From assembly GCA_029775965.1 (NCBI GenBank), contig JARVJU010000006.1, positions 1 to 64,000 on the forward strand: a stretch of 64,000 nt of DNA. Reading direction: 5' to 3'. Made by a program: the position numbers and the translations under genes. How positions within the stretch are numbered: the stretch's first letter is position 1; each line of letters opens with the position of its first letter. Origin of the DNA: Nitrososphaeria archaeon. Its GTDB lineage: Archaea > Thermoproteota > Nitrososphaeria > Conexivisphaerales > DTJL01. The notes under the pieces were generated by a model. That model saw only the letters and a list, made by a program, of their open reading frames with translations, was not told the origin of the DNA and did not search any database. This document shows positions 1 through 64,000 of this stretch, one piece after another.

Positions 1-69
1 TGCTCTAACTACTCCAGCTTCTGTGAAAAAATAGGTCTGCAGGTTGTCTACCTTTAGCAGTTCACGCAT
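1..69 (-). CDS. ABC transporter ATP-binding protein, N-terminal fragment running off the window edge
   Basis: Reverse complement reads MRELLKVDNLQTYFFTEAGVVRA, a typical Dpp/Opp ATPase N-terminus, directly downstream of two permease genes. Confidence 0.7.
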   Translation of the reverse strand, partial: MRELLKVDNLQTYFFTEAGVVRA

Positions 70-77
70 TATTGATT

Positions 78-992
78 TCACTCTCTAAGCCTTGGATTCA
101 AAGCATCGGATAACCCATCACCAAGGAGGTTGAATCCTAGAACTAAAAGCACAGTAAGAAGTCCTGGGAAAAGGGCTATCCACCAGTATATGCTTACTCC
201 TGCTGCCACCCCTTCAGATATGAGCTGACCCCAAGTAGCTTGATTTGGGTCTCCGAAGCCCAGAAAACTTATCACTACTTCTGTTAGTATGTTCCCTGCC
301 GTAGTTAAAGTCCCGAGCACAATGACTGGTGTCAGAACATTTGGGACTATATGTCGCATCATGATTCTCCACCCAGATGCACCCAACGCTTTAGCTGCCT
401 GCACAAATTCTAGCTCTCTTACGCTTAGTATCTGTCCTCTTACAACGTAAGTTATGCCGGGCCATCCGAACAGTCCCAATATAAGAACTATAAGAGTCAA
501 ACCAAAGCCTCTGAATACGAGCACCTCAAACACCCTTGCAAAGAAAAGGATGAGTAGCAGAGTAGGTATAACAAAGAATACCTGTGTGATAGCTAGGATA
601 GAAGCACTTACTAGCCCTTTACTATAGCCACCTATTGCTCCTGTCAATATTCCTATCACTACTGAAATTAACGTCGCTGCAACAGCTACGTACAGATCGT
701 TGGTGGTTGACCAGATAGAATCACTATAAACATCAATCCCGCTCGGCTCAGTACCAAAAGGGTGCTTCCAGCTTGGAGGTTCACCGGCTTGGCCTTGATA
801 CAGTGCTTCATGACTCCGCTGAGGATATGGTGCAAAAAATGGACCGACTACACCAAATATGACGAAAGCAACAACTATAGCCAAACCTGCTAACCCAGAC
901 TTGTTACGCCTGAACCTTCGCCATGCTATTGCCCACTGAGTGGCAGATCTCCTTTTTTGAACAGAAACTTCTTTTATTGTCTGCTCGCCCAT
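78..992 (-). CDS. ABC transporter permease (DppC/OppC type)
   Basis: BPD permease signature GASGWRIMMRHIVPNVLTPVIV and C-terminal LLGDGLSDALNPRLRE. Confidence 0.9.
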   Translation of the reverse strand: MGEQTIKEVSVQKRRSATQWAIAWRRFRRNKSGLAGLAIVVAFVIFGVVGPFFAPYPQRSHEALYQGQAGEPPSWKHPFGTEPSGIDVYSDSIWSTTNDLYVAVAATLISVVIGILTGAIGGYSKGLVSASILAITQVFFVIPTLLLILFFARVFEVLVFRGFGLTLIVLILGLFGWPGITYVVRGQILSVRELEFVQAAKALGASGWRIMMRHIVPNVLTPVIVLGTLTTAGNILTEVVISFLGFGDPNQATWGQLISEGVAAGVSIYWWIALFPGLLTVLLVLGFNLLGDGLSDALNPRLRE

Positions 993-998
993 GCACAG

Positions 999-1973
999 TC
1001 AACCGATTCTAACTCTTGGGTCCAAAATGCCGTACACGAAATCGAGTATTAGCGTCGTTACGAGAACCAAAACAGTCAATATAACTGTGATACCTTCCAC
1101 AGTTATTATATCCAAGCTCTGAGCTGCCTGTACAAAATAATAGCCAAGACCCGGCCAGGTGGCTGCAGTTTCAAGAGCGGGAGCTGCTGCTAGAGCACTT
1201 GCTATTGTTAGAGCTATTATTGTGATCACAGGCGTAATTGCATTTTTTAGAGCATGCTTGTAGATTATCGTTCTCTCCTTTAATCCGCTTGCATACCCCG
1301 CTAGAATAAAGTCCTGTCTAAGCACTTCGAGCATACTCCCTCTTATTAACCTGACGAATGTTGCCATCTCAACATATCCCAGAACAAACATTGGAAGAAT
1401 AAGATGAGCTATTCTGTCTAGTATGGGGTTCCCCCACCAGTAACCCAGGTAACCGCCAGAGGCACCAAAGGGAGGCAACCACCCTAAATAAAATGAGAAG
1501 ACTATAACTAGCATTATGTACAACCAAAAAGTTGGCATAGAGTAACCGAAAATGGCAATACCAGTTATTGCATAGTCCGATTTTGTGTACTGCCTTTTTG
1601 CCGAAAAAATACCTATAGGTATCCCGATACCCACAGAAACGGCAAGGGCAGCAAGCTGTAGATACATAGATGTCCACGCCCATGGCAATATTTCTTGAGC
1701 TACAGGTCTGCCTGTCGTCAGTGACGTTCCAAGATTAAAGTGTATCAGGTCCCACAAATAGTAAAGGTATCGAAGGTAAACAGGCTGATTCAGATGATAA
1801 TACTGAGTCAGGTACTGTATAACTTGTGGGGTGACTGTCCTGTATGATTGTCTTACAAGATCTATAGGATTCCCAGCCGCGTCTCCTACAAAGAATATCA
1901 GCATTGTAATGCCTAGTAGCACCGGAATCATGAAAAGTATACGCCTAATTATGTAGTTTGTCAGGCTACCCAA
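999..1973 (-). CDS. ABC transporter permease (DppB/OppB type)
   Basis: N-terminal YIIRRILFMIPVLLGIT and C-terminal DPRVRIG, adjacent to the DppC-like gene. Confidence 0.9.
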   Translation of the reverse strand: MGSLTNYIIRRILFMIPVLLGITMLIFFVGDAAGNPIDLVRQSYRTVTPQVIQYLTQYYHLNQPVYLRYLYYLWDLIHFNLGTSLTTGRPVAQEILPWAWTSMYLQLAALAVSVGIGIPIGIFSAKRQYTKSDYAITGIAIFGYSMPTFWLYIMLVIVFSFYLGWLPPFGASGGYLGYWWGNPILDRIAHLILPMFVLGYVEMATFVRLIRGSMLEVLRQDFILAGYASGLKERTIIYKHALKNAITPVITIIALTIASALAAAPALETAATWPGLGYYFVQAAQSLDIITVEGITVILTVLVLVTTLILDFVYGILDPRVRIG

Positions 1974-2063
1974 TTCTGTAAATCTAATTGGTGTTGGTTC
2001 TCCACATTCTTATACTTTGCCATGAAAGATTCTAAATCTTATGCGCTACTGTTTTAAGAAGGT

Positions 2064-2834
2064 ATGGCTAGATGGAACATCATGGCCAGGCTATTGAAGG
2101 GAAAGCTAGCTTTGGTAACTGGAGCAAGCGGGGATATAGGCTCAGATATAGCATTGTTGTTTGCGCAGGAAGGCGCAAAAGTGGTGGCAACTTATGCCAA
2201 AAGTGAGGATAGAGCCAAGGAACTTCAAAAGAAAGGGAAAAGCTTTGGTCTTGACATCTGGACTAAACAGCTTGATGTTACCCAAGAAGAGAAGATAGAT
2301 TTATTCTTCAAAGATCTAGATAAAGACCAATTTTTCCCGGATATCATAGTGAATACAGCTGGACATTCGGACAGGCGAATCTGGTTTTCAAAACCAGAAG
2401 AACTTACGAATGATGACTGGGTTAGAGTTTACAACGTTGATGTAGTTGGCTCGTTCAGATGCTCTGTAGAAGCAGCAAAGAGAATGATGGAACGCCGAGG
2501 GGGATGTATAATAAACTTCTCTTCTGCAGCTGGAGTAACAGGACACACAGAGGGTTTACCTTATACAGCTGCCAAGGCAGCGCTTATAGCATTGACGAAA
2601 AGCCTTGCCTTTATATATGGACCGAAGGTAAGAGTTAATGCTATAGCTCCTGGCAATATAGACGCAGGTTCGATAAAATGGTATAATGCAGAACAGGTAG
2701 AGACTATGAAGCTTGAAGCTTCGTTAAGAAGGCTTGGTACAAGAAGGGAAGTATCTACTGTTGCTCTGTTTCTTGCATCAGACCTTTCTTCCTATATCAC
2801 AGGGCAGACTATCCTAGTGGATGGAGGTATATAG
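2064..2834 (+). CDS. SDR family oxidoreductase (FabG-like)
   Basis: TGASGDIG cofactor motif, YTAAK active site, ITGQTILVDGG C-terminus. Confidence 0.9.
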   Translation: MARWNIMARLLKGKLALVTGASGDIGSDIALLFAQEGAKVVATYAKSEDRAKELQKKGKSFGLDIWTKQLDVTQEEKIDLFFKDLDKDQFFPDIIVNTAGHSDRRIWFSKPEELTNDDWVRVYNVDVVGSFRCSVEAAKRMMERRGGCIINFSSAAGVTGHTEGLPYTAAKAALIALTKSLAFIYGPKVRVNAIAPGNIDAGSIKWYNAEQVETMKLEASLRRLGTRREVSTVALFLASDLSSYITGQTILVDGGI

Positions 2835-2891
2835 AATATGATTCTATGGCATAGCTTAAAATATACCCTTTCGCAGCATGTATGAATACAA

Positions 2892-3419
2892 TTGGGAAGG
2901 CATTTAAATGCTTTGACACTGACAAAAGGTAAAATTCAAACTAAAAAGTCAGAATTGCATTCACTCTTCGTAGAAGATGATTCTCTTCACTTTGATTATG
3001 GTCATTGTCTGCCTAACTCAGATACATGCTCAGTAATTCATGGCCACAGTTCGAGGATTTCTGCAGAAGTATTCGGCGAAGTTGGTGATGATGGTATGAT
3101 ACTTGACTTCGCTGACGCTAAGTCAAGGCTGAAAGACGCAATAAAAACAGTTGACCATAAATTCATCATATGTAAAAAGTATGCGAAGATAAATCAGAAC
3201 GAATGTATGATAGAGTTCCACGGGAAAAAAGGGCATTTCAGACTCGAGATTCCAGCCTCGACTGTATACCTTCTTGAAAAAGAAGCAACGAGTGAGAACA
3301 TAGCATCAGAATTGGCTGAGGCTATTATGAATAACATGCCAAAACAGGTCACTGCAATGAAACTTTTCTTTTTTGAAGGTGTAAGCAAAGGTGCCACTGC
3401 CTTCAGGACGGTTAGCTAG
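2892..3419 (+). CDS. queD: 6-carboxytetrahydropterin synthase-like protein
   Basis: DYGHCLPNSDTCSVIHGHS and MILDFADAK motifs; next to queC and mptA. Confidence 0.85.
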   Translation: MGRHLNALTLTKGKIQTKKSELHSLFVEDDSLHFDYGHCLPNSDTCSVIHGHSSRISAEVFGEVGDDGMILDFADAKSRLKDAIKTVDHKFIICKKYAKINQNECMIEFHGKKGHFRLEIPASTVYLLEKEATSENIASELAEAIMNNMPKQVTAMKLFFFEGVSKGATAFRTVS

Positions 3420-4067
3420 ATGAAATCAATAGTTCTTTTGTCAGGTGGCATAGACTCTGCTACAGCATTGTACAAAGCGAAGGAATTGTACGATGGAGTA
3501 ATAGCATTAACATTCGACTATGAAAAATGGCAGAAAAATGAATTGAGAGCCGCTAGACTAATAGCTAGGGATGCATCAGTCAAGCATATAATAGTAGAAC
3601 TCCCATTTTACAAGACCTTACCTTCTTCTCCCTCATCCAATGATGCAGATATAATAGGCGAGGAAAAAGGGATTTCTTTAGCTTACGTACCTGCTAGAAA
3701 TCTTGTCTTCTTTGGAGTAGCCGCAGCATACGCTGAGGTGTTAGGTGCAGATATTGTAGTTACAGGTCATAACAACAACGATATAGACAGGTTTCCAGAC
3801 GTACAAAGGAGATTTGTGGAAACGATGAACCAAGCTTTTGCTTTAGGTCTTAAGGATGGAAAGAATTTGAAGATAAGTTTACCATTTGCAAAGATGACAA
3901 AGTATGATGTCCTTAATGAAGCAGTCAGGCTTAATGTTCCACTTGAGCATACATGGAGCTGCTATAATGATTCTTCATCAGCATGTGGTAAATGCTATGG
4001 CTGTCTGTCCAGAAAGGACGCGTTTGAAAAATTGGGTATAAAGGACCCGCTGGAGGTGATAGCATGA
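3420..4067 (+). CDS. queC: 7-cyano-7-deazaguanine synthase
   Basis: LLSGGIDSATALYKA PP-loop and C-terminal CYNDSSSACGKCYGCLSR. Confidence 0.92.
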   Translation: MKSIVLLSGGIDSATALYKAKELYDGVIALTFDYEKWQKNELRAARLIARDASVKHIIVELPFYKTLPSSPSSNDADIIGEEKGISLAYVPARNLVFFGVAAAYAEVLGADIVVTGHNNNDIDRFPDVQRRFVETMNQAFALGLKDGKNLKISLPFAKMTKYDVLNEAVRLNVPLEHTWSCYNDSSSACGKCYGCLSRKDAFEKLGIKDPLEVIA

Positions 4068-4783
4068 AACTAAACATTGAGGCTGACGTGCAGAGCCAGT
4101 ACAGTGCTATGGATGTTAGGGCTGGTGTTCAATCACTTCGAATGATGTACAAAGTAGGAGGACATGTTTTGCCAGTAAGTATTGTGATAATAACTAAAAC
4201 AAGCAGAACCAGAGGAGTTCATATGAGCAGGCTTGTTGAGGCAGCAGCTAGGAATTCTGATAGAGATCATATTGAAGATGCACTAAAGGGCATCGTAGAA
4301 GATGTAGAGAGGACACAGGAGAATGCATTTGTCAGGTTATCATTCGAGTATCCCTTTAGAGACATATTTGCAAAGGTCAGGATAAGCCTTAGCAAGAATA
4401 TTTACACTTACGTGGTAAGGGTTCCTGGTATAACTGCATGCCCGTGCAGCAAAGAGATTGCAGGCATAGGACATATGCAAAGAGCCTGGCTCACTGTAGC
4501 ATTGATGAGCAAGCATTATGTAGATATTGAAGAAATGGTGGTTAAAATGCTTAATTCGTTCAGTGCATCTACAGTAGAAATGATGAAGAGACCGGATGAA
4601 GGTTTAAAGATAGTTGAGGCACAGGATAACGCAAAATTCGTAGAGGATGTGGTTAGGGATGCATCCAAAGAGTTTCCATATGCATTCTTCATCAAAGCAA
4701 GAAGTGAAGAATCCATACATATGCATGATGCTGTAGCATACATACGGAGGAAGAAGAGGCTTGTGCCACGCAGATCAATCTAG
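4064..4783 (+). CDS. mptA: GTP cyclohydrolase MptA/FolE2 family
   Basis: PCSKEIAGIGHMQRAWLTV signature; ATGA overlap with queC. Confidence 0.85.
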   Translation: MKLNIEADVQSQYSAMDVRAGVQSLRMMYKVGGHVLPVSIVIITKTSRTRGVHMSRLVEAAARNSDRDHIEDALKGIVEDVERTQENAFVRLSFEYPFRDIFAKVRISLSKNIYTYVVRVPGITACPCSKEIAGIGHMQRAWLTVALMSKHYVDIEEMVVKMLNSFSASTVEMMKRPDEGLKIVEAQDNAKFVEDVVRDASKEFPYAFFIKARSEESIHMHDAVAYIRRKKRLVPRRSI

Positions 4784-5355
4784 GTAATACGCTTTACGAA
4801 GGCCCAGCGGTTGAATATGCCACTACCCTCTTTTAGTATCTGAAACTCTGATATAAGCTCTCTCCATTCCTTTTCTGACACTGACCTAGGGTCATTAAGA
4901 ATCGGTTGTCTTGAAACTTCAACATAAGCCAGAGCTGATTGCTTCATTATCCTTGACATTTCTTTTACAGCTGCCTTATGCTCTGCCATGCAGCATATTA
5001 CCCCGCTAGAAAGAACAAAATCTACAGAATTATCGGGTATCATATGCAAGTCTGATGCTGAAGCTTTTTCTATTATTATCCTGTCGTTCAAAGCTAGCTT
5101 TATCGCTTTTTCTTTTAATCTTTCAAGCGCTGCTGCATCTGAATCTATAGCATATACCTTGCCCTTTTCACCAACTGCCTTGGCTATAGCTATTGTATAG
5201 TAGCCAGGTCCAGAACCTATATCTGCTACTGTATTACCATTAACCACAAATTTTGATATCTTTTTCTCGGGAGGCCAAAGAAGTCTTCGTACAGGATTGT
5301 CCATGATAAATGGTGGAAAATGTCTGTCTGGTATCTTATGGATTCTTTCTTGCAA
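4780..5355 (-). CDS. Class I SAM-dependent methyltransferase
   Basis: VADIGSGPGYYTIAIAKAVGEKGKVYAIDSD motif I/post-I. Confidence 0.85.
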   Translation of the reverse strand: MQERIHKIPDRHFPPFIMDNPVRRLLWPPEKKISKFVVNGNTVADIGSGPGYYTIAIAKAVGEKGKVYAIDSDAAALERLKEKAIKLALNDRIIIEKASASDLHMIPDNSVDFVLSSGVICCMAEHKAAVKEMSRIMKQSALAYVEVSRQPILNDPRSVSEKEWRELISEFQILKEGSGIFNRWAFVKRIT

Positions 5356-5498
5356 TTAGCTGTGCATTTTATTGTCAATATGCTTTATAATGATTATGCA
5401 AGAAAGTATCCGACTTTGTAGGGTGGGTATTGACAGATACCCCTCCCCCCCTTAGCATGCATGATCTGTTATATTATGATAGATTATAAGCTGCTTGA

Positions 5499-6461
5499 AT
5501 GAATATTGAAGATATACCATTACGCAAAGTTGATGGAATAGAAGAGAGGATTGAGCATAGGCTTGCAGGTGTAGGGATAGATTCTGCATTTGAACTTGCT
5601 TCCTCATCTCCCTACGAAATAATGAGCATAGTAGGAGGAGATTCTTATAATGCAGCCTTGCTTATAGCTAATGCAAGGTCTCATCTTATTAAAAAAGGGT
5701 ATATGGCTAGAGAGTTCATAGCAGCAAGCGAAATAGCTAGAAGAAAAAAGAATGTACTTTCTACAGGCTCTAAAGCATTAGACAGCCTGCTTGCTGGCGG
5801 GATAGAAACAGATTCTATTACAGAATTCTATGGAGCTTTTGGCTCTGGAAAATCACAGATCTGCCATACAGCATCTGTACTATGCAATCTTAAACCTGAA
5901 GATGGAGGTCTTGGTGGTAATGCAATATACATAGATACAGAAGGGACGTTCAGAGTAAACAGAATAGCCCAGATAGCAGAAGCAAGGGGTCTGAATAAAG
6001 ATGAAATTCTGGATTGTATATTTTATTGCAGAGTATTCAATGTCCCTCATTTAGAAACTGTAGCAAGGTCTCTTGGTGGCTACATAAGAAAGAATAGGAT
6101 AAAGCTTGTAATAATCGATAGTATAATCAATCTTTTCAGGTCAGAATTCATAGGCAGAGAAGCACTTGCTGAGAGACAGCAGAAGCTTAATGCACTTATG
6201 CATAAGCTGCATAACCTAGCAGAAGTTTACGATATAGCTGTCATAATAACAAATCAGGTGCAGAGCTCGCCTACTGCATACTTTACTGATACCACAAACC
6301 CGGCAGGAGGTAATATTCTTGGGCATGGTTCAACCTATAGAATATATCTAAAAAGGTCTGGAAACTATAGGATTGCTGCAATAATTGATAGCCCCTATCA
6401 TCCTTATTCAGAGGCAAGGTTCGCAATAACGGATAAAGGGGTAAGTGATACAGATGATTGA
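5499..6461 (+). CDS. radA: RadA/Rad51-family recombinase
   Basis: HhH-like N-terminus, GSKALDSLLAGGIETDSITEFYGAFGSGKSQ Walker A, LVIIDSIINLFR Walker B, NQVQSSP, NPAGGNILGHGSTYRIYLK. Confidence 0.9.
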   Translation: MNIEDIPLRKVDGIEERIEHRLAGVGIDSAFELASSSPYEIMSIVGGDSYNAALLIANARSHLIKKGYMAREFIAASEIARRKKNVLSTGSKALDSLLAGGIETDSITEFYGAFGSGKSQICHTASVLCNLKPEDGGLGGNAIYIDTEGTFRVNRIAQIAEARGLNKDEILDCIFYCRVFNVPHLETVARSLGGYIRKNRIKLVIIDSIINLFRSEFIGREALAERQQKLNALMHKLHNLAEVYDIAVIITNQVQSSPTAYFTDTTNPAGGNILGHGSTYRIYLKRSGNYRIAAIIDSPYHPYSEARFAITDKGVSDTDD

Positions 6462-7416
6462 TATAGTACCAGCCTCAAGCATTCATGATTTTGGTTCTTT
6501 AACCATAGGCATAGAGGAGCTTGATGAAATCATAGGCAAAATAAGCCCGGGAAGTATCTGCCTCTTTTACGGTAATTCTACTATGATAGATGAAATGGTG
6601 CATATAATGATAGTCAGAGGATGTATGCTTGGCAAGGTTGCATACATGAATAATACAAATTATCATACAGCAAAGACGCTTATAGACCTAGATAAGATAG
6701 CGTCATATGCTAAGCAGCAGGGTATAGAGGCTGTAGAGGTATTCAAGAAGACATATTTTGTAGCTGCTTATAATCAGTATAGACAGCCAAAGGCAACTGA
6801 TATTCTTGCTCAAGCTATAAGAGAGGATACAAGCCTTATCATAGTTCATAATATAACAAAATTTATAGAAGGTTCTAACGATGATGCAGCTAAAGCGCTG
6901 GAGACCTCGCTTGCCAAGCTATTACATGTAGCTGCAAAAATGTCTGCAACAATGCTGATAACTGCTGATGCGAAGGAAGTTTCTAATAAAATACCTCTGC
7001 CCAAAGCTGATGGTTTACTTTATGCATCAAACATAATTGTGTTCTTCAGAGATTTGGAGCAAGGATCCGTGCATGTAACGGTTGTAAAGCATCCTGAAAA
7101 ACAGACACCTATCTCTTTTATCATATCAAAAAATTGTGAGTCTCTAGCTTGTAATACAAAATCGTTCAGACAAATATACGTTGAATTGATAAGCAAGCTT
7201 AGAATCTGCTATATGCAGCTTTTGAGAAGTAAGGAGAACAGCCAAGCCTTCGAATCACTCATCAAAGTATGGGATCAGGAAGAACTGGCTATGGCAAGAT
7301 CGGAATTGCCCCTTGCAATAGATGCGATGAACCTTACTGCCAATGTAGCAAACAGAGCCGAAATAGAGAAGCTCAAAGAGAGAATAGAGAAGCTGGAGAA
7401 GATGATGTTGGTGTAA
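6445..7416 (+). CDS. RecA/RadA-fold paralogue lacking a recognisable Walker A
   Basis: GIEELDEIIGKISPGSICLFYGNSTMIDE aligns with the RadA Walker A region but has no GKS/T; overlaps radA by 17 nt; C-terminal coiled coil. Confidence 0.7.
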   Translation: MIQMIDIVPASSIHDFGSLTIGIEELDEIIGKISPGSICLFYGNSTMIDEMVHIMIVRGCMLGKVAYMNNTNYHTAKTLIDLDKIASYAKQQGIEAVEVFKKTYFVAAYNQYRQPKATDILAQAIREDTSLIIVHNITKFIEGSNDDAAKALETSLAKLLHVAAKMSATMLITADAKEVSNKIPLPKADGLLYASNIIVFFRDLEQGSVHVTVVKHPEKQTPISFIISKNCESLACNTKSFRQIYVELISKLRICYMQLLRSKENSQAFESLIKVWDQEELAMARSELPLAIDAMNLTANVANRAEIEKLKERIEKLEKMMLV

Positions 7417-7420
7417 AATT

Positions 7421-9493
7421 ATGCAGGAGTATGGCTGGCTCCTTGATGTCTATATTCAGGACAATACAGCTGTTCTATGGATAAAGAGGGAAGACGGTAG
7501 CTTAATAAGAATCACAGATAGCTATGCACCATCTTTTTATGTCAAGCCTATAGACTGGGTAGATAGATATCAGATTCTTCAATCTTTACAGGATTATGAA
7601 CATACAAAAGCTGTTGCAGAAGAAGATAAGATTGTATCTATAGCTGAAAACACAAAGGTGAAACTTATCAGAATTGAAACTAGGTCTGTTTATGGTTTTA
7701 ACATTTTGGTAAAGAGGCTGTCAAAAGATCATGAGGTTTATAATGCAGATTTAGAGCATGTACAGCTTTATCTTTTTCAGAGACTGAGAATAGAACCTAC
7801 AAGCAAGGTAGCCTTTGAACATTATAACGGAAGATTGCTCTGGATGAAAAAGTTGGACGATGAGAATATTGTTGAGCCACCCCCCTTCAGCATGATGCGT
7901 ATGAATATGCTGTACAGCATGCATAAAGGTAAAAGAGAGCTTCATGAGATAGAAGTGTATGATAAGAGTAGTGTATTCACAGTAAAGAAGGAAGATTTAA
8001 TCGATTATATATCTATGCAGAATCCAGATATAATAGTTCTACCAAAATGTGATGAAGTTGCTCTTCAACTGCTCATAGATAATAAATTGAGTATAAGCAG
8101 GGTTGATGAGCAGGAGCAGGTAAAGAGGCAAGGAAGCTGGGGAGGCAGAATACTCATAGGGGATAGCATAATAGGCCATTCAGCTGAACAATGGGGTATC
8201 GCAGGACTGGTTGAAAGGGCAAGGTTCGGTTTTCTGCCTTTAGGAATTGCTGCAAGATGGCTTAGCAACAAAACAATAGACTCAAGAAACTGTTATGAAT
8301 TGATGAAAAGAGGCTATGCAATACCTAGAGAAGAATATTTTGAATCAGCACGTCAGCTTTGTGAGCTAGCAGAGAGAGATAGAGGTGGAATAAACGTGAC
8401 ACCTGAAGCTGGTATACTGCACCAAAATGTTGCATCTCTGGATTTTGATTCTCAGTATCCTAATATAATGCTGAAGAAAAGATTGAGTTATGAGGACCCT
8501 TTGGGTAATTATGATTCCCTGGGTCTTATAGCTATAGCGATAGAGCCTTGGTTAAGAAGGAGACTCATGCTTAAAAGAATCAGAAAAGAATTGAAAAAAG
8601 GGAGTAAAGAGAGAGAATACTGTGAACAGAGAATAGATGCATTAAAATTGATACTTGTCACAAGCTATGGCATATCAGGCTGCTGCTGGAATAGGTTTGG
8701 TAATGTTCTTACCTTTGAAGAGATCAACAGATATTCAAGAGAAGCTATACTAAAAGCAAAATACATAGCACAGCAGAGGGGCTATGAGATAGTCTACTGC
8801 GCTGTAGATTCACTCTTTGTAAAGAAGAATGGAGCGAATAGAGAAGATTATGAATCTCTTGCGCAAGAGATATCTGAAAAGACGGGCCTGCCTATGTCAC
8901 TAGACAAGCACTTTAAATTTCTAGCTTTCGGAAAGTTAAAGTCTAATGGAGTATCATCTGCGCTGAGCAGGTATTTTGGAATCACCTTTGACGGAGAAAT
9001 TGAAGCTAGAGGTGTAGAGCTAAGAAGAAATGATGTGCCAGAATTTATAAAAAGATTTCAGGCTGAATTCATCCTTCAACTATTAGATCATGATAGCATA
9101 GAAGAAGTGATTGATAAAGGCCTTGTGTCAGCCAAAAAAGTGCTACGTGATTACCTTAGCATGATAAGAGATGGCAAGGTTGATACCATGCAATTAATGC
9201 TTAGAAGAGATTTAAGGAAAGAATTGGACAAGTACAAGGTAAGAACTTCGCACAGTATGGCTGCCATACAGCTCATGAAAGAGGGTAAAGATGTGGCAGT
9301 TGGTGATACAATAAATTTCTTCTTTACTGATCATGATAACAAAAACCCGGCATGTAGAGTTAGAACTGTACCAGAAGTTATGTACGATTCAGTTTTTTAT
9401 TCAAAGATTCTGATGACTGCTGCCAATTCAATACTTGAGGCTACCGGATTAAAAGTAGAGAGCACTAAAGATTATAAACTTGGGCTCTGTTAA
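7421..9493 (+). CDS. Family B DNA polymerase with degenerate exonuclease region
   Basis: Motif A SLDFDSQYPNIM; motif B LKLILVTSYGISG; motif C YCAVDSLFVKK; thumb KYKVRTSHSMAAIQLMKEGKDVAVGD; no canonical DIE or ExoII motif. Confidence 0.88.
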   Translation: MQEYGWLLDVYIQDNTAVLWIKREDGSLIRITDSYAPSFYVKPIDWVDRYQILQSLQDYEHTKAVAEEDKIVSIAENTKVKLIRIETRSVYGFNILVKRLSKDHEVYNADLEHVQLYLFQRLRIEPTSKVAFEHYNGRLLWMKKLDDENIVEPPPFSMMRMNMLYSMHKGKRELHEIEVYDKSSVFTVKKEDLIDYISMQNPDIIVLPKCDEVALQLLIDNKLSISRVDEQEQVKRQGSWGGRILIGDSIIGHSAEQWGIAGLVERARFGFLPLGIAARWLSNKTIDSRNCYELMKRGYAIPREEYFESARQLCELAERDRGGINVTPEAGILHQNVASLDFDSQYPNIMLKKRLSYEDPLGNYDSLGLIAIAIEPWLRRRLMLKRIRKELKKGSKEREYCEQRIDALKLILVTSYGISGCCWNRFGNVLTFEEINRYSREAILKAKYIAQQRGYEIVYCAVDSLFVKKNGANREDYESLAQEISEKTGLPMSLDKHFKFLAFGKLKSNGVSSALSRYFGITFDGEIEARGVELRRNDVPEFIKRFQAEFILQLLDHDSIEEVIDKGLVSAKKVLRDYLSMIRDGKVDTMQLMLRRDLRKELDKYKVRTSHSMAAIQLMKEGKDVAVGDTINFFFTDHDNKNPACRVRTVPEVMYDSVFYSKILMTAANSILEATGLKVESTKDYKLGLC

Positions 9494-9572
9494 CTCTCAT
9501 TATTAATGGTGCTAATTTCGATTCATAAATACCTATATACACCAAACTTTTATTTTTGCTGGAAGAGGGACA

Positions 9573-9692
9573 AGCAGATATTGCTTGATACGTGGGTCAA
9601 ATCTATACCCGAATGAGCAAAGGCAGCTTTGGTGTCCTATATGCAACCTAGAGATTGCTACCAAGAATATCTTGGCAGGGGTATCAGGTTAG
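9573..9692 (+). pseudogene. Decayed TnpB C-terminal zinc-ribbon fragment
   Basis: In-frame SRYCLIRGSNLYPNEQRQLWCPICNLEIATKNILAGVSG-stop resembles the TnpB zinc ribbon and RuvC-III region with deletions; upstream part missing. Confidence 0.5.
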
Positions 9693-9862
9693 CACCGGAC
9701 AGTTTGCCAAGTGAAGGGATGGTAGAGGAAGACCGAAATGAGAGAAGAGGTTAATTCACAAACTCGATGACAAGAAGTTAACTCAACAGACAAATAATGA
9801 TCATAAGAGTTAACAGAAGGCGCATCTTTATCAGGTTAACGACTAATTAACTTTCTTCACAC

Positions 9863-11311
9863 TTAGGTTGCAGGTACGAGCTGCTCTTTTGCTGCATCCT
9901 CAAGAGGAACTTTTGCAGGCTCCTTAAGTCCAAGAGTTAGTAAAGCTCCGATGAAACTAACAAGGGCCATCAGTTCGAGTATTCCCTTTACCCCTATACC
10001 TGAAAGCAATGCTGGAAAGAAGAATGTCGTTATAGCTGCGCCGAGTTTTCCAGCGGCTGCAGATATACCATGACCGGTTGTTCTATGACCTGTAGGATAG
10101 ACTTCAGCTGGAACCACAAAGGTGGTGGTATTTGGACCGAAATCTATAAAGAAGAAGGTCAGTGCATACAGCCCAAGAGCGAGCACTGAAGGAATTACAA
10201 AGCCTTCTACGCTTACACCCTTTGTAATTGCAGCAAATGATACAACTGTATAAAGAATGGACATTGCTAAGAAGCCCTGGAGCTGAGTCAGTTTTCTTCC
10301 AAGTTTATCCATCAGTGCAACGGCTGTAAAGTATCCGAAGAATCCGACAAAGAACGGAATGCCAGCCTCTAATATCTTGTTGAATAGCTGAGAAGAAATA
10401 GCCATTGTAGCAGATACAGGCATTATTGATGAAACTATTGTGCCAGAATATATCCCTGTGCCGTAGAAGGCCATATCCAGCAAGAACCAGCTACCCGCTG
10501 TTATCACAAGCATTCTCCAGTATCTGCGCAGAAATATCAAGAAGCTAATTTGTTTCGCTTTTACCCTAGCTTCGTATATATCAGACTGCAGGAGGTTTGC
10601 GCCCTTCTTTGCCTCTTCAAGGTTCCTTCTCACAAGAAGAGAAAATCTTGGAGTTTCAGGTATCTTTCTCCTGAAATAAATTACACCAAGCGCTGGGATA
10701 GCTCCTACCCCTATTGCTACCCTCCATGCCAGATCTGGAGGCAATAAAGCTACAGAAGCTAATCCGACCAACACCGCTGCCACGGAGCCTATACCCTGAT
10801 TTGCGAATATCAATGCAACTAGCTTGCCTCTATCCTTCACGTTAGAATATTCGCTCATTATAGTTGCTGATATAGGATAGTCCCCTCCAATTCCTATGCC
10901 CTGGATAAACCGGAAGAGAATAAGATAAAGAAAGTTCGGAGAAGCAGCGCTTAATACTGCTCCCACTGCAAGAATTGTGGCTTCCACACCATAAACAGTC
11001 TTCCTCCCTATCCTGTCACCAAGGAAACCGAAGACTAGTTGACCTATGACTGCTGCAAATATTGCTGACGATCCTACAAAGCCAGCTGCAGCCTGACCCA
11101 ATATAGTAGAATGCAGAGAGAAGCCTGGCAGGTTATAAGCTTCGAATATGAGGAGCGCAACCCCTATTATGAAGAGGTCGTATGCATCTGTAAAGAATCC
11201 CATGCCAGCTGTAAACCAGACCTTTAAATGAGCCCTGGATAGAGGCTTCTTATCAATAGATAAGAAGGGATTCCCGAAATTACTTCCTTCTGACATATCT
11301 AATTGCACCAT
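9863..11311 (-). CDS. MFS transporter, phosphate:H+ symporter (PHS/Pho84)-like
   Basis: AGMGFFTDAYDLFIIGV and GIGIGGDYPISATIMSEYSNVKDRGKLVALIFANQGIG; divergent from a PhoU-like gene. Confidence 0.8.
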   Translation of the reverse strand: MVQLDMSEGSNFGNPFLSIDKKPLSRAHLKVWFTAGMGFFTDAYDLFIIGVALLIFEAYNLPGFSLHSTILGQAAAGFVGSSAIFAAVIGQLVFGFLGDRIGRKTVYGVEATILAVGAVLSAASPNFLYLILFRFIQGIGIGGDYPISATIMSEYSNVKDRGKLVALIFANQGIGSVAAVLVGLASVALLPPDLAWRVAIGVGAIPALGVIYFRRKIPETPRFSLLVRRNLEEAKKGANLLQSDIYEARVKAKQISFLIFLRRYWRMLVITAGSWFLLDMAFYGTGIYSGTIVSSIMPVSATMAISSQLFNKILEAGIPFFVGFFGYFTAVALMDKLGRKLTQLQGFLAMSILYTVVSFAAITKGVSVEGFVIPSVLALGLYALTFFFIDFGPNTTTFVVPAEVYPTGHRTTGHGISAAAGKLGAAITTFFFPALLSGIGVKGILELMALVSFIGALLTLGLKEPAKVPLEDAAKEQLVPAT

Positions 11312-11389
11312 TATTTGGGGCCTCAGTAGGATATATATTGATTACCCTTATTGAGCATATTGTATATAGAAAAAATATTTAATATATAG

Positions 11390-12424
11390 ATGCTGCTTTC
11401 CGAAGGTATGAGCGAAGCTGAAGGATCCATTAGAAAGCTACAGTACACAGGTAAGTCTTCATATTCTGTGAATCTACCCAAGTCTTGGGTAGAGAGCCTA
11501 GGACTGAAGCCACAGGATTCGCTTGTAGTAGAAGAAGAGGGAAGCTCCTTAAGAATAACACCCCTCAAGCAGTCAGCACCATTAGCCCATCAGGTAGATT
11601 TTATAGTCTCAGGAGAGTCTACAGGAACAATTGTAAGGAGAGTGATATCCGCATATTTAGCTGGATGTGAAACAATAAGGATTCTGCCAAGCTCCGGAAG
11701 ACTGAATGCCTCATTTAAGGACGAATTGAAAAGTAAAATTTCTGCAAGAATGATAGGGTTCGAAGTAATCGAAGACAGCCTGAAAGAATTAACTTTTCAG
11801 GCTCTTGTTACCAGACCCCAAGTTGATATCTTTACTTTGGTCAGAAGGATGTATTTTATATCGTACAATATGCTACAGGAAGCTGTCTCTTCAATAATAC
11901 AAAAGGATAAGGAGGAAGCTTCCTCCGTTATAAAGGTGGATGATGATATGGACAGATTTCATTTTTATGGAGTTAGAACACTTAATCAAGCTGTAGATAA
12001 CCCTAGCCTGTTAAAAGATACAGGCTTAAATTACAGGTCAGAGGCTGTGATGATGAAAACTATAGTGAAGAGCATAGAGAGAATAGCAGACCATGCAGTT
12101 GCAATAGCTAGCCTAGTATTCAGCGATGCATCTATATCAGCTGATGAAGCTGACTTCATAAAGAATGAAACTGCGCAAGTAAGCAAGATGTACGAGGATT
12201 CTGTCACATCGTTCTTCAAGATAGACGGGAACAAGGCTGAAGAAGCTCTGGTAGAGCATGAGGAAGCAAAGAAAAGGAGAAGCCAGTATTCGAGAGACTC
12301 CAAAAGCTCTTTCGGGCTTGTTTTGGAGCATGTAAGAAGAGTATCAGACTACTCTGCTGATATATGTGAGACTGTTATAGACTTGAGCATAGCAAGAGCT
12401 ATGAGAAGGGCCAAAGAATTCTGA
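11390..12424 (+). CDS. PhoU-domain regulator with N-terminal AbrB/SpoVT domain
   Basis: YTGKSSYSVNLPKSWVESLGLKPQDSLVVEEEGSSLRITP followed by a PhoU helical region with SIERIADHAVAIASLV. Confidence 0.8.
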   Translation: MLLSEGMSEAEGSIRKLQYTGKSSYSVNLPKSWVESLGLKPQDSLVVEEEGSSLRITPLKQSAPLAHQVDFIVSGESTGTIVRRVISAYLAGCETIRILPSSGRLNASFKDELKSKISARMIGFEVIEDSLKELTFQALVTRPQVDIFTLVRRMYFISYNMLQEAVSSIIQKDKEEASSVIKVDDDMDRFHFYGVRTLNQAVDNPSLLKDTGLNYRSEAVMMKTIVKSIERIADHAVAIASLVFSDASISADEADFIKNETAQVSKMYEDSVTSFFKIDGNKAEEALVEHEEAKKRRSQYSRDSKSSFGLVLEHVRRVSDYSADICETVIDLSIARAMRRAKEF

Positions 12425-12430
12425 ATCCAT

Positions 12431-13039
12431 TTATGCAAAATAGGTTTTACTGGAGCTGTCAAATTTCCTGACGAGTTCGAACTCCTTTGAGAAGTTACCC
12501 TCGACCAGCCTTAGTTCCGGGTACTTTTCTATCCAGTTACCATCTGCCATTCTAACGCTTATATGATCTTCTCCGAGTGATCTTCTGCATATGTTAGCTA
12601 CCATTGCCCTGACTTCAGTATCATCTAGGTGACCAAGGCTGTGGAGATATTCGTGCATAAGCAAAGTGAATATAAAGTAGTTCAGCTCTCGAGGGTCTGT
12701 CACTATCTTTCTTAGAGCGTTGATAAGTGTTCTGTTAATGACAATGGCATTAGAACCTACTGGATGATACGCTCCTATGTAGCTTGGCATATCTGACAAA
12801 AGAAGGGATAGCCCTGCTCTATGCTCCCTTATGTCCCTATGGACCACTTCTTTCACTATTTCAAATATCTGATCAAAGTCTTCGCTTCTTTCAATCCTTC
12901 TTCGCAATTCCTTTTGTCTTTCATTGTTCAATCGTTCGTCCATAACCCATCCTATCGTTATTTTATTACCTTTTAAGCCTAGCCAAAGAATCACAAATAT
13001 CAGACAGATAGAAGTGATACTTTCTGCCGTTTTCTTCAT
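12431..13039 (-). CDS. Putative zinc metallopeptidase with N-terminal membrane anchor
   Basis: LLMHEYLHSLGHLDDTE (HExxHxxGH zincin motif). Confidence 0.6.
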   Translation of the reverse strand: MKKTAESITSICLIFVILWLGLKGNKITIGWVMDERLNNERQKELRRRIERSEDFDQIFEIVKEVVHRDIREHRAGLSLLLSDMPSYIGAYHPVGSNAIVINRTLINALRKIVTDPRELNYFIFTLLMHEYLHSLGHLDDTEVRAMVANICRRSLGEDHISVRMADGNWIEKYPELRLVEGNFSKEFELVRKFDSSSKTYFA

Positions 13040-13177
13040 ACTTTTAATTCTTTGAACGACACACCTTTGCTATAGAGAGGAGTAGTTCAGTTAATATCAT
13101 TCTAACGTCTTCGACTTTGTACTTGTGCAAATAAATGTATCCAGCCCTAGCTATTATGCTATTGCAATGAAATGTCA

Positions 13178-14577
13178 GTGAACTACCCCGCCCTTGCAGA
13201 TGTGGCTTCTGCCCTATCAGTTTGTTTGGAGCTTCTCGCTTCATAGGCAATGCTTGCTTTCACATGTGGAATGCTTTTTATGTATTCGAGCATGCTACTT
13301 GTAGAGGCATAATATAATCCTCTGCGAGCGTCTCGCCTAGGTTCCATAGGCAAAGCACTTCTTGCTTTATCTTATTTGCAGCAACTACATCTCTATCAAA
13401 TACTGAATGGCATGAAGGGCATACTGCAATTCTATCTGATAGGCTCAGATGCTGCACTGTACCACAATTCATGCATACTCCAGTTGTTCTTATGAACCTG
13501 CCTACTTCCAAAGGAGTGCTTGCCTTTCTCTTTAGGCATTCGCGGAATCCTCCTATAGAAGTCTCATAGATTCTCCTTCCATAAAACTTCATCCAGCTAT
13601 GTATATTATCATTTTGGTAAGCAATATATTCATAATTTGTTGTTACATAATGAGCAAGTTTGTTGTTTATATCTTTCTTCTGATTGTTCTGATGCAGAAA
13701 TTCGCTCTTTATCTTTTGTAGTATTTTTGTACCTCTTCTAGACCTCTTTTTTGTGTCTTTGTCATATTCAGCTCTTGAAAAGACTTTGTAAAGTCTCTTT
13801 ATCCTTTCAGACATTGTTATAGCGTATTGCACCTTTATTCCGTTAGAAAATGTGATTTGGTTCGTTATGCCTAAGTCAATGCCTATTGCCATGCTATTAT
13901 GCACTCTTTCTTCTTTTGGCAAATATGCAATTGCATGCAAAAAGTAATCGCAATTTCTCTCTATAAAGTTTGCAGTGGCAAACTCTGCATTGCATGGTAT
14001 TTGACTTATTCCATTTACTTTGAAATCACCCAAGCCCTGTATATGTACTGTTTTATCCTTCGTATTTATCTTATAGGTTATGCCGTATTGCATTAGAGGT
14101 ATTGAATGCAAGGCTCCCTGTATCTTATCTTTCCAATTTTCTTTTCTCCCTTTTCCTTTCAGCGTCTTAAGACTTTTGATGTTGCTCTGCAACCTTTTTA
14201 TCAGGTATTGTTTCATCTGTGATGACAATACAGTCAGCTCTCTTTCTTCGAATTTATCTCCAACCTTTACATTTACCTTTCTAACTTTATAATCTTTATA
14301 AGAAACAGAATTCGATATGCCTTTTGCTATTATATGGTTTGTAAACCACTTTGCCTCAAGAAAGATCCTTTGAAGTATGCCTAATCTTTGCTTTGATATT
14401 TTGCTCTTATCAAGTTTTATTTCATATACTTTTGCAATCTGACCTTTACGTTTTTCCTTTGTTTCCTTGCCTTTTTCTCGTATTCTAATGTTCTTTGCTA
14501 TTTGTAGCGTATTATACTATATTCAACATGTCTATAAAAATTTTATTCGCTTCCATCCCCTTGCCAAGTCAAGGGGA
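13178..14577 (-). mobile_element. IS605/IS1341-type element carrying tnpB and no tnpA
   Basis: tnpB flanked by an 8-bp-stem hairpin TCCCCTTG-CCAAGT-CAAGGGGA at 14556-14577 and, at the other end, a right-end-like GGGCGGGGTAGTTCAC on the minus strand. Boundaries are inferred. Confidence 0.55.
13278..14228 (-). CDS. tnpB: TnpB-family RNA-guided nuclease/transposon protein; reading frame stays open about 100 codons further upstream with no ATG/GTG/TTG
   Basis: GIDLGITNQITFSNG (RuvC-I), CMNCGTVQHLSLSDRIAVCPSC zinc ribbon, DRDVVAANKI (RuvC-III). Upstream frame reads KVYEIKLDKSKISKQRLGILQRIFLEAKWFTNHII, typical of a TnpB N-terminus. Confidence 0.85.
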   Translation of the reverse strand: MSSQMKQYLIKRLQSNIKSLKTLKGKGRKENWKDKIQGALHSIPLMQYGITYKINTKDKTVHIQGLGDFKVNGISQIPCNAEFATANFIERNCDYFLHAIAYLPKEERVHNSMAIGIDLGITNQITFSNGIKVQYAITMSERIKRLYKVFSRAEYDKDTKKRSRRGTKILQKIKSEFLHQNNQKKDINNKLAHYVTTNYEYIAYQNDNIHSWMKFYGRRIYETSIGGFRECLKRKASTPLEVGRFIRTTGVCMNCGTVQHLSLSDRIAVCPSCHSVFDRDVVAANKIKQEVLCLWNLGETLAEDYIMPLQVACSNT

Positions 14578-14593
14578 CTTCCCGCTCGCTGAG

Positions 14594-15283
14594 TTAAAGT
14601 GGTTCTACCATTGCACAAAATTCTCCCAGATTCCGAACCTTTGCACAATCAATCCCTGAATACCTATCATCTCTGTCTATGAGGACAGCCTGCATCCCAG
14701 CTCTTTTAGCGCCCAAAACATCTATTTTATAATAATCCCCTATGTAGAGCGATTCATGGGCTTTTCGGCCTGACATCTTTAGTGCATGCTCAAATATTGC
14801 TGGGTCCGGTTTTGCCTTTCCTACAAGCTCTGATATGACTACGGTTCTTGCATACTTATCTATCCCCAGACGCTTGATTACATTATTCATTTCTGGGGAT
14901 GCATTCGATATTATCCCAACATCTATTCCCTTTTCTTTTACCAGCCTAAGGCATGGTTCTGCGTCCCTGTACAATTTTTCTTGTATCCAGCTCTTTTGCA
15001 AACTACTATTTACTGCCTGTAAAAGCTCATGATTAATAAGCCCTAGACTGTGCAGAACCATTCTATTTTTCTGTTGGTAAGAATATTCAGCCTCGATTCC
15101 CATAAGACCCTTGCCATCGTACGATTCCTCCCATAGCTTATCGGCTTCAACAAATGCTCTATGGATGGATGTGATAGGGACTTCGATCCCTTTATTACGC
15201 AGTATAGTTCGCATGATGTATTCTCTGTTTGGCTTTAGCAGCGTTCCACCCATGTCAAAAAATACAGTGGCTACTCTGAACAA
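14594..15283 (-). CDS. HAD family hydrolase
   Basis: FFDMGGTLLKPN, IISNASPEM, KPDPAIFEHAL, YIGDYYKIDVLGAKRAGM. Confidence 0.88.
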   Translation of the reverse strand: MFRVATVFFDMGGTLLKPNREYIMRTILRNKGIEVPITSIHRAFVEADKLWEESYDGKGLMGIEAEYSYQQKNRMVLHSLGLINHELLQAVNSSLQKSWIQEKLYRDAEPCLRLVKEKGIDVGIISNASPEMNNVIKRLGIDKYARTVVISELVGKAKPDPAIFEHALKMSGRKAHESLYIGDYYKIDVLGAKRAGMQAVLIDRDDRYSGIDCAKVRNLGEFCAMVEPL

Positions 15284-15373
15284 GGATACAGGGCAAGCAG
15301 GATTAGATTATAAATGTATTTTGCATTTATTAGCAACTACTAAATTTTAAACCCCAAGCTATTATGGGATGCT

Positions 15374-16561
15374 GTGCATCGCAGCCATGGCATGTTGCTA
15401 GCTACGCTTTGGTTATCGAATATAATCCAGCTTGCAGTTAGATATTCTTGGGGGATAGCTATACCTTTTGCTTCAAAACAACTTGAAATAAATAGCTTTC
15501 TTGCAGGCTTGGTTGGTTCTTCTTTTTACATAGGCTATGTGATTACTGGCATACCTTCGGGCTACATATCTGACAGGGTAGGACCAAGAATTGCTACAAC
15601 CTCTTCTCTTTTATTTCTAGCTCTCTTAACTGCATTAATAGGCTTATCTAGATCCTATGCAGCAGTATTGGCTGCTTATTTTATATCAGGTATAATAGCT
15701 GGGCCAATATTTCCTTCATCGCTAAAGGTAATATCGGAAGCATTCGGTGGAGGAAGAAGAGCAACGAGTGTTGGGATGCTCGAAACTGTTTCCCCGATAG
15801 CCTTTCTCATATCAGCTTCTATATTTCCTATTATCACCAATAAATTGGGATGGAACTACATGTATTTTGTCATTGCATTAGCCTCTGTAGCAGCTGCAGC
15901 GCTTTACCTTGTATACATCCCGAGCAGAAGTGTGCAGGTGAACAAAGAAAAGGTGGAATTTGCTAATGCTATAAAGAATAGACAAGTGATCAACGGGGCA
16001 GCAATAAGGCTGGGAGGTATGTGGGGTCTTATAGGCCTTTCAACATGGTACTATTTTCTGGCCATAAACTCTGCAAAGAATCTGCTTGATGCACAGCTTC
16101 TGCTTGTTATTCTTTCATTATTCGCTGTTATAGGGCAAGTGCTGGGAGGAATCTTTTCTGATAGATGGTTAAGTATGGGGAGAAAAAGGCTTGCCACAGA
16201 AGGGCTTTATCTTTTTACTCTATCGCTTCTTCTCCTTGCCTTTGGTAGAGCAGGATGGGTTGTTTACTTCTCAGCCGCTATCACCGGATTCTCTGCCTAC
16301 TTCTGGAAGGCTGGGCTGGACACATATATAGTAGAAGCAGCGTCTGCTACCGGTACAGCTTCGGGAATAGGTGTAATGAACACAATCTCTCAACTAGGCA
16401 GTTTGGCTGCCCCTGCAGCTGTTGGGTTTGCCCTTGATCTGTTCGGCACTTCTTCATTTTACCCAGTTTTATTTTTGCTAGCGGGTCCTTTAGCTTCTTC
16501 GTTCATTCTTACAGCTGGACCATATTCCAAAGTAAATCTAAATAAGAAGCGCCAAGTCTGA
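15374..16561 (+). CDS. MFS transporter
   Basis: 12-TM-like hydrophobicity, GYISDRVGPRIATTSS motif A. Confidence 0.8.
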   Translation: MHRSHGMLLATLWLSNIIQLAVRYSWGIAIPFASKQLEINSFLAGLVGSSFYIGYVITGIPSGYISDRVGPRIATTSSLLFLALLTALIGLSRSYAAVLAAYFISGIIAGPIFPSSLKVISEAFGGGRRATSVGMLETVSPIAFLISASIFPIITNKLGWNYMYFVIALASVAAAALYLVYIPSRSVQVNKEKVEFANAIKNRQVINGAAIRLGGMWGLIGLSTWYYFLAINSAKNLLDAQLLLVILSLFAVIGQVLGGIFSDRWLSMGRKRLATEGLYLFTLSLLLLAFGRAGWVVYFSAAITGFSAYFWKAGLDTYIVEAASATGTASGIGVMNTISQLGSLAAPAAVGFALDLFGTSSFYPVLFLLAGPLASSFILTAGPYSKVNLNKKRQV

Positions 16562-17425
16562 TGTTTCTAACTTTCCCTTTCTAAACCAGGCTACTGGCGT
16601 ACCTTCTTGTATATTTATTGCTGTAAAAGTATAACCCAGTCTTTCTATCTTTTCTATTAGCCCTCTGCTTATTATTCCAGTAGAAGTTTCTATGCTTAGG
16701 ATATCGTTCATGATAACTCCCACCCTATAAGGCGGTTGTGTATTCCACCTGTATGAATCAAGGACCTTTGTTATTGTGTCTTTAATATCTTGAGTCATAG
16801 GCTGTACTTCCGCCTTCTCAGCTGTCTTTTCTACATCCTGCTTCACTCTTACTACCTCTTCCCTAATTTCTTTCTTCTCCTGCTGGATGGGAATTGAGCC
16901 AAGTAAATTTGCTACTTCGTTGCTTATTTCAACGGCCTCCTTCCCCCATACGAATCTTTCCACTACACCACCTTCGCTTCTTATGTAGCTCTGTTCTGAC
17001 AGAAGTTTTGCAACATCTTTTATCCTTTCCCTGGGAAAGTTAACTACAAATGCTATACCTGACGGAGATATTCAGGTAACCTGTATCAGCGCTACGTCGT
17101 TTCCATCAACTGGAATCATCTCAACGTATAGCTTTTCGAGTGTTGCTGACTTGTCTTCCCTAGTCTGCTTCACTTCATTATTAAGAGGGTCCTCTACAAT
17201 TTCATGCCCAAGATGCTCCATTTCAAAGCTCTTTGCTCCCTGCCTTGTAAGGAACCTCTTTGTTACTTTGCACGTAGCACATGTGACTATTATATCCTTT
17301 GATGCGCTTCTTTGCTGGAATGCAGCGTTATCTGTTCTTTCCAATCTTTCCCACCGCTTGACTATAAGGGATAACGGACCAGAATATCTGCTAATTTTCC
17401 AATTTGCAGAAGAATCATGAGCCAT
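16538..17425 (-). pseudogene. Conserved-looking protein split by one in-frame TGA at 17072-17074 (listed as two ORFs, 17072-17425 and 16538-16963)
   Basis: Both ORFs share a frame. The 36 codons between the TGA and the next possible start (GTG at 16961-16963) are open and protein-like: ISPSGIAFVVNFPRERIKDVAKLLSEQSYIRSEGGV. Confidence 0.6.
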
Positions 17426-17680
17426 TTATGCCGGACCGGCATGTCATAACCTTATCAGCCTCTCATTCTTCAGCTTGACAAAACAAGAGAGCAGATTCAA
17501 TTAGGAATTTATATTGTATGCAATGCATGATGCTTTCGATTAATTCGTCACAAGATGTTGCATCTCATGTATCTGTACATTACCCCCTTGCAGATCTGCC
17601 ATCTTGTGTCAATTGATTTACTCACTCATACCGGTACAACTCATGTCGTAAAAAAGGTTTAGCGTTTATGTCAATAGTTC

Positions 17681-18040
17681 TTGCCTAGCCTGATAAAATG
17701 TATCGTTACCAAGAAGTATCGATACAAGATGGAATCATCGACAGCATTTTCAACCCGGAGGGAAGAGTTAGAGGCCAGAATAAGAGAATTGGAGGAAGAG
17801 AGGGATACTCTTGTACGTGACATAGCAAAACTAAAAGAGAAGATAGAGACTGTTGAGCTTGAGAAACGTGCTGCATCTATTCAGAGAGAAGTAGAAGCAC
17901 TCAGGACAGAGAGGGCTGCTCTCATGGAGAAGGTAGTAATGTACGCAGCAGAGCATGCAGAGCAGGCGGTTCAGACAGATACCAGCACTCAGTCATCTGA
18001 GACAACGGAGCAGGTGGTCGAAGCTACCACTCAACCCTGA
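17681..18040 (+). CDS. Small coiled-coil protein
   Basis: Heptad-rich ELEARIRELEEERDTLVRDIAKLKEKIE; Ser/Thr-rich tail. Confidence 0.5.
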   Translation: MPSLIKCIVTKKYRYKMESSTAFSTRREELEARIRELEEERDTLVRDIAKLKEKIETVELEKRAASIQREVEALRTERAALMEKVVMYAAEHAEQAVQTDTSTQSSETTEQVVEATTQP

Positions 18041-18618
18041 GAGAGTTTCTTCAATCTTAGCTCCAATTCGCTTTTTTCTTTTGCCAGATACTCGATCTGG
18101 GACTGGAGTTCGTTTCTTTTTGCCTCAAGCTGCCTTATTCCAGATTCTTCTTTCAGTGTTTTTAGTGATCTTCTTAGGCTTCTCACCTGCTGGCTAGCTT
18201 CAGCGTATCTGCTTGAGAGCTGGGAGTTCCTGTTTTTCAACCTTGCAGAGTCAAGAACAATTTTCCTTACTTCAGGCTCAGCTAGGATGTACAGCTGAGT
18301 CCTACCAGCCTTGAGAAGCGTGAATTCAGCATTGCAATTATCACATATGTATGCATCACCCTCACCATTCTTTTCTTTACCATCAATTACTAGCGATGCT
18401 TTTGCTACTCCCTTTGTTGAAACCTTACTGCCTCCGCATCTGGGACATACAGGCAAATTCCGACGTCCATACCATAGAAATATGAAAGTGTTAAACGTTA
18501 TGCTCACGGAAACTGCAATCGTTTTAGCTTTTGGATTGTATGCAGAAAAGATGAGTTTTTGTCTTTTGTAGCCTAGGTGAAGGTGAAAACATATATGGGA
18601 TTGCTGTTGGTTACACAT
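18031..18618 (-). CDS. Zinc-ribbon plus coiled-coil protein (true start probably internal, near LPVCPRCGG)
   Basis: CPRCGG...CDNCNAEF zinc ribbon followed by a long coiled coil; convergent with the previous ORF. Confidence 0.55.
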   Translation of the reverse strand: MCNQQQSHICFHLHLGYKRQKLIFSAYNPKAKTIAVSVSITFNTFIFLWYGRRNLPVCPRCGGSKVSTKGVAKASLVIDGKEKNGEGDAYICDNCNAEFTLLKAGRTQLYILAEPEVRKIVLDSARLKNRNSQLSSRYAEASQQVRSLRRSLKTLKEESGIRQLEAKRNELQSQIEYLAKEKSELELRLKKLSQG

Positions 18619-19149
18619 GATATGCTACAAACACAAGGTAAATGGGTATCAAGATTTATCTGGACAGGTATTGTGCAAGGAGCAATCGCAGTAGTAGCTA
18701 CTGCGCTCATAGTTGACCCACTAAACTTGTATTATTCGCCTGCAAAGGTCATAGCTTCTGGCGGAGCAGGGACATGGCTCTTCGTAGGATATGTACTATT
18801 TCTTGTAGTTGGAGTTATAGCTACACCTGTTACAGCAATGATATATTACTACATAGAGAATGTTCAAGGTAAGGTATACAGAGGGTTAAGCTCGTACCTT
18901 GCATGGGCTCATCTTCTTATAATGACTATTTCTGTTGACGTCTCAATGTTCCTGATGATGTGGGGAGGTTATATGGCAGGATGGGCTGCAGCTCCGGTTA
19001 ACCAAGGTGGTGGAGGATACACAGCTCTCCAGATACACGAAAAAATACTAGGTCAGCTGGTAGATCCAATAGGTCTGTTTGCATTGCTTGCTGCTTTTGG
19101 AGCACTTCTTGGAGGTATAGGGTACATAGCTAGAGAAAAGCAAAGATAA
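18577..19149 (+). CDS. Multi-pass membrane protein of unknown function
   Basis: Four to five hydrophobic segments in a 190 aa ORF. Confidence 0.6.
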   Translation: MKVKTYMGLLLVTHDMLQTQGKWVSRFIWTGIVQGAIAVVATALIVDPLNLYYSPAKVIASGGAGTWLFVGYVLFLVVGVIATPVTAMIYYYIENVQGKVYRGLSSYLAWAHLLIMTISVDVSMFLMMWGGYMAGWAAAPVNQGGGGYTALQIHEKILGQLVDPIGLFALLAAFGALLGGIGYIAREKQR

Positions 19150-19470
19150 CAGACTGATTGTAAATACAGAACTTTCACTTGCATACAAAATCAGTCTCTA
19201 TGCAGGAGCTACACGTAATGACTTATCCTAGGTTATAATTCTGAATATATTAGTTACTTAGGTGTTGAATCTGTGCAAGTATTCTTTTCTTTGCAAAGGT
19301 GCTTTGAGGCTACCGTGCATAGACCTAGGATGAAATTGACCAGTCATGCTTTCGTCATGAGCTAAGTGCTAGCTTGTTAAGTATTTCCAGCTGTTGATAA
19401 ATCTGGCAGAAACTGACATAACTTCCATCCTGCATACGCATATAGAATACAGATTGCAAATTCATAATAC

Positions 19471-19480
19471 CTATATATAG
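19471..19480 (+). promoter_or_regulatory. Candidate TATA box for the cetZ-like gene
   Basis: CTATATATAG about 34 nt upstream of the ATG at 19514. Confidence 0.4.
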
Positions 19481-19513
19481 AATTTTAACAAAAGCGTGCA
19501 AGGTTTAAGTATC

Positions 19514-20671
19514 ATGCGTGTTGGTGCAATTGGTGTCGGGCAGGCCGGGGGTCGAATACTTGACCTCTTCGTCTACCAAAACTACTATGCATGACATAAA
19601 GACATTCTTCCTTTAACTCTAGCAATAAACGCAGCCAAGGCAGATCTTATGGGCCTAACTTCTGTGCCAAAGCAAGACAGACTACTTATAGGTAATACAG
19701 TTGTCAAAGGGCATGTGGTTGGAGCAAACCCGGAAATGGAGGCAAAAGTAGCTGAAGAAGACGAACGTCATATAAGAAGAGCAATAGCTGAACGTGCAAC
19801 TCATCAGGTAGATGCTTTTCTTATATTCCTTGGTCTTGGAGGAGGTACAGGATCAGGCGCGAGTCCAATTATTGCAAGAATGATCAAGGAAGTGTACAGA
19901 GAGCCTGTGTATGCAGTAGGAATACTTCCCAGCGAGTCAGAAGGCTCACTTTATTCAGGGAATGCAGCAAGAAGCCTAAGAGCACTTACAGAAGTGGCTG
20001 ATGGTATTCTTCTCTTCGATAATAACATATGGCAGAGGGAAGGCACTGCATTAAAGCAGAGTTTCGAACAGATGAATAATGAAGTGGTTAAGCCTCTTCA
20101 TACAATCTTCGCTGCAGGGGAAGCCTCAAACTCGGGAAGGGTAGGTACAAAGGTGATAGATGCTTCTGATATTATCAACAGCATAGAAGGCTTTGCCGCC
20201 TTTGGCTACAGCGGATGGACAAAGTCATGGTCAGAAGTTCTGAAGGATACAGGAAAGAGAGCATTGATGAGAGAGAAAACCTCAGTAGATCAGCTGGATC
20301 CAGCAAACAGGGTCTTTTCCTTGATTCAGGGAGCTGCAGCAGGAAGACTTTCAGTAGATTGCGATATTAAATCAGCAACAAAAACCCTGGTGGTTGTGGC
20401 TGGCAATCCGAACGAAATGAACAAAGAAGGGATAGATAGAGGGAAGGCATGGCTTGAGGAGATAACAGGTGGAGCTGAGGTAAGAGGAGGGGATTATCCA
20501 TTACCTCACTCTAGGGAGTTAGTTTCGAGTGTGCTCTTCTCAGGACTGAAAGAAATACCAGTTCTAAAGTCTCTTATAGAGAGATCACAGATCAAAAAGA
20601 CCAAGAAGGCAAAGATGACAAAGAGTCAACTATACAGGGCCCTGCCTAGCATAAAGATAAAGGTCGATTAG
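19514..20671 (+). CDS. CetZ-type tubulin/FtsZ superfamily protein interrupted by an in-frame TGA at 19592-19594
   Basis: MRVGAIGVGQAGGRILDLFVYQNYYA-TGA-HKDILPLTLAINAAKADLMGL...FLGLGGGTGSGASP. The G-box N-terminus lies upstream of the listed ORF (19649) in the same frame. Confidence 0.8.
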
Positions 20672-20734
20672 AGCGAAAGGAAGGGAAAGCCTCTGCTCTT
20701 TTCGCTCCAGACAGCATTATTTTTATCTATATTA

Positions 20735-21391
20735 TTGAGTGGTTCTATAGCCTTTGCTAAGGCTCTTCTGGACCCCTCTTCACCATTTCTTAGGCGAAGG
20801 CATGTAGAGAGTGTCAGGTATAGCACGCTTCTTGGCATTCCTCTGGGTCTGGCATTTATCTTGCTTTCTAGGTATTATGAATATACATTGTTTCTGCTAA
20901 GCGTAATTCTGCTCGGGTTTGTTATATATTACTATTTGCTGAGACGCTCACTATCCTTCTTCTATATGTTCAGGATAGGCTGGAGTTCCAGGGAGACTGT
21001 GAGAAGCAGGTTCATGCACCTAGCTATAACATCAGCAATAGCTGCAATAGTTACTATGTTCTTCTGGCTGAATATCTTTTCAGCTCCGTATCTAACACAG
21101 GTACCTGCAAGCATACCAGTTATGATAGCATTAGTAGCATCCATAGCTGCCATCTTTGCTCTTACATCATTCGTACCGAAGCTTGACAAACTCTACTGCC
21201 TGATCTACGATTTTGTCCAGACATCGTATTTACAGAACCCTGGTACATGGTTCGAGCTGGAAGATACAGACTTTCCTGGCATAATAACAGGTACTGCGTT
21301 CACCAATGCAGAAGTTGTGGATGCATTCGAGTCTTTAAGAAAAGAGGGCTATGTTGAGAGAATGCCCAATGCAGTGCTCGGCAGAGTGTGA
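20735..21391 (+). CDS. Membrane protein of unknown function
   Basis: Four hydrophobic segments plus a soluble C-terminus; co-directional with cetZ. Confidence 0.55.
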   Translation: MSGSIAFAKALLDPSSPFLRRRHVESVRYSTLLGIPLGLAFILLSRYYEYTLFLLSVILLGFVIYYYLLRRSLSFFYMFRIGWSSRETVRSRFMHLAITSAIAAIVTMFFWLNIFSAPYLTQVPASIPVMIALVASIAAIFALTSFVPKLDKLYCLIYDFVQTSYLQNPGTWFELEDTDFPGIITGTAFTNAEVVDAFESLRKEGYVERMPNAVLGRV

Positions 21392-21421
21392 TACAGAATC
21401 TATCATGAGGGAATATCCTTT

Positions 21422-21715
21422 TTGGCTACTAGCTCTCATGATGTGAGAGGCAGGATAGAGACAACAATGCGCCAAGTAGATATATTGATGGAGATTATAG
21501 ATGGGCAGGTAAACGGCGCAAAGCCTCTAGAGAATCATTATATTCAGGATGCTATGAAAGAGTTGATGATACTAAGGATGAAGATACAGAAGCTTATCGA
21601 GGAGTATGGAAGACTTGTCCCAAGGGAATGGTCATCATCATCACTAAAGAAGATACACCAGCTTGAACTTGATATAAGAGAACAGAGGAGCAGCAAGGCA
21701 GTGGTGGAAGCATAA
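21422..21715 (+). CDS. Small helical protein of unknown function
   Basis: 97 aa ORF with codon usage like its neighbours, co-directional with the previous gene. Confidence 0.45.
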   Translation: MATSSHDVRGRIETTMRQVDILMEIIDGQVNGAKPLENHYIQDAMKELMILRMKIQKLIEEYGRLVPREWSSSSLKKIHQLELDIREQRSSKAVVEA

Positions 21716-21720
21716 AAAAA

Positions 21721-22974
21721 CTAAACGCTAAGAGCCTTTTTGAATGATAATGCAAAGTCATCTATTATATCTGAGATATCCTCTATTCCTACAGCAACAC
21801 GTATCAAACCTTCATTAATTCCGAGAAGTTTGAGCTCTTCTTTTGTCACGCCTGTTCTTGGATGGTGAGAAGTTTCCCTAGGCACTGTTACTAATGTCTG
21901 AACACCTCCGAGGCTCGGTGCCTTTATAGCAATTCTGAGGGAATCTGCAAACTTGCTTGCTGGCAAATCTCCTCCGTCTATTTCGAAACTTACTACCCCT
22001 CCGTAACCCTTCAGCATGCGTTTTGCTATGCCATGGTCAGGATGGCTCTTAAGTCCTGGATAGTAGACTCTCCTGACGTATTCTGTATCTTCAAGCCATC
22101 TAGCTAGTTTCATTGCGTTCTTATTTTGTCTCTCAACTCTTATTCCTAGTGTTCTCAGGCCCCTAGCAAGAAGATAAGCTGCTAAAGGATCCAGGCTACC
22201 TCCTGTCTTTATCCTCTGATCCCTTATCTTTTTTATAATTTCTTTACTCGAAACTACAGCTCCAGCTATCAGATCGTTGTGACCGTTAAGATACTTTGTA
22301 GCGCTATGAATTACTATGTCAGCATCAAACAGAAGCGGTTTTTGGTTATATGGACTAGCAAATGTGGAGTCTACGCAAAGTAATACAGAGTGCTCATGCG
22401 CTACCTTTGCAAGTGACTTCAGGTCTAATACTCTTAGTAGAGGGTTGGTGATTGATTCAACATATATCATTTTTGTATTTGGTTTTATGAATCCATCTAT
22501 ACTCTGCATTTCTTTGACCGAAAGCAGTGTTGTCTCGATGCCAAAGCGAGGTAGCTCGTTCTTTATCAGTGAATATGTCTGGCCATAAAGCTCTCTCATG
22601 CTTATAACATGGTCCCCTTTGGCCAGAAATGTATGTATAGTTGCAGCTATAGCTGCCATTCCTGATGAGAAGGTCAGCGCGGCTTCTCCTTCCTCTAGAG
22701 AGGCTATAAGCTCCTCTGCTGTAGTTATGGTTGGATTTCCGTACCTTGTGTAAATGTACTCCTCTTGTGATAGTGGGTCTGTAAAGACAGACTTTGATCT
22801 GTTCGGGTTCAGGAATGCATCTTCCATGAATATCGGTGTAAATATAGAACCATACCTTGCATCTCTAACCTGTCCTGCATGGATTGCCCTTGTGTTAAAA
22901 CCTTTTGATGACCAATAGCTATTCTTCAACACAGTCTGCAAAATATTATCATGCTTAATAATATTGCCTGACAA
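21721..22974 (-). CDS. Cys/Met metabolism PLP-dependent enzyme (cystathionine gamma-synthase/lyase-like)
   Basis: YTRYGNPTITTAEELIASLEEGEAALTFSSGMAAI and SATKYLNGHNDLIAGAVV. Confidence 0.92.
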   Translation of the reverse strand: MSGNIIKHDNILQTVLKNSYWSSKGFNTRAIHAGQVRDARYGSIFTPIFMEDAFLNPNRSKSVFTDPLSQEEYIYTRYGNPTITTAEELIASLEEGEAALTFSSGMAAIAATIHTFLAKGDHVISMRELYGQTYSLIKNELPRFGIETTLLSVKEMQSIDGFIKPNTKMIYVESITNPLLRVLDLKSLAKVAHEHSVLLCVDSTFASPYNQKPLLFDADIVIHSATKYLNGHNDLIAGAVVSSKEIIKKIRDQRIKTGGSLDPLAAYLLARGLRTLGIRVERQNKNAMKLARWLEDTEYVRRVYYPGLKSHPDHGIAKRMLKGYGGVVSFEIDGGDLPASKFADSLRIAIKAPSLGGVQTLVTVPRETSHHPRTGVTKEELKLLGINEGLIRVAVGIEDISDIIDDFALSFKKALSV

Positions 22975-23007
22975 AGTATAGAATTTGGAATACTGTTTAT
23001 ATTATAC

Positions 23008-24213
23008 TTGAAGATAAATCGCTGCAAATTGGTAAAAGATTCCTACAAGTATCTGATATTAGGTGGTGGTATATCGGGTGCCTTTGCATCGTATGCTATA
23101 CGAAGGTATGATAAGAGGGGAAGAGTAGCAATAGTCAGCTCAGAAACTCACATTCCGTATGACAGAGTACCTCTGTCTAAGGAATTCGTAAGGTGGGAGA
23201 GACCATTCAGCGAGCTCTTCTTCAGAAAAGAAAGTTTCTACAGACAGAAGAGAATAGAGCTTATCCTAGGGCATAAAGCAATATCGATTGATAGAAAGAA
23301 TAAGACTGTAAAACTTGATGACAGAAGGGAATTGACTTACAGCAAACTACTCCTAGCTACTGGCGGTAAGCCAAGAAAATTGCATGTTGCTAATTCTGAC
23401 CTCGAAGGTATTTACTATCTGAGAACCATAGATGATAGTGTAGCTATAAGACAAAGGATACATGAATCAAAAAATGCGGTTGTAGTTGGAGGCGGATTTA
23501 TAGGATGCGAGGTTGCTTCAAGCCTGACACAAAAAGGACTCCAAACAACTATAGTGGAAGTGATGCCTCACATTCTTGGCAAGGCTATAGATGAGAAGAC
23601 AAGTGGATGGATAAAAGAGTATCATGAAGCAAAGGGGACAAAGATATACACTAACACAAAGGTAGTTGGATTCGAAGGAGAAGATGGCAGGGTTAAAGGA
23701 GTAAGGCTCGATAATGGAAAAACACTAGCAGCTGATATGGTTGTTGTCGGGGTAGGAATAGAGCTTAACGTCGAGTTGGCAAGCTCTGCAGGTTTAAGCG
23801 TCAATAACGGTGTGCAGGTTAGTGATAAACTACAGAGTCAGGATGCTGATATATATGTAGCTGGAGACATAGCAAACTTCTACTCGCCATTACTCCAAAG
23901 ACAGATGAGAGTTGAGCATTATGATGTAGCAGAGAAGCATGGGACTATAGCTGGAAGCAATATGGCTGGGCAAGATCTGAGTTATGATGAACCACCGTAT
24001 TTCTTCTCAGACCAGTATGACTTGAGTATCAATGCTTTTGGAGACCTTATCCATCATACAGAGATAATTAGCAAAGAAGCTATGAGTAAAGATGGATTCA
24101 TAGAATATTACATTGAAGGTAAAAAGGTTGTAGGTATTCTATCTGTTAACAGTGACTGGGATGATATAGAAGAAGCAAAGGCAAAGATAGGCAGAGATAG
24201 AGAAGAAATCTAG
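23008..24213 (+). CDS. NAD(P)/FAD-dependent oxidoreductase (ferredoxin reductase-like)
   Basis: LILGGGISGAFASYAIRR, AVVVGGGFIGCEVASSL, ADIYVAGDIANF. Confidence 0.88.
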   Translation: MKINRCKLVKDSYKYLILGGGISGAFASYAIRRYDKRGRVAIVSSETHIPYDRVPLSKEFVRWERPFSELFFRKESFYRQKRIELILGHKAISIDRKNKTVKLDDRRELTYSKLLLATGGKPRKLHVANSDLEGIYYLRTIDDSVAIRQRIHESKNAVVVGGGFIGCEVASSLTQKGLQTTIVEVMPHILGKAIDEKTSGWIKEYHEAKGTKIYTNTKVVGFEGEDGRVKGVRLDNGKTLAADMVVVGVGIELNVELASSAGLSVNNGVQVSDKLQSQDADIYVAGDIANFYSPLLQRQMRVEHYDVAEKHGTIAGSNMAGQDLSYDEPPYFFSDQYDLSINAFGDLIHHTEIISKEAMSKDGFIEYYIEGKKVVGILSVNSDWDDIEEAKAKIGRDREEI

Positions 24214-24225
24214 CTGTAGATATGC

Positions 24226-24735
24226 ATGAAGATATATACGATAGGCCACAGCGATAGGAAAAAAGAAGATTTCCTGTCACTGCTGAAGGCATACAGAATA
24301 TCATTGCTTGTTGATATAAGAACGATCCCAAAATCCAGACATAACCCACAGTTCAACCTCGATACAATTGCTAAGCTATTAGCAAGTAATGATATCAAAT
24401 ATATACATATGAAGGAGCTTGGAGGTCTTAGAAAGCCGAAGAAAGATTCTGTCAACAAAGGGTGGAGAAACGATAGCTTCAGAGGATTTGCTGACTACAT
24501 GCAAACGACTGAATTCGAAAACGCTATACAGAGTGTGATTGAGTTGGCCAAAAGAGAAAAAATTGCTTTGATGTGTGCAGAGGGAAATCCATTTAGATGC
24601 CATCGCTCTTTAGTTTCTGATGCACTTATTACAAGAGGGGTAGATGTAGAGCATATATCCAGCGTAAGACATGCAACGCCACACAGACTGACACCATTTG
24701 CAAAGGTCCAAGATAACAGAATAATATACACATAG
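24226..24735 (+). CDS. DUF488 family protein
   Basis: MKIYTIGHSDRKKEDFLSLLKAYRISLLVDIRTIPKSRHNPQFN and ALMCAEGNPFRCHRSLVSDAL. Confidence 0.88.
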   Translation: MKIYTIGHSDRKKEDFLSLLKAYRISLLVDIRTIPKSRHNPQFNLDTIAKLLASNDIKYIHMKELGGLRKPKKDSVNKGWRNDSFRGFADYMQTTEFENAIQSVIELAKREKIALMCAEGNPFRCHRSLVSDALITRGVDVEHISSVRHATPHRLTPFAKVQDNRIIYT

Positions 24736-24823
24736 CATCTGTGCAGGTTTGTACTAGTGGTCTACTATGCAATCAAGAGACTAATTCCGCTGGGATTATA
24801 TCACTAACCTGGCAAGGCTCAAC

Positions 24824-24915
24824 GGGCCCGTCGTCTAGCATGGATCAGGACGCTGAAGCAAAACTGCGTATGCCTTCGGAGCCGGAGATCCGGGGTTCAA
24901 ATCCTCGCGGGCCCG
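24824..24915 (+). tRNA. tRNA-Arg(UCG) with a 16-nt intron at 24856-24871 (position 29/30)
   Basis: Acceptor GGGCCCG/CGGGCCC, T arm CGGGG-TTCAAAT-CCTCG, anticodon loop CTTCGGA. Removing AAGCAAAACTGCGTAT gives stem CTGGC/GCCGG. BHB central helix ACGC/GCGT with 3-nt bulges TGA and ATG. No encoded CCA. Confidence 0.85.
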
Positions 24916-25020
24916 CCTAACATTAACTGAATTCTCAAATCGAGATATTTTCTCTTCTAATTGGGGGTGTAACAAGTAATCAGCACCAAACTTTTAAGCT
25001 TCTTTGACATATTTTTACCT

Positions 25021-25464
25021 ATGAGTTATACCCTCGATTATGACGAACCTGTACCCAAGGTTGTAGATAGGCTAAAGCTAGAACATGAGGAGTTCGCAAA
25101 GTATCTCTCAGAGATATACAAAATGACCAAGCAAACTGAGATAAAAAATATCATGAATGAAATTGATAAAATTAAATCAAAGCTTCTAAGGCATGAAGTT
25201 GAGGAAGAAGCAAGACTGATGAGAGTTATTATGTGGGAACTTCCCTCGAAGGCTGAAAGGTCAATAAGTATAATGAGAGAACATAGGAATATAGCGAATT
25301 TTATCAAGTATACTTTTCCAAAGCTACTGGAGCTACCAGAGCCAGTTGCGAGGCGGGAGATTCGTATATTTGTAAATGATGTGAAAAAGCATCATTCAGA
25401 AGAGGAAAGAACTGTCTTTCCACTAGCTCTTAAAGCCAGCAAACTTGCTGAGAAACATAAGTAG
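25021..25464 (+). CDS. Hemerythrin HHE domain protein
   Basis: LKLEHEEFAKYL, LLRHEVEEEARLM, MREHRNIANFI, VKKHHSEEERTVFPLA. Confidence 0.8.
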   Translation: MSYTLDYDEPVPKVVDRLKLEHEEFAKYLSEIYKMTKQTEIKNIMNEIDKIKSKLLRHEVEEEARLMRVIMWELPSKAERSISIMREHRNIANFIKYTFPKLLELPEPVARREIRIFVNDVKKHHSEEERTVFPLALKASKLAEKHK

Positions 25465-25605
25465 AGTGATATGGTTCAAATGCTTCATGTCAGCCTTTCC
25501 TACTGATACTACAGGTATGAAATCGCTTACAGCTCAATTTTACCTGAAACCTAGCTCATGGCATAATTCTCTTCCTGAACTACTTATGTCTAATAGGAGA
25601 TCTTT

Positions 25606-26703
25606 TTGATGAAAGATGAGTCGATTGTAGATGTTGCCATCGTTGGTGCTGGGATAGTCGGACTGATGTGTGCATACTTTTTTGTTGCAGAGGGATACAG
25701 GGTGATCATATTTGAAAAAGAGCAAGAGGCAGGGCAAGGGGTAACCAAAAATCAATCAGGCGTTATACATGTTGTGCAGCTACCATTCAATTCATTAAAG
25801 AGCAAGCTTGCCAGAAGGGGAAACCCCATGTATGATGACATATGCAAAAGGCTGGGGGTAAAGCTAAAAAGACTGTCAGCTCTGCTTGTTATCAACAAAA
25901 TAGCATCTTATCCAGCGCTGATCATAGGCTATCTTTACTTAAGACTGAATCTACGTGGAAACTTCAAGGTAAGTCTGGTTGGAAAGAAGACTCTGCAGAA
26001 GATGGAACCCGAGCTTTCTGACAGTGTTAAGGCTGGAATCAAAATTGATGGCTATGGAGTTGTTGATACAGAAGGCATGGTAGGAAGACTTTCTAACTTT
26101 CTTCAGAATAAAGGAGCAAGAATATTCTTCGGATGCGAATTCCTCTCCGGTTCTTGCGGTGATGAGCTGATTCAGATAAGGAGTAGCTGCGGTGAATTCA
26201 AGACAAGATTCATTGTAAACGCATCTGGTCTTTACTCGGATGAAGTGTGCAAGAGACTTGGTTTAGAAGTTGCTAAATTGACTCCAGGTCTAGGTGTCAT
26301 GCTCGAATGCTCAGGGCTGCAAGTAAACAACATAATTGCACCCTTCAGCCTGATACAGAGCGAAAGGACCAAAGGAGGCGGAATAATCCCCACAACAAAA
26401 GGCACAGTATCTATAGGTCCTACATTAAGGTTGATAGATGATAAAAAAGCATACAAAGTTGATGACAGAGATATCATAAGTTTAAAGAAGAAATTCTTTC
26501 CTCTTCTAAAGCATGAAGGAGATGTCGTAAGAGTATATTCAGGCGTTAGACCACTATCTCCAACTGGGGACTTTATGGTCTATAGCTTTTGCAACGGGAG
26601 AATAATCTCTCTGCTTGGTATAGAGTCTCCGGGCCTGACTGCAGCACCTGCTATAGCTGAACACGTGCTTCTCTTAGCTAAACAAAGGAGTGATTCTGGT
26701 TAG
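25606..26703 (+). CDS. FAD-dependent oxidoreductase (LhgO / glycerol-3-phosphate dehydrogenase-like)
   Basis: VAIVGAGIVGLMCAYFFVAEGYRVIIFEKE; DAO-type fold; precedes an FGGY kinase. Confidence 0.8.
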   Translation: MMKDESIVDVAIVGAGIVGLMCAYFFVAEGYRVIIFEKEQEAGQGVTKNQSGVIHVVQLPFNSLKSKLARRGNPMYDDICKRLGVKLKRLSALLVINKIASYPALIIGYLYLRLNLRGNFKVSLVGKKTLQKMEPELSDSVKAGIKIDGYGVVDTEGMVGRLSNFLQNKGARIFFGCEFLSGSCGDELIQIRSSCGEFKTRFIVNASGLYSDEVCKRLGLEVAKLTPGLGVMLECSGLQVNNIIAPFSLIQSERTKGGGIIPTTKGTVSIGPTLRLIDDKKAYKVDDRDIISLKKKFFPLLKHEGDVVRVYSGVRPLSPTGDFMVYSFCNGRIISLLGIESPGLTAAPAIAEHVLLLAKQRSDSG

Positions 26704-26706
26704 GAT

Positions 26707-28074
26707 ATGTATGCATGCATAGATGTGGGCACTACAAACATCAAACTATCGATTTATAATGATGAATTGGATTCAATTAAGCATGAATCTGTCAAAGTGC
26801 CTGTCTCTTCAGAAGGGTTGCAGGACCCATTATTAGTTCTACAGGCAGTGAAACACTTCTTCAAAATAGCAAAAGAGTCAGGTGCAAGGTCAGCAGGAAT
26901 AGCATGCTACAGAAGTTCAATGGTAGCATGGGACAGGGAAGGTAACCCTCTAAGTAGCATAGTTACATGGCTCAGCTCATCATCTGAAAATACGTATACC
27001 TCTTTATCCAGAATCGTAAGAGCTATAGGCAAGATTCCTCCCTTAGATTTAGTTATATCTCCCGTATCTCCAGCTCTGAGATTTCTTGCTGTACAAAGAG
27101 AATTGGAGAGCAGGTTTGGACGAAATCAGAAAAATATGATCTGGACGCTTGACTCATTTCTGATGTATAATCTTACCAAAACATTCGTCAGCGATGCTAC
27201 AAACTCTGCGCTAACTGGACTCATAGACCCAGCCAGATTCACACCTTTATCCCCTGTTCTTGCTCTTCTAAGAATAAATCCTGACTTTCCTGAGATAGTG
27301 GATAATGCCAGATACTATGGAGAATATGAAGGACTGGAGATAAGAGCTCTTATAGCTGACCAGCAGGCTGCATGCGTAGCTGAAGGTGCACTTGAAGAAG
27401 GCCTTGGGAAAGTTACTAATGGCACTGGCACATTCGTTGATATACCCCTCAGTAAATACAGGAGGATAGATGGACTAATACCTATAGTCATCCTCAGACA
27501 TAATGGAAAGGCAATATACGGAGCAGAAGGTTATCTTCCAACATCAGGATCGGCTGTAGATTTTATGATCCAATCAGGGTTGCTAAAGAGTTATGATGAG
27601 CTTGACAAATTTTTAATGCCAAATGTGTTATTCATACCAGCTCTTGCTGGACTCCAAATACCATCATTGCCAAAGGCCAGAGGGATAATAACCAACATAG
27701 GTTTGACTACAAGCAGGGAAGAGATCCTTTCTTCTTTGCTTTTGTCAATATCATTCCACGTAAGGTATGTTATAGAGAAATATGCAGGTAGACTGAGCAA
27801 GCTTAGGGCTGATGGCAAGCTATCTATCAGCAATAGTTTACTGAAACTTATATCCTCATCTACAGGTCTTCCAGTTGAAAGGTTCAAAGATGTTGAGGCA
27901 ACTCAGAGGGGTCTAGCCATACTTCAGAAGATAAGCCTCGGAAAAATGGGGCTGAATGACATAGATAATAATAGGCCGGAGTTAATTAATGGAGAAAGAA
28001 TAGAAGGATTGGAGGATGCGTATAAAAGATGGAAAGGAATGCTGAACTCATTAAGGAATTATCAGAGTTCGTAG
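26707..28074 (+). CDS. FGGY-family carbohydrate kinase
   Basis: CIDVGTTNIKLSIYN, ALIADQQAACVAEGALEEGLGKVTNGTGTFVDI. Confidence 0.85.
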   Translation: MYACIDVGTTNIKLSIYNDELDSIKHESVKVPVSSEGLQDPLLVLQAVKHFFKIAKESGARSAGIACYRSSMVAWDREGNPLSSIVTWLSSSSENTYTSLSRIVRAIGKIPPLDLVISPVSPALRFLAVQRELESRFGRNQKNMIWTLDSFLMYNLTKTFVSDATNSALTGLIDPARFTPLSPVLALLRINPDFPEIVDNARYYGEYEGLEIRALIADQQAACVAEGALEEGLGKVTNGTGTFVDIPLSKYRRIDGLIPIVILRHNGKAIYGAEGYLPTSGSAVDFMIQSGLLKSYDELDKFLMPNVLFIPALAGLQIPSLPKARGIITNIGLTTSREEILSSLLLSISFHVRYVIEKYAGRLSKLRADGKLSISNSLLKLISSSTGLPVERFKDVEATQRGLAILQKISLGKMGLNDIDNNRPELINGERIEGLEDAYKRWKGMLNSLRNYQSS

Positions 28075-29378
28075 AGACAGATACAGATGTAGAAGAATAT
28101 CTGAGGGACTGGTGGCAGTATCTTAGCATAGAGGGGTCTGTGAAAGGGAGTGCAATAGTTGTGGTGAGACCCAAGAGTGAGGAAGAGGTGAAGAATGTGA
28201 TTAAGTTTGCTTCATCTCATAAGATACCTATTACATGCAGAGGGGGTGGAAGCTCTGTTACTGGCTCTTCTGTGCCTCTTGGTGGTATAGTTGTTGATAT
28301 GTCAAAGATGGATAAGGTTGTGCAGATAGATAGTATTAACTACACAGTAACTGTGCAGGCAGGAAAGAAGCTGTCAGACTTGGAGAGAGAATTAAACAGC
28401 CTAGGGTTCACTCTTGGGCATTTTCCTCAGTCATTTCATATAGCCACGGTAGGAGGTTTTATATCTACAATGGGGACAGGCGAGTATAGCGGAAGATACG
28501 GAGGTATAGAGGATTCATGCATGAGCGTCAGAGTCGTTCTTCCCGATGGCAAGCTAGTAGAGACAAAAAGTAGCAATTCACCAAGGTCATCTACAGGCCC
28601 AGACCTGACCAGATTGTTCATAGGCGCAGAAGGGTATTTTGGCATAATTACTCAGGCCAAGCTGAAGATATCAAAAATAGAAAAATATCAGCTGAAGGTT
28701 GCATATTCATTTAGCAAAATAGATGAGGCATTATCTTCTGCAAGGGACCTTTTAGGGCTCGATATCCATCCGGCCGTATGCAGAATATATGAAGAAACAG
28801 AGGCTTCTTTGCTCCTCAACCTGAACAAAGTTGTGATGCTTCTGATATACACATTTGCGAGTGATAAGCTAGGGCAGCTGATAAAGGACGAATTGGTTAG
28901 TTTAATACATGGTAAAGAGGAGGACTCTGCTCTTGTTGATAAATGGCTTGAAATAAGATTCAAGTACAGGGAGCAGATGGACACCTTCAGGGCTTCAGGT
29001 TTAATCGTAGATACAGCTGAGCTCGGGTGCGGTTGGGATAAAGCATCAGAGCTGTATTATGATACAGTATCTGCTCTGAGATCTTTGGATGGTGTGCAGG
29101 GAGTAGGTATGCATATCTCTCACATCTACAATCAGGGCGTCTGCTTATACTTTACAATTCTATTTGAGCCATCACTGCAGCTCTATAAGAGAATCTGGGA
29201 TACGTTGCATAACATAATGTCAAAGAATAACGGAACTATCTCCCACCATCACGGAGTTGGAATGTTGAAGGCTGAATTCGTAAAGAGAGAAGTGCCTTTT
29301 GAGCTACTAAAGGGTATCAAGAAATCTCTAGATCCAAGCTACATTATGAATAATGGGAAGCTCTTCAGCAACACTTAA
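28029..29378 (+). CDS. FAD-binding oxidoreductase resembling alkyldihydroxyacetonephosphate synthase
   Basis: CRGGGSSVTGSSVPLGGIVVDMSKM FAD-binding region; LGHFPQSFHIATVGGFISTMGTGEYSGRYGGIED; HISHIYNQGVCLYF; ISHHHGVGMLK (HHH motif). Confidence 0.75.
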   Translation: MERNAELIKELSEFVETDTDVEEYLRDWWQYLSIEGSVKGSAIVVVRPKSEEEVKNVIKFASSHKIPITCRGGGSSVTGSSVPLGGIVVDMSKMDKVVQIDSINYTVTVQAGKKLSDLERELNSLGFTLGHFPQSFHIATVGGFISTMGTGEYSGRYGGIEDSCMSVRVVLPDGKLVETKSSNSPRSSTGPDLTRLFIGAEGYFGIITQAKLKISKIEKYQLKVAYSFSKIDEALSSARDLLGLDIHPAVCRIYEETEASLLLNLNKVVMLLIYTFASDKLGQLIKDELVSLIHGKEEDSALVDKWLEIRFKYREQMDTFRASGLIVDTAELGCGWDKASELYYDTVSALRSLDGVQGVGMHISHIYNQGVCLYFTILFEPSLQLYKRIWDTLHNIMSKNNGTISHHHGVGMLKAEFVKREVPFELLKGIKKSLDPSYIMNNGKLFSNT

Positions 29379-29388
29379 ATGAAAAATA

Positions 29389-29808
29389 ATGTTATTATTC
29401 TGTATGCCAAAGTTTCCAAGTTCACAGTGGGTGGAAGAATATGCAAAGAAACTCAACGAAAATGATGCTTACAAAGATGCTGGCAAGACTTGGGAAGGTG
29501 ACCTTGTCTTTGTTGTTGAAAAAGATCAGTCTTTTCCGAAGGATGTATACATATACCTGGACCTTTACCATGGTGAATGCAGAAAGGCGGTTTATGCAGA
29601 ATCATTAGATCAGATACCCAAGGCTGCATTTACGTACAAAGGTCCTTATTCAAACTGGAGAAGGCTGATAAATAAGGAGATAGACCCGATACAAGGTATA
29701 CTGACAGGGAAATTCAAACTCGAAGGTTCCATGATGAAGATAATGAGATATACAAAGGCTGCTAAGGAAATGGTTAACACAGCTACAATGGTACAGACAG
29801 AATTCTAG
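29389..29808 (+). CDS. SCP2-like sterol/lipid-carrier domain protein
   Basis: WEGDLVFVVEKD...YLDLYHGECRKA...FTYKGPYSNWRRLINKEIDPIQGILTGKFKLEG. Confidence 0.7.
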   Translation: MLLFCMPKFPSSQWVEEYAKKLNENDAYKDAGKTWEGDLVFVVEKDQSFPKDVYIYLDLYHGECRKAVYAESLDQIPKAAFTYKGPYSNWRRLINKEIDPIQGILTGKFKLEGSMMKIMRYTKAAKEMVNTATMVQTEF

Positions 29809-30956
29809 TGTTGATTGCAATGTGGTTCTTCAGGTCTCCAGAAATAGTCTTTGGTGAAGATTCTCTATCTTATCTTTCCACTCTTGATTTGAAAAGGGTT
29901 GTTATAGTGACTGACAGATATCTCAAGGAGAGTAAAGTCATATCTATGGTGAAGAATAGTCTTCCAGCATCTGCGCAGATAGTTGTTGTAGGGGATGTTC
30001 CTGCAGAACCAAGCTTTGATGATATGCTTCCTTCATTAGAGAATGTGAGAAACTTTTCTCCAGATTGGTTTATAGCAGTGGGAGGAGGCTCTTCTATAGA
30101 TACTGCTAAGATACTTTTCGCACTTTATGAAAGGCCTGACCTTTCTGTGTATGATATCACGCCCATTGTCAAATTAAACCTGAGAAAGAAGAGCAGATTG
30201 ATAGCAATACCTACAACCAGTGGAACTGGCTCCGAGTGCTCATGGGCAGCTGTAGTTTCTGAGCGAGGAGAAAAGAGGAAGAATGAACTTGCATCAAAAG
30301 AGATTCTGCCTGATATAGCCATTTTAGACCCGAAGATGGTGATTGATCTGCCAGAGGAGCAGACAAGGAATACAGCAACAGATGCTATTGTTCATGCTAT
30401 AGAGTCATATGTCAGCTCCTGGAGAAATCCATATTCAGATGCTCTAGCTGAAAAGGCGATCGAATTGATAACAGGCAACCTGCCTTCAGTTCTTATTAAA
30501 GCTGACAACATTAAGGCAAGAGAGCAGGTGCATATAGGGGCATCAATGGCTGGACTATCATTTTCTAACTCTCAAATAGGTCTGGCTCATGCTCTAGGCC
30601 ATGCTTTCGGAGCATTATTCAAGATCCCGCATGGTAAATCTGTAGGCATCTTTCTGCCAAGCGTTGTCAGATTCAATTATCCATACTGCAGCGATAGGTA
30701 CGATAGGCTTAATGCAATCTTTCCTGAAGATATAAGAGAAAAGAAACTTGACCTGACTCTGGAGAATTTTTTGAACAAGATAGGACAGCCTTTAAAAATA
30801 CATCAAATGGGAATAGATGAGAAGAATTATAGCAACCAAGTTGAAACTATTGTAGAACTTGCAAGCGAGTCTACAGGAATAACAACAAATCCGAGAGATG
30901 CAAACAGAGAAGATATAAGGAACATAGCTATGAGTGTGGTGAACTTATCAAAATGA
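29808..30956 (+). CDS. Iron-containing alcohol dehydrogenase
   Basis: AVGGGSSIDTAK, PTTSGTGSECSWAAV, GLAHALGHAFGALFKIPHGKSVGIFLP. Confidence 0.92.
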   Translation: MLIAMWFFRSPEIVFGEDSLSYLSTLDLKRVVIVTDRYLKESKVISMVKNSLPASAQIVVVGDVPAEPSFDDMLPSLENVRNFSPDWFIAVGGGSSIDTAKILFALYERPDLSVYDITPIVKLNLRKKSRLIAIPTTSGTGSECSWAAVVSERGEKRKNELASKEILPDIAILDPKMVIDLPEEQTRNTATDAIVHAIESYVSSWRNPYSDALAEKAIELITGNLPSVLIKADNIKAREQVHIGASMAGLSFSNSQIGLAHALGHAFGALFKIPHGKSVGIFLPSVVRFNYPYCSDRYDRLNAIFPEDIREKKLDLTLENFLNKIGQPLKIHQMGIDEKNYSNQVETIVELASESTGITTNPRDANREDIRNIAMSVVNLSK

Positions 30957-32440
30957 AGAGATATGGTAATTTTATAGACGGAGTTATGGACTTCGACGGA
31001 GAAGAAGAGGTACTTTATAGTCCTGCAGATGGCAGGCAGATAGCAGTTATAACAAAGGCAAACTATGAGAAAGCCAAGGAAGCTATAGATTCTGCCGAGC
31101 ATACCTTCAAAAATGTCTGGTCAAGTATATCATTGCAGAGAAGAAGACAACTTTTGCTCAGACTATCAGAAATCGTTCAGGAAAGGTCTGATGAATACGC
31201 ATTACTCGAATCTCTGAACACTGGTAAGACACTACGACAAAGTATGTTCATGGACATACCCCTAGGTATAGAGCATATATCCTATTTTGCTGAGAAGGCT
31301 GAGTTCAGAGATAGCAGAGAGATCGAGCATCCGGAATATCCCGGTACAAAAGGCATAGTACAGTATCTGCCTCTTGGTGTTGTTGCAGCTATAGCTCCAT
31401 GGAATGTGCCATTTCTCATGGCTGTCTGGAAGATTGCTCCTGCCCTTCTTGCTGGTAATACTGTTGTGCTGAAGCCTTCTCACTATACCCCTTTAACAGC
31501 GCTTGAGCTTGCAGAAGATGCCAAAAAAGCAGGCTTCCCCGATGGAGTGCTAAATGTAGTAGTTGGCGATGGAAGTACTGTCGGAAATGCTCTGATAGAA
31601 AGTGAGAAGGTAAATCATGTCAGCTTCACAGGCTCCACAAGGACAGGAAAGGAGGTGATGATGAAGTCATCATCCAGTTTTAAGAAGATAACACTTGAGT
31701 TGGGAGGCAAGTCTCCGAATATAGTGTTTGACGATGCTGATCTGAATAGAGCGGCAAAAGGAATACTGTTCGGGATATACCTTAACTCAGGCCAGCTGTG
31801 TGAGTCTGGAAGCAGACTTCTCGTCCAGTCTGACATCAAGAATAAACTGATGGAAAAGATAAGATACTATATGGCAAGGATGAGGGCAGGCAATCCTACA
31901 GATATGGAGACTGATATAAGCGCTATTACAACTCAGGAGCAGAGGAATAAGATAATAGAGATAGTAGAAAGAAGTAAAGACAAGGGGGCAGATGTTCTTT
32001 ATTCAAAAGAGATATCCGGCAAGGTGCCTGAGAAAGGGATATTTTACCCTCCAACATTACTTGATAATGTTTCTAGCGATATGGATGCAGCAAGGGAGGA
32101 GATCTTTGGGCCGGTTCTGGCTGTTATGGAATTCAAAGACGAAGATGAGGCAGTTAGGATAGCTAATGATACAGACTATGGGCTTGCAGCTGGAGTATGG
32201 TCTAAAGATATTGAGAAAGCAAATAGAGTAGCTAATAGAATTCTGGCCGGGACAATATGGATAAACGAGTATCACCTTCTGTCTGCTGCTGCACCAAGAG
32301 GGGGATTCAAGAAGAGCGGAATAGGAAGAGAGCTTGGGTTGGAAGGTATACTTGAGATGACGCAAACTAGACACATCTTCATAAATGAATCTGGCACTGA
32401 CCTCAGTGATGTAGCATACGCCCTCGTTGTAAATGAATGA
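30953..32440 (+). CDS. Aldehyde dehydrogenase
   Basis: PWNVPFLMAVWKIAPALLAGNTVVLKPS, FTGSTRTGKEVM, LELGGKSPNIVFDDADL, GQLCESGSRLLV (Cys-containing). Confidence 0.93.
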   Translation: MKRYGNFIDGVMDFDGEEEVLYSPADGRQIAVITKANYEKAKEAIDSAEHTFKNVWSSISLQRRRQLLLRLSEIVQERSDEYALLESLNTGKTLRQSMFMDIPLGIEHISYFAEKAEFRDSREIEHPEYPGTKGIVQYLPLGVVAAIAPWNVPFLMAVWKIAPALLAGNTVVLKPSHYTPLTALELAEDAKKAGFPDGVLNVVVGDGSTVGNALIESEKVNHVSFTGSTRTGKEVMMKSSSSFKKITLELGGKSPNIVFDDADLNRAAKGILFGIYLNSGQLCESGSRLLVQSDIKNKLMEKIRYYMARMRAGNPTDMETDISAITTQEQRNKIIEIVERSKDKGADVLYSKEISGKVPEKGIFYPPTLLDNVSSDMDAAREEIFGPVLAVMEFKDEDEAVRIANDTDYGLAAGVWSKDIEKANRVANRILAGTIWINEYHLLSAAAPRGGFKKSGIGRELGLEGILEMTQTRHIFINESGTDLSDVAYALVVNE

Positions 32441-32477
32441 TAGAATACTTCATTAATACAATGATTCTATCGTAGGC

Positions 32478-33050
32478 ATGCACTGGCACGACGATGCTAT
32501 TTCAAGGCTCATCTCTGATGAGAGGAAGAAATGGCAGAACCCTGAAAGGATAATAAATGAAATAGGTTTGGAAGAAGATTACGTTGTATGCGATCTAGCC
32601 TGTGGTCCTGGGTTCTTCACTCTAGAGTTCGCCAGCAGGCTAGGGAATAAAGGAAAGGTATATGCTGTAGATGCAAGCGCAAAAATGCTTGATCACCTCC
32701 GAAAAGAAATTGCATCAAGGAATATTACTGCAAGCATTATTATCATCAACTCTGATGTTCTGAAGACAGAAATACCTTCAGTTGCTGCTGACCTTGTCTT
32801 TTTTGCAAATGTACTGCATGATATTGATGATAAGAAAGGATTCCTAAGGGAGGTGAAGAGAATATGCAAGAAGAAAGCAAAGGTGGTAGATATTGATTGG
32901 CATAAAGATAGCATGGGGTTCGGTCCACCGTACGGTATAAGATTGAGTGAAGAAGAGGCACTTAAGATGATATCTGACTCTGGATTCAAGTTTGTAAGAA
33001 GAATGTATGGAGGCGACTTTCATTATGGACTCCTTTTTTCAAACTCTTAA
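32478..33050 (+). CDS. Class I SAM-dependent methyltransferase
   Basis: VVCDLACGPGFFTLEFASRLGNKGKVYAVDAS. Confidence 0.88.
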   Translation: MHWHDDAISRLISDERKKWQNPERIINEIGLEEDYVVCDLACGPGFFTLEFASRLGNKGKVYAVDASAKMLDHLRKEIASRNITASIIIINSDVLKTEIPSVAADLVFFANVLHDIDDKKGFLREVKRICKKKAKVVDIDWHKDSMGFGPPYGIRLSEEEALKMISDSGFKFVRRMYGGDFHYGLLFSNS

Positions 33051-33089
33051 TCACTAACAACTGCAATTTTTCTTCTCTGAGTGCAATAT

Positions 33090-34649
33090 TCAACCTGGAA
33101 CTTCTTTGGGCTGAAGTCCTAAGACTAAATTTACGTTTCTTCCAAAAGAGTTGATAAAGTTTCTTTCTCCGTACTTATCTACGAACAGCTTTACAAGCTT
33201 CCTGACCTGCTTCCTATCATCAACCCTATAGACCATTGCGCTGTATCTTCTGCCTAAAACATCAAACGACACAGATTTCTGCTCTAGTATTGATTCCTGC
33301 TTCGGGATTATAAAATATTCTCCATTCTTATAAATAAACCAGAACGGTCTGTCTTCTACCCTTATTTCAGCTATCTCCCTACTAGTCTTTTCATCTATAG
33401 TACTGTGATGCACCTTTTGTAGCATTTCTTTCTTCTTTCCTATATTGTGTATCATAAACAGAAACCACGCCATAGAGATGAGAATCAGAGGACCCGATAA
33501 AGCCTCCCAGCTAGGAAGAGGTGCATTTACAAGGCTAAATGCATCACCGACAGCCCTTATGACAAGCCCTGCGTTCAGTATTAGCACAGGATAGTATGAT
33601 AGGCCTGTAGTAGGACCTCTTCTTCCAAGTAATCCGGGTAAAAGCATCGGGGCAAAACATAATATGGTTGAGCCTATGAAACCTATTGCAACGGAATGTA
33701 TAGATAAATCCCTGAAGATGAATATCGATGAGTCTGTAATCTCATATATAATACCTATTACAAGACCGACAAGAAGCCAGAAGAATGCTAACAGCATACT
33801 GAGATCATTATACTTCATTATTTTATAGTGCATCTGGGTCATCGACGGTCTGTACATAAGAGGATGAGCAAGCTCGAATATTCTCAGCGATATTATAGCC
33901 ATAACAGCTGCAAGAAGAAAGAGGAGAGTTCCCAAGAGCTGAAGTATATTATCAGATAAGAGCAAAGATAAAAACGAGATCGCCACAGCCGATGCCTGAA
34001 ACAGAGATGTCATTTTTGTAAAGGTTATCCTGTAATCGCATTGCCTGAAACTTACTGACCTTATCTCTACTGCATATATCATGGAGCCAGCAAAGCCTAA
34101 CAGGGAAAGTTCAAGGGAGCCAGGGGAGAATAAATCTGTATGAAGATAAGATGCTGAGCTCAGAATCAAAGACGAAAAGAAGGCTGAAACAGCAGCTGTC
34201 ATTATTAAAGGGTCTGTTTCAGGGAAGACACCCTTCTTGATCAGAGTGACTTTGATTATCTGCACCATAAAAATAAGGGTAGCTAGTGAAAAAAGAATGG
34301 AAAAGATAAGAAAATACTTGTACAAGTAGTCGGACACAATAAAGCCTATATTCGCAACAGTCAGAAGTGCATAATTCAGGTATGCCATCCTAATAGAAGA
34401 GATTGTGGATGCCTTGAACCTTGGGACTAGTATGTATGCAACGCCCATTATGAATTCAAATATAAAGCCATATATCTGTGCAGATGGATGAACGTGAAGG
34501 TCTACAGGGGTTAATTTAACAGAAATACCTGATATACTTGCAAGTAAAGCAGAGCCTACAGCAGTTCCAAAAAAAGCAATCACAGAGCCGGTAGCTATAA
34601 AAAGAAGTGTAAGAAGGCGAAGAGGATTCCTCTTCGATTCTGATACCAT
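33090..34649 (-). CDS. Polytopic membrane protein, NnrS/heme-copper-oxidase-I-like, with soluble C-terminal domain
   Basis: DLHVHPSAQIYGFIFEFIMGVAYILVPRF and RDLSIHSVAIGFIGSTILCFAPMLLPGLLGRRGP histidine-bearing TM motifs. Confidence 0.6.
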   Translation of the reverse strand: MVSESKRNPLRLLTLLFIATGSVIAFFGTAVGSALLASISGISVKLTPVDLHVHPSAQIYGFIFEFIMGVAYILVPRFKASTISSIRMAYLNYALLTVANIGFIVSDYLYKYFLIFSILFSLATLIFMVQIIKVTLIKKGVFPETDPLIMTAAVSAFFSSLILSSASYLHTDLFSPGSLELSLLGFAGSMIYAVEIRSVSFRQCDYRITFTKMTSLFQASAVAISFLSLLLSDNILQLLGTLLFLLAAVMAIISLRIFELAHPLMYRPSMTQMHYKIMKYNDLSMLLAFFWLLVGLVIGIIYEITDSSIFIFRDLSIHSVAIGFIGSTILCFAPMLLPGLLGRRGPTTGLSYYPVLILNAGLVIRAVGDAFSLVNAPLPSWEALSGPLILISMAWFLFMIHNIGKKKEMLQKVHHSTIDEKTSREIAEIRVEDRPFWFIYKNGEYFIIPKQESILEQKSVSFDVLGRRYSAMVYRVDDRKQVRKLVKLFVDKYGERNFINSFGRNVNLVLGLQPKEVPG

Positions 34650-34704
34650 AAAGTCCCTTCTTCACTATCCTTTTTAAAAAATCTTTCAATCAAAATTTGT
34701 TGCG

Positions 34705-35154
34705 TCAAATTGAGTTGCTATCTTTCTTTATCAGTCTTCCAGCTAGCAATGCAGTTGGATAAAGTATCTCCTCCTCCATAGCAGCGTGATGGAGAAGATC
34801 ATGCAACAAAGATACTGCCTTCTTTGCAGATTTATCTTCTATCATTCTGTTAGCTAAATCCCTGATCCTAGAATGCTCAGATAGCATCTTTTCATACGTT
34901 CCTTTTAACTTTGTAAACGCATCTACAAGCTGTGATTCTTGCTGTGGAAAGGTTTCTTCTGCCAGGTCCTTTACTGCTCCAAGCAGAGGCATCACAGTCT
35001 CCTCTTCTGCCTGAAAATGTGCTTCCAGTATATGCATCATGTCTCTGAATAGCCTTCCTGCATCTCCCTGTAGTTTAATACTTCGAAGATTATGCATGAG
35101 CTCTTCGTGCTCTTCTTTAAGCGCCTTCAGTTCTGACATGGAACAAATCAGCAT
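34705..35154 (-). CDS. Hemerythrin HHE domain protein
   Basis: LKEEHEELMHNL, ILEAHFQAEEETVMPLL, LLHHAAMEEEILYPTA. Confidence 0.82.
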   Translation of the reverse strand: MLICSMSELKALKEEHEELMHNLRSIKLQGDAGRLFRDMMHILEAHFQAEEETVMPLLGAVKDLAEETFPQQESQLVDAFTKLKGTYEKMLSEHSRIRDLANRMIEDKSAKKAVSLLHDLLHHAAMEEEILYPTALLAGRLIKKDSNSI

Positions 35155-35202
35155 AAGGACTCATATAGATTTTATCGCTAACAGTTAATGCTCTGAACAA
35201 AC

Positions 35203-36360
35203 TTACGCCCTTGCTGAGAAAAGTAGAGACCTCAGGAAGATTACAATTGCAACAAGTATAAACCATCCTGAAACCCCAGATGCGAAAGAGATGATATTCT
35301 GAATAGATTGTGATAGAGATATGTCACCGAATACTCTTATCAGGTTTGAAAGTGTCAGAAGTATCAAAGGTAGCAAAGTAACTTTTGACTGATCCACCTT
35401 CCTGCCTGTTACGGAGGGAAGTATTACAGGTCCATGCGCAAGAAGCATGGTCCCTATGTAGCCTACAGTAAAGGAATGTATCAGAGCATCGTACATGAAT
35501 CCTGGAAAGCCTGATGCATACATCAGGCCGAAGACACAACCAGCAATTAGCCAGAGGTATGCAACTGTTACATGTCTTCCAACGTACCTCTGCAGAGGTA
35601 GAGCTGACTTTGAAGCTCGTATGAAATTCCTCTGCTCTGAATATATCAATACAAATGAAATAAACATCAAGACAGAAAAGACTAGGTACAGCGCCAAGTG
35701 CTCTGTTGTATATATGGCTGAAACCAGTGTTAAAGCTGTTACAAAGCCGCAAAGTATGAAGACGGATCTGTATGCTGATAATGAATACTTCTTCGAAACA
35801 AATCTTGTCAGCTCCACTCTTTCACCAAAGATGAATATGATGGGAAAAAGAAGTAGAAGTAGAACCTCAGCTATGCCTGAAATATACATAGAATCAATCC
35901 AAAGTATTGCAAAGCCAAGGATAGGTAAGATGGACAAGATCATAAAGTAAAATGGAAGCTTTGTATCTGTCTTTATAGAGAGAGCATACAATAATAGTAT
36001 AAAAAGAAGAAGAGCAAATACAATTAGCACTCCTCCAAGAGTATTCAGTAATCTTATATCAGTTAAGAAAGAAACGATCTGAAGTACAAGCCCAAAGATA
36101 GTAAGAGGAACCATCAGGTCTGCTGATAAATTATAGATTCTACTCAGGTTGAGTATCTTTGAACCAACCATCCTCTCTGTCATGATTATGGGGACAAGAA
36201 ATCCGAACACCATTATGTTAGGGTGCAACGGATACAGAACAGCTAGGAAGGATGGATATGCATCGATAGAATGTATGTTCATGAGTCTGAATATGCCAAG
36301 TATCAAAGCAAGAATCATGAATACAAGAGAGGCTGCCAGCTGAAGTCTTGCCCTATTCAT
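35203..36360 (-). CDS. NnrS-like polytopic membrane protein
   Basis: LYPLHPNIMVFGFLVPIIMTERMVGS and DALIHSFTVGYIGTMLLAHGPVILPSVTGRKV. Confidence 0.6.
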   Translation of the reverse strand: MNRARLQLAASLVFMILALILGIFRLMNIHSIDAYPSFLAVLYPLHPNIMVFGFLVPIIMTERMVGSKILNLSRIYNLSADLMVPLTIFGLVLQIVSFLTDIRLLNTLGGVLIVFALLLFILLLYALSIKTDTKLPFYFMILSILPILGFAILWIDSMYISGIAEVLLLLLFPIIFIFGERVELTRFVSKKYSLSAYRSVFILCGFVTALTLVSAIYTTEHLALYLVFSVLMFISFVLIYSEQRNFIRASKSALPLQRYVGRHVTVAYLWLIAGCVFGLMYASGFPGFMYDALIHSFTVGYIGTMLLAHGPVILPSVTGRKVDQSKVTLLPLILLTLSNLIRVFGDISLSQSIQNIISFASGVSGWFILVAIVIFLRSLLFSARA

Positions 36361-36454
36361 CGAGTTTCACCTTAGCATAAATGGATTACAGTCATCTATG
36401 ACTAAATTGCATCATACTACATGCTCGAATGCCTAGCCTATAAAGCACCTCACT

Positions 36455-36775
36455 TCATATTCCAAGCATCTTATGCGCTTCTTCGCTCATCATTTCTGGC
36501 GTCCATGGCGGGTCAAAGACAAGGTCAACATCTACCTTGGTTATGCCAGGTACGGACAGACAGGCGTTCCTGACTTCATCTAACAGCCATGGTCCGACAG
36601 GACATCCAGGAGATGTTACAGTCATCTTAACCTTAACTTCTCCTTTTTCGTTTATGTTTAACTCGTATATCAGACCAAGGTCTACTATGTTAAAAGGGAT
36701 CTCTGGATCATAGACTACCTTGAGTGCTTCAAGTACTCTTTCCGCCATCTCTCTGCTGGGGGAAACAGAAATCAA
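36455..36775 (-). CDS. MIP18/DUF59 family Fe-S assembly protein (SufT/PaaD-like)
   Basis: VYDPEIPFNIVDLGLIYELNI...MTVTSPGCPVGPWLLDEVRNA. Confidence 0.88.
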   Translation of the reverse strand: MISVSPSREMAERVLEALKVVYDPEIPFNIVDLGLIYELNINEKGEVKVKMTVTSPGCPVGPWLLDEVRNACLSVPGITKVDVDLVFDPPWTPEMMSEEAHKMLGI

Positions 36776-36789
36776 AGATTGGTCAGCCT

Positions 36790-37413
36790 TTATTCAAACT
36801 TCCCTTCTCTAAGCTTTTTTGCAACTTCCTCATGGTCGGTATCAGAAGGAGGGGGAGCAACAAGGTGCAAAGCCTCAAGATCCGTTTCTGCAATCAAACC
36901 TCTTTTTGCATTTGCAGGAACTACTACAAGACTGCCTGGGAAGACCTTGCTCCTTACTTCTCCAGCAACAACCTCCCCTCTACCCTTTGTAACTAGAAGG
37001 ATGAGGTCATTATGTGGTGTATGAACTGGTATGAATTGTCCTGCCTTGAGGAAGACAAGGAGCACCCTATAGGAATCCCTAGAGAACACAGGAACTGGCG
37101 TGAACTGATGATCATCAAATCGCCTAACCCTGTCGAATGATGTTAGTACTACACTATCTTTTTCCTGCAGTGATGCTTCCTTTCTCTTGCCGAAGATAGC
37201 AACCCACTTTCCTGGCTCTACCTCAGATGCAGTATAAGATGAGGGATCAAAATCATCTGTTTCGTGCTGCATAAAGTATAGAAGGTGCAGAGGTTCATGA
37301 TCATTAATTACAATCAATCTATTTCCTGGTTCGAGCTTGTTGAATCTTTCCATAATTAGAGAGTGTCTCTGAAATGGTGGTATGCCCCTCACATCTATAG
37401 TCTCCTCTGTCAT
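36790..37413 (-). CDS. DUF2249 plus cupin protein (listed ORF start 37842 is over-extended)
   Basis: ATG at 37411-37413 gives MTEETIDVRGIPPFQRHSLIMERFNKLEPGNRLIVINDHEPLHLLYFM; C-terminal cupin FIPVHTPHNDLILLVTKGRGEVVAGEV. Upstream extension overlaps the + strand HTH_10 gene antisense. Confidence 0.75.
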   Translation of the reverse strand: MTEETIDVRGIPPFQRHSLIMERFNKLEPGNRLIVINDHEPLHLLYFMQHETDDFDPSSYTASEVEPGKWVAIFGKRKEASLQEKDSVVLTSFDRVRRFDDHQFTPVPVFSRDSYRVLLVFLKAGQFIPVHTPHNDLILLVTKGRGEVVAGEVRSKVFPGSLVVVPANAKRGLIAETDLEALHLVAPPPSDTDHEEVAKKLREGKFE

Positions 37414-37513
37414 GCAGGGTATGATGAAGAAAGGATTGAATAGACTTTTATCCGAACATATTAGGGATTCGTAGCAAACAAGATAAGAGGCTACAAAGTA
37501 TGCACTAAAGAAG

Positions 37514-38142
37514 TTGCTCGAAGTAAAGTTCGAAGTAGAAGGCCTGGGTGACTGGGTGGATAATATAACTTCAGAAGATGCAAGGCTCTCCATAGTGGAA
37601 GTCAAAGCGAACAGAAAGTCTGTCAGTGACCTGATAGAAGTTTCCTCAGAGAAAATAAACCCTGAAGAATTAGTGAGGCATCTAAGAGAAGCTAAAGATG
37701 TAAGAGTTAACGAGTTTGAAAGAGTGAACAGAAACACAATGATAGGGACTATAAGTTCACAAAGCTGCCCTGTATGCTCTGTCTTTTCAGGGCTTGACTG
37801 CTTTCTTATATCTGCATGGAGTAACGGGGAAAAAAGATGCAATGGCGTTTGTTTGCTAGAAATGGAGAACAGCTAAAGAAACTTTATAGAAGGCTCGACT
37901 CTAATGGTGTAAAATATACAATACTCAGCGTAACAAGAAAGTTCAGAATGAAGGAAATAACAAGCAGACAAGAAGAGATACTAAGAATAGCACTAGACCT
38001 GGGTTATTTTGAGTCTCCAAGAAGAATAAACCTCAGAAGCCTTTCTGGCAGACTTGGTATAGCTCCAGGAACACTGTCCGAGATAATTCGCAGAGCTCAG
38101 AAGAATATACTGACGAACTATTTCACGTACAAGAAAAGCTGA
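37514..38142 (+). pseudogene. HTH_10 (bacterio-opsin activator-like) regulator split by a -1 frameshift at an A6 run near 37830-37835
   Basis: Frame 1 (37514-37876) carries the N-terminal domain with CPVC; frame 2 (37837-38142) carries LTS-like RQEEILRIALDLGYFESPRRINLRSLSGRLGIAPGTLSEIIRRAQ HTH_10. Joining at GGGGAAAAAAG gives a continuous protein like 48217-48867. Confidence 0.75.
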
Positions 38143-38177
38143 ATATATGCTCTTTTATCATGCTCCAGTGATATACG

Positions 38178-38810
38178 ATGAGCAAACTTGCAGTAGCTAT
38201 ACTAGCTGGTGGTAAGAGTTCAAGAATGGGGATGGATAAAGCATTTCTTAAGATAAAAGATTCTTATTTTATACAGATTATAGCAAAAGAACTTACAAGC
38301 ATCGCAGGCAGCATGGTAGCTGTAATCGGTGAAAAGAGTCCTGAGATCTTTACTGAGGTACTTGAAAAGAATATAATTGCAATAAAAGACAACTACAAAC
38401 TTGCAAACCCAATGGGGGGTATGATGACTGCATTTGATTACTTTGATAAGAAAGAAGATTACGTAGCTATAGTTGCTTGTGACCTGCCTCTTGTGAAAAA
38501 GGAGCTCATACTTAGATTGCATGACATAGCTGTAGGGCATGATGCTGCTGTTCCAGTCTGGGATAATGGAGATCTGGAGCCTCTTTGCGCTGTATACTCT
38601 GTAAAAAAAGGACTTGAATCAGGGAAGAAAATGCTACAAAGCGGGATAATAGGTTGCAGAAACTTGGTCAAGGCTATGAATGATGTCAGGTATGTAGCAG
38701 CTGAAGAACTAAAAGATGTTGATAAAGAGCTATCTTCATTCAGAAATATAAACACAAAAAAAGATTATGAACAACTTGTTGCAAAGATTCAGAAGAGTCC
38801 AAAACTATAA
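38178..38810 (+). CDS. mobA: Molybdenum cofactor guanylyltransferase
   Basis: AILAGGKSSRMGMDKAFLKI, VACDLPLV, PVWDNGDLEPLCAVY. Confidence 0.9.
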   Translation: MSKLAVAILAGGKSSRMGMDKAFLKIKDSYFIQIIAKELTSIAGSMVAVIGEKSPEIFTEVLEKNIIAIKDNYKLANPMGGMMTAFDYFDKKEDYVAIVACDLPLVKKELILRLHDIAVGHDAAVPVWDNGDLEPLCAVYSVKKGLESGKKMLQSGIIGCRNLVKAMNDVRYVAAEELKDVDKELSSFRNINTKKDYEQLVAKIQKSPKL

Positions 38811-38821
38811 TTGCTAAGAGT

Positions 38822-39331
38822 TTATCTTTCTGAAATAACTTTAGCTATTCTGTCGATCTGGCTATAAAGGCTTAAAACAGGTATGCCATGATATTCCTTA
38901 ACACCAGAGGATGCGTATCTACCTGTTATTACAGATGCATCCCTATGCAGATTTAAGAGTTCTTCTAATTCTTTCTCATCCTTCGCGCATACTACAGTTA
39001 CCACACCACTTTTCATAGTAAATTCACTGTAGAAACCCTCGACAAGAAGATAGTCCAGCTTTTTCTTTTTGAAGTAAAGCATTATCTGCTCGAGACTGTT
39101 TTTAGAAGCTCTTTCATGGATCAGGATTATATCCCTTGAAAAAAGTGCAACAGGGTTTGCTCCTGATTGCAGATGCAGCCAAGAGTCTTTTCTTGGCATC
39201 TCTATGTCTCCTTTTCCTGCTCTTTTAATGCTGCCTACCTTCTTTCCATGAGCAATAAGATACCTTGCCAAAGAAGTAAGAGCAGTTGTCTTTCCGCTTT
39301 GTTTAAATCCAGCAAATAGAATTATCTTCAA
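38822..39331 (-). CDS. mobB: Molybdopterin-guanine dinucleotide biosynthesis protein MobB
   Basis: FAGFKQSGKTTALTSLARYL and DYLLVEGFYSEF. Confidence 0.88.
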   Translation of the reverse strand: MKIILFAGFKQSGKTTALTSLARYLIAHGKKVGSIKRAGKGDIEMPRKDSWLHLQSGANPVALFSRDIILIHERASKNSLEQIMLYFKKKKLDYLLVEGFYSEFTMKSGVVTVVCAKDEKELEELLNLHRDASVITGRYASSGVKEYHGIPVLSLYSQIDRIAKVISER

Positions 39332-39334
39332 CCG

Positions 39335-40573
39335 CTAAACTCCTGCTATTCGGAATAGTTCATTCGGCCCAAGAAGTGTTACTTTTATCTCTTCTCCTGC
39401 TTTGATGCTCTGACGAGGTGCAAGTATGGTATATGCGTTTGCATCAAGCAAACTGGATAATAAATTTGACCCCCATCTTAGGGGATGAGCTAGAATGTAG
39501 TTTCCTCTCCTCTCGAGTTTTAGCATATGAGCAGAGGGGAGAAACCTCTTATTCTCAATCGATGTGGATAAGTGTGATGCAATTTCGCAGCTTAACCTTT
39601 CCTTATAAGTAGAGTATGCAGCAGATATGCTAGGAATGACAAGGGAAAAAAGAGCTACTGCTGATGATATGACATGAGCAGGAAGCATCCAGATTAACTT
39701 CCCTTTTAACTTGACAAGGCCAGTTGGCCTTGCAGGCAGAAGCTTTACACCATGAAAGACAGTTTCTGCGTTCAGTGAGAGTAGAAGATCCAGCATCAGG
39801 TCGTTTAGACCTACAGAGCTTCTGCCTAGTGTTATCAGCATATCATAAGATTCTATCTCCCTTTGAAAGAAAGAAGAAAGTGTCTTGGCTTCATCCTCAA
39901 GTACTCCAAGCAGATGAGCCTCTGCACCTATCTCTTTCAGATAATGAAAGACAAGATAGGCGTAATTGTTAAAGATTCTCCTTTTATCCGTCTTCTGTGC
40001 CTTCTTGAGCTCCCTGCCTACTGATAATATTCCTATTCTGATTCTTCTCTTGACCTTAACCCTATTTATCCCTTCGAAGAGAAGAAGACTTATACACGCT
40101 GCATTGAAGACTTCGCCTTCTTTGATCACTATCCTTTCTTTCTGTATATCTTCCCCTTTTTTGAGGATGTTTTTGAACTTTGGTATGGCTGAGCTTATCT
40201 GGATTTTATCACCCAGTAGCCTTGTATCCTCTATCCTCGCAACAGCGTCAAAACCCTCAGGTATAGGCGAGCCTGTCGTAACATACTTTGCATGATACCC
40301 TGATAAAGCGGGAGAGTCTACTATATTCAATTCTACAGGCCTCTCAATCGATGCTTCAGAAAGATCCCCTGACCTTACAGCATAACCGTCCATCATAGCA
40401 ATGTCGAACTCAGGAATGTTTATTCTCGAGGAGATGTCTTCTGCAGCAATCCTTCCGATTGCTTGAGTAGCATTTATGCTCTCTGGTTCAATAATAGGCA
40501 TGGAGGATATTGCCAGCTTGAGAGCTTCTTCATAATCCATCAGTTTTAGATATTTTGAAATGTCAGACCTCAC
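39335..40573 (-). CDS. moeA: Molybdopterin molybdenumtransferase
   Basis: IPEFDIAMMDGYAVRSGD, VTTGSPIPEGFDAVARIEDT, GEDIQKE. Confidence 0.9.
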   Translation of the reverse strand: MRSDISKYLKLMDYEEALKLAISSMPIIEPESINATQAIGRIAAEDISSRINIPEFDIAMMDGYAVRSGDLSEASIERPVELNIVDSPALSGYHAKYVTTGSPIPEGFDAVARIEDTRLLGDKIQISSAIPKFKNILKKGEDIQKERIVIKEGEVFNAACISLLLFEGINRVKVKRRIRIGILSVGRELKKAQKTDKRRIFNNYAYLVFHYLKEIGAEAHLLGVLEDEAKTLSSFFQREIESYDMLITLGRSSVGLNDLMLDLLLSLNAETVFHGVKLLPARPTGLVKLKGKLIWMLPAHVISSAVALFSLVIPSISAAYSTYKERLSCEIASHLSTSIENKRFLPSAHMLKLERRGNYILAHPLRWGSNLLSSLLDANAYTILAPRQSIKAGEEIKVTLLGPNELFRIAGV

Positions 40574-41646
40574 CCAGCAGCACCACTTGGTATATAGCTG
40601 GTAGACAACTTCTTAATTATTGTGTAGGTTAGGCCAAAGATCTCATAGAACCAGGCTAGTATAGCTATGTACACAAATACATCGGGTATGATAAGAAGCT
40701 GAAGCAGGCCCGTTGCTTTTGCAAGCATTAATGTGCATACAGTATACATACCCATAGGAAAGACGGCACCCCAGAACTGAGCATCATATGCTAGAAATTT
40801 CACTCCTCCCAATGTATGCCTCCAGACACCTATTATCAAAAGCCAAGGGATCCACCATGATCCAAAACCCCATATCATCAGCGTTGTCCCGGATATGAAT
40901 GTGTACAGCTGGTTCATCAGCTGCTGGTTGATTAATGAAAGATTAGTATTTTCATATAGAAGAAGAAGCGACCCTGCTAGAGTAGTTATCGCTGTAGCTC
41001 CCATGTTTATCCAGTAAGGGCCTGTTGCGTCTTGAGGATCCAGTCTGAAAAAGAGAAGCCTGTAGCTTATAAGAGCTATAAGAATGACGTACATCATCCA
41101 GCCTATGAAGTACATTATAACGCCAATAGTGTATGTATAGGGATAATAGGGGCTTAGCCTTGCTCCAAGGACAGAAACAGATTCTGTTGATACAACTGCT
41201 ACAAGCCATGTGCCGTTTATCCCTCTATCTAATGAGGGCTTTTCCTTTCCTATCATGAGGGATGTGAATATGGAATATTGATAGAATGCCCAAAGAAAGA
41301 GGCCAAAGATCCATAGTGCATATGCAGCTACAAAATCATGCTGTATAAGAATCAGCTGTACACCTACTGTATTGTTACCAGCTATAACAGTGAAGAAGCC
41401 CGGAGCCCTTCTATGGTCCTTTAGATCCTGCAGGTAGTAGGCTGGAAAGAGCAAAATCCTCATCAGAGTTAGAAGCCATATAATCACATAAGCTGCAACG
41501 TTGATATAGAGTAGAGGAATATATAGAAAGGGCATGTTGTAGAAGAAAGCAGCAATCGATACTATTCCTGTAGCCATAACCATGGAGAAGTATGAGGGCA
41601 TGATGTTTGAGGTTTCATACTTCACTTTATCCCAAAGAGTTTCCAT
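40570..41646 (-). CDS. TehA/SLAC1-family anion channel/transporter
   Basis: PSYFSMVMATGIVSIAAFF, APGFFTVIAGNNTVGVQL, NGTWLVAVVSTESVSVLGARL. Confidence 0.82.
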   Translation of the reverse strand: METLWDKVKYETSNIMPSYFSMVMATGIVSIAAFFYNMPFLYIPLLYINVAAYVIIWLLTLMRILLFPAYYLQDLKDHRRAPGFFTVIAGNNTVGVQLILIQHDFVAAYALWIFGLFLWAFYQYSIFTSLMIGKEKPSLDRGINGTWLVAVVSTESVSVLGARLSPYYPYTYTIGVIMYFIGWMMYVILIALISYRLLFFRLDPQDATGPYWINMGATAITTLAGSLLLLYENTNLSLINQQLMNQLYTFISGTTLMIWGFGSWWIPWLLIIGVWRHTLGGVKFLAYDAQFWGAVFPMGMYTVCTLMLAKATGLLQLLIIPDVFVYIAILAWFYEIFGLTYTIIKKLSTSYIPSGAAG

Positions 41647-41656
41647 AACTCCCTCC

Positions 41657-42349
41657 TTAGGAGCTCCTTGATATACTCCTGTAAACTATGTTTCTTCTCC
41701 ATAGATAAGGCAATGGAAGGCTGAATATATGAACAAGCCTTGTGAATGGTAAGGCTGCGAAGAAAAGAAGCCCTAGCAAAGTATGCAGCTGATACGTCAG
41801 GGGGGCGGTTGCTATTATAGGAATATCGGGTCTGAAGGTAAGTATGCTCCTAATGTATACACCTATGGTTGAGCGATAATCATATTCTCCTATAAGCAGC
41901 GAATAGCCCAGAGTATTCAGTAACCCGCTAAGCATGACAAAAAGTAGTAGTGCAAGTGTGAAATAATCATCTATACCGCTGGTTGCTTTCACCTTTCCGT
42001 TCAGAAGCCTTCTTGCAAGCAAGACGAATAGGCCTAGAACAGATATCACTCCCGCCAGAGCACCTCCATAAAAAGCTATTATGTGATAGCTGCTGAAGCT
42101 TACACCCATACTTTTGTAAAAGCTGACTGGAATTAAAAGACCCATTATATGCCCTATGAAGACAAATATGAACCCCCAGTGGAACATAATACTCCCCCAC
42201 ATAAGTAACCTTCTCTCAAGTATCTGGCTTGATTTGGATGTCCAACCCCATGGGTCTTTATCATACCTGAGGATGAGGCCAACTATGAAAACTGTCAGAG
42301 CAACATATGGATATATCACCCAAAGAAAAAGCTCAACCTCAGCTACCAA
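41657..42349 (-). CDS. narI: Respiratory nitrate reductase gamma subunit
   Basis: YPYVALTVFIVGLILRYDKDPWGWTSKSSQILERRLLMWGSIMFHWGFIFVFIGHIMGLLIP. Confidence 0.93.
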   Translation of the reverse strand: MVAEVELFLWVIYPYVALTVFIVGLILRYDKDPWGWTSKSSQILERRLLMWGSIMFHWGFIFVFIGHIMGLLIPVSFYKSMGVSFSSYHIIAFYGGALAGVISVLGLFVLLARRLLNGKVKATSGIDDYFTLALLLFVMLSGLLNTLGYSLLIGEYDYRSTIGVYIRSILTFRPDIPIIATAPLTYQLHTLLGLLFFAALPFTRLVHIFSLPLPYLWRRNIVYRSISRSS

Positions 42350-42351
42350 AG

Positions 42352-42861
42352 TTAAATCCCTCTTATCGTATCTGCAAGAATTCTAAACAACTGTGAATAA
42401 GGGCTTTTGCTCTTCTCAACATTTTCTGCCATAATAACTATAGCCTTAAGGTATCTTTCAATAGCTACTTCAACATCTGAATCAGCTACAGAAAGAAATT
42501 TTAGGAAAGTAGGTAAATAGTCAGGTAGCTCTTTTGTATCTTCTATCAGCCCAGACCTTTTGTACAAGCTTCTGAGATTGATAAGCTCGCTGCCTCTTTC
42601 CATACTGACACCAAATGAGCTGTAGGAAAGGTAGAGGCTACATTCTTCAGAGAAGTCGAAAGTCCGAACATATGTTTCCTGAAGTTCTATAGGGTCAGAA
42701 CTACTCATGTAATCGATAAAGCTTATGAGAGCTGAAGCCTTCTGTCTTGGAAGAGATTCTGCTTCCTTCCTTAGCCTTGGTAGAGATGAAATAAGAGAAG
42801 AGTCTGGATATGCTAGAAGCTCTGAGCAGATATAAAAGAACAGCCTATCATACATGTTCAA
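42352..42861 (-). CDS. narJ: Nitrate reductase assembly chaperone
   Basis: LQETYVRTFDFSEECSLYLSY, PDYLPTFLKFLS; located between narH and narI. Confidence 0.9.
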   Translation of the reverse strand: MNMYDRLFFYICSELLAYPDSSLISSLPRLRKEAESLPRQKASALISFIDYMSSSDPIELQETYVRTFDFSEECSLYLSYSSFGVSMERGSELINLRSLYKRSGLIEDTKELPDYLPTFLKFLSVADSDVEVAIERYLKAIVIMAENVEKSKSPYSQLFRILADTIRGI

Positions 42862-42864
42862 GCT

Positions 42865-44397
42865 TTAGAACCCCCAATCAACGTTAACCTTTGCATCCTT
42901 TGAATTGCTGCAACCTGAACAGTCTTTGCAAAAGTCCTTCGTTTGCTTTCCATTCTTTGCTAGGAATTTTGCATAAGCTTCCTTTTCGTAGAAAGGTAAA
43001 CCTGCTATGCCTTGCTCTGAATAGAGGTCTCTTGCAATCTCCCTGTGAGAAGTAGGGATTACAAATCTCTCCTCAAACTTGGCTATTGCAAGCATGCGAA
43101 ATATCTCTTTTGTTTCCTGCTCTGTCAGCCCGGCTTTCTTTATAGTATCCCAGTCTGGCGTAAGAGCTAAGGTTATAGCTCTCATGTACATGCGGACGGC
43201 AGCAAGTCTTCTTAGAGCGCTTATGACAGGCTGCTCATCCCCTGCTGCAAGCAGATTGGCAAGGTACCGAACAGGAATTCTGAGCTTCTCTATAGAAGGA
43301 AAGATATCAGATTCGTTACCTGTCAGCTGGAAGACCTTATCAGCTATAGGACTTATAGGGGGTACATACCATACCATTGGTAAAGTTCTATACTCTGGAT
43401 GAAGAGGAAGTGCAATCTTCCATCTGACTATCAGCTTGTAAACGGGTGAGCGTTTTGCATATTCTATCCATTCCTCAGGTATTCCGTTTTTTATCGCATG
43501 TTTTCTTACCTCTTCGTCTGATGGATCCAAGAAGATTGAAAGTTGGGAGTTAAGAAGATCCTTTTCATTCTCTACCGAAGCTGCTTGCCTAACCTTATCT
43601 GCATCATACAGCATGACGCCAATGTATCTTATCCTTCCTACACATGTTTCCGAGCAGATTGTTGGTAGACCTGCCTCTATTCTGGGGTAGCAAAAAGTAC
43701 ATTTCTCTGCTTTGTGCGTCTTCCAGTTGAAATAGACCTTTTTGTAGGGGCAACCTGATATGCAAAATCTCCATCCTCTGCAGGCTTCTTGGTCTACGAG
43801 CACTATCCCATCTTCCTCTCTCTTGTATATCGCACCCGAAGGACATGAGGCAACACAAGAAGGGTTCAAGCAATGTTCACATATTCTTGGTAGATAGAAC
43901 ATGAACGCATCTTCATACTCAAGCTTTATTGATTCCTCCATCCCCCTAAGGTTTACATCTAGATGTGCTGTCACATTACTTCCAGCAAGGTCATCCTCCC
44001 AGTTTGGCCCCCAACTTGGCTGCGTCTCTCTTCCTGTTATCGAAGATATAGGACTTGCAACAGGTTGATGCTGACTTTGCTCAGCTATGGTCAGCTGTTG
44101 ATAGTTGTACGTCCATGGCTCATAGTAATCTTCTAGTGTTGGCAAAACAGGATTGAAGAATATCTTCAAAATCCTTGATAGCTTTCCGCCCTGCTTTAGT
44201 CTTAGCTTTCCTTTCTTCAGTTCCCAACCCCCTTTATTCTTTGCTTGATCCTCCCATCCCCTGGGATATCCAACTCCAGGTTTTGTTTCAACGTCATTGA
44301 ACCATATGTATTCAGCACCTGGTCTGTTTGTCCATGTGTTCTTGCAGGTAACAGAACAGGTGTGGCATCCTATGCACTTATCTAGATTCATAACCAT
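42865..44397 (-). CDS. narH: Respiratory nitrate reductase beta subunit
   Basis: NLDKCIGCHTCSVTCKNTWTNRPGAEYIWFNDVETKPGVGYPRGWEDQ and multiple 4Fe-4S motifs. Confidence 0.95.
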   Translation of the reverse strand: MVMNLDKCIGCHTCSVTCKNTWTNRPGAEYIWFNDVETKPGVGYPRGWEDQAKNKGGWELKKGKLRLKQGGKLSRILKIFFNPVLPTLEDYYEPWTYNYQQLTIAEQSQHQPVASPISSITGRETQPSWGPNWEDDLAGSNVTAHLDVNLRGMEESIKLEYEDAFMFYLPRICEHCLNPSCVASCPSGAIYKREEDGIVLVDQEACRGWRFCISGCPYKKVYFNWKTHKAEKCTFCYPRIEAGLPTICSETCVGRIRYIGVMLYDADKVRQAASVENEKDLLNSQLSIFLDPSDEEVRKHAIKNGIPEEWIEYAKRSPVYKLIVRWKIALPLHPEYRTLPMVWYVPPISPIADKVFQLTGNESDIFPSIEKLRIPVRYLANLLAAGDEQPVISALRRLAAVRMYMRAITLALTPDWDTIKKAGLTEQETKEIFRMLAIAKFEERFVIPTSHREIARDLYSEQGIAGLPFYEKEAYAKFLAKNGKQTKDFCKDCSGCSNSKDAKVNVDWGF

Positions 44398-44410
44398 GCA
44401 TATCTGAGCC

Positions 44411-47400
44411 TTAACGTTCAGCCCAATTCACCTCCTGCATCTTTCTTATGTATACAATTGTATCCCTCTGATTGCCAACAGGCCCCCAATAGTTGAATCC
44501 ATAGCTAAACTGTGCGTATGCTCCTATCATGTGAGTAGGCTTGACTCTTATCTGAGTAACACTGTTGTGTATTCCACCCCTCTCCTTTGTTATTGTAGAA
44601 AATGGCACGTTGATAGTCCTATCTTGCGCGTGATAGGAAAAAGCTGTGCCTTTTGGTATCCTGTGGCTGATTACAGCCCTGGCAACCATGACACCATTTC
44701 TGTTAAAGACTTCTACCCAGTCGTTGTCAGCTATCCCTGCATCAGATGCGTCTTCATTATTAAGCCAAACTGTAGGCCCGCCTCTAAATAGGTTAAGCAT
44801 CCTAAGATTGTCGGAGTATGTAGTATGAATAGACCATTTGTTATGTGGTGTTATCCATCTAACTCTAAGAACCTTGTCTTTATCCATATCTTTACTGATC
44901 TCTGGCATCTCTCCATTCAGAAGTGGCTCAGGCAAAAGAGGAGGTCTGTAGATTGGGAGATTCTCACCGAATTCTCTTATAAGCTGATGGTCTAAATAGA
45001 AATGCTGCCTGCCTGTAAGTGTTCTCCAAGGAACCTTTCTCTCCACGTTTACTGCAAAGGCTGTATACTGTCTTCCTCCTTTTTCTATTCCACTCCAGAC
45101 AGGAGTGGTCATGACTCTTCTTGGCTGTCTTACCAAGTCATCGAACCTTATCCTCAAACCACTCTCCTCTTCAGCAAGGTCCGTCAACTTTACACCCGTC
45201 TTTTTCTCAAGGGCCTTCCAGCCCTTCATAGCTACAGAGCCATTCGTAGCACCAGACAGTGCCATTATTGCCTCTGCAGCTTTTACTGCAGTGCTTATGT
45301 CTGGATGGCCTTGCCAGATATTCTCACCCAACTCTTGTTTTAGAGCATCATACTCTTCACCAGGGTTGAAGGTAATTCCCTTTGCACCCATACCAAGCTG
45401 AGTGATAAGAGGTCCAAGAGATAACATCTTTTTGTAGATGGCTGAGTAATCTCTTTCAACTATCTTCATCCTCTGAGTATTCTTGCCAGGTTGAGGTTTC
45501 TCTGCTTTTTCCCACCATTCTTCTATCCTTCCCCTTGGCTGTGCGATTTCATCAGGACTATCATGCATCAAAGGTACTGTAACAACATCTTTGACAGGAG
45601 ATGTAAAGTATCTTCGAGCCATCTCTGAAAAGACTTTAGAAATACCTGCGAATGTGTCCCAGTCGCTCTTTGATTCCCACGCAGGGTCTATCGCAGGGTT
45701 GAAAGGATGAATAAAAGGATGCAGGTCAGTTGTGCTGATATCATGTTTTTCATACCAAGTAGCAGCTGGAAGAACTATATCAGAATATAGAGCAGTCCCA
45801 TCCATTCTGAAGTTAATATCTACCAAGAGGTCAAGCTTGCCCCTAGGTGTGTCTCTTAAGATGATTAAGCTTGGTTTGACTAATAGCTCTTTACCCATCA
45901 CTGCATTTTTTGTACCAAGCAGATGCTTGAGGAAATATTCATGACCTTTGCCACTAGCTGAGATAAGGTTTGCCCTCCAGACAAATAATATTCTGGGAAA
46001 ATTTACAGGCTCATCAGGGTCTTCTATGGCAAATTTTAGCTCTTTCTTTGCAAGTTTTTCTGCAATGAAGTTTACTATTTGCTGTTCATCTTTACTCCCA
46101 TTATTCTCTGCTTCTCTTACCAACTCTATCGGATTCTTGTTAAACTGAGGATAGCATGGAAGCCAGCCTAGCTTTGCAGCTAGTACATTATAATCAGCAA
46201 AGTGAAGAGCTCCATATTTACCTGCCAGAGGAGATGAAATAATCTTTGCTGTCTGATATTCATACCTCCACTGATCAGTTGCAATGTAGAAGAACGAGGT
46301 ACCATTCTGAAGACGAGCAGGCCTTGACCAGTCGTTTGCAAATGCTACTGTGGACCATCCCTCTAAAGGTCTGACCTTCTCTTGCCCAACGTAGTGAGCC
46401 CAGCCGCCTCCGTTGACTCCTTGAGCCCCTGTCAGTAGAACTAAAGAGAGGATAGCCCTGTATATCTGGTCGTTGTGATACCAGTGGTTTATCCCTGAAC
46501 CCATTATTATCATAGACCTTCCGTGTGTTATCTCAGCATTCTTCGCAAACTCTCTAGCTATCTGTGTAGCAGTATCTCTTTTTACTCCCGTTATAGCCTC
46601 CTGCCAGGCTGGAGTGTATGGTTTTGGGTCGTTATAGTCAGAAGGATAGTCACCTTTAAGACCTCTAGATATGCCTATTGATGCAAGCAGAAGGTCAAAT
46701 ACAGTTGTTACAAAATACTCCTTGTTGTCAGCTCTAATAACTTTAGCAGGCAGCTCCCTTGTAAGAACACTACCATCTGCCCCTTCTTCAAAATAGGGAA
46801 AAGCTACAGGAAGAATTTTATCCTCATTCCCTAGCAAAGTAAGCATAGGCTTTATCTTTTTACCCTCTGAAGAAAGTTCAAGATTCCATTTACCTTCCTC
46901 ACTCCATCTGAAACCTATGCTTCCATTTGGGACTACAGGCATACCTGTCAAGCTATCGAACAGAACTGTCTTCCAGTCCGGATTGGCTGTCTTCAGGCCT
47001 AGGTCAGAAGCAGTCAGGAAGTTAGAAGGTGTGTAAAGTTCTTTATCCTTATCTTCATATTCTACCTTTTCAAGTATTACAAGAAAAGGGAGGTCTGTGT
47101 AGGTAGAAGCATATTCTTCAAAATACTGAACATTCCTATCAACATAAAATTCCTTTAGTATTACATGGGTCATCGCCAAAGCAAGGGCTCCGTCTGTTCC
47201 TGCTCTTACTGGGAGCCATATATCTCCAAACTTTACGTTGTCAGTGTAGTCAGGACTGACTGCTACTATCTTTGTCCCTTTATACCTAGCTTCTACCATG
47301 AAATGGGCATCAGGTGTTCTTGTTATAGGCAGGTTCGCCCCCCACATTATGATGTAAGAAGAATTGTACCAATCCGCACTTTCAGGAACATCTGTCTGCT

Positions 47401-48106
47401 CCCCCCATATCTCTGGCGAGGCTGTGGGCAAGTCGCAGTACCAGTCATAGAAGCTTATTATACCTCCTCCAAGCAAGGAAATGAACCTTGAGCCAGAAGC
47501 ATAGCTGACCATCGACATTGCAGGTATTGGAGTAAATCCGAATATCCTATCAGGACCATACTTCTGGATGGTATAAATGAGGGATGCAGATATAAGCCTG
47601 TAAATTTCCTCAGTGTCTGCTCTGATGAAGCCTCCCATACCTCTGGCAGATTTGTAGAGATTTTGCTTAGCTGGATCCTCTACTATACTCTTCCACGCTT
47701 TAACCTCATCACCAGCATTCTGTGACAGAGCTTCTTTCCAAAGTCTCCAAAGAATCCCTCTAACATAGGGATATCTTATTCTAAGGGGGCTGTAGACGTA
47801 CCATGAAAAGGAAGCACCTCTTGGGCAGCCACGCGGCTCGTACTCAGGCATGGATGGTCCGTTAGTAGGATAGTCGGTCTGCTGGGTCTCCCAGGTTATT
47901 ATTCCATCCTTCACGTATATCTGCCAGCTGCAAGAGCCTGTGCAGTTTACGCCATGGGTAGACCTGACTATCTTATCATGCTGCCATCTCATTCTGTAAG
48001 CCTCTTCCCATAATCTGTCTCTTGGCGAAATGGCACTCCATCCTTCTCTGTTTGGCCTGCTCTTTTTGAAGAATTGTGGTATCTTTCTTAGCTGGGACCC
48101 TACCAA
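44411..48106 (-). CDS. narG: Respiratory nitrate reductase alpha subunit
   Basis: RWQHDKIVRSTHGVNCTGSCSWQIYVKDGIITWETQQTDYP, YNSSYIIMWGANLPITRTPDAHF, GSGINHWYHNDQIYRAILSLVLLTGAQGVNGGGWAHYVGQEKVRPLEGW. Confidence 0.96.
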   Translation of the reverse strand: MVGSQLRKIPQFFKKSRPNREGWSAISPRDRLWEEAYRMRWQHDKIVRSTHGVNCTGSCSWQIYVKDGIITWETQQTDYPTNGPSMPEYEPRGCPRGASFSWYVYSPLRIRYPYVRGILWRLWKEALSQNAGDEVKAWKSIVEDPAKQNLYKSARGMGGFIRADTEEIYRLISASLIYTIQKYGPDRIFGFTPIPAMSMVSYASGSRFISLLGGGIISFYDWYCDLPTASPEIWGEQTDVPESADWYNSSYIIMWGANLPITRTPDAHFMVEARYKGTKIVAVSPDYTDNVKFGDIWLPVRAGTDGALALAMTHVILKEFYVDRNVQYFEEYASTYTDLPFLVILEKVEYEDKDKELYTPSNFLTASDLGLKTANPDWKTVLFDSLTGMPVVPNGSIGFRWSEEGKWNLELSSEGKKIKPMLTLLGNEDKILPVAFPYFEEGADGSVLTRELPAKVIRADNKEYFVTTVFDLLLASIGISRGLKGDYPSDYNDPKPYTPAWQEAITGVKRDTATQIAREFAKNAEITHGRSMIIMGSGINHWYHNDQIYRAILSLVLLTGAQGVNGGGWAHYVGQEKVRPLEGWSTVAFANDWSRPARLQNGTSFFYIATDQWRYEYQTAKIISSPLAGKYGALHFADYNVLAAKLGWLPCYPQFNKNPIELVREAENNGSKDEQQIVNFIAEKLAKKELKFAIEDPDEPVNFPRILFVWRANLISASGKGHEYFLKHLLGTKNAVMGKELLVKPSLIILRDTPRGKLDLLVDINFRMDGTALYSDIVLPAATWYEKHDISTTDLHPFIHPFNPAIDPAWESKSDWDTFAGISKVFSEMARRYFTSPVKDVVTVPLMHDSPDEIAQPRGRIEEWWEKAEKPQPGKNTQRMKIVERDYSAIYKKMLSLGPLITQLGMGAKGITFNPGEEYDALKQELGENIWQGHPDISTAVKAAEAIMALSGATNGSVAMKGWKALEKKTGVKLTDLAEEESGLRIRFDDLVRQPRRVMTTPVWSGIEKGGRQYTAFAVNVERKVPWRTLTGRQHFYLDHQLIREFGENLPIYRPPLLPEPLLNGEMPEISKDMDKDKVLRVRWITPHNKWSIHTTYSDNLRMLNLFRGGPTVWLNNEDASDAGIADNDWVEVFNRNGVMVARAVISHRIPKGTAFSYHAQDRTINVPFSTITKERGGIHNSVTQIRVKPTHMIGAYAQFSYGFNYWGPVGNQRDTIVYIRKMQEVNWAER

Positions 48107-48216
48107 AATCTTTCACCTGCTTTCAAGACATCATTCTGCAGCATCTTATTCAAGTAAGCCTGCTCAGAGTTATAAAATGGTACCCTAACAGATTAGGGTC
48201 ATAATCAGCTAATTTG

Positions 48217-48867
48217 TCAATCATGAATTTGGTTCAGATATGCTTCTATTATCTTCCTTATCCCTCTTCTCATCTTCTCTTGAAGACTTGGAGGTGACAC
48301 ACCCAGCTGATAGGCCAGCTCTGTCATTGTTGTCTTTCTATTAACATCGAAGAATCCATTTTTGAAGGCAAAAGATAACGCTTCTAGCTGCTTGGGAGTA
48401 AGCGCTGCATTCTCTGTATATTTATTCTTTAAAATTAGCCTAGCAACTATCCCCTTTTTCTTAAGATTACGCATGAATGAATTTAATGCAGAAGAGGAGA
48501 ATGAAAGTACATGGTATAGCATATCCTTCTCTGAAACCTGCTCTGCGTTCATAACCAGAATCTGCGAATCAGCGAATTCTTTGCAGACAAGACAGCTTTC
48601 ACTCTCAACCAGAATTTTCTTTTCCCCTAGCTTAGCAAGTGTTATAGATTTTCTTCTCAGGTCATCAAGGCTGATGCTTTTTGTTCTGAATTCTACCCTA
48701 TGCACGCTTGTCCTTGTACCAGCTCTCAAGAAGAATAGGGATACCTTTCCTCCTACGATGCTTGCAGATTCAGCTACAGGGCAGCCAGTCTTCTTTACTT
48801 TGATGTATGCTTCTACAGCTGTATTTGGCTTCAATTTTGAAGTATTGACCTTGTCACTTTTATACAC
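48217..48867 (-). CDS. HTH_10 (bacterio-opsin activator-like) transcriptional regulator
   Basis: LTPKQLEALSFAFKNGFFDVNRKTTMTELAYQLGVSPPSLQEKMRRGIRKIIEAYL. Confidence 0.85.
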   Translation of the reverse strand: MYKSDKVNTSKLKPNTAVEAYIKVKKTGCPVAESASIVGGKVSLFFLRAGTRTSVHRVEFRTKSISLDDLRRKSITLAKLGEKKILVESESCLVCKEFADSQILVMNAEQVSEKDMLYHVLSFSSSALNSFMRNLKKKGIVARLILKNKYTENAALTPKQLEALSFAFKNGFFDVNRKTTMTELAYQLGVSPPSLQEKMRRGIRKIIEAYLNQIHD

Positions 48868-48942
48868 TTTGCCTTTACCATCAATGCGATGCCTATGCAG
48901 AGTCTACATCCAGATATGTGTTGATACCATATGATGTGTTTA

Positions 48943-50076
48943 TCATGTATTATGAATTATTTCTTGCTTCTTTCCTATTGGGACCTTTGCGCTCCAGAGC
49001 AGAGCCATGAAAGCCCTTCTTGGTGACAGAGCTGCGATGAGTGCGAAGGAAGAGAGTAAGATATGCTGGAAGAGCCAGTGAAATATTAATGGTGCACCAA
49101 GTGAGGAATCAGGCTGTATGGCACCGAAGGAGCTTGGTAGGCCCAGAAATCCAAATAATTCATTCAAAAATCCACCCAGACCTATAGCTGTGAGGCTTGG
49201 GGGAACCCAGAACCCCCATGTTACTCCTGCTACAAGCAGAGAAACTCTGAGAGTTCTTATTGCTAATGTATTAGCCTTAATCCTTGCGTATACACCATAT
49301 GGAAAGAAGGCTGATATAATCGCGAAGAGTGAAAGAAGCTGATGTTCAAAGAGCCAATGATACCATATTGCCGGGGAGGCTGAAATAGGAGATATCTCTC
49401 CCCATTCTACAAACATTGCAAGAGACCATGTTATACCTGCTATAAGCAATGAAATTCTTAATAATGTACTTGCTATCAACCTACCTTTTGATGCATTGAT
49501 ATAGCATACTCCCTCACTTGTTTTTAATTCTCTTTCAAGCACCAAAAGACTCAGAAATACAATTGCAAGTTGAAATACCCCCAGATACCAGTCGTTGAGA
49601 AGTACATCCCACGTAGATACCCCGCTAACAGCAGCCACTACAGCTACTCCTGCGGTGCTTAAACATGTGGTACAACAGCATGCCCCCAGCGTAGCAAGGC
49701 CAGTAACCATAGGAACTGCCCCAACAGCAGAAACAGGCGCTGTTGATTTGCTTCTTGAATTCAGGGCTAAAACAACAGCTACCGCAGAGCCGAATCCGAC
49801 TCCAGTTGATATAAGAACCATAAGTATTGTTGGAAGCAATGGAAAGACGAGTACAAGCTTTGAAAAGTCTAGCCAGAGCATTGGGTAGTCCCATGGTGGA
49901 TAACCCGAAGAGACGATATAGAACTTTGTAGTCTCTGCTGGCACAAATGCAAGCATACCTCCTATAGCCATTGAAACTACAGCGAAGATTAGTGATATGC
50001 TTACCCAGAATAATTTACCCAGCTTTGTTGTTAATAATGACCTGGTGCTACGAAGGAAGATCAGCTCTGACTGCAT
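48943..50076 (-). CDS. Polytopic membrane protein with internal duplication and a CCCTTC motif
   Basis: LRISLLIAGITW...HWLFEHQLLSLFAIISA repeated as LRVSLLVAGVTW...HWLFQHILLSSFALIAA; LGACCCTTCLSTAG. Confidence 0.7.
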   Translation of the reverse strand: MQSELIFLRSTRSLLTTKLGKLFWVSISLIFAVVSMAIGGMLAFVPAETTKFYIVSSGYPPWDYPMLWLDFSKLVLVFPLLPTILMVLISTGVGFGSAVAVVLALNSRSKSTAPVSAVGAVPMVTGLATLGACCCTTCLSTAGVAVVAAVSGVSTWDVLLNDWYLGVFQLAIVFLSLLVLERELKTSEGVCYINASKGRLIASTLLRISLLIAGITWSLAMFVEWGEISPISASPAIWYHWLFEHQLLSLFAIISAFFPYGVYARIKANTLAIRTLRVSLLVAGVTWGFWVPPSLTAIGLGGFLNELFGFLGLPSSFGAIQPDSSLGAPLIFHWLFQHILLSSFALIAALSPRRAFMALLWSAKVPIGKKQEIIHNT

Positions 50077-50087
50077 TTACTCGGCAC

Positions 50088-50726
50088 CTAAGAGCTTGTC
50101 ACTACTATATATCCATTCATATATCCCAGCAGACCCATTCCTGGGCCGCATGGTACTTCACAAAGGTACATGTACGTGCCAAGAGTTGTGAACGTATAGT
50201 TGAATACTATCATAGTATCTGGGGGGATGGGTACGTTGACGTTAAGCTGGGGTATATCGAATGAGTGTGCAACAGGCAGATTCTGTATCTGGTTTCCTTG
50301 GCTATATACCACCGGTGTTTGACCACTATCTGTGTCATTGTATATTGAAAATTGAAGAGCTGCAGTTCCAGAGAAGTTTTCATTCACAGCTGTATCTACG
50401 TTCACTATAACGAATTTAATTGGTTTGTTAGCTGGTACAACTATTGTATTGTAATTTGGCCCAGGACCACTGCTAGCTGCTGATGGCACAGTACCGTTGA
50501 AGTTGCTTACTGGTACAAATGCATCATACCCACTTCCTCCCCAGTCAGGGACTACTGCAAGCTCTACTGTAGTGGGTTGAGTTGAAGAGGAAACATTCTG
50601 TTTGGGAGATGAGCTGGATAATACTTGAGTGTAGGCTCCTAGCACCAAGCCAAAAGCTATTATGAATGCAAGCGTTGCTATCTTCCAGACCTTCGCATTT
50701 CCTTTTTTCTGATTATCATTACTCAT
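50088..50726 (-). CDS. Membrane-anchored cupredoxin
   Basis: N-terminal TM; AHSFDIPQLNVNVPIPPDTMIVFNYTFTTLGTYMYLCEVPCGPGMGLLGYMNGYIVV. Confidence 0.78.
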   Translation of the reverse strand: MSNDNQKKGNAKVWKIATLAFIIAFGLVLGAYTQVLSSSSPKQNVSSSTQPTTVELAVVPDWGGSGYDAFVPVSNFNGTVPSAASSGPGPNYNTIVVPANKPIKFVIVNVDTAVNENFSGTAALQFSIYNDTDSGQTPVVYSQGNQIQNLPVAHSFDIPQLNVNVPIPPDTMIVFNYTFTTLGTYMYLCEVPCGPGMGLLGYMNGYIVVTSS

Positions 50727-50902
50727 AACCTAGACTTTATCGTCTGGAGTATATCTTATTGTGTGTGCAGATACATTATAAAGTTAACATTAGCATGCAA
50801 ATGCGAACAGAGCTTCTTTCGCTACAGTTTTATCAGGCTTAAGCGGCCCTGATTTGGGTATGGATAAAACAGAAGACATTTTACTATTCTACATATGTAA
50901 AT

Positions 50903-52027
50903 TTGCCAAGGAGTAGACAGCAAATGGATTTTCACAGGACACCTGTTCTTATCTTCTGGGAGACTACAAGGGCATGCCCTCTAGCCTGCATACACTGCAG
51001 AGCATCAGCACTCTCTGACCCTTTACCAGGAGAGATGAATACACATGAAGCTATGCGATTCATAGATTCTATTCTTGAGTTCGAAGAGCCAAGGCCTACG
51101 TTGATATTTACAGGCGGGGATCCCTTGAAGAGAAAGGATTTATTCCTGCTGCTCGAATATGCAAAGAAAAGGGGTATCAGGACCGGCCTTTCGCCAGCAG
51201 TAAGCGAACTTCTTACCAGCAATGTATTTGAGAAGGTAAAGGAGTTGAATATATCATCTGTTTCCATCAGTCTTGATGCACCTGTTGCGAATTTACATGA
51301 TGAGATAAGAAGAAGACAGGGAACGTTCGTCAGAACTATAGAGGCTATAAGACTGGCTCTTTCTCTTGGGATAAATATCCAAGTGAATACTGTTGTAATG
51401 AGACATAATTTTTCTCTTTTACCTGAGATCTTTCACCTTATCAAAGAGATTGGAGTGAAGACATGGGAAGTATTCTTCCTTGTGAGAGTTGGCAGGGGAA
51501 TAGATGTGGAAGATATTACACCTGAAGAATACGAATCTGCCTGTAACTTCTTATATGATGCGTCCATGTATGATGTTGTAATAAGAACTGTAGAAGCGCC
51601 TTTCATAAGGAGAGTAGCTAGGGCAAGAGCTGAAAAAGGTGAATACTGGACAGGAAGAGATTATGTTCAGATGCGGGAAAAGCTTCTGAAATATGAGGGT
51701 ACACCTACCAGCAATTCCACTATAGCTACAAGAGGGACGCTAGATGGTGATGGTATAATCTTCGTTGGGTATGATGGCTCTGTATACCCTGGAGGACTTC
51801 TGCCTTATATGCTGGGCAGTGTAAAGGAGCAGAAGATAGCAGGAATATACAGGGAATCAGAAACCTTGAGAAGAATCAGGGAAAGAGAGTTAAAAGGATA
51901 CTGCGGGATTTGCGAATACAAGTCTATATGTGGAGGTAGCAGAGCTAGGGCATATTCGTTTACAGCAGACCCTCTAGAATCGGACCCCGCATGCATCCAA
52001 GTCTCCGCTATTGCAAGACAGAACTGA
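50903..52027 (+). CDS. Radical SAM/SPASM protein (AhbC/AhbD/NirJ-like)
   Basis: WETTRACPLACIHCRASA and SPASM-type YCGICEYKSICGGSRARAYSFTADPLESDPAC. Confidence 0.88.
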   Translation: MPRSRQQMDFHRTPVLIFWETTRACPLACIHCRASALSDPLPGEMNTHEAMRFIDSILEFEEPRPTLIFTGGDPLKRKDLFLLLEYAKKRGIRTGLSPAVSELLTSNVFEKVKELNISSVSISLDAPVANLHDEIRRRQGTFVRTIEAIRLALSLGINIQVNTVVMRHNFSLLPEIFHLIKEIGVKTWEVFFLVRVGRGIDVEDITPEEYESACNFLYDASMYDVVIRTVEAPFIRRVARARAEKGEYWTGRDYVQMREKLLKYEGTPTSNSTIATRGTLDGDGIIFVGYDGSVYPGGLLPYMLGSVKEQKIAGIYRESETLRRIRERELKGYCGICEYKSICGGSRARAYSFTADPLESDPACIQVSAIARQN

Positions 52028-52304
52028 CATCATCCCATATTTGAAGTGTTATGAGATTCCTGATTTGACATCATGGCTTGTCTTTTGACAACTAGAGGCT
52101 GAATCAAGGGCCCAGATTCTGGAGTGCTCCTTCCTCTTAGCTACGTATGGATCTTCCTTGCATATAGACATTTTTCATCGCATTCATCCAATAATTGAAT
52201 ATGTTGGCTTTCTGAGGGTTCGTTCGAAAAACGATGTTCGCCTTCTCTTTGAATATTGGAGTAATGGGAGTGGCTAAATATTCGAAATAAGCGAGCAGCA
52301 AAGG

Positions 52305-53438
52305 TTGAACGCGTTCATAATAGGGCTAGGCGTATTCCTAACAATTCCATACGCAGCATGGTTCTTAATACTGATTAGGTACCTAGATAGTAACTATACC
52401 TCACCAACTCTTAAACAATATGCTCCAGCAGATGATGAAGTGTCTGTTATAATAGCTACAAGGAATGATGATGTCAGCTCATGTGTAAACAGCCTGCTGA
52501 GAAGCAGAGGTGTAAAAGAGATAATAATAGTTGATGACCATTCAGACGATCGAACTCTGAAACATCTGAAGGAAATAAGCTCAATTGATAATAGAATTAA
52601 ATTGCTTTATCTTAATTCGGAAGATTCAGGCAAGGCGTCAGCCTGCCAGCTGGGGGCTGATAAGAGTACCTGTAGCATTTTGCTCTTTATAGATGCTGAT
52701 ACTGTAGTAAATGACAATGCAATAGAAAGAGCTATCTCACTTCTTAAAGCTAATGAACTTGATGCCATATCACTAGTAGGATATCTGAGGTGCAAAGATT
52801 TTGATAAGGTAATTACCCCTTTCAGCTTTGCTCTGCTGAATGCACTTGTTCCTATTAAAGACGTTGCGAACACCAAAAAGAAGACAGGTTATTTCTTCGG
52901 CAGTTTTATCCTGATCAGAAGGGATTCGTATGTTAAGATAGGTGGTCATAGAGCTGTTAGGGGCTATATTCTTGAGGATAAGGCGTTAGGAGAGCTTGCA
53001 AAAGCTAGCAAGCTAAAAATAGCAATTGCACGGGGAGAAAATCTTGTATCAGCAGAGTGGGCACCAGGACTATCTGCAAACATTGAAGCTCTTAAAAGGG
53101 TGCTTGTGCCTTCTATGCATGGAAAAAAAGGATGGGCCCTTGCATCTTCTGTAGCTATAAGCCTGCTCTTTCTGCTCCCTCTTCTTACAGTCGCTCTAGG
53201 TTTACTGAATGCTTACTTTGCGTTCATAGGGTTCGGCTCTCTCTTTTTCGAGTTCATTTTCAATGCTTACGGCTCTAAAAATATAGGTGTAAGTGTACTT
53301 TACTCAACACTGTTCTTACTAGCAGAGGTGATTCTCATTATAGCATTCTGGAGGAGCCTATGGATTTCGTACAGAGGAGGTATTGTCAGATGGAGGGGAA
53401 GGGAATACAATTACACAGCTAAGCAAAAAATTTTGTGA
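52305..53438 (+). CDS. Family 2 glycosyltransferase, membrane-anchored
   Basis: VSVIIATRNDDVSSCVNSLL...IIIVDDHSDD, LFIDADT, C-terminal TMs. Confidence 0.85.
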   Translation: MNAFIIGLGVFLTIPYAAWFLILIRYLDSNYTSPTLKQYAPADDEVSVIIATRNDDVSSCVNSLLRSRGVKEIIIVDDHSDDRTLKHLKEISSIDNRIKLLYLNSEDSGKASACQLGADKSTCSILLFIDADTVVNDNAIERAISLLKANELDAISLVGYLRCKDFDKVITPFSFALLNALVPIKDVANTKKKTGYFFGSFILIRRDSYVKIGGHRAVRGYILEDKALGELAKASKLKIAIARGENLVSAEWAPGLSANIEALKRVLVPSMHGKKGWALASSVAISLLFLLPLLTVALGLLNAYFAFIGFGSLFFEFIFNAYGSKNIGVSVLYSTLFLLAEVILIIAFWRSLWISYRGGIVRWRGREYNYTAKQKIL

Positions 53439-55437
53439 TCTGCTCATAAGGGATAGGAGTCTCATGTATTTCTTGATTGATCACATTTTCTATCGCCTTA
53501 ACCAGCGCTGGAGGGACTCCTATTGTAGGGCTCTCTCCCACTCCTTTAGCTTTATGCTCTAGTGCCGATGGAATCTCTGCCAATTTAACCATAACATGAG
53601 GTGCTTCAACAGCAGTAGGAAGTCCTGCGTCAGCTATAGAACCAACTAAAGGCTGACCGTCTTCATTGTATCTGGCAACCTCGTACAGAACCTGCCCTAC
53701 AGCCTGGATAGAGCCGCCTATCACCTGACTTTCTATCATAGCTGGATTTAGCGCTCTGCCAACATCGTAGTATGCCACTATTCTCTTAATCCTGATACCT
53801 TTTACAGTATCCCTTTCGACCTCGACAAGGTTGGCTCCTAAGCTTGTAGATTGGTCGCTCGGTGTGTAGAATACCTTTGCCTCATAATCCCCCTTTAACA
53901 ACTCATCAACAGAATAACTTCCATGCTTCGCTTTAACCTGATCCTTTATACGTTTAATCGCTTCTAGCAGAGCCATCCCACCCATTATTGCACTTCTGCT
54001 TCCCCAAGAGCCTACCCCTTCATCAAGCTCCTTTGTATCGCCTTTATGATATGCTATCTTACCTTCAGGCACATGCAGACTCTCTTGCACCAGCTTCTTT
54101 ACGAATCCCTCATGACCCTGCCCATGTGAACTCCCGCCCAGCCATACGTTAACAATTCCCTCTGAAACTTTTATCCTTGCTGATTCTCCTGGCTGGGCGG
54201 ATGAGACAAGCACAAAAGAAGAAAATCCGATGTTATTTGACCCTTTAACGTAACCTAGCTCCCTAGCTGCCTTTTGAAGAAATGGCTTTAGAGGATCAAC
54301 TTTGAGTCCTAAAGGAGATACAAACTGCTCTGATGCTGCATTTTCTAATCTTACTTCTACTGGGTCAATACCTGTTTCTTTAGCAACTGCATCCATCATC
54401 CTCTCAACAAAGAACGCTGCCTCAGGCCTTCCAGCACCTCTGTACGGACCTAGTGGTACCTTGTTTGTAAAGACCCCTCTTGCCTTAACATAAACATTCT
54501 TTATTGCATATGGTCCAGTTATCTGGTATCCTATGAACCTAGGAGCAAAAGATGCTATACCAACAGGATAAGCTCCTCCATCTACAAGAATATCCGATTT
54601 GATGCCAAGCACCTTTCCTTTAGCATCTGCATATACCTTCATTCTTGCCCTTGCCCCTCTTCCCTGATTGGTAGCCACAAGATGCTCCGACCTGCTTTCA
54701 ATCCATTTAACGGGCCTTCTCAGCTTCATTGAAGCATAGGCTGCTATAACATACTCCGGGTAGAGCGCACTTTTTGTACCAAAGGCTCCTCCTGTATCAG
54801 TCTGGATAACTCTTATACTATTTTTATCTATCCCGAGAGCTGTTGCCATTCCTCCTCTTATACTGTGTACCGACTGAGTGGATATCCAGACTGTCAGAGT
54901 CGACCCATCGTAATCAGTGACTACCCCTCTCGGTTCAATAGGGTTAGGGATTATCCTTTCATTTTTGAGTGTCTTCTCTATAACTATGCTTGCATCTTTT
55001 ATTTCAAAGTCCTTCCCCATCTCTACCTTACCAAACTCGTTAGAAGATGTGCCTGGATGTATGGGCTCAGAAATAAGCGCCTGCTCGGGGTCGACTACAG
55101 GCTTTAACGGTTCATATTCTACTTCTACAGAGTCTGCAGCATCCTCAGCCTCATACCTATCCTTGCCAAGAACTGCAGCTACAGGCTGCCCAACAAAATT
55201 CACACTCTGAGTTGCCAGGACAGGAAAGTTAATAGATTGTTCAGCCCCACCTCCTTCCCCGACTGATGGAAGAACAGCTTTAAGCTCATGACCTGTAATC
55301 TCACCCTTTACCCTTAGTATCCTGGCTCTTGCATAGTTGCTTCTTACTACTTTAAGATAGAGCATGCCGGGCAGATAGAAATCATCTACAAACTTACCTT
55401 TGCCAAGTATATAGCTCTGCATACCTTCTAATGCCAA
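53419..55437 (-). CDS. Xanthine dehydrogenase/CoxL-family molybdopterin large subunit
   Basis: GTGAFGTKS-like TGGAFGTKSALYPEYVIAAYAS, VPLGPYRGAGRPEAAFFVERMMD, VGSWGSRSAIMGG, AKGVGESPTIGVPPA. Confidence 0.9.
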   Translation of the reverse strand: MALEGMQSYILGKGKFVDDFYLPGMLYLKVVRSNYARARILRVKGEITGHELKAVLPSVGEGGGAEQSINFPVLATQSVNFVGQPVAAVLGKDRYEAEDAADSVEVEYEPLKPVVDPEQALISEPIHPGTSSNEFGKVEMGKDFEIKDASIVIEKTLKNERIIPNPIEPRGVVTDYDGSTLTVWISTQSVHSIRGGMATALGIDKNSIRVIQTDTGGAFGTKSALYPEYVIAAYASMKLRRPVKWIESRSEHLVATNQGRGARARMKVYADAKGKVLGIKSDILVDGGAYPVGIASFAPRFIGYQITGPYAIKNVYVKARGVFTNKVPLGPYRGAGRPEAAFFVERMMDAVAKETGIDPVEVRLENAASEQFVSPLGLKVDPLKPFLQKAARELGYVKGSNNIGFSSFVLVSSAQPGESARIKVSEGIVNVWLGGSSHGQGHEGFVKKLVQESLHVPEGKIAYHKGDTKELDEGVGSWGSRSAIMGGMALLEAIKRIKDQVKAKHGSYSVDELLKGDYEAKVFYTPSDQSTSLGANLVEVERDTVKGIRIKRIVAYYDVGRALNPAMIESQVIGGSIQAVGQVLYEVARYNEDGQPLVGSIADAGLPTAVEAPHVMVKLAEIPSALEHKAKGVGESPTIGVPPALVKAIENVINQEIHETPIPYEQITKFFA

Positions 55438-55748
55438 ACGAGACTACCAAGACAACAATGCAAAATAAGATAGATTATAAGCAGTACTCCAAAAATGCGA
55501 TGTTGATGGCATATATCTACCAACTAACTATTAGCTTAGCGAACTGTCTTGCACCAAGAGCATCTTGTTCAATAATAGAGCATGCTAAGTTCCATTTCTA
55601 CGAATATTTTCTATCTCCACAAGCTGAAAGGATCATTCTGGCGTGACGTCCTCCACCGGATGAATAAGGTGGTCTTCTGCCCCATTTCCATTATAAAATT
55701 GGAGTCAGAGTTGTTGCCCTTTCGCATCCTTTAGCCAAGTAAGAAAAA

Positions 55749-56696
55749 ATGCTACCTGCAACGGTTAAAAGACTGACTCTGCTCCATGCGAGTATCTTGA
55801 ATATCAAATTTGGTGTACACACTGCAGTAGATATGAACCCTGAAAACATGAGGAGAGATATAGAAATGATCGGCTCGCTCGGTTTTGACGGCATATATGT
55901 TTCAGACAGCATAGGCTCTTCATATGATCCACTCGTGTTGCTTTCAGCGTTATCACAAATAACCAATAACCTTCGACTTGGAACCTGTGTATACCTTCTT
56001 CCACTCAGGCACCCGATAATAACTGCTAGGCAAGTGTCTACCTTGCAGAAATTAAGCGATGAAAGGATTATCTTTGGTGTCGGTGTGGGATGGAGAAAGA
56101 ACGAATTCGATTCTCTGGGAATAGATTTCGGTAGAAGAGGTACAATAGCTGACGAATCTATTCAGATATTAAGGCAAGCATGGCAGAAAGGGAGTGTAAA
56201 TTTTGATGGCAAATTTTACAAAATACACATCGAAGAAGTTGGGTCAAAACTTGGTGCATTGCCCTCAGTCTGGGTTGGAGGAAACAGTAAAGCTGCAATA
56301 AAGAGGGCCTGTCTTTTTGGAGACGGATGGATACCTACTGATATGACGCCCGAAGAATATGAATTGAACCTGCCTTTGATTAAAGATTATCTTGCTCGAT
56401 TCAATCGCGAACGCAGCGAATTCAGGCTTGCGTCGCATCTTATGCTTATACTTTCCGAAGAAAGGGAAAGGGCAGAAAATGTGGCTAGAGCAATGGCAGC
56501 CAATTTTTCATCTACCTTGGAGGAGATAAAACAGTGGGCCCTTGTGGGTAATACTGAAGATATAGTAGAAAGACTTGCATTGTATTCAAAAATTGGCGTA
56601 AGTTACCATATTCTATCCACTTGGGCTTACCCAGCTAAGGATGAAATTTTCAATATGCTGAAACTCTTCTCGAGAGAAGTCATTCCTTCTTTTTAG
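55749..56696 (+). CDS. LLM-class F420/flavin-dependent oxidoreductase
   Basis: RLGTCVYLLPLRHPIITARQVSTLQKLSDERIIFGVGVGWRKNEFDSLGIDF. Confidence 0.9.
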   Translation: MLPATVKRLTLLHASILNIKFGVHTAVDMNPENMRRDIEMIGSLGFDGIYVSDSIGSSYDPLVLLSALSQITNNLRLGTCVYLLPLRHPIITARQVSTLQKLSDERIIFGVGVGWRKNEFDSLGIDFGRRGTIADESIQILRQAWQKGSVNFDGKFYKIHIEEVGSKLGALPSVWVGGNSKAAIKRACLFGDGWIPTDMTPEEYELNLPLIKDYLARFNRERSEFRLASHLMLILSEERERAENVARAMAANFSSTLEEIKQWALVGNTEDIVERLALYSKIGVSYHILSTWAYPAKDEIFNMLKLFSREVIPSF

Positions 56697-56991
56697 TTTC
56701 ATTCTTCTCAATAGCATCTATCTTCCTTTGAACCAATTCTCTTTGTTTGTCTATGAAGTCCCTGTAGACTTTCAGAAGCTCCAACTGCTCTGGAGCTGTC
56801 CTCTTATCTATAGCCTTTAGTGTATCTGACATAACCTTCGTTGCCTCCTTTATCAAGTTGTCCAGCATACTGGCAACTTTTGGTGTTGTAGTACTGAGCT
56901 GCTTGTGCGCCATCTTAACAGTAGCATCCAGCAATTCTTTGATACTCTTTGCAGTTTCCTTTAGCTTGGCTTTTACCTCAGCAGAGCTCAT
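56680..56991 (-). CDS. Small helical protein of unknown function
   Basis: 103 aa charged helical ORF, convergent overlap with the LLM gene. Confidence 0.5.
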   Translation of the reverse strand: MSSAEVKAKLKETAKSIKELLDATVKMAHKQLSTTTPKVASMLDNLIKEATKVMSDTLKAIDKRTAPEQLELLKVYRDFIDKQRELVQRKIDAIEKNETKKKE

Positions 56992-57042
56992 ATCTTATAT
57001 TTTACCGCTGGAGCTTAATAGACGTTATGCATTTACCAAAAG

Positions 57043-57360
57043 ATGGTAGATATGCCTGCAAAGGGAAACAAAGTTATAGCTGAGCTGAGCATCACACCCA
57101 TAGGAGAAGGAACAAGCGTCAGCAGATATGTAAAGATAGCACTTGATGAACTTCGAAAAAATAAGAAGCTGAGGATAGAAGTAAATCCTATGGGTACTGT
57201 GATAGAAGCTGATACACTCAGGGAAATACTTGATGCAGTTATGACTGCGCATGAAAGCTTATTCAATTCAGGTTTAAAAAGAGTAGATTTCATACTCAAA
57301 GTGGATGATAGAAGGGATAAGCCTAGAAGCATGGACGAAAAAGTAAAGGCGGTGCTCTAA
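57043..57360 (+). CDS. MTH1187/YkoF-type thiamine-binding family protein
   Basis: AELSITPIGEGTSVSRYVKIALDEL...EVNPMGTVIEADTLREILDAVMTAHESLF. Confidence 0.88.
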   Translation: MVDMPAKGNKVIAELSITPIGEGTSVSRYVKIALDELRKNKKLRIEVNPMGTVIEADTLREILDAVMTAHESLFNSGLKRVDFILKVDDRRDKPRSMDEKVKAVL

Positions 57361-57418
57361 GAAACAGCCTGAGCAACAAACATATTATTATGTACTTTTT
57401 TATCTTTTTGAAAGAGCT

Positions 57419-58681
57419 ATGCGCCCCATCCTGCTAGCTTGCATAATTATCACTGTATTCATTCTGCATCAATCTATTGCTGCTTCTCAAGGAAGTGTTG
57501 TTATTGTGATAGAATTTACACAGTCAGTAGACCAAGGTTCACAGACACTGATTCAGCATGCTATACAGATGGCAAAATCATTGAACAGCAAGACGATTAT
57601 TATAGAGATGAATACTCCTGGTGGGTTATTGTATAACGCAGAAAATATAGTGACTGAAATACAAAATGCAGAGGCAGAAGGAATTAATGTATACACGTTT
57701 GTTCTTCCATCCGGCTGGGCAGCATCAGCTGGAAGCTATATCGCAATGGCAAGCAATGCAATATACATGGCTGACGGCTCTGCTATAGGATCAGCTACCC
57801 CGATAGTAGTTGGAGGCACATCTCTAGAACAGAATCATACAGAGAGCTTTATGATATCTTATATGATATCTCTGGCAGAAGCGCATGGGCGAAATGCTAC
57901 AGCTGCAGGATTGATGGTCTCCAAGGATGCTGCCTATACAGCTGATGATGCTGTAAAGTATGGTATAGCTGTTGCAAAGGTCGATAGCCTACAGCAACTT
58001 ATCTCTGTGCTTAACCTTGAAGGGGAGCAAACCGTTACAGTCTCTGCAAGCATATATGATAACTTTCTGTCTTTTTTGAGTGATGCAACTGTTGATGGAC
58101 TTCTGATGCTTTTAGGAGTAATAGCTATACTCTTGGACCTGTATCATGGGTCAATAGCTCTGACTGTTATAGGAATAATAGCAATCGTCCTTGGCTTGCT
58201 GGGCGCACAGCTGATCCAAGCTCCACCGGCTGCTCTTGCGATATTTGCTGTTGCAGGAGTGCTCATATTTTTGGAAGTAAAGACAGGGCATGGCTTATCA
58301 ATGCTTGCAGGGATAGTTTTGGCTCTATTCGGTATCTGGCTTTTAGCTGGCAATCAGACAGGCTATTCGCCATCTCCATTCGGATTTCTTCAATATTCCG
58401 TCTGGGGTATCACTGCAGGAGTAGCCTTCATAGGCTCTCTCTACCTGATACGATTAAGAAAGTCTGTGATGAAAGGACCAAAGGCAGTAGGCTCCCAGAC
58501 AGTTCTTGGTAAAACTGGGTACATGACGTCAGACCTATTTCCACCTGCATACGGTACAGCCAATATAGCCTCAGAAGACTGGACTGTAAAATCTGATATC
58601 AGCCTTAAAAAGGGGGACATGGTAAAGGCTATAGCAGTTGAAGGAGCTATTGTAACTGTCACAAAAGTTGAGGATGGATGA
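57419..58681 (+). CDS. NfeD-type membrane serine protease (ClpP class)
   Basis: MNTPGGLLYNAENIVTEI and VLPSGWAASAGSYIAMASNAIYMADGSAIGSATPI. Confidence 0.9.
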   Translation: MRPILLACIIITVFILHQSIAASQGSVVIVIEFTQSVDQGSQTLIQHAIQMAKSLNSKTIIIEMNTPGGLLYNAENIVTEIQNAEAEGINVYTFVLPSGWAASAGSYIAMASNAIYMADGSAIGSATPIVVGGTSLEQNHTESFMISYMISLAEAHGRNATAAGLMVSKDAAYTADDAVKYGIAVAKVDSLQQLISVLNLEGEQTVTVSASIYDNFLSFLSDATVDGLLMLLGVIAILLDLYHGSIALTVIGIIAIVLGLLGAQLIQAPPAALAIFAVAGVLIFLEVKTGHGLSMLAGIVLALFGIWLLAGNQTGYSPSPFGFLQYSVWGITAGVAFIGSLYLIRLRKSVMKGPKAVGSQTVLGKTGYMTSDLFPPAYGTANIASEDWTVKSDISLKKGDMVKAIAVEGAIVTVTKVEDG

Positions 58682-59085
58682 AGCTGGTCAGATTTTCTCC
58701 TCTTAGCATAATAGTTATCGCCTGTATAGTTTCTTTTGGTATTTTATGGATTGTACAAGGAGCATACAGAGTTGTTATACATGAAGCAGGAGGAGGGACA
58801 CTGTTTACTGTCGGGCTATTACTTATTATCATAGCTACTGGTCTAGCGTTAGGAATAAGTGCCACTAGTATCAAGAAGGTTGAGAAAAGGTACTATGACA
58901 TAAAAACTCTAGTTGGAAAGGAAGGGATAGTAAAGCAAAGTATCCCGCTTGGAGGTAGAGGTGTAGTCTATGCAGAAGGGGAGCTATGGACAGCGATGAG
59001 TGATACTGCTCTTCCTGCAGGTTCCAGAGTTAAAATAGTTAATATAGAGGGTGTTGTTCTAACTGTTAAAGGTAAGGAAGGGTAA
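58678..59085 (+). CDS. NfeD-like OB-fold membrane protein
   Basis: LVGKEGIVKQSIPLGGRGVVYAEGELWTAMSDTALPAGSRVKIVNIEGVVLTVK. Confidence 0.85.
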   Translation: MKLVRFSPLSIIVIACIVSFGILWIVQGAYRVVIHEAGGGTLFTVGLLLIIIATGLALGISATSIKKVEKRYYDIKTLVGKEGIVKQSIPLGGRGVVYAEGELWTAMSDTALPAGSRVKIVNIEGVVLTVKGKEG

Positions 59086-59994
59086 ATGCTTGCATCATAC
59101 CTGCAAATAGCAGCTGCACCGTATTTTATCGCTGTTATTGCTTTCGTAATAATAGTGCTCCTTTTCCTGGCAAAGTCAGTAAAGATAGTTAAGGAGTATG
59201 AGAGGATAGTCGTTTTCAGGTTCGGTAGAGTATTGGCTGAAAAAGGACCGGGGTTGGTTCTCATATATCCGTTTATAGACCAGCCGAAAAGAGTGGACTT
59301 AAGAGAAAGATACATAACAATACCTCATCAGACATGCATAACTAAAGATAATGCGCCAGTAGACGTCGACTTCATAGTATATTTCAAGGTATTCAACGCT
59401 GCAGATTCCGTCGTTCAGGTGCAGAACTTTGAAGGTGCAGCAACTGGCATAGCTACAACTACACTGAGAGCAGTTATAGGAGATATAATACTGGATGAAG
59501 TTCTAGCAAAGAGAGAATCCATAAACGCAATACTTAGGACAAAACTTGATGAAGTGACTTCAAGATGGGGAGTCAAGGTTGCAAACGTAGAGATAAGAGA
59601 AATACTGCCACCTAAGAATGTGCAGGATGCAATGATCCTTCAGATGTCAGCTGAGAGGAGCAGAAGGGCACTGGTGACCGAAGCTGACGGAAAGAAGACA
59701 GCATCTATTACCGTGGCTGAAGGAGAAAAGCAGTCTAATATACTAAGGGCTGAAGGTGAGAGGCAGGCTGCTATTTTAAAAGCAGAAGGATACGCTCGCG
59801 CTTTAGAGACAATATTCGGGACTGCAAGTAAGATAGATGAGAAGACTATGCTACTGCAGTATTTAGATGCTTTAAAAGCGATAGGTTCTAGCCCTTCTAC
59901 TAAGTACATATTTCCGATGGAATTTACAAGTCTTATCTCGCCTATTCAGAAGTTTGTCAAGAATACCAATGGCTCTGAAAACGCAGAAGGTTAA
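59086..59994 (+). CDS. SPFH/stomatin-like protein (slipin)
   Basis: KIVKEYERIVVFRFGRVLAEKGPGLVLIYPFIDQPKRVDLRERYITIP. Confidence 0.94.
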   Translation: MLASYLQIAAAPYFIAVIAFVIIVLLFLAKSVKIVKEYERIVVFRFGRVLAEKGPGLVLIYPFIDQPKRVDLRERYITIPHQTCITKDNAPVDVDFIVYFKVFNAADSVVQVQNFEGAATGIATTTLRAVIGDIILDEVLAKRESINAILRTKLDEVTSRWGVKVANVEIREILPPKNVQDAMILQMSAERSRRALVTEADGKKTASITVAEGEKQSNILRAEGERQAAILKAEGYARALETIFGTASKIDEKTMLLQYLDALKAIGSSPSTKYIFPMEFTSLISPIQKFVKNTNGSENAEG

Positions 59995-59996
59995 TG

Positions 59997-60554
59997 TTAA
60001 TGAAAAGGGTCAGAGGGTAGCTCTCTTAAAAGACGTCTGATCTCTTCCTCTTCAGAATTAATTATCCTGCTGTTAAAATCTTCAGGTACCTCCTTTCCCT
60101 TGAACCATTGCCATATATACCACTTTACCACGGAGAGCTCTTCATCTGTAAGCTCATCTTTTCTGATGAATTTTTCTACAGCCTCCTTTACCTGCCTTGG
60201 AGCTACTGACAGCTGAAAAGGTATCTTATTCCTGCTCAAGAATTGTAACAGCTCTTCCGAAGGATCAAATACATCCTTCAATTCTACGGGAGTATAGTTG
60301 AATACACTATCTCCCCTAAGCTCTACCGCGAAGTACGGTTTTTTATTCTGAGATGCACATGTATTGCAAAGTACTCCTACAGCTTCCTTCCAAGGCAGCT
60401 CTATCCCTTTGGGCTGATAGCTAGGGTAATCCCACGTAGCCATTTTGTGCATCCTGACAAACTTGAATCCATCAGATTTTTTGAGCGCTATCCTGCAGTG
60501 TGAGCAGGAAGCGAGCTCCTTTAACTCTTCCTCTATTGTCATCTTCTTTGTCAT
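59997..60554 (-). CDS. Uncharacterised protein with Cys pairs
   Basis: CSHC and CNTC motifs in a 185 aa ORF. Confidence 0.55.
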   Translation of the reverse strand: MTKKMTIEEELKELASCSHCRIALKKSDGFKFVRMHKMATWDYPSYQPKGIELPWKEAVGVLCNTCASQNKKPYFAVELRGDSVFNYTPVELKDVFDPSEELLQFLSRNKIPFQLSVAPRQVKEAVEKFIRKDELTDEELSVVKWYIWQWFKGKEVPEDFNSRIINSEEEEIRRLLRELPSDPFH

Positions 60555-60606
60555 GTTAAGCCCAGCTCAGGCTGTAGAGTTTAGATGCTAAAATGCTCTC
60601 CTGAAT

Positions 60607-60918
60607 TTACTGTGGGGTTGAGCCTTCCGGCTTGTCATCCTTTGTTGCAGAAGTGGTTGTGCTTTGAGCAGCTGTTGTGGTGCTTCCTGTCTCCTGCTGT
60701 ATCTCTTTTTCTATTTCCTCTATAGGCTGTGGTGGAGGTGTAGTGGCAAGAGTATAGCCTATCCATGCAAGAATAGCTAGAATAGCTGCAACAGCCAGGA
60801 ACGCTGTTATCTCAAGTACTAAAAGCCCGCTGACAAAGAAGACCAACCATCCATACAGCACAATCCCCACGATACTTGCAACAAGTATACCCACACCCAA
60901 ACTTTGGTCTTTATTCAT
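60607..60918 (-). CDS. Small membrane protein of unknown function
   Basis: Two hydrophobic segments and a Thr/Ser-rich tail. Confidence 0.5.
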   Translation of the reverse strand: MNKDQSLGVGILVASIVGIVLYGWLVFFVSGLLVLEITAFLAVAAILAILAWIGYTLATTPPPQPIEEIEKEIQQETGSTTTAAQSTTTSATKDDKPEGSTPQ

Positions 60919-60979
60919 TATATTACCTTCCCTTCCACTATCTGTGCAAATCTGTTCTTATATACATATCCAAACTCGA

Positions 60980-61456
60980 TCACTCTACAGGCAGGTCTAT
61001 ATCTCTGCCTGGATATACTCTTGCAAGTATAGAGGCATCGAATGTTAATAAATGCCTTTCAGAGCCACCGCCTGCAAACACCTTCCCCTTTTCAAAGATT
61101 TTTCTATCTACGTAAACCTCAAGCCCATCTTTGCATCCGATTGGGGGTACTCCTCCAGCTGGATAGCCTGTGAACTCAAGCACCTCCTCCCTAGTTGCAA
61201 GACGTATCTTCTTTCTGCCTATCATTTTGGCAAGCTTGCTCTGCTTCACTCTACTCTCTCCTCCAAGTATGACAAGTACAGGCTTTTTACTTTCATCGAT
61301 GAAAAGTATGGATTTTACTATGTTGTTTACTTCTGTTCCTAGAGCATGTGATGCTGACAAGGAAGTCGCTCCATCCTTGACCTCTACTATGCTTGCATCA
61401 ATGCCTTTGCTTTCTATGAATTGCTGCAGTTTTTTATAGCCGGAGATATCATCCAT
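60980..61456 (-). CDS. YbaK/aminoacyl-tRNA deacylase domain protein
   Basis: ASHALGTEVNNIVKSILFI, ATREEVLEFTGYPAGGVPPIGCKDGLEVYVDRKIFEKGKVFAGGGSERHLL. Confidence 0.9.
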   Translation of the reverse strand: MDDISGYKKLQQFIESKGIDASIVEVKDGATSLSASHALGTEVNNIVKSILFIDESKKPVLVILGGESRVKQSKLAKMIGRKKIRLATREEVLEFTGYPAGGVPPIGCKDGLEVYVDRKIFEKGKVFAGGGSERHLLTFDASILARVYPGRDIDLPVE

Positions 61457-61680
61457 AGACCATAGCCTCGCTTATATGATGTCATTTACACTTATCATTT
61501 CTAGTTTATAGAAATTGCTCCAGAAAGGTATAGTTTTATCAAGAGATAGATAGCTACAAACATTATTTACTCAACAGGAGCCAGAAATAGCTGACTGCTT
61601 TGTTTCTCCATTTATGCTGACCTGCAGACTGTAAAACATTTCCTTTAAATTTGACTGAATGAATAGATGTTGCTAGGACT

Positions 61681-62766
61681 ATGGACTCTCTTTCTGTCTT
61701 TTGCAACTCCTGTGGAAGAGTTATGGAGAACCCCCTAGAGTATAGATGCACCTGTGGTGGTGTCTTCAAAATAGAAATAAAAGAGGCATTCAAAAGATCA
61801 GAAGATAAAGTCGTCACACTAGAAAGATATAGGCCAAATTTTCCGTACATAAGGAGCATTGTATCATTAGGAGAGCAATCTACACCTCTGGTAAAGCTGA
61901 ACGGAAATGTTATGCTAAAGCTTGATTATATGAATCCTACAGGTTCTTTCAAGGATAGAGGTTCAGCCACCCTTGTTTCTGCTGTGAAGAGCTATGGAAA
62001 AGATATTACTGAGCTGAGAGAAGATTCATCTGGTAATGCTGGCGCAAGCCTGGCTGCATATTCCGCAAGAGCAGGGTATAGATGTCATGTGTTTGTCCCT
62101 CACACAGCCTCAGGAGCCAAACTCGAACAGATCAAGGCTTACGGTGCAAAGCTTACTGTGGTAAAAGGTAGCAGGGCTCAGGTAGGAGAGAAGGCTCAGG
62201 ATGTTTCAGCAGGAGGAATATACGTAGGCCATTCTTGGCATCCGTACTTTAGGGATGGAATGAGAACTCTGGCATATGAAATATCAGAACAAACCAAGCT
62301 GGATGAGCTTGATTATGTCTTTTGCCCTGTTTCGGCAGGGACACTTTTCCTGGGTATTGTATCAGGCTTTAGGCATCTGCTTGAATCTGGTGTAGTAAAA
62401 AGGATGCCAAAGATAATAGCATGTCAAACATCAAAGGTCTCACCTTTTTATCATGCGCTGAAGGGTACTCATTACAGAGCCCCATCCCAAGTTAGCTCCG
62501 TAGCTGATGCATTAGTTTCTACCAAACCACCCCTGCTAGAGCTGATGGTAAATGAAGCAAAGTCAGTCGGAGCTGATGCTGAAGCTGTGGAAGAGAGGTA
62601 TATTGTTGCTGCATGGAAAGAGTTAGCATTACATGGATTCTTTGTTGAACCATCTTCTGCAGTTGCCTATGCAGCTTATAAGCAGTACAGTAAAAGAAAA
62701 GATGCATCAGAATCAAGCACAGTAATAGTGCTTACAGGCTCAGGCCTAAAGCGCCCTACCATCTAG
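61681..62766 (+). CDS. thrC: Threonine synthase
   Basis: N-terminal zinc ribbon CNSCGRVMENPLEYRCTCGG; LDYMNPTGSFKDRGSATLVS PLP lysine; SSGNAGASLAAYSARAG. Confidence 0.88.
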   Translation: MDSLSVFCNSCGRVMENPLEYRCTCGGVFKIEIKEAFKRSEDKVVTLERYRPNFPYIRSIVSLGEQSTPLVKLNGNVMLKLDYMNPTGSFKDRGSATLVSAVKSYGKDITELREDSSGNAGASLAAYSARAGYRCHVFVPHTASGAKLEQIKAYGAKLTVVKGSRAQVGEKAQDVSAGGIYVGHSWHPYFRDGMRTLAYEISEQTKLDELDYVFCPVSAGTLFLGIVSGFRHLLESGVVKRMPKIIACQTSKVSPFYHALKGTHYRAPSQVSSVADALVSTKPPLLELMVNEAKSVGADAEAVEERYIVAAWKELALHGFFVEPSSAVAYAAYKQYSKRKDASESSTVIVLTGSGLKRPTI

Positions 62767-62966
62767 TTTAAGGCATAACATCAGATAAAAGAGATTATTG
62801 CATCAAGCGTCTTAGCAAGCCTGATGTGGGTGCACTTATCGCCGCAAATTATCTAGTATCGTTAAATAAACGACGATATACTAATGCCTAGCTCATAGCT
62901 GGCAACGGAATCCGGAACAATTTAGCAATATTTAATAATATATGAATTACCCTCAGTGCGTTCACA

Positions 62967-63995
62967 ATGAATGGCTGTATAACAGCTATAATAACTCCAT
63001 TCGATAGATTACAGAGGCTTGATGAAGAGGGTTTCGCATCCATTATAGATTTTCAGATTAAGAATGGGGTATCTGGCTTAGTAGTTGCTGGTACCACAGG
63101 AGAGGGTCCTACTGTAACTGAAGATGAGTGGAGATCTATACTGAGCATAGCTCTGGATCGATGCAAGGGAAAGTGTAAGGTAATTGCTAATGTTGGAGCT
63201 AATATTACAGGGAAAGCAATTCATCTTACTGAAAAGGCTGCTGAGCTGGGGTGTGATACTGTTCTTGCGGTTGATCCTTATTACAACGCTCCGAGCAGCT
63301 TAGAAATTCGCAAAGAATATTATGAACCTATAGCAAGGGATTTTCCGGATATAAACGTAATACCTTATATTATACCCAGCAGGACTGGCACTCAGATACT
63401 CCCTTTTGACCTTTACATGCTTAACCTTGACCATAAGAACATAAATACAATTAAGGACGCTACAGGAAGCGATGCTTTTGCTAGGGAAGTCAGATCTCTT
63501 TGCGGAGATAGACTCCACATACTTTCTGGAGACGACGATAGAACATTTGCCATGATGAACGACAGCTCGATCAGAGCTGAGGGTGTAATTTCTGTAATGT
63601 CAAACATAGCCCCAAAGGCAGTAGCATCCATGACAGATGCGTTGCTGAGGGGTGACATTAACAATGCGAGAATATGGCAAGAGAAACTGAAACCTCTATT
63701 CCAAGTAGTGACGGTAAGGTCTGAGGAAGTTGTGGGAAATGGCATCAGTATGCTAAAGTTCAGGAATCCTGTGCCTGTCAAAGCTATGTCCAACATACTT
63801 GGCATCCCTTCAGGTCCCTGCAGACAGCCCCTTGGCAAACTGACAGCTAATGCATTAAGCATAATTCTCGATGTTCTACGCAAAGTATGGCAAAGTTCTC
63901 CAGAAGTGTTGCGCCCTGTAGAGGAGAGCTTTCCTGTCTCCATAGAAGAAAGACTTGCATCAGATAAATATGCTAAAGGAATCTATTATGAATGA
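62967..63995 (+). CDS. dapA: Dihydrodipicolinate synthase family protein
   Basis: CITAIITPF, GTTGEGPTVTEDEW, DPYYNAPS, TIKDATGS. Confidence 0.85.
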   Translation: MNGCITAIITPFDRLQRLDEEGFASIIDFQIKNGVSGLVVAGTTGEGPTVTEDEWRSILSIALDRCKGKCKVIANVGANITGKAIHLTEKAAELGCDTVLAVDPYYNAPSSLEIRKEYYEPIARDFPDINVIPYIIPSRTGTQILPFDLYMLNLDHKNINTIKDATGSDAFAREVRSLCGDRLHILSGDDDRTFAMMNDSSIRAEGVISVMSNIAPKAVASMTDALLRGDINNARIWQEKLKPLFQVVTVRSEEVVGNGISMLKFRNPVPVKAMSNILGIPSGPCRQPLGKLTANALSIILDVLRKVWQSSPEVLRPVEESFPVSIEERLASDKYAKGIYYE

Positions 63996-64000
63996 TAATA

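Follow-up and report, generated by a model that had tools for sequence, protein, structure and literature searches.

What kind of machinery is encoded by an archaeal operon that joins a RadA-family recombinase, a RecA-fold protein without a Walker A motif and a B-family DNA polymerase? The genes lie in a 64,000-nucleotide stretch of DNA from a Nitrososphaeria archaeon, analysed here as a whole (hereafter the window), and an earlier note had read them as a candidate archaeal mutasome. Here we find that its product is probably a PolB2-type polymerase complex for damage tolerance (translesion synthesis) that has its own recombinase. The earlier reading was largely right, but the word "candidate" undersells it, because the PolB2-iRadA-PPB2 (arCOG07300) operon core has already been described in the accessible texts of PMC4104785 and PMC11791011, the latter proposing it as an archaeal mutasome in 2025. 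The real novelty of the operon is a dedicated, ATPase-intact RadA2.

Three intact ORFs were called on the + strand at 5499-6461 (320 aa), 6445-7416 and 7421-9493 (690 aa). With GTG 6445 as the start of the second ORF, the first two overlap by 17 nt; with ATG 6454, a start that fits relatives of the second ORF better, the overlap is 8 nt. The second ORF and polB2 lie 4 nt apart; the tight coupling seen earlier (17-nt overlap, 4-nt gap) is thereby confirmed. The features referred to below are as follows.

5499..6461, + strand: radA2, a full-length RadA/Rad51-family recombinase paralogue of 320 aa (profile matches, RadA2 clade membership).
5715..5726, + strand: RadA2 FxxA polymerisation motif FIAA, F73-A76 (alignment with RadA paralogues).
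5832..5855, + strand: RadA2 Walker A motif GAFGSGKS, intact (kept in 19/19 cassette-linked RadA2 proteins of the tree).
6454..7416, + strand: iRadA-PPB2 fusion, 320 aa from ATG 6454 or 323 aa from GTG 6445 (ORF call; the halves are separate genes in relatives).
6463..6474, + strand: iRadA N-terminal [FMLI]xxA motif IVPA, in the position of the RadA polymerisation motif (Ala invariant in 21/21 fusions).
6571..6594, + strand: iRadA degenerate P-loop GNSTMIDE (Walker A in 0/27 iRadA proteins).
7147..7413, + strand: PPB2 domain, three-helix, former arCOG07300, at the iRadA C-terminus (alignment with relatives, predicted helices).
7421..9493, + strand: polB2, a PolB2/Dpo2-type, exonuclease-degenerate B-family DNA polymerase of 690 aa (homology, motifs, tree, structural neighbours).
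8339..8350, + strand: PolB2 FxxA-like tetrad FESA, F307-A310, in a loop modelled as docking on iRadA (location according to the accessible text of PMC11791011).
8378..8383, + strand: PolB2 D(K/R) motif, D320-R321 in ERDRGG (motif from the same text).
8801..8809, + strand: PolB2 motif C AVD, with the first Asp of DxD replaced (alignment).

All four genomes available for the family, and several further lineages, show the same gene order, so the linkage is not a chance cluster. The trio is thus conserved in neighbouring genomes, a comparison that had been proposed as a check, and the operon is kept across many TACK lineages. An orc1/cdc6 neighbour, enriched in archaea for the PolB2 mutasome, is absent beside the window operon and likewise in the genus; Cdc6-type genes (Pfam) adjoin three other cassettes checked.

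The polymerase gene matches PF00136 (profile search, E=6e-26), and in the alignment its product has no equivalents of the exo I, II and III acids of canonical archaeal PolB, in keeping with the 690-aa exonuclease-degenerate PolB first reported. Motif C reads YCAVDS, and this change from DxD to AxD is found in the window PolB2 and its congener, most relatives compared having DVD, DTD or DCD. In the alignment, neither catalytic Asp (D341 of motif A, D463 of motif C) varies, nor does D320 of D(K/R), and R321 is nearly invariant. The oligomerisation-like motif preceding D(K/R) is present (FESA...ERDRGG), its tetrad being variable among relatives. In the tree, the window PolB clusters with PolB2 proteins whose genes adjoin iRadA and PPB2, and its structural neighbours are archaeal PolBs. 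Motifs and tree place bear out the suspected link to PolB2/Dpo2, and by its sequence the polymerase is of this type. It is not the main replicase, a possibility raised by the earlier note, the same genome encoding another PolB, of 1011 aa, whose exonuclease motifs (DIE, NGDDFD, YxxxD) are intact. Reading by eye revealed no sliding-clamp (PCNA) motif at the C-terminus of PolB2 or iRadA; a fraction of these proteins carry one.

The second ORF, with GNSTMIDE in place of Walker A, gives a weak RadB/RadA signal in profile searches. A RadB identity was rejected (TIGR02237 gives 30 bits where the cut-off is 172; no P-loop). The predicted fold of its iRadA part matches Dmc1/Rad51/RadA (structure comparison, best E 9e-15), which upholds the description of a RecA-fold paralogue with a GNSTMIDE P-loop, but that description overlooked the fused PPB2, the third known subunit. 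As expected of an iRadA, the protein is a RadA homologue that has neither the ATPase motif nor the N-terminal helical domain, and [FMLI]xxA stands at the N-terminus of 26/26 iRadA proteins examined. PPB2 forms the final ~89 residues (232-320), with helices predicted at 238-252, 260-280 and 288-319; the two halves are encoded separately in genus g10 relatives and Calditenuaceae, and fused in others. The separate-ORF PPB2 of relatives carries an MGR motif, whereas the window PPB2 has ACN where the conserved MGR arm stands, and so has no MGRT-type N-terminal arm. The arm is held to be central to assembly, although according to the accessible text of PMC11791011 one copy lacks it where PPB2 is duplicated; we regard it as a secondary rather than a defining feature of the PolB2 mutasome. 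A standalone PPB2 starting MGRIT is present in the same genome bin, on a short contig (C48) of somewhat unusual composition, and could replace the armless fused copy. The PPB2 alignment was too short for a tree to place standalone copies, and Pfam holds no usable PPB2 model.

The first gene had been correctly assigned to the RadA family with an intact Walker A (PF08423, E=2e-79; NF003301 score above cut-off), but its nature as a dedicated, non-housekeeping RadA2 was overlooked. The protein carries Walker A (GAFGSGKS), Walker B (LVIID), a helix-hairpin-helix (HhH) N-terminal domain and an FxxA-type motif. That it is the sole or housekeeping RadA is ruled out by a separate housekeeping RadA (RadA1), which is encoded on a different contig of the same genome and has an intein inside its P-loop, and by an outgroup-rooted tree in which RadA2 forms a clade apart from it (support 99/97). 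All 19 cassette-linked RadA copies placed in this tree, from Conexivisphaerales, Calditenuaceae, Geothermarchaeota, Brockarchaeota, Bathyarchaeota and Nitrososphaerales, belong to the RadA2 clade, and all 19 have Walker A, against none of 27 iRadA proteins. Distances among PolB2 proteins correlate with those of RadA2 (r 0.81) far more closely than with those of RadA1 (r 0.32), and the RadA2-PolB2 partial correlation is 0.81, matched in 0/2000 permutations. Given one clade for every linked copy and distances that track PolB2, RadA2 is a fourth component that recurs in the cassette and is inherited with it. It is not a universal one: roughly half of related cassettes are missing RadA2, which is therefore not required for every PolB2 mutasome; in those cassettes its place would have to be taken by the housekeeping RadA. 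Three RadA2-like copies of Nitrososphaeraceae do not adjoin PolB2, and in this family a gene of ~600 aa that separates RadA2 from iRadA gave sub-threshold matches only. We found no literature on RadA paralogues with PolB in Thaumarchaeota and no description of RadA2, which does not appear in the main text of PMC11791011, though its supplements could list it.

How might these parts act together? PolB2 would extend distorted or mispaired primer ends beyond a lesion, without proofreading. Its scaffold would be iRadA, a RadA fold without ATPase, joined here to the helical subunit PPB2, a trimer of which would bind PolB2, iRadA and DNA together. The accessible text of PMC11791011 presents a heteropentamer model with a PolB2-iRadA contact through the oligomerisation-like motif, and no PolB2-RadA contact was found in the modelling reported there; any link between RadA2 and PolB2 must therefore run through iRadA. 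RadA2, as the dedicated ATP-competent RadA, would coat the damaged single strand as an ssDNA filament. By its motifs, iRadA appears to retain both faces of the RadA-RadA interface, and so could cap the filament and bring PolB2 there: its N-terminal FxxA-like motif would plug into a RadA2 protomer, while its pocket would take up the FxxA-like loop of PolB2. Such delivery would resemble the activation of Pol V by RecA. From these features we infer that RadA2 contacts iRadA and that its filament recruits and activates the polymerase; RadA2 may recruit or activate the PolB2 complex. The complete four-component mutasome, in which an ATP-hydrolysing RadA2 filament both recruits PolB2 and switches it on via iRadA as a polymerase-bearing cap, is put forward tentatively, as a reasonable possibility.

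Three other explanations were weighed. It is rather unlikely that RadA2 is instead an accessory strand-exchange recombinase making D-loops, with PolB2-iRadA-PPB2 extending the invading 3' end in mutagenic recombinational repair rather than in bypass at a filament tip. Walker A and B, FxxA and an HhH domain kept by most RadA2 members would suit such a role, PolB2 extends mispaired ends, and work on hyperthermophilic archaea has addressed RadA and DNA polymerases in recombination-associated synthesis (accessible text of PMC7407445); however, the cassette RadA2s of G008 and G013 have no recognisable N-terminal HhH domain while retaining the core and FxxA, and the interface motifs kept by iRadA are not obviously needed in D-loop extension. 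Less probable still is mere co-regulation, RadA2 being a damage-inducible extra RadA that shares the operon but is neither physically nor mechanistically connected with the PolB2 complex: many lineages have PolB2 cassettes without a linked RadA2, and the damage-induced unit reported in Sulfolobus consists of PolB2, arCOG07300 and the RadA homologue alone, but it is one RadA2 clade, and not the housekeeping RadA, that is tied to PolB2 and diverges alongside it, the same pair recurring in Brockarchaeota and Bathyarchaeota. It is very improbable that this genus has a decaying or regulatory cassette whose AxD PolB2 and armless PPB2 are inactive, the proteins only modulating replication or origin use. 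In its favour are the AxD motif, the lost arm and the inactivation that PMC4104785 had predicted. Against it, Sulfolobus PolB2 is a robust polymerase although it too has lost the first Asp of DxD, and it is exonuclease-free, extends mismatches, is induced by damage and is mutagenic; D341 and D463 do not vary, none of the three ORFs is disrupted, and an MGR-bearing PPB2 stands in the same bin.

The four-component proposal bears on what recruits PolB2 mutasomes and switches them on, since the complexes in the accessible published text consist of PolB2, iRadA and PPB2 without an active recombinase; a RadA2 clade that accompanies this cassette in several archaeal lineages is a specific candidate activator.

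Compared with the published PolB2 (Dpo2) mutasome, the window operon has the same three components, operon organisation and iRadA-PPB2 fusion variant, with the same exonuclease loss, AxD motif and D(K/R) loop; it differs in being headed by an ATPase-intact RadA2 absent from the published main text, in a fused PPB2 minus the MGR arm, and in the genus having no adjoining orc1/cdc6. Dpo2 of Sulfolobus islandicus, a damage-inducible extender without exonuclease that is required for targeted mutagenesis (PMC7390963, PMC8764526), shares the polymerase family, the missing exonuclease and the lost first Asp of motif C, whereas the window PolB2 is known from sequence and its near relatives are mostly DxD. 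The likeness to ImuA-ImuB-DnaE2 drawn by the earlier note holds as an analogy, a RecA-fold accessory protein being paired with a non-replicative polymerase in a cassette, but not as an identity: that system has a C-family polymerase and the Y-family-like adapter ImuB, whereas the window polymerase is B-family and the operon contains no Y-family or C-family gene. The fold and the sequence of iRadA both match RadA/Rad51, the comparison with ImuA being by description. Structure comparison places filament entries of RAD51 paralogue complexes (such as PDB 9svx and 9q29) among the top matches of iRadA; these paralogues cap recombinase filaments and, unlike the proposed iRadA, carry no polymerase. 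The published comparison for the PolB2 mutasome is E. coli Pol V (UmuD'2C-RecA-ATP), which likewise unites a non-replicative polymerase with a RecA/Rad51-family protein via an oligomerisation-like motif, and whose filament activation may be analogous to that proposed here. Pol V is Y-family and contains UmuD, while the window polymerase is B-family and has no UmuD, and the recombinase homologue bound here is inactive, the active RadA2 being separate. If the four-component reading is true, the operon would encode an archaeal system that parallels RecA-activated Pol V but uses a B-family polymerase and divides the active and structural recombinase roles between two paralogues, and archaeal damage-induced mutagenesis would share its filament logic with bacterial SOS mutagenesis.

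The three ORFs of the operon at 5499-9493, which an earlier note had proposed as a candidate archaeal mutasome, were reproduced at the same positions, all on the + strand:

5499-6461, + strand: first ORF, radA2, full-length RadA (PF08423, NF003301)
6445 or 6454-7416, + strand: second ORF, iRadA-PPB2 fusion, GNSTMIDE at the P-loop, without Walker A
7421-9493, + strand: third ORF, polB2, B-family polymerase by profile and predicted fold

Here RadA2 denotes the cassette-linked RadA paralogue with intact ATPase motifs, iRadA a RadA homologue without Walker A, PPB2 a small helical subunit (arCOG07300), and PolB2 (Dpo2) an exonuclease-degenerate B-family polymerase; a cassette comprises the latter three genes, with or without RadA2. 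The Walker A of the first ORF is intact, as had been claimed (GAFGSGKS). RadB/RadA profiles match the second ORF only weakly; its predicted structure (mean pLDDT 83.5) matches Dmc1, Rad51, and RadA, confirming a RecA-fold protein lacking Walker A. The predicted fold of the third ORF is nearest archaeal PolB. The reported 4-nt gap between the second and third ORFs stands, while the 17-nt overlap between the first two holds only if GTG 6445 is the start; alignment to relatives favours ATG 6454, which gives 8 nt.

A cassette RadA occupies the same position in 4/4 genomes of the family and in genomes G039, G023, G008, and G013, so the linkage is conserved in neighbouring genomes. It also occurs in G298 and G550, and in MAGs named Calditenuaceae, Brockarchaeota, Bathyarchaeota, and Nitrososphaerales/Nitrososphaeraceae. 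In Nitrososphaeraceae one extra gene lies between RadA2 and iRadA (L103:1014-2792, L159:3709-5556; ~600 aa, family unassigned, with a weak sub-threshold PAZ match in one). RadA2 is not universal among PolB2 cassettes, being absent from those of Methanomethylicia, G006/G012/G015, g10 (a genus in the same order), G162, G198, and others.

Each genome checked also encodes a RadA outside the cassette, making the cassette gene an extra copy; in the window's own genome, which spans 1.74 Mb and is 93% complete, the second RadA, on contig C51, is 53% identical to it over its larger part. This housekeeping gene (G000:C51:31191-33275, L035) carries an intein exactly in Walker A (GSGK|C...HN|S), as does that of G003:C6. 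In a Pyrococcus-rooted tree, 19/19 tested linked copies and 3 unlinked Nitrososphaeraceae copies form one clade (support 99/97) that excludes all housekeeping RadAs, and the same split is recovered without outgroups. The unlinked copies (L193:3706-4776, L194:5898-6989, L195:5397-6500) occur besides further RadA genes; as many as seven matches to RadA were obtained in G201. Walker A is kept by all 19 linked RadA2 proteins and by 0/27 iRadAs. Over 17 genomes, PolB2 distances correlate with those of RadA2 at r 0.81 vs 0.32 for housekeeping RadA (RadA1), and controlling for RadA1 leaves a partial correlation of 0.81 (reached by 0/2000 permutations). On this evidence RadA2 travels with the cassette.

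In the published model, PolB2 docks on iRadA via a loop mimicking the RadA polymerisation motif (PMC11791011); window PolB2 has FESA in this loop, just before ERDRGG. Where RadA has FxxA, iRadA begins with [FMLI]xxA (26/26 N-termini examined), its Ala invariant in a 21-row alignment. Judged from these motifs, iRadA seems to have lost the ATPase while retaining the RadA interface on its donor as well as its acceptor side. Such a two-sided interface is what a protein linking a polymerase to a RadA filament would need. RadA2 would be the natural filament partner of iRadA through a putative contact, and housekeeping RadA may serve where RadA2 is absent. In published modelling PolB2 does not bind RadA directly (PMC11791011), which agrees with an iRadA bridge without demonstrating one.

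The earlier note overlooked PPB2. In g10 and Calditenuaceae the second gene is split into iRadA and a ~95-100-aa ORF starting MGR, LGR, or VGR, which is PPB2 (arCOG07300); the window ORF is therefore an iRadA-PPB2 fusion, a variant already reported (PMC11791011). Its near-invariant MGR is replaced by ACN, uniquely among the first 11 aligned sequences. A standalone 92-aa PPB2 starting MGRIT lies on contig C48 of the window bin (L155:2822-3100), and G162 likewise combines an armless fused PPB2 with a standalone MGR copy (L158:3074-3364), both standalone genes being unlinked to PolB2. C48 could be a binning error (3.1 kb; tetranucleotide distance 0.25 vs a window-genome maximum of 0.238, slightly outside range). 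Duplicated PPB2 in which just one copy keeps the arm has been described (PMC11791011), and a division of labour between the two forms is possible in both genomes.

Aligned with relatives and canonical archaeal PolBs, window PolB has no residues equivalent to the exo I/II/III acids; the Asp of motif A is retained, and motif C reads AVD instead of DxD. AxD recurs in congener G001, and most other relatives compared keep DxD. A 23-row alignment shows no variation at D341, D463, or the D(K/R) aspartate D320, and the PolB tree places the protein among the polymerases whose genes adjoin those of iRadA and PPB2. It is not the main replicase: the genome carries a separate 1011-aa PolB with intact exonuclease motifs (DIE, NGDDFD, YxxxD), and also a Y-family polymerase. 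An intein interrupts motif C of the 1011-aa PolB (L161:3022-6057). The PolB2 of G039, a Geothermarchaeota MAG (L042:10260-12767, = L099), bears a C-terminal LigD 3'-phosphoesterase domain (PF13298, E=1e-23), the single genome seen with a 3'-end-healing domain fused onto an exonuclease-less polymerase. Orc1/Cdc6-type genes (Cdc6_lid, Cdc6_C) adjoin three PolB2 cassettes (L042:6506-7702, L045:7332-8486, L057:2659-3846) and a DUF72 gene lies near one (L045:3-602), both types already reported in PolB2 neighbourhoods. In the window, a TnpB-like ORF (IS200/IS605-type; 13278-14228, - strand), judged so by eye on its zinc-finger-like C-terminus, lies ~4 kb downstream of the operon.

Dpo2 of S. islandicus is a robust, exonuclease-free polymerase that extends mismatches efficiently, and targeted mutagenesis there is attributed solely to it (PMC7390963, PMC8764526). 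The PolB2-iRadA-PPB2 core is already known. We saw no active RadA described beside this core, either in the main text of PMC11791011 or in the consulted passages of PMC4104785, where the operon RadA-like proteins are all termed inactivated; the RadA2 linkage appears to be the new part.
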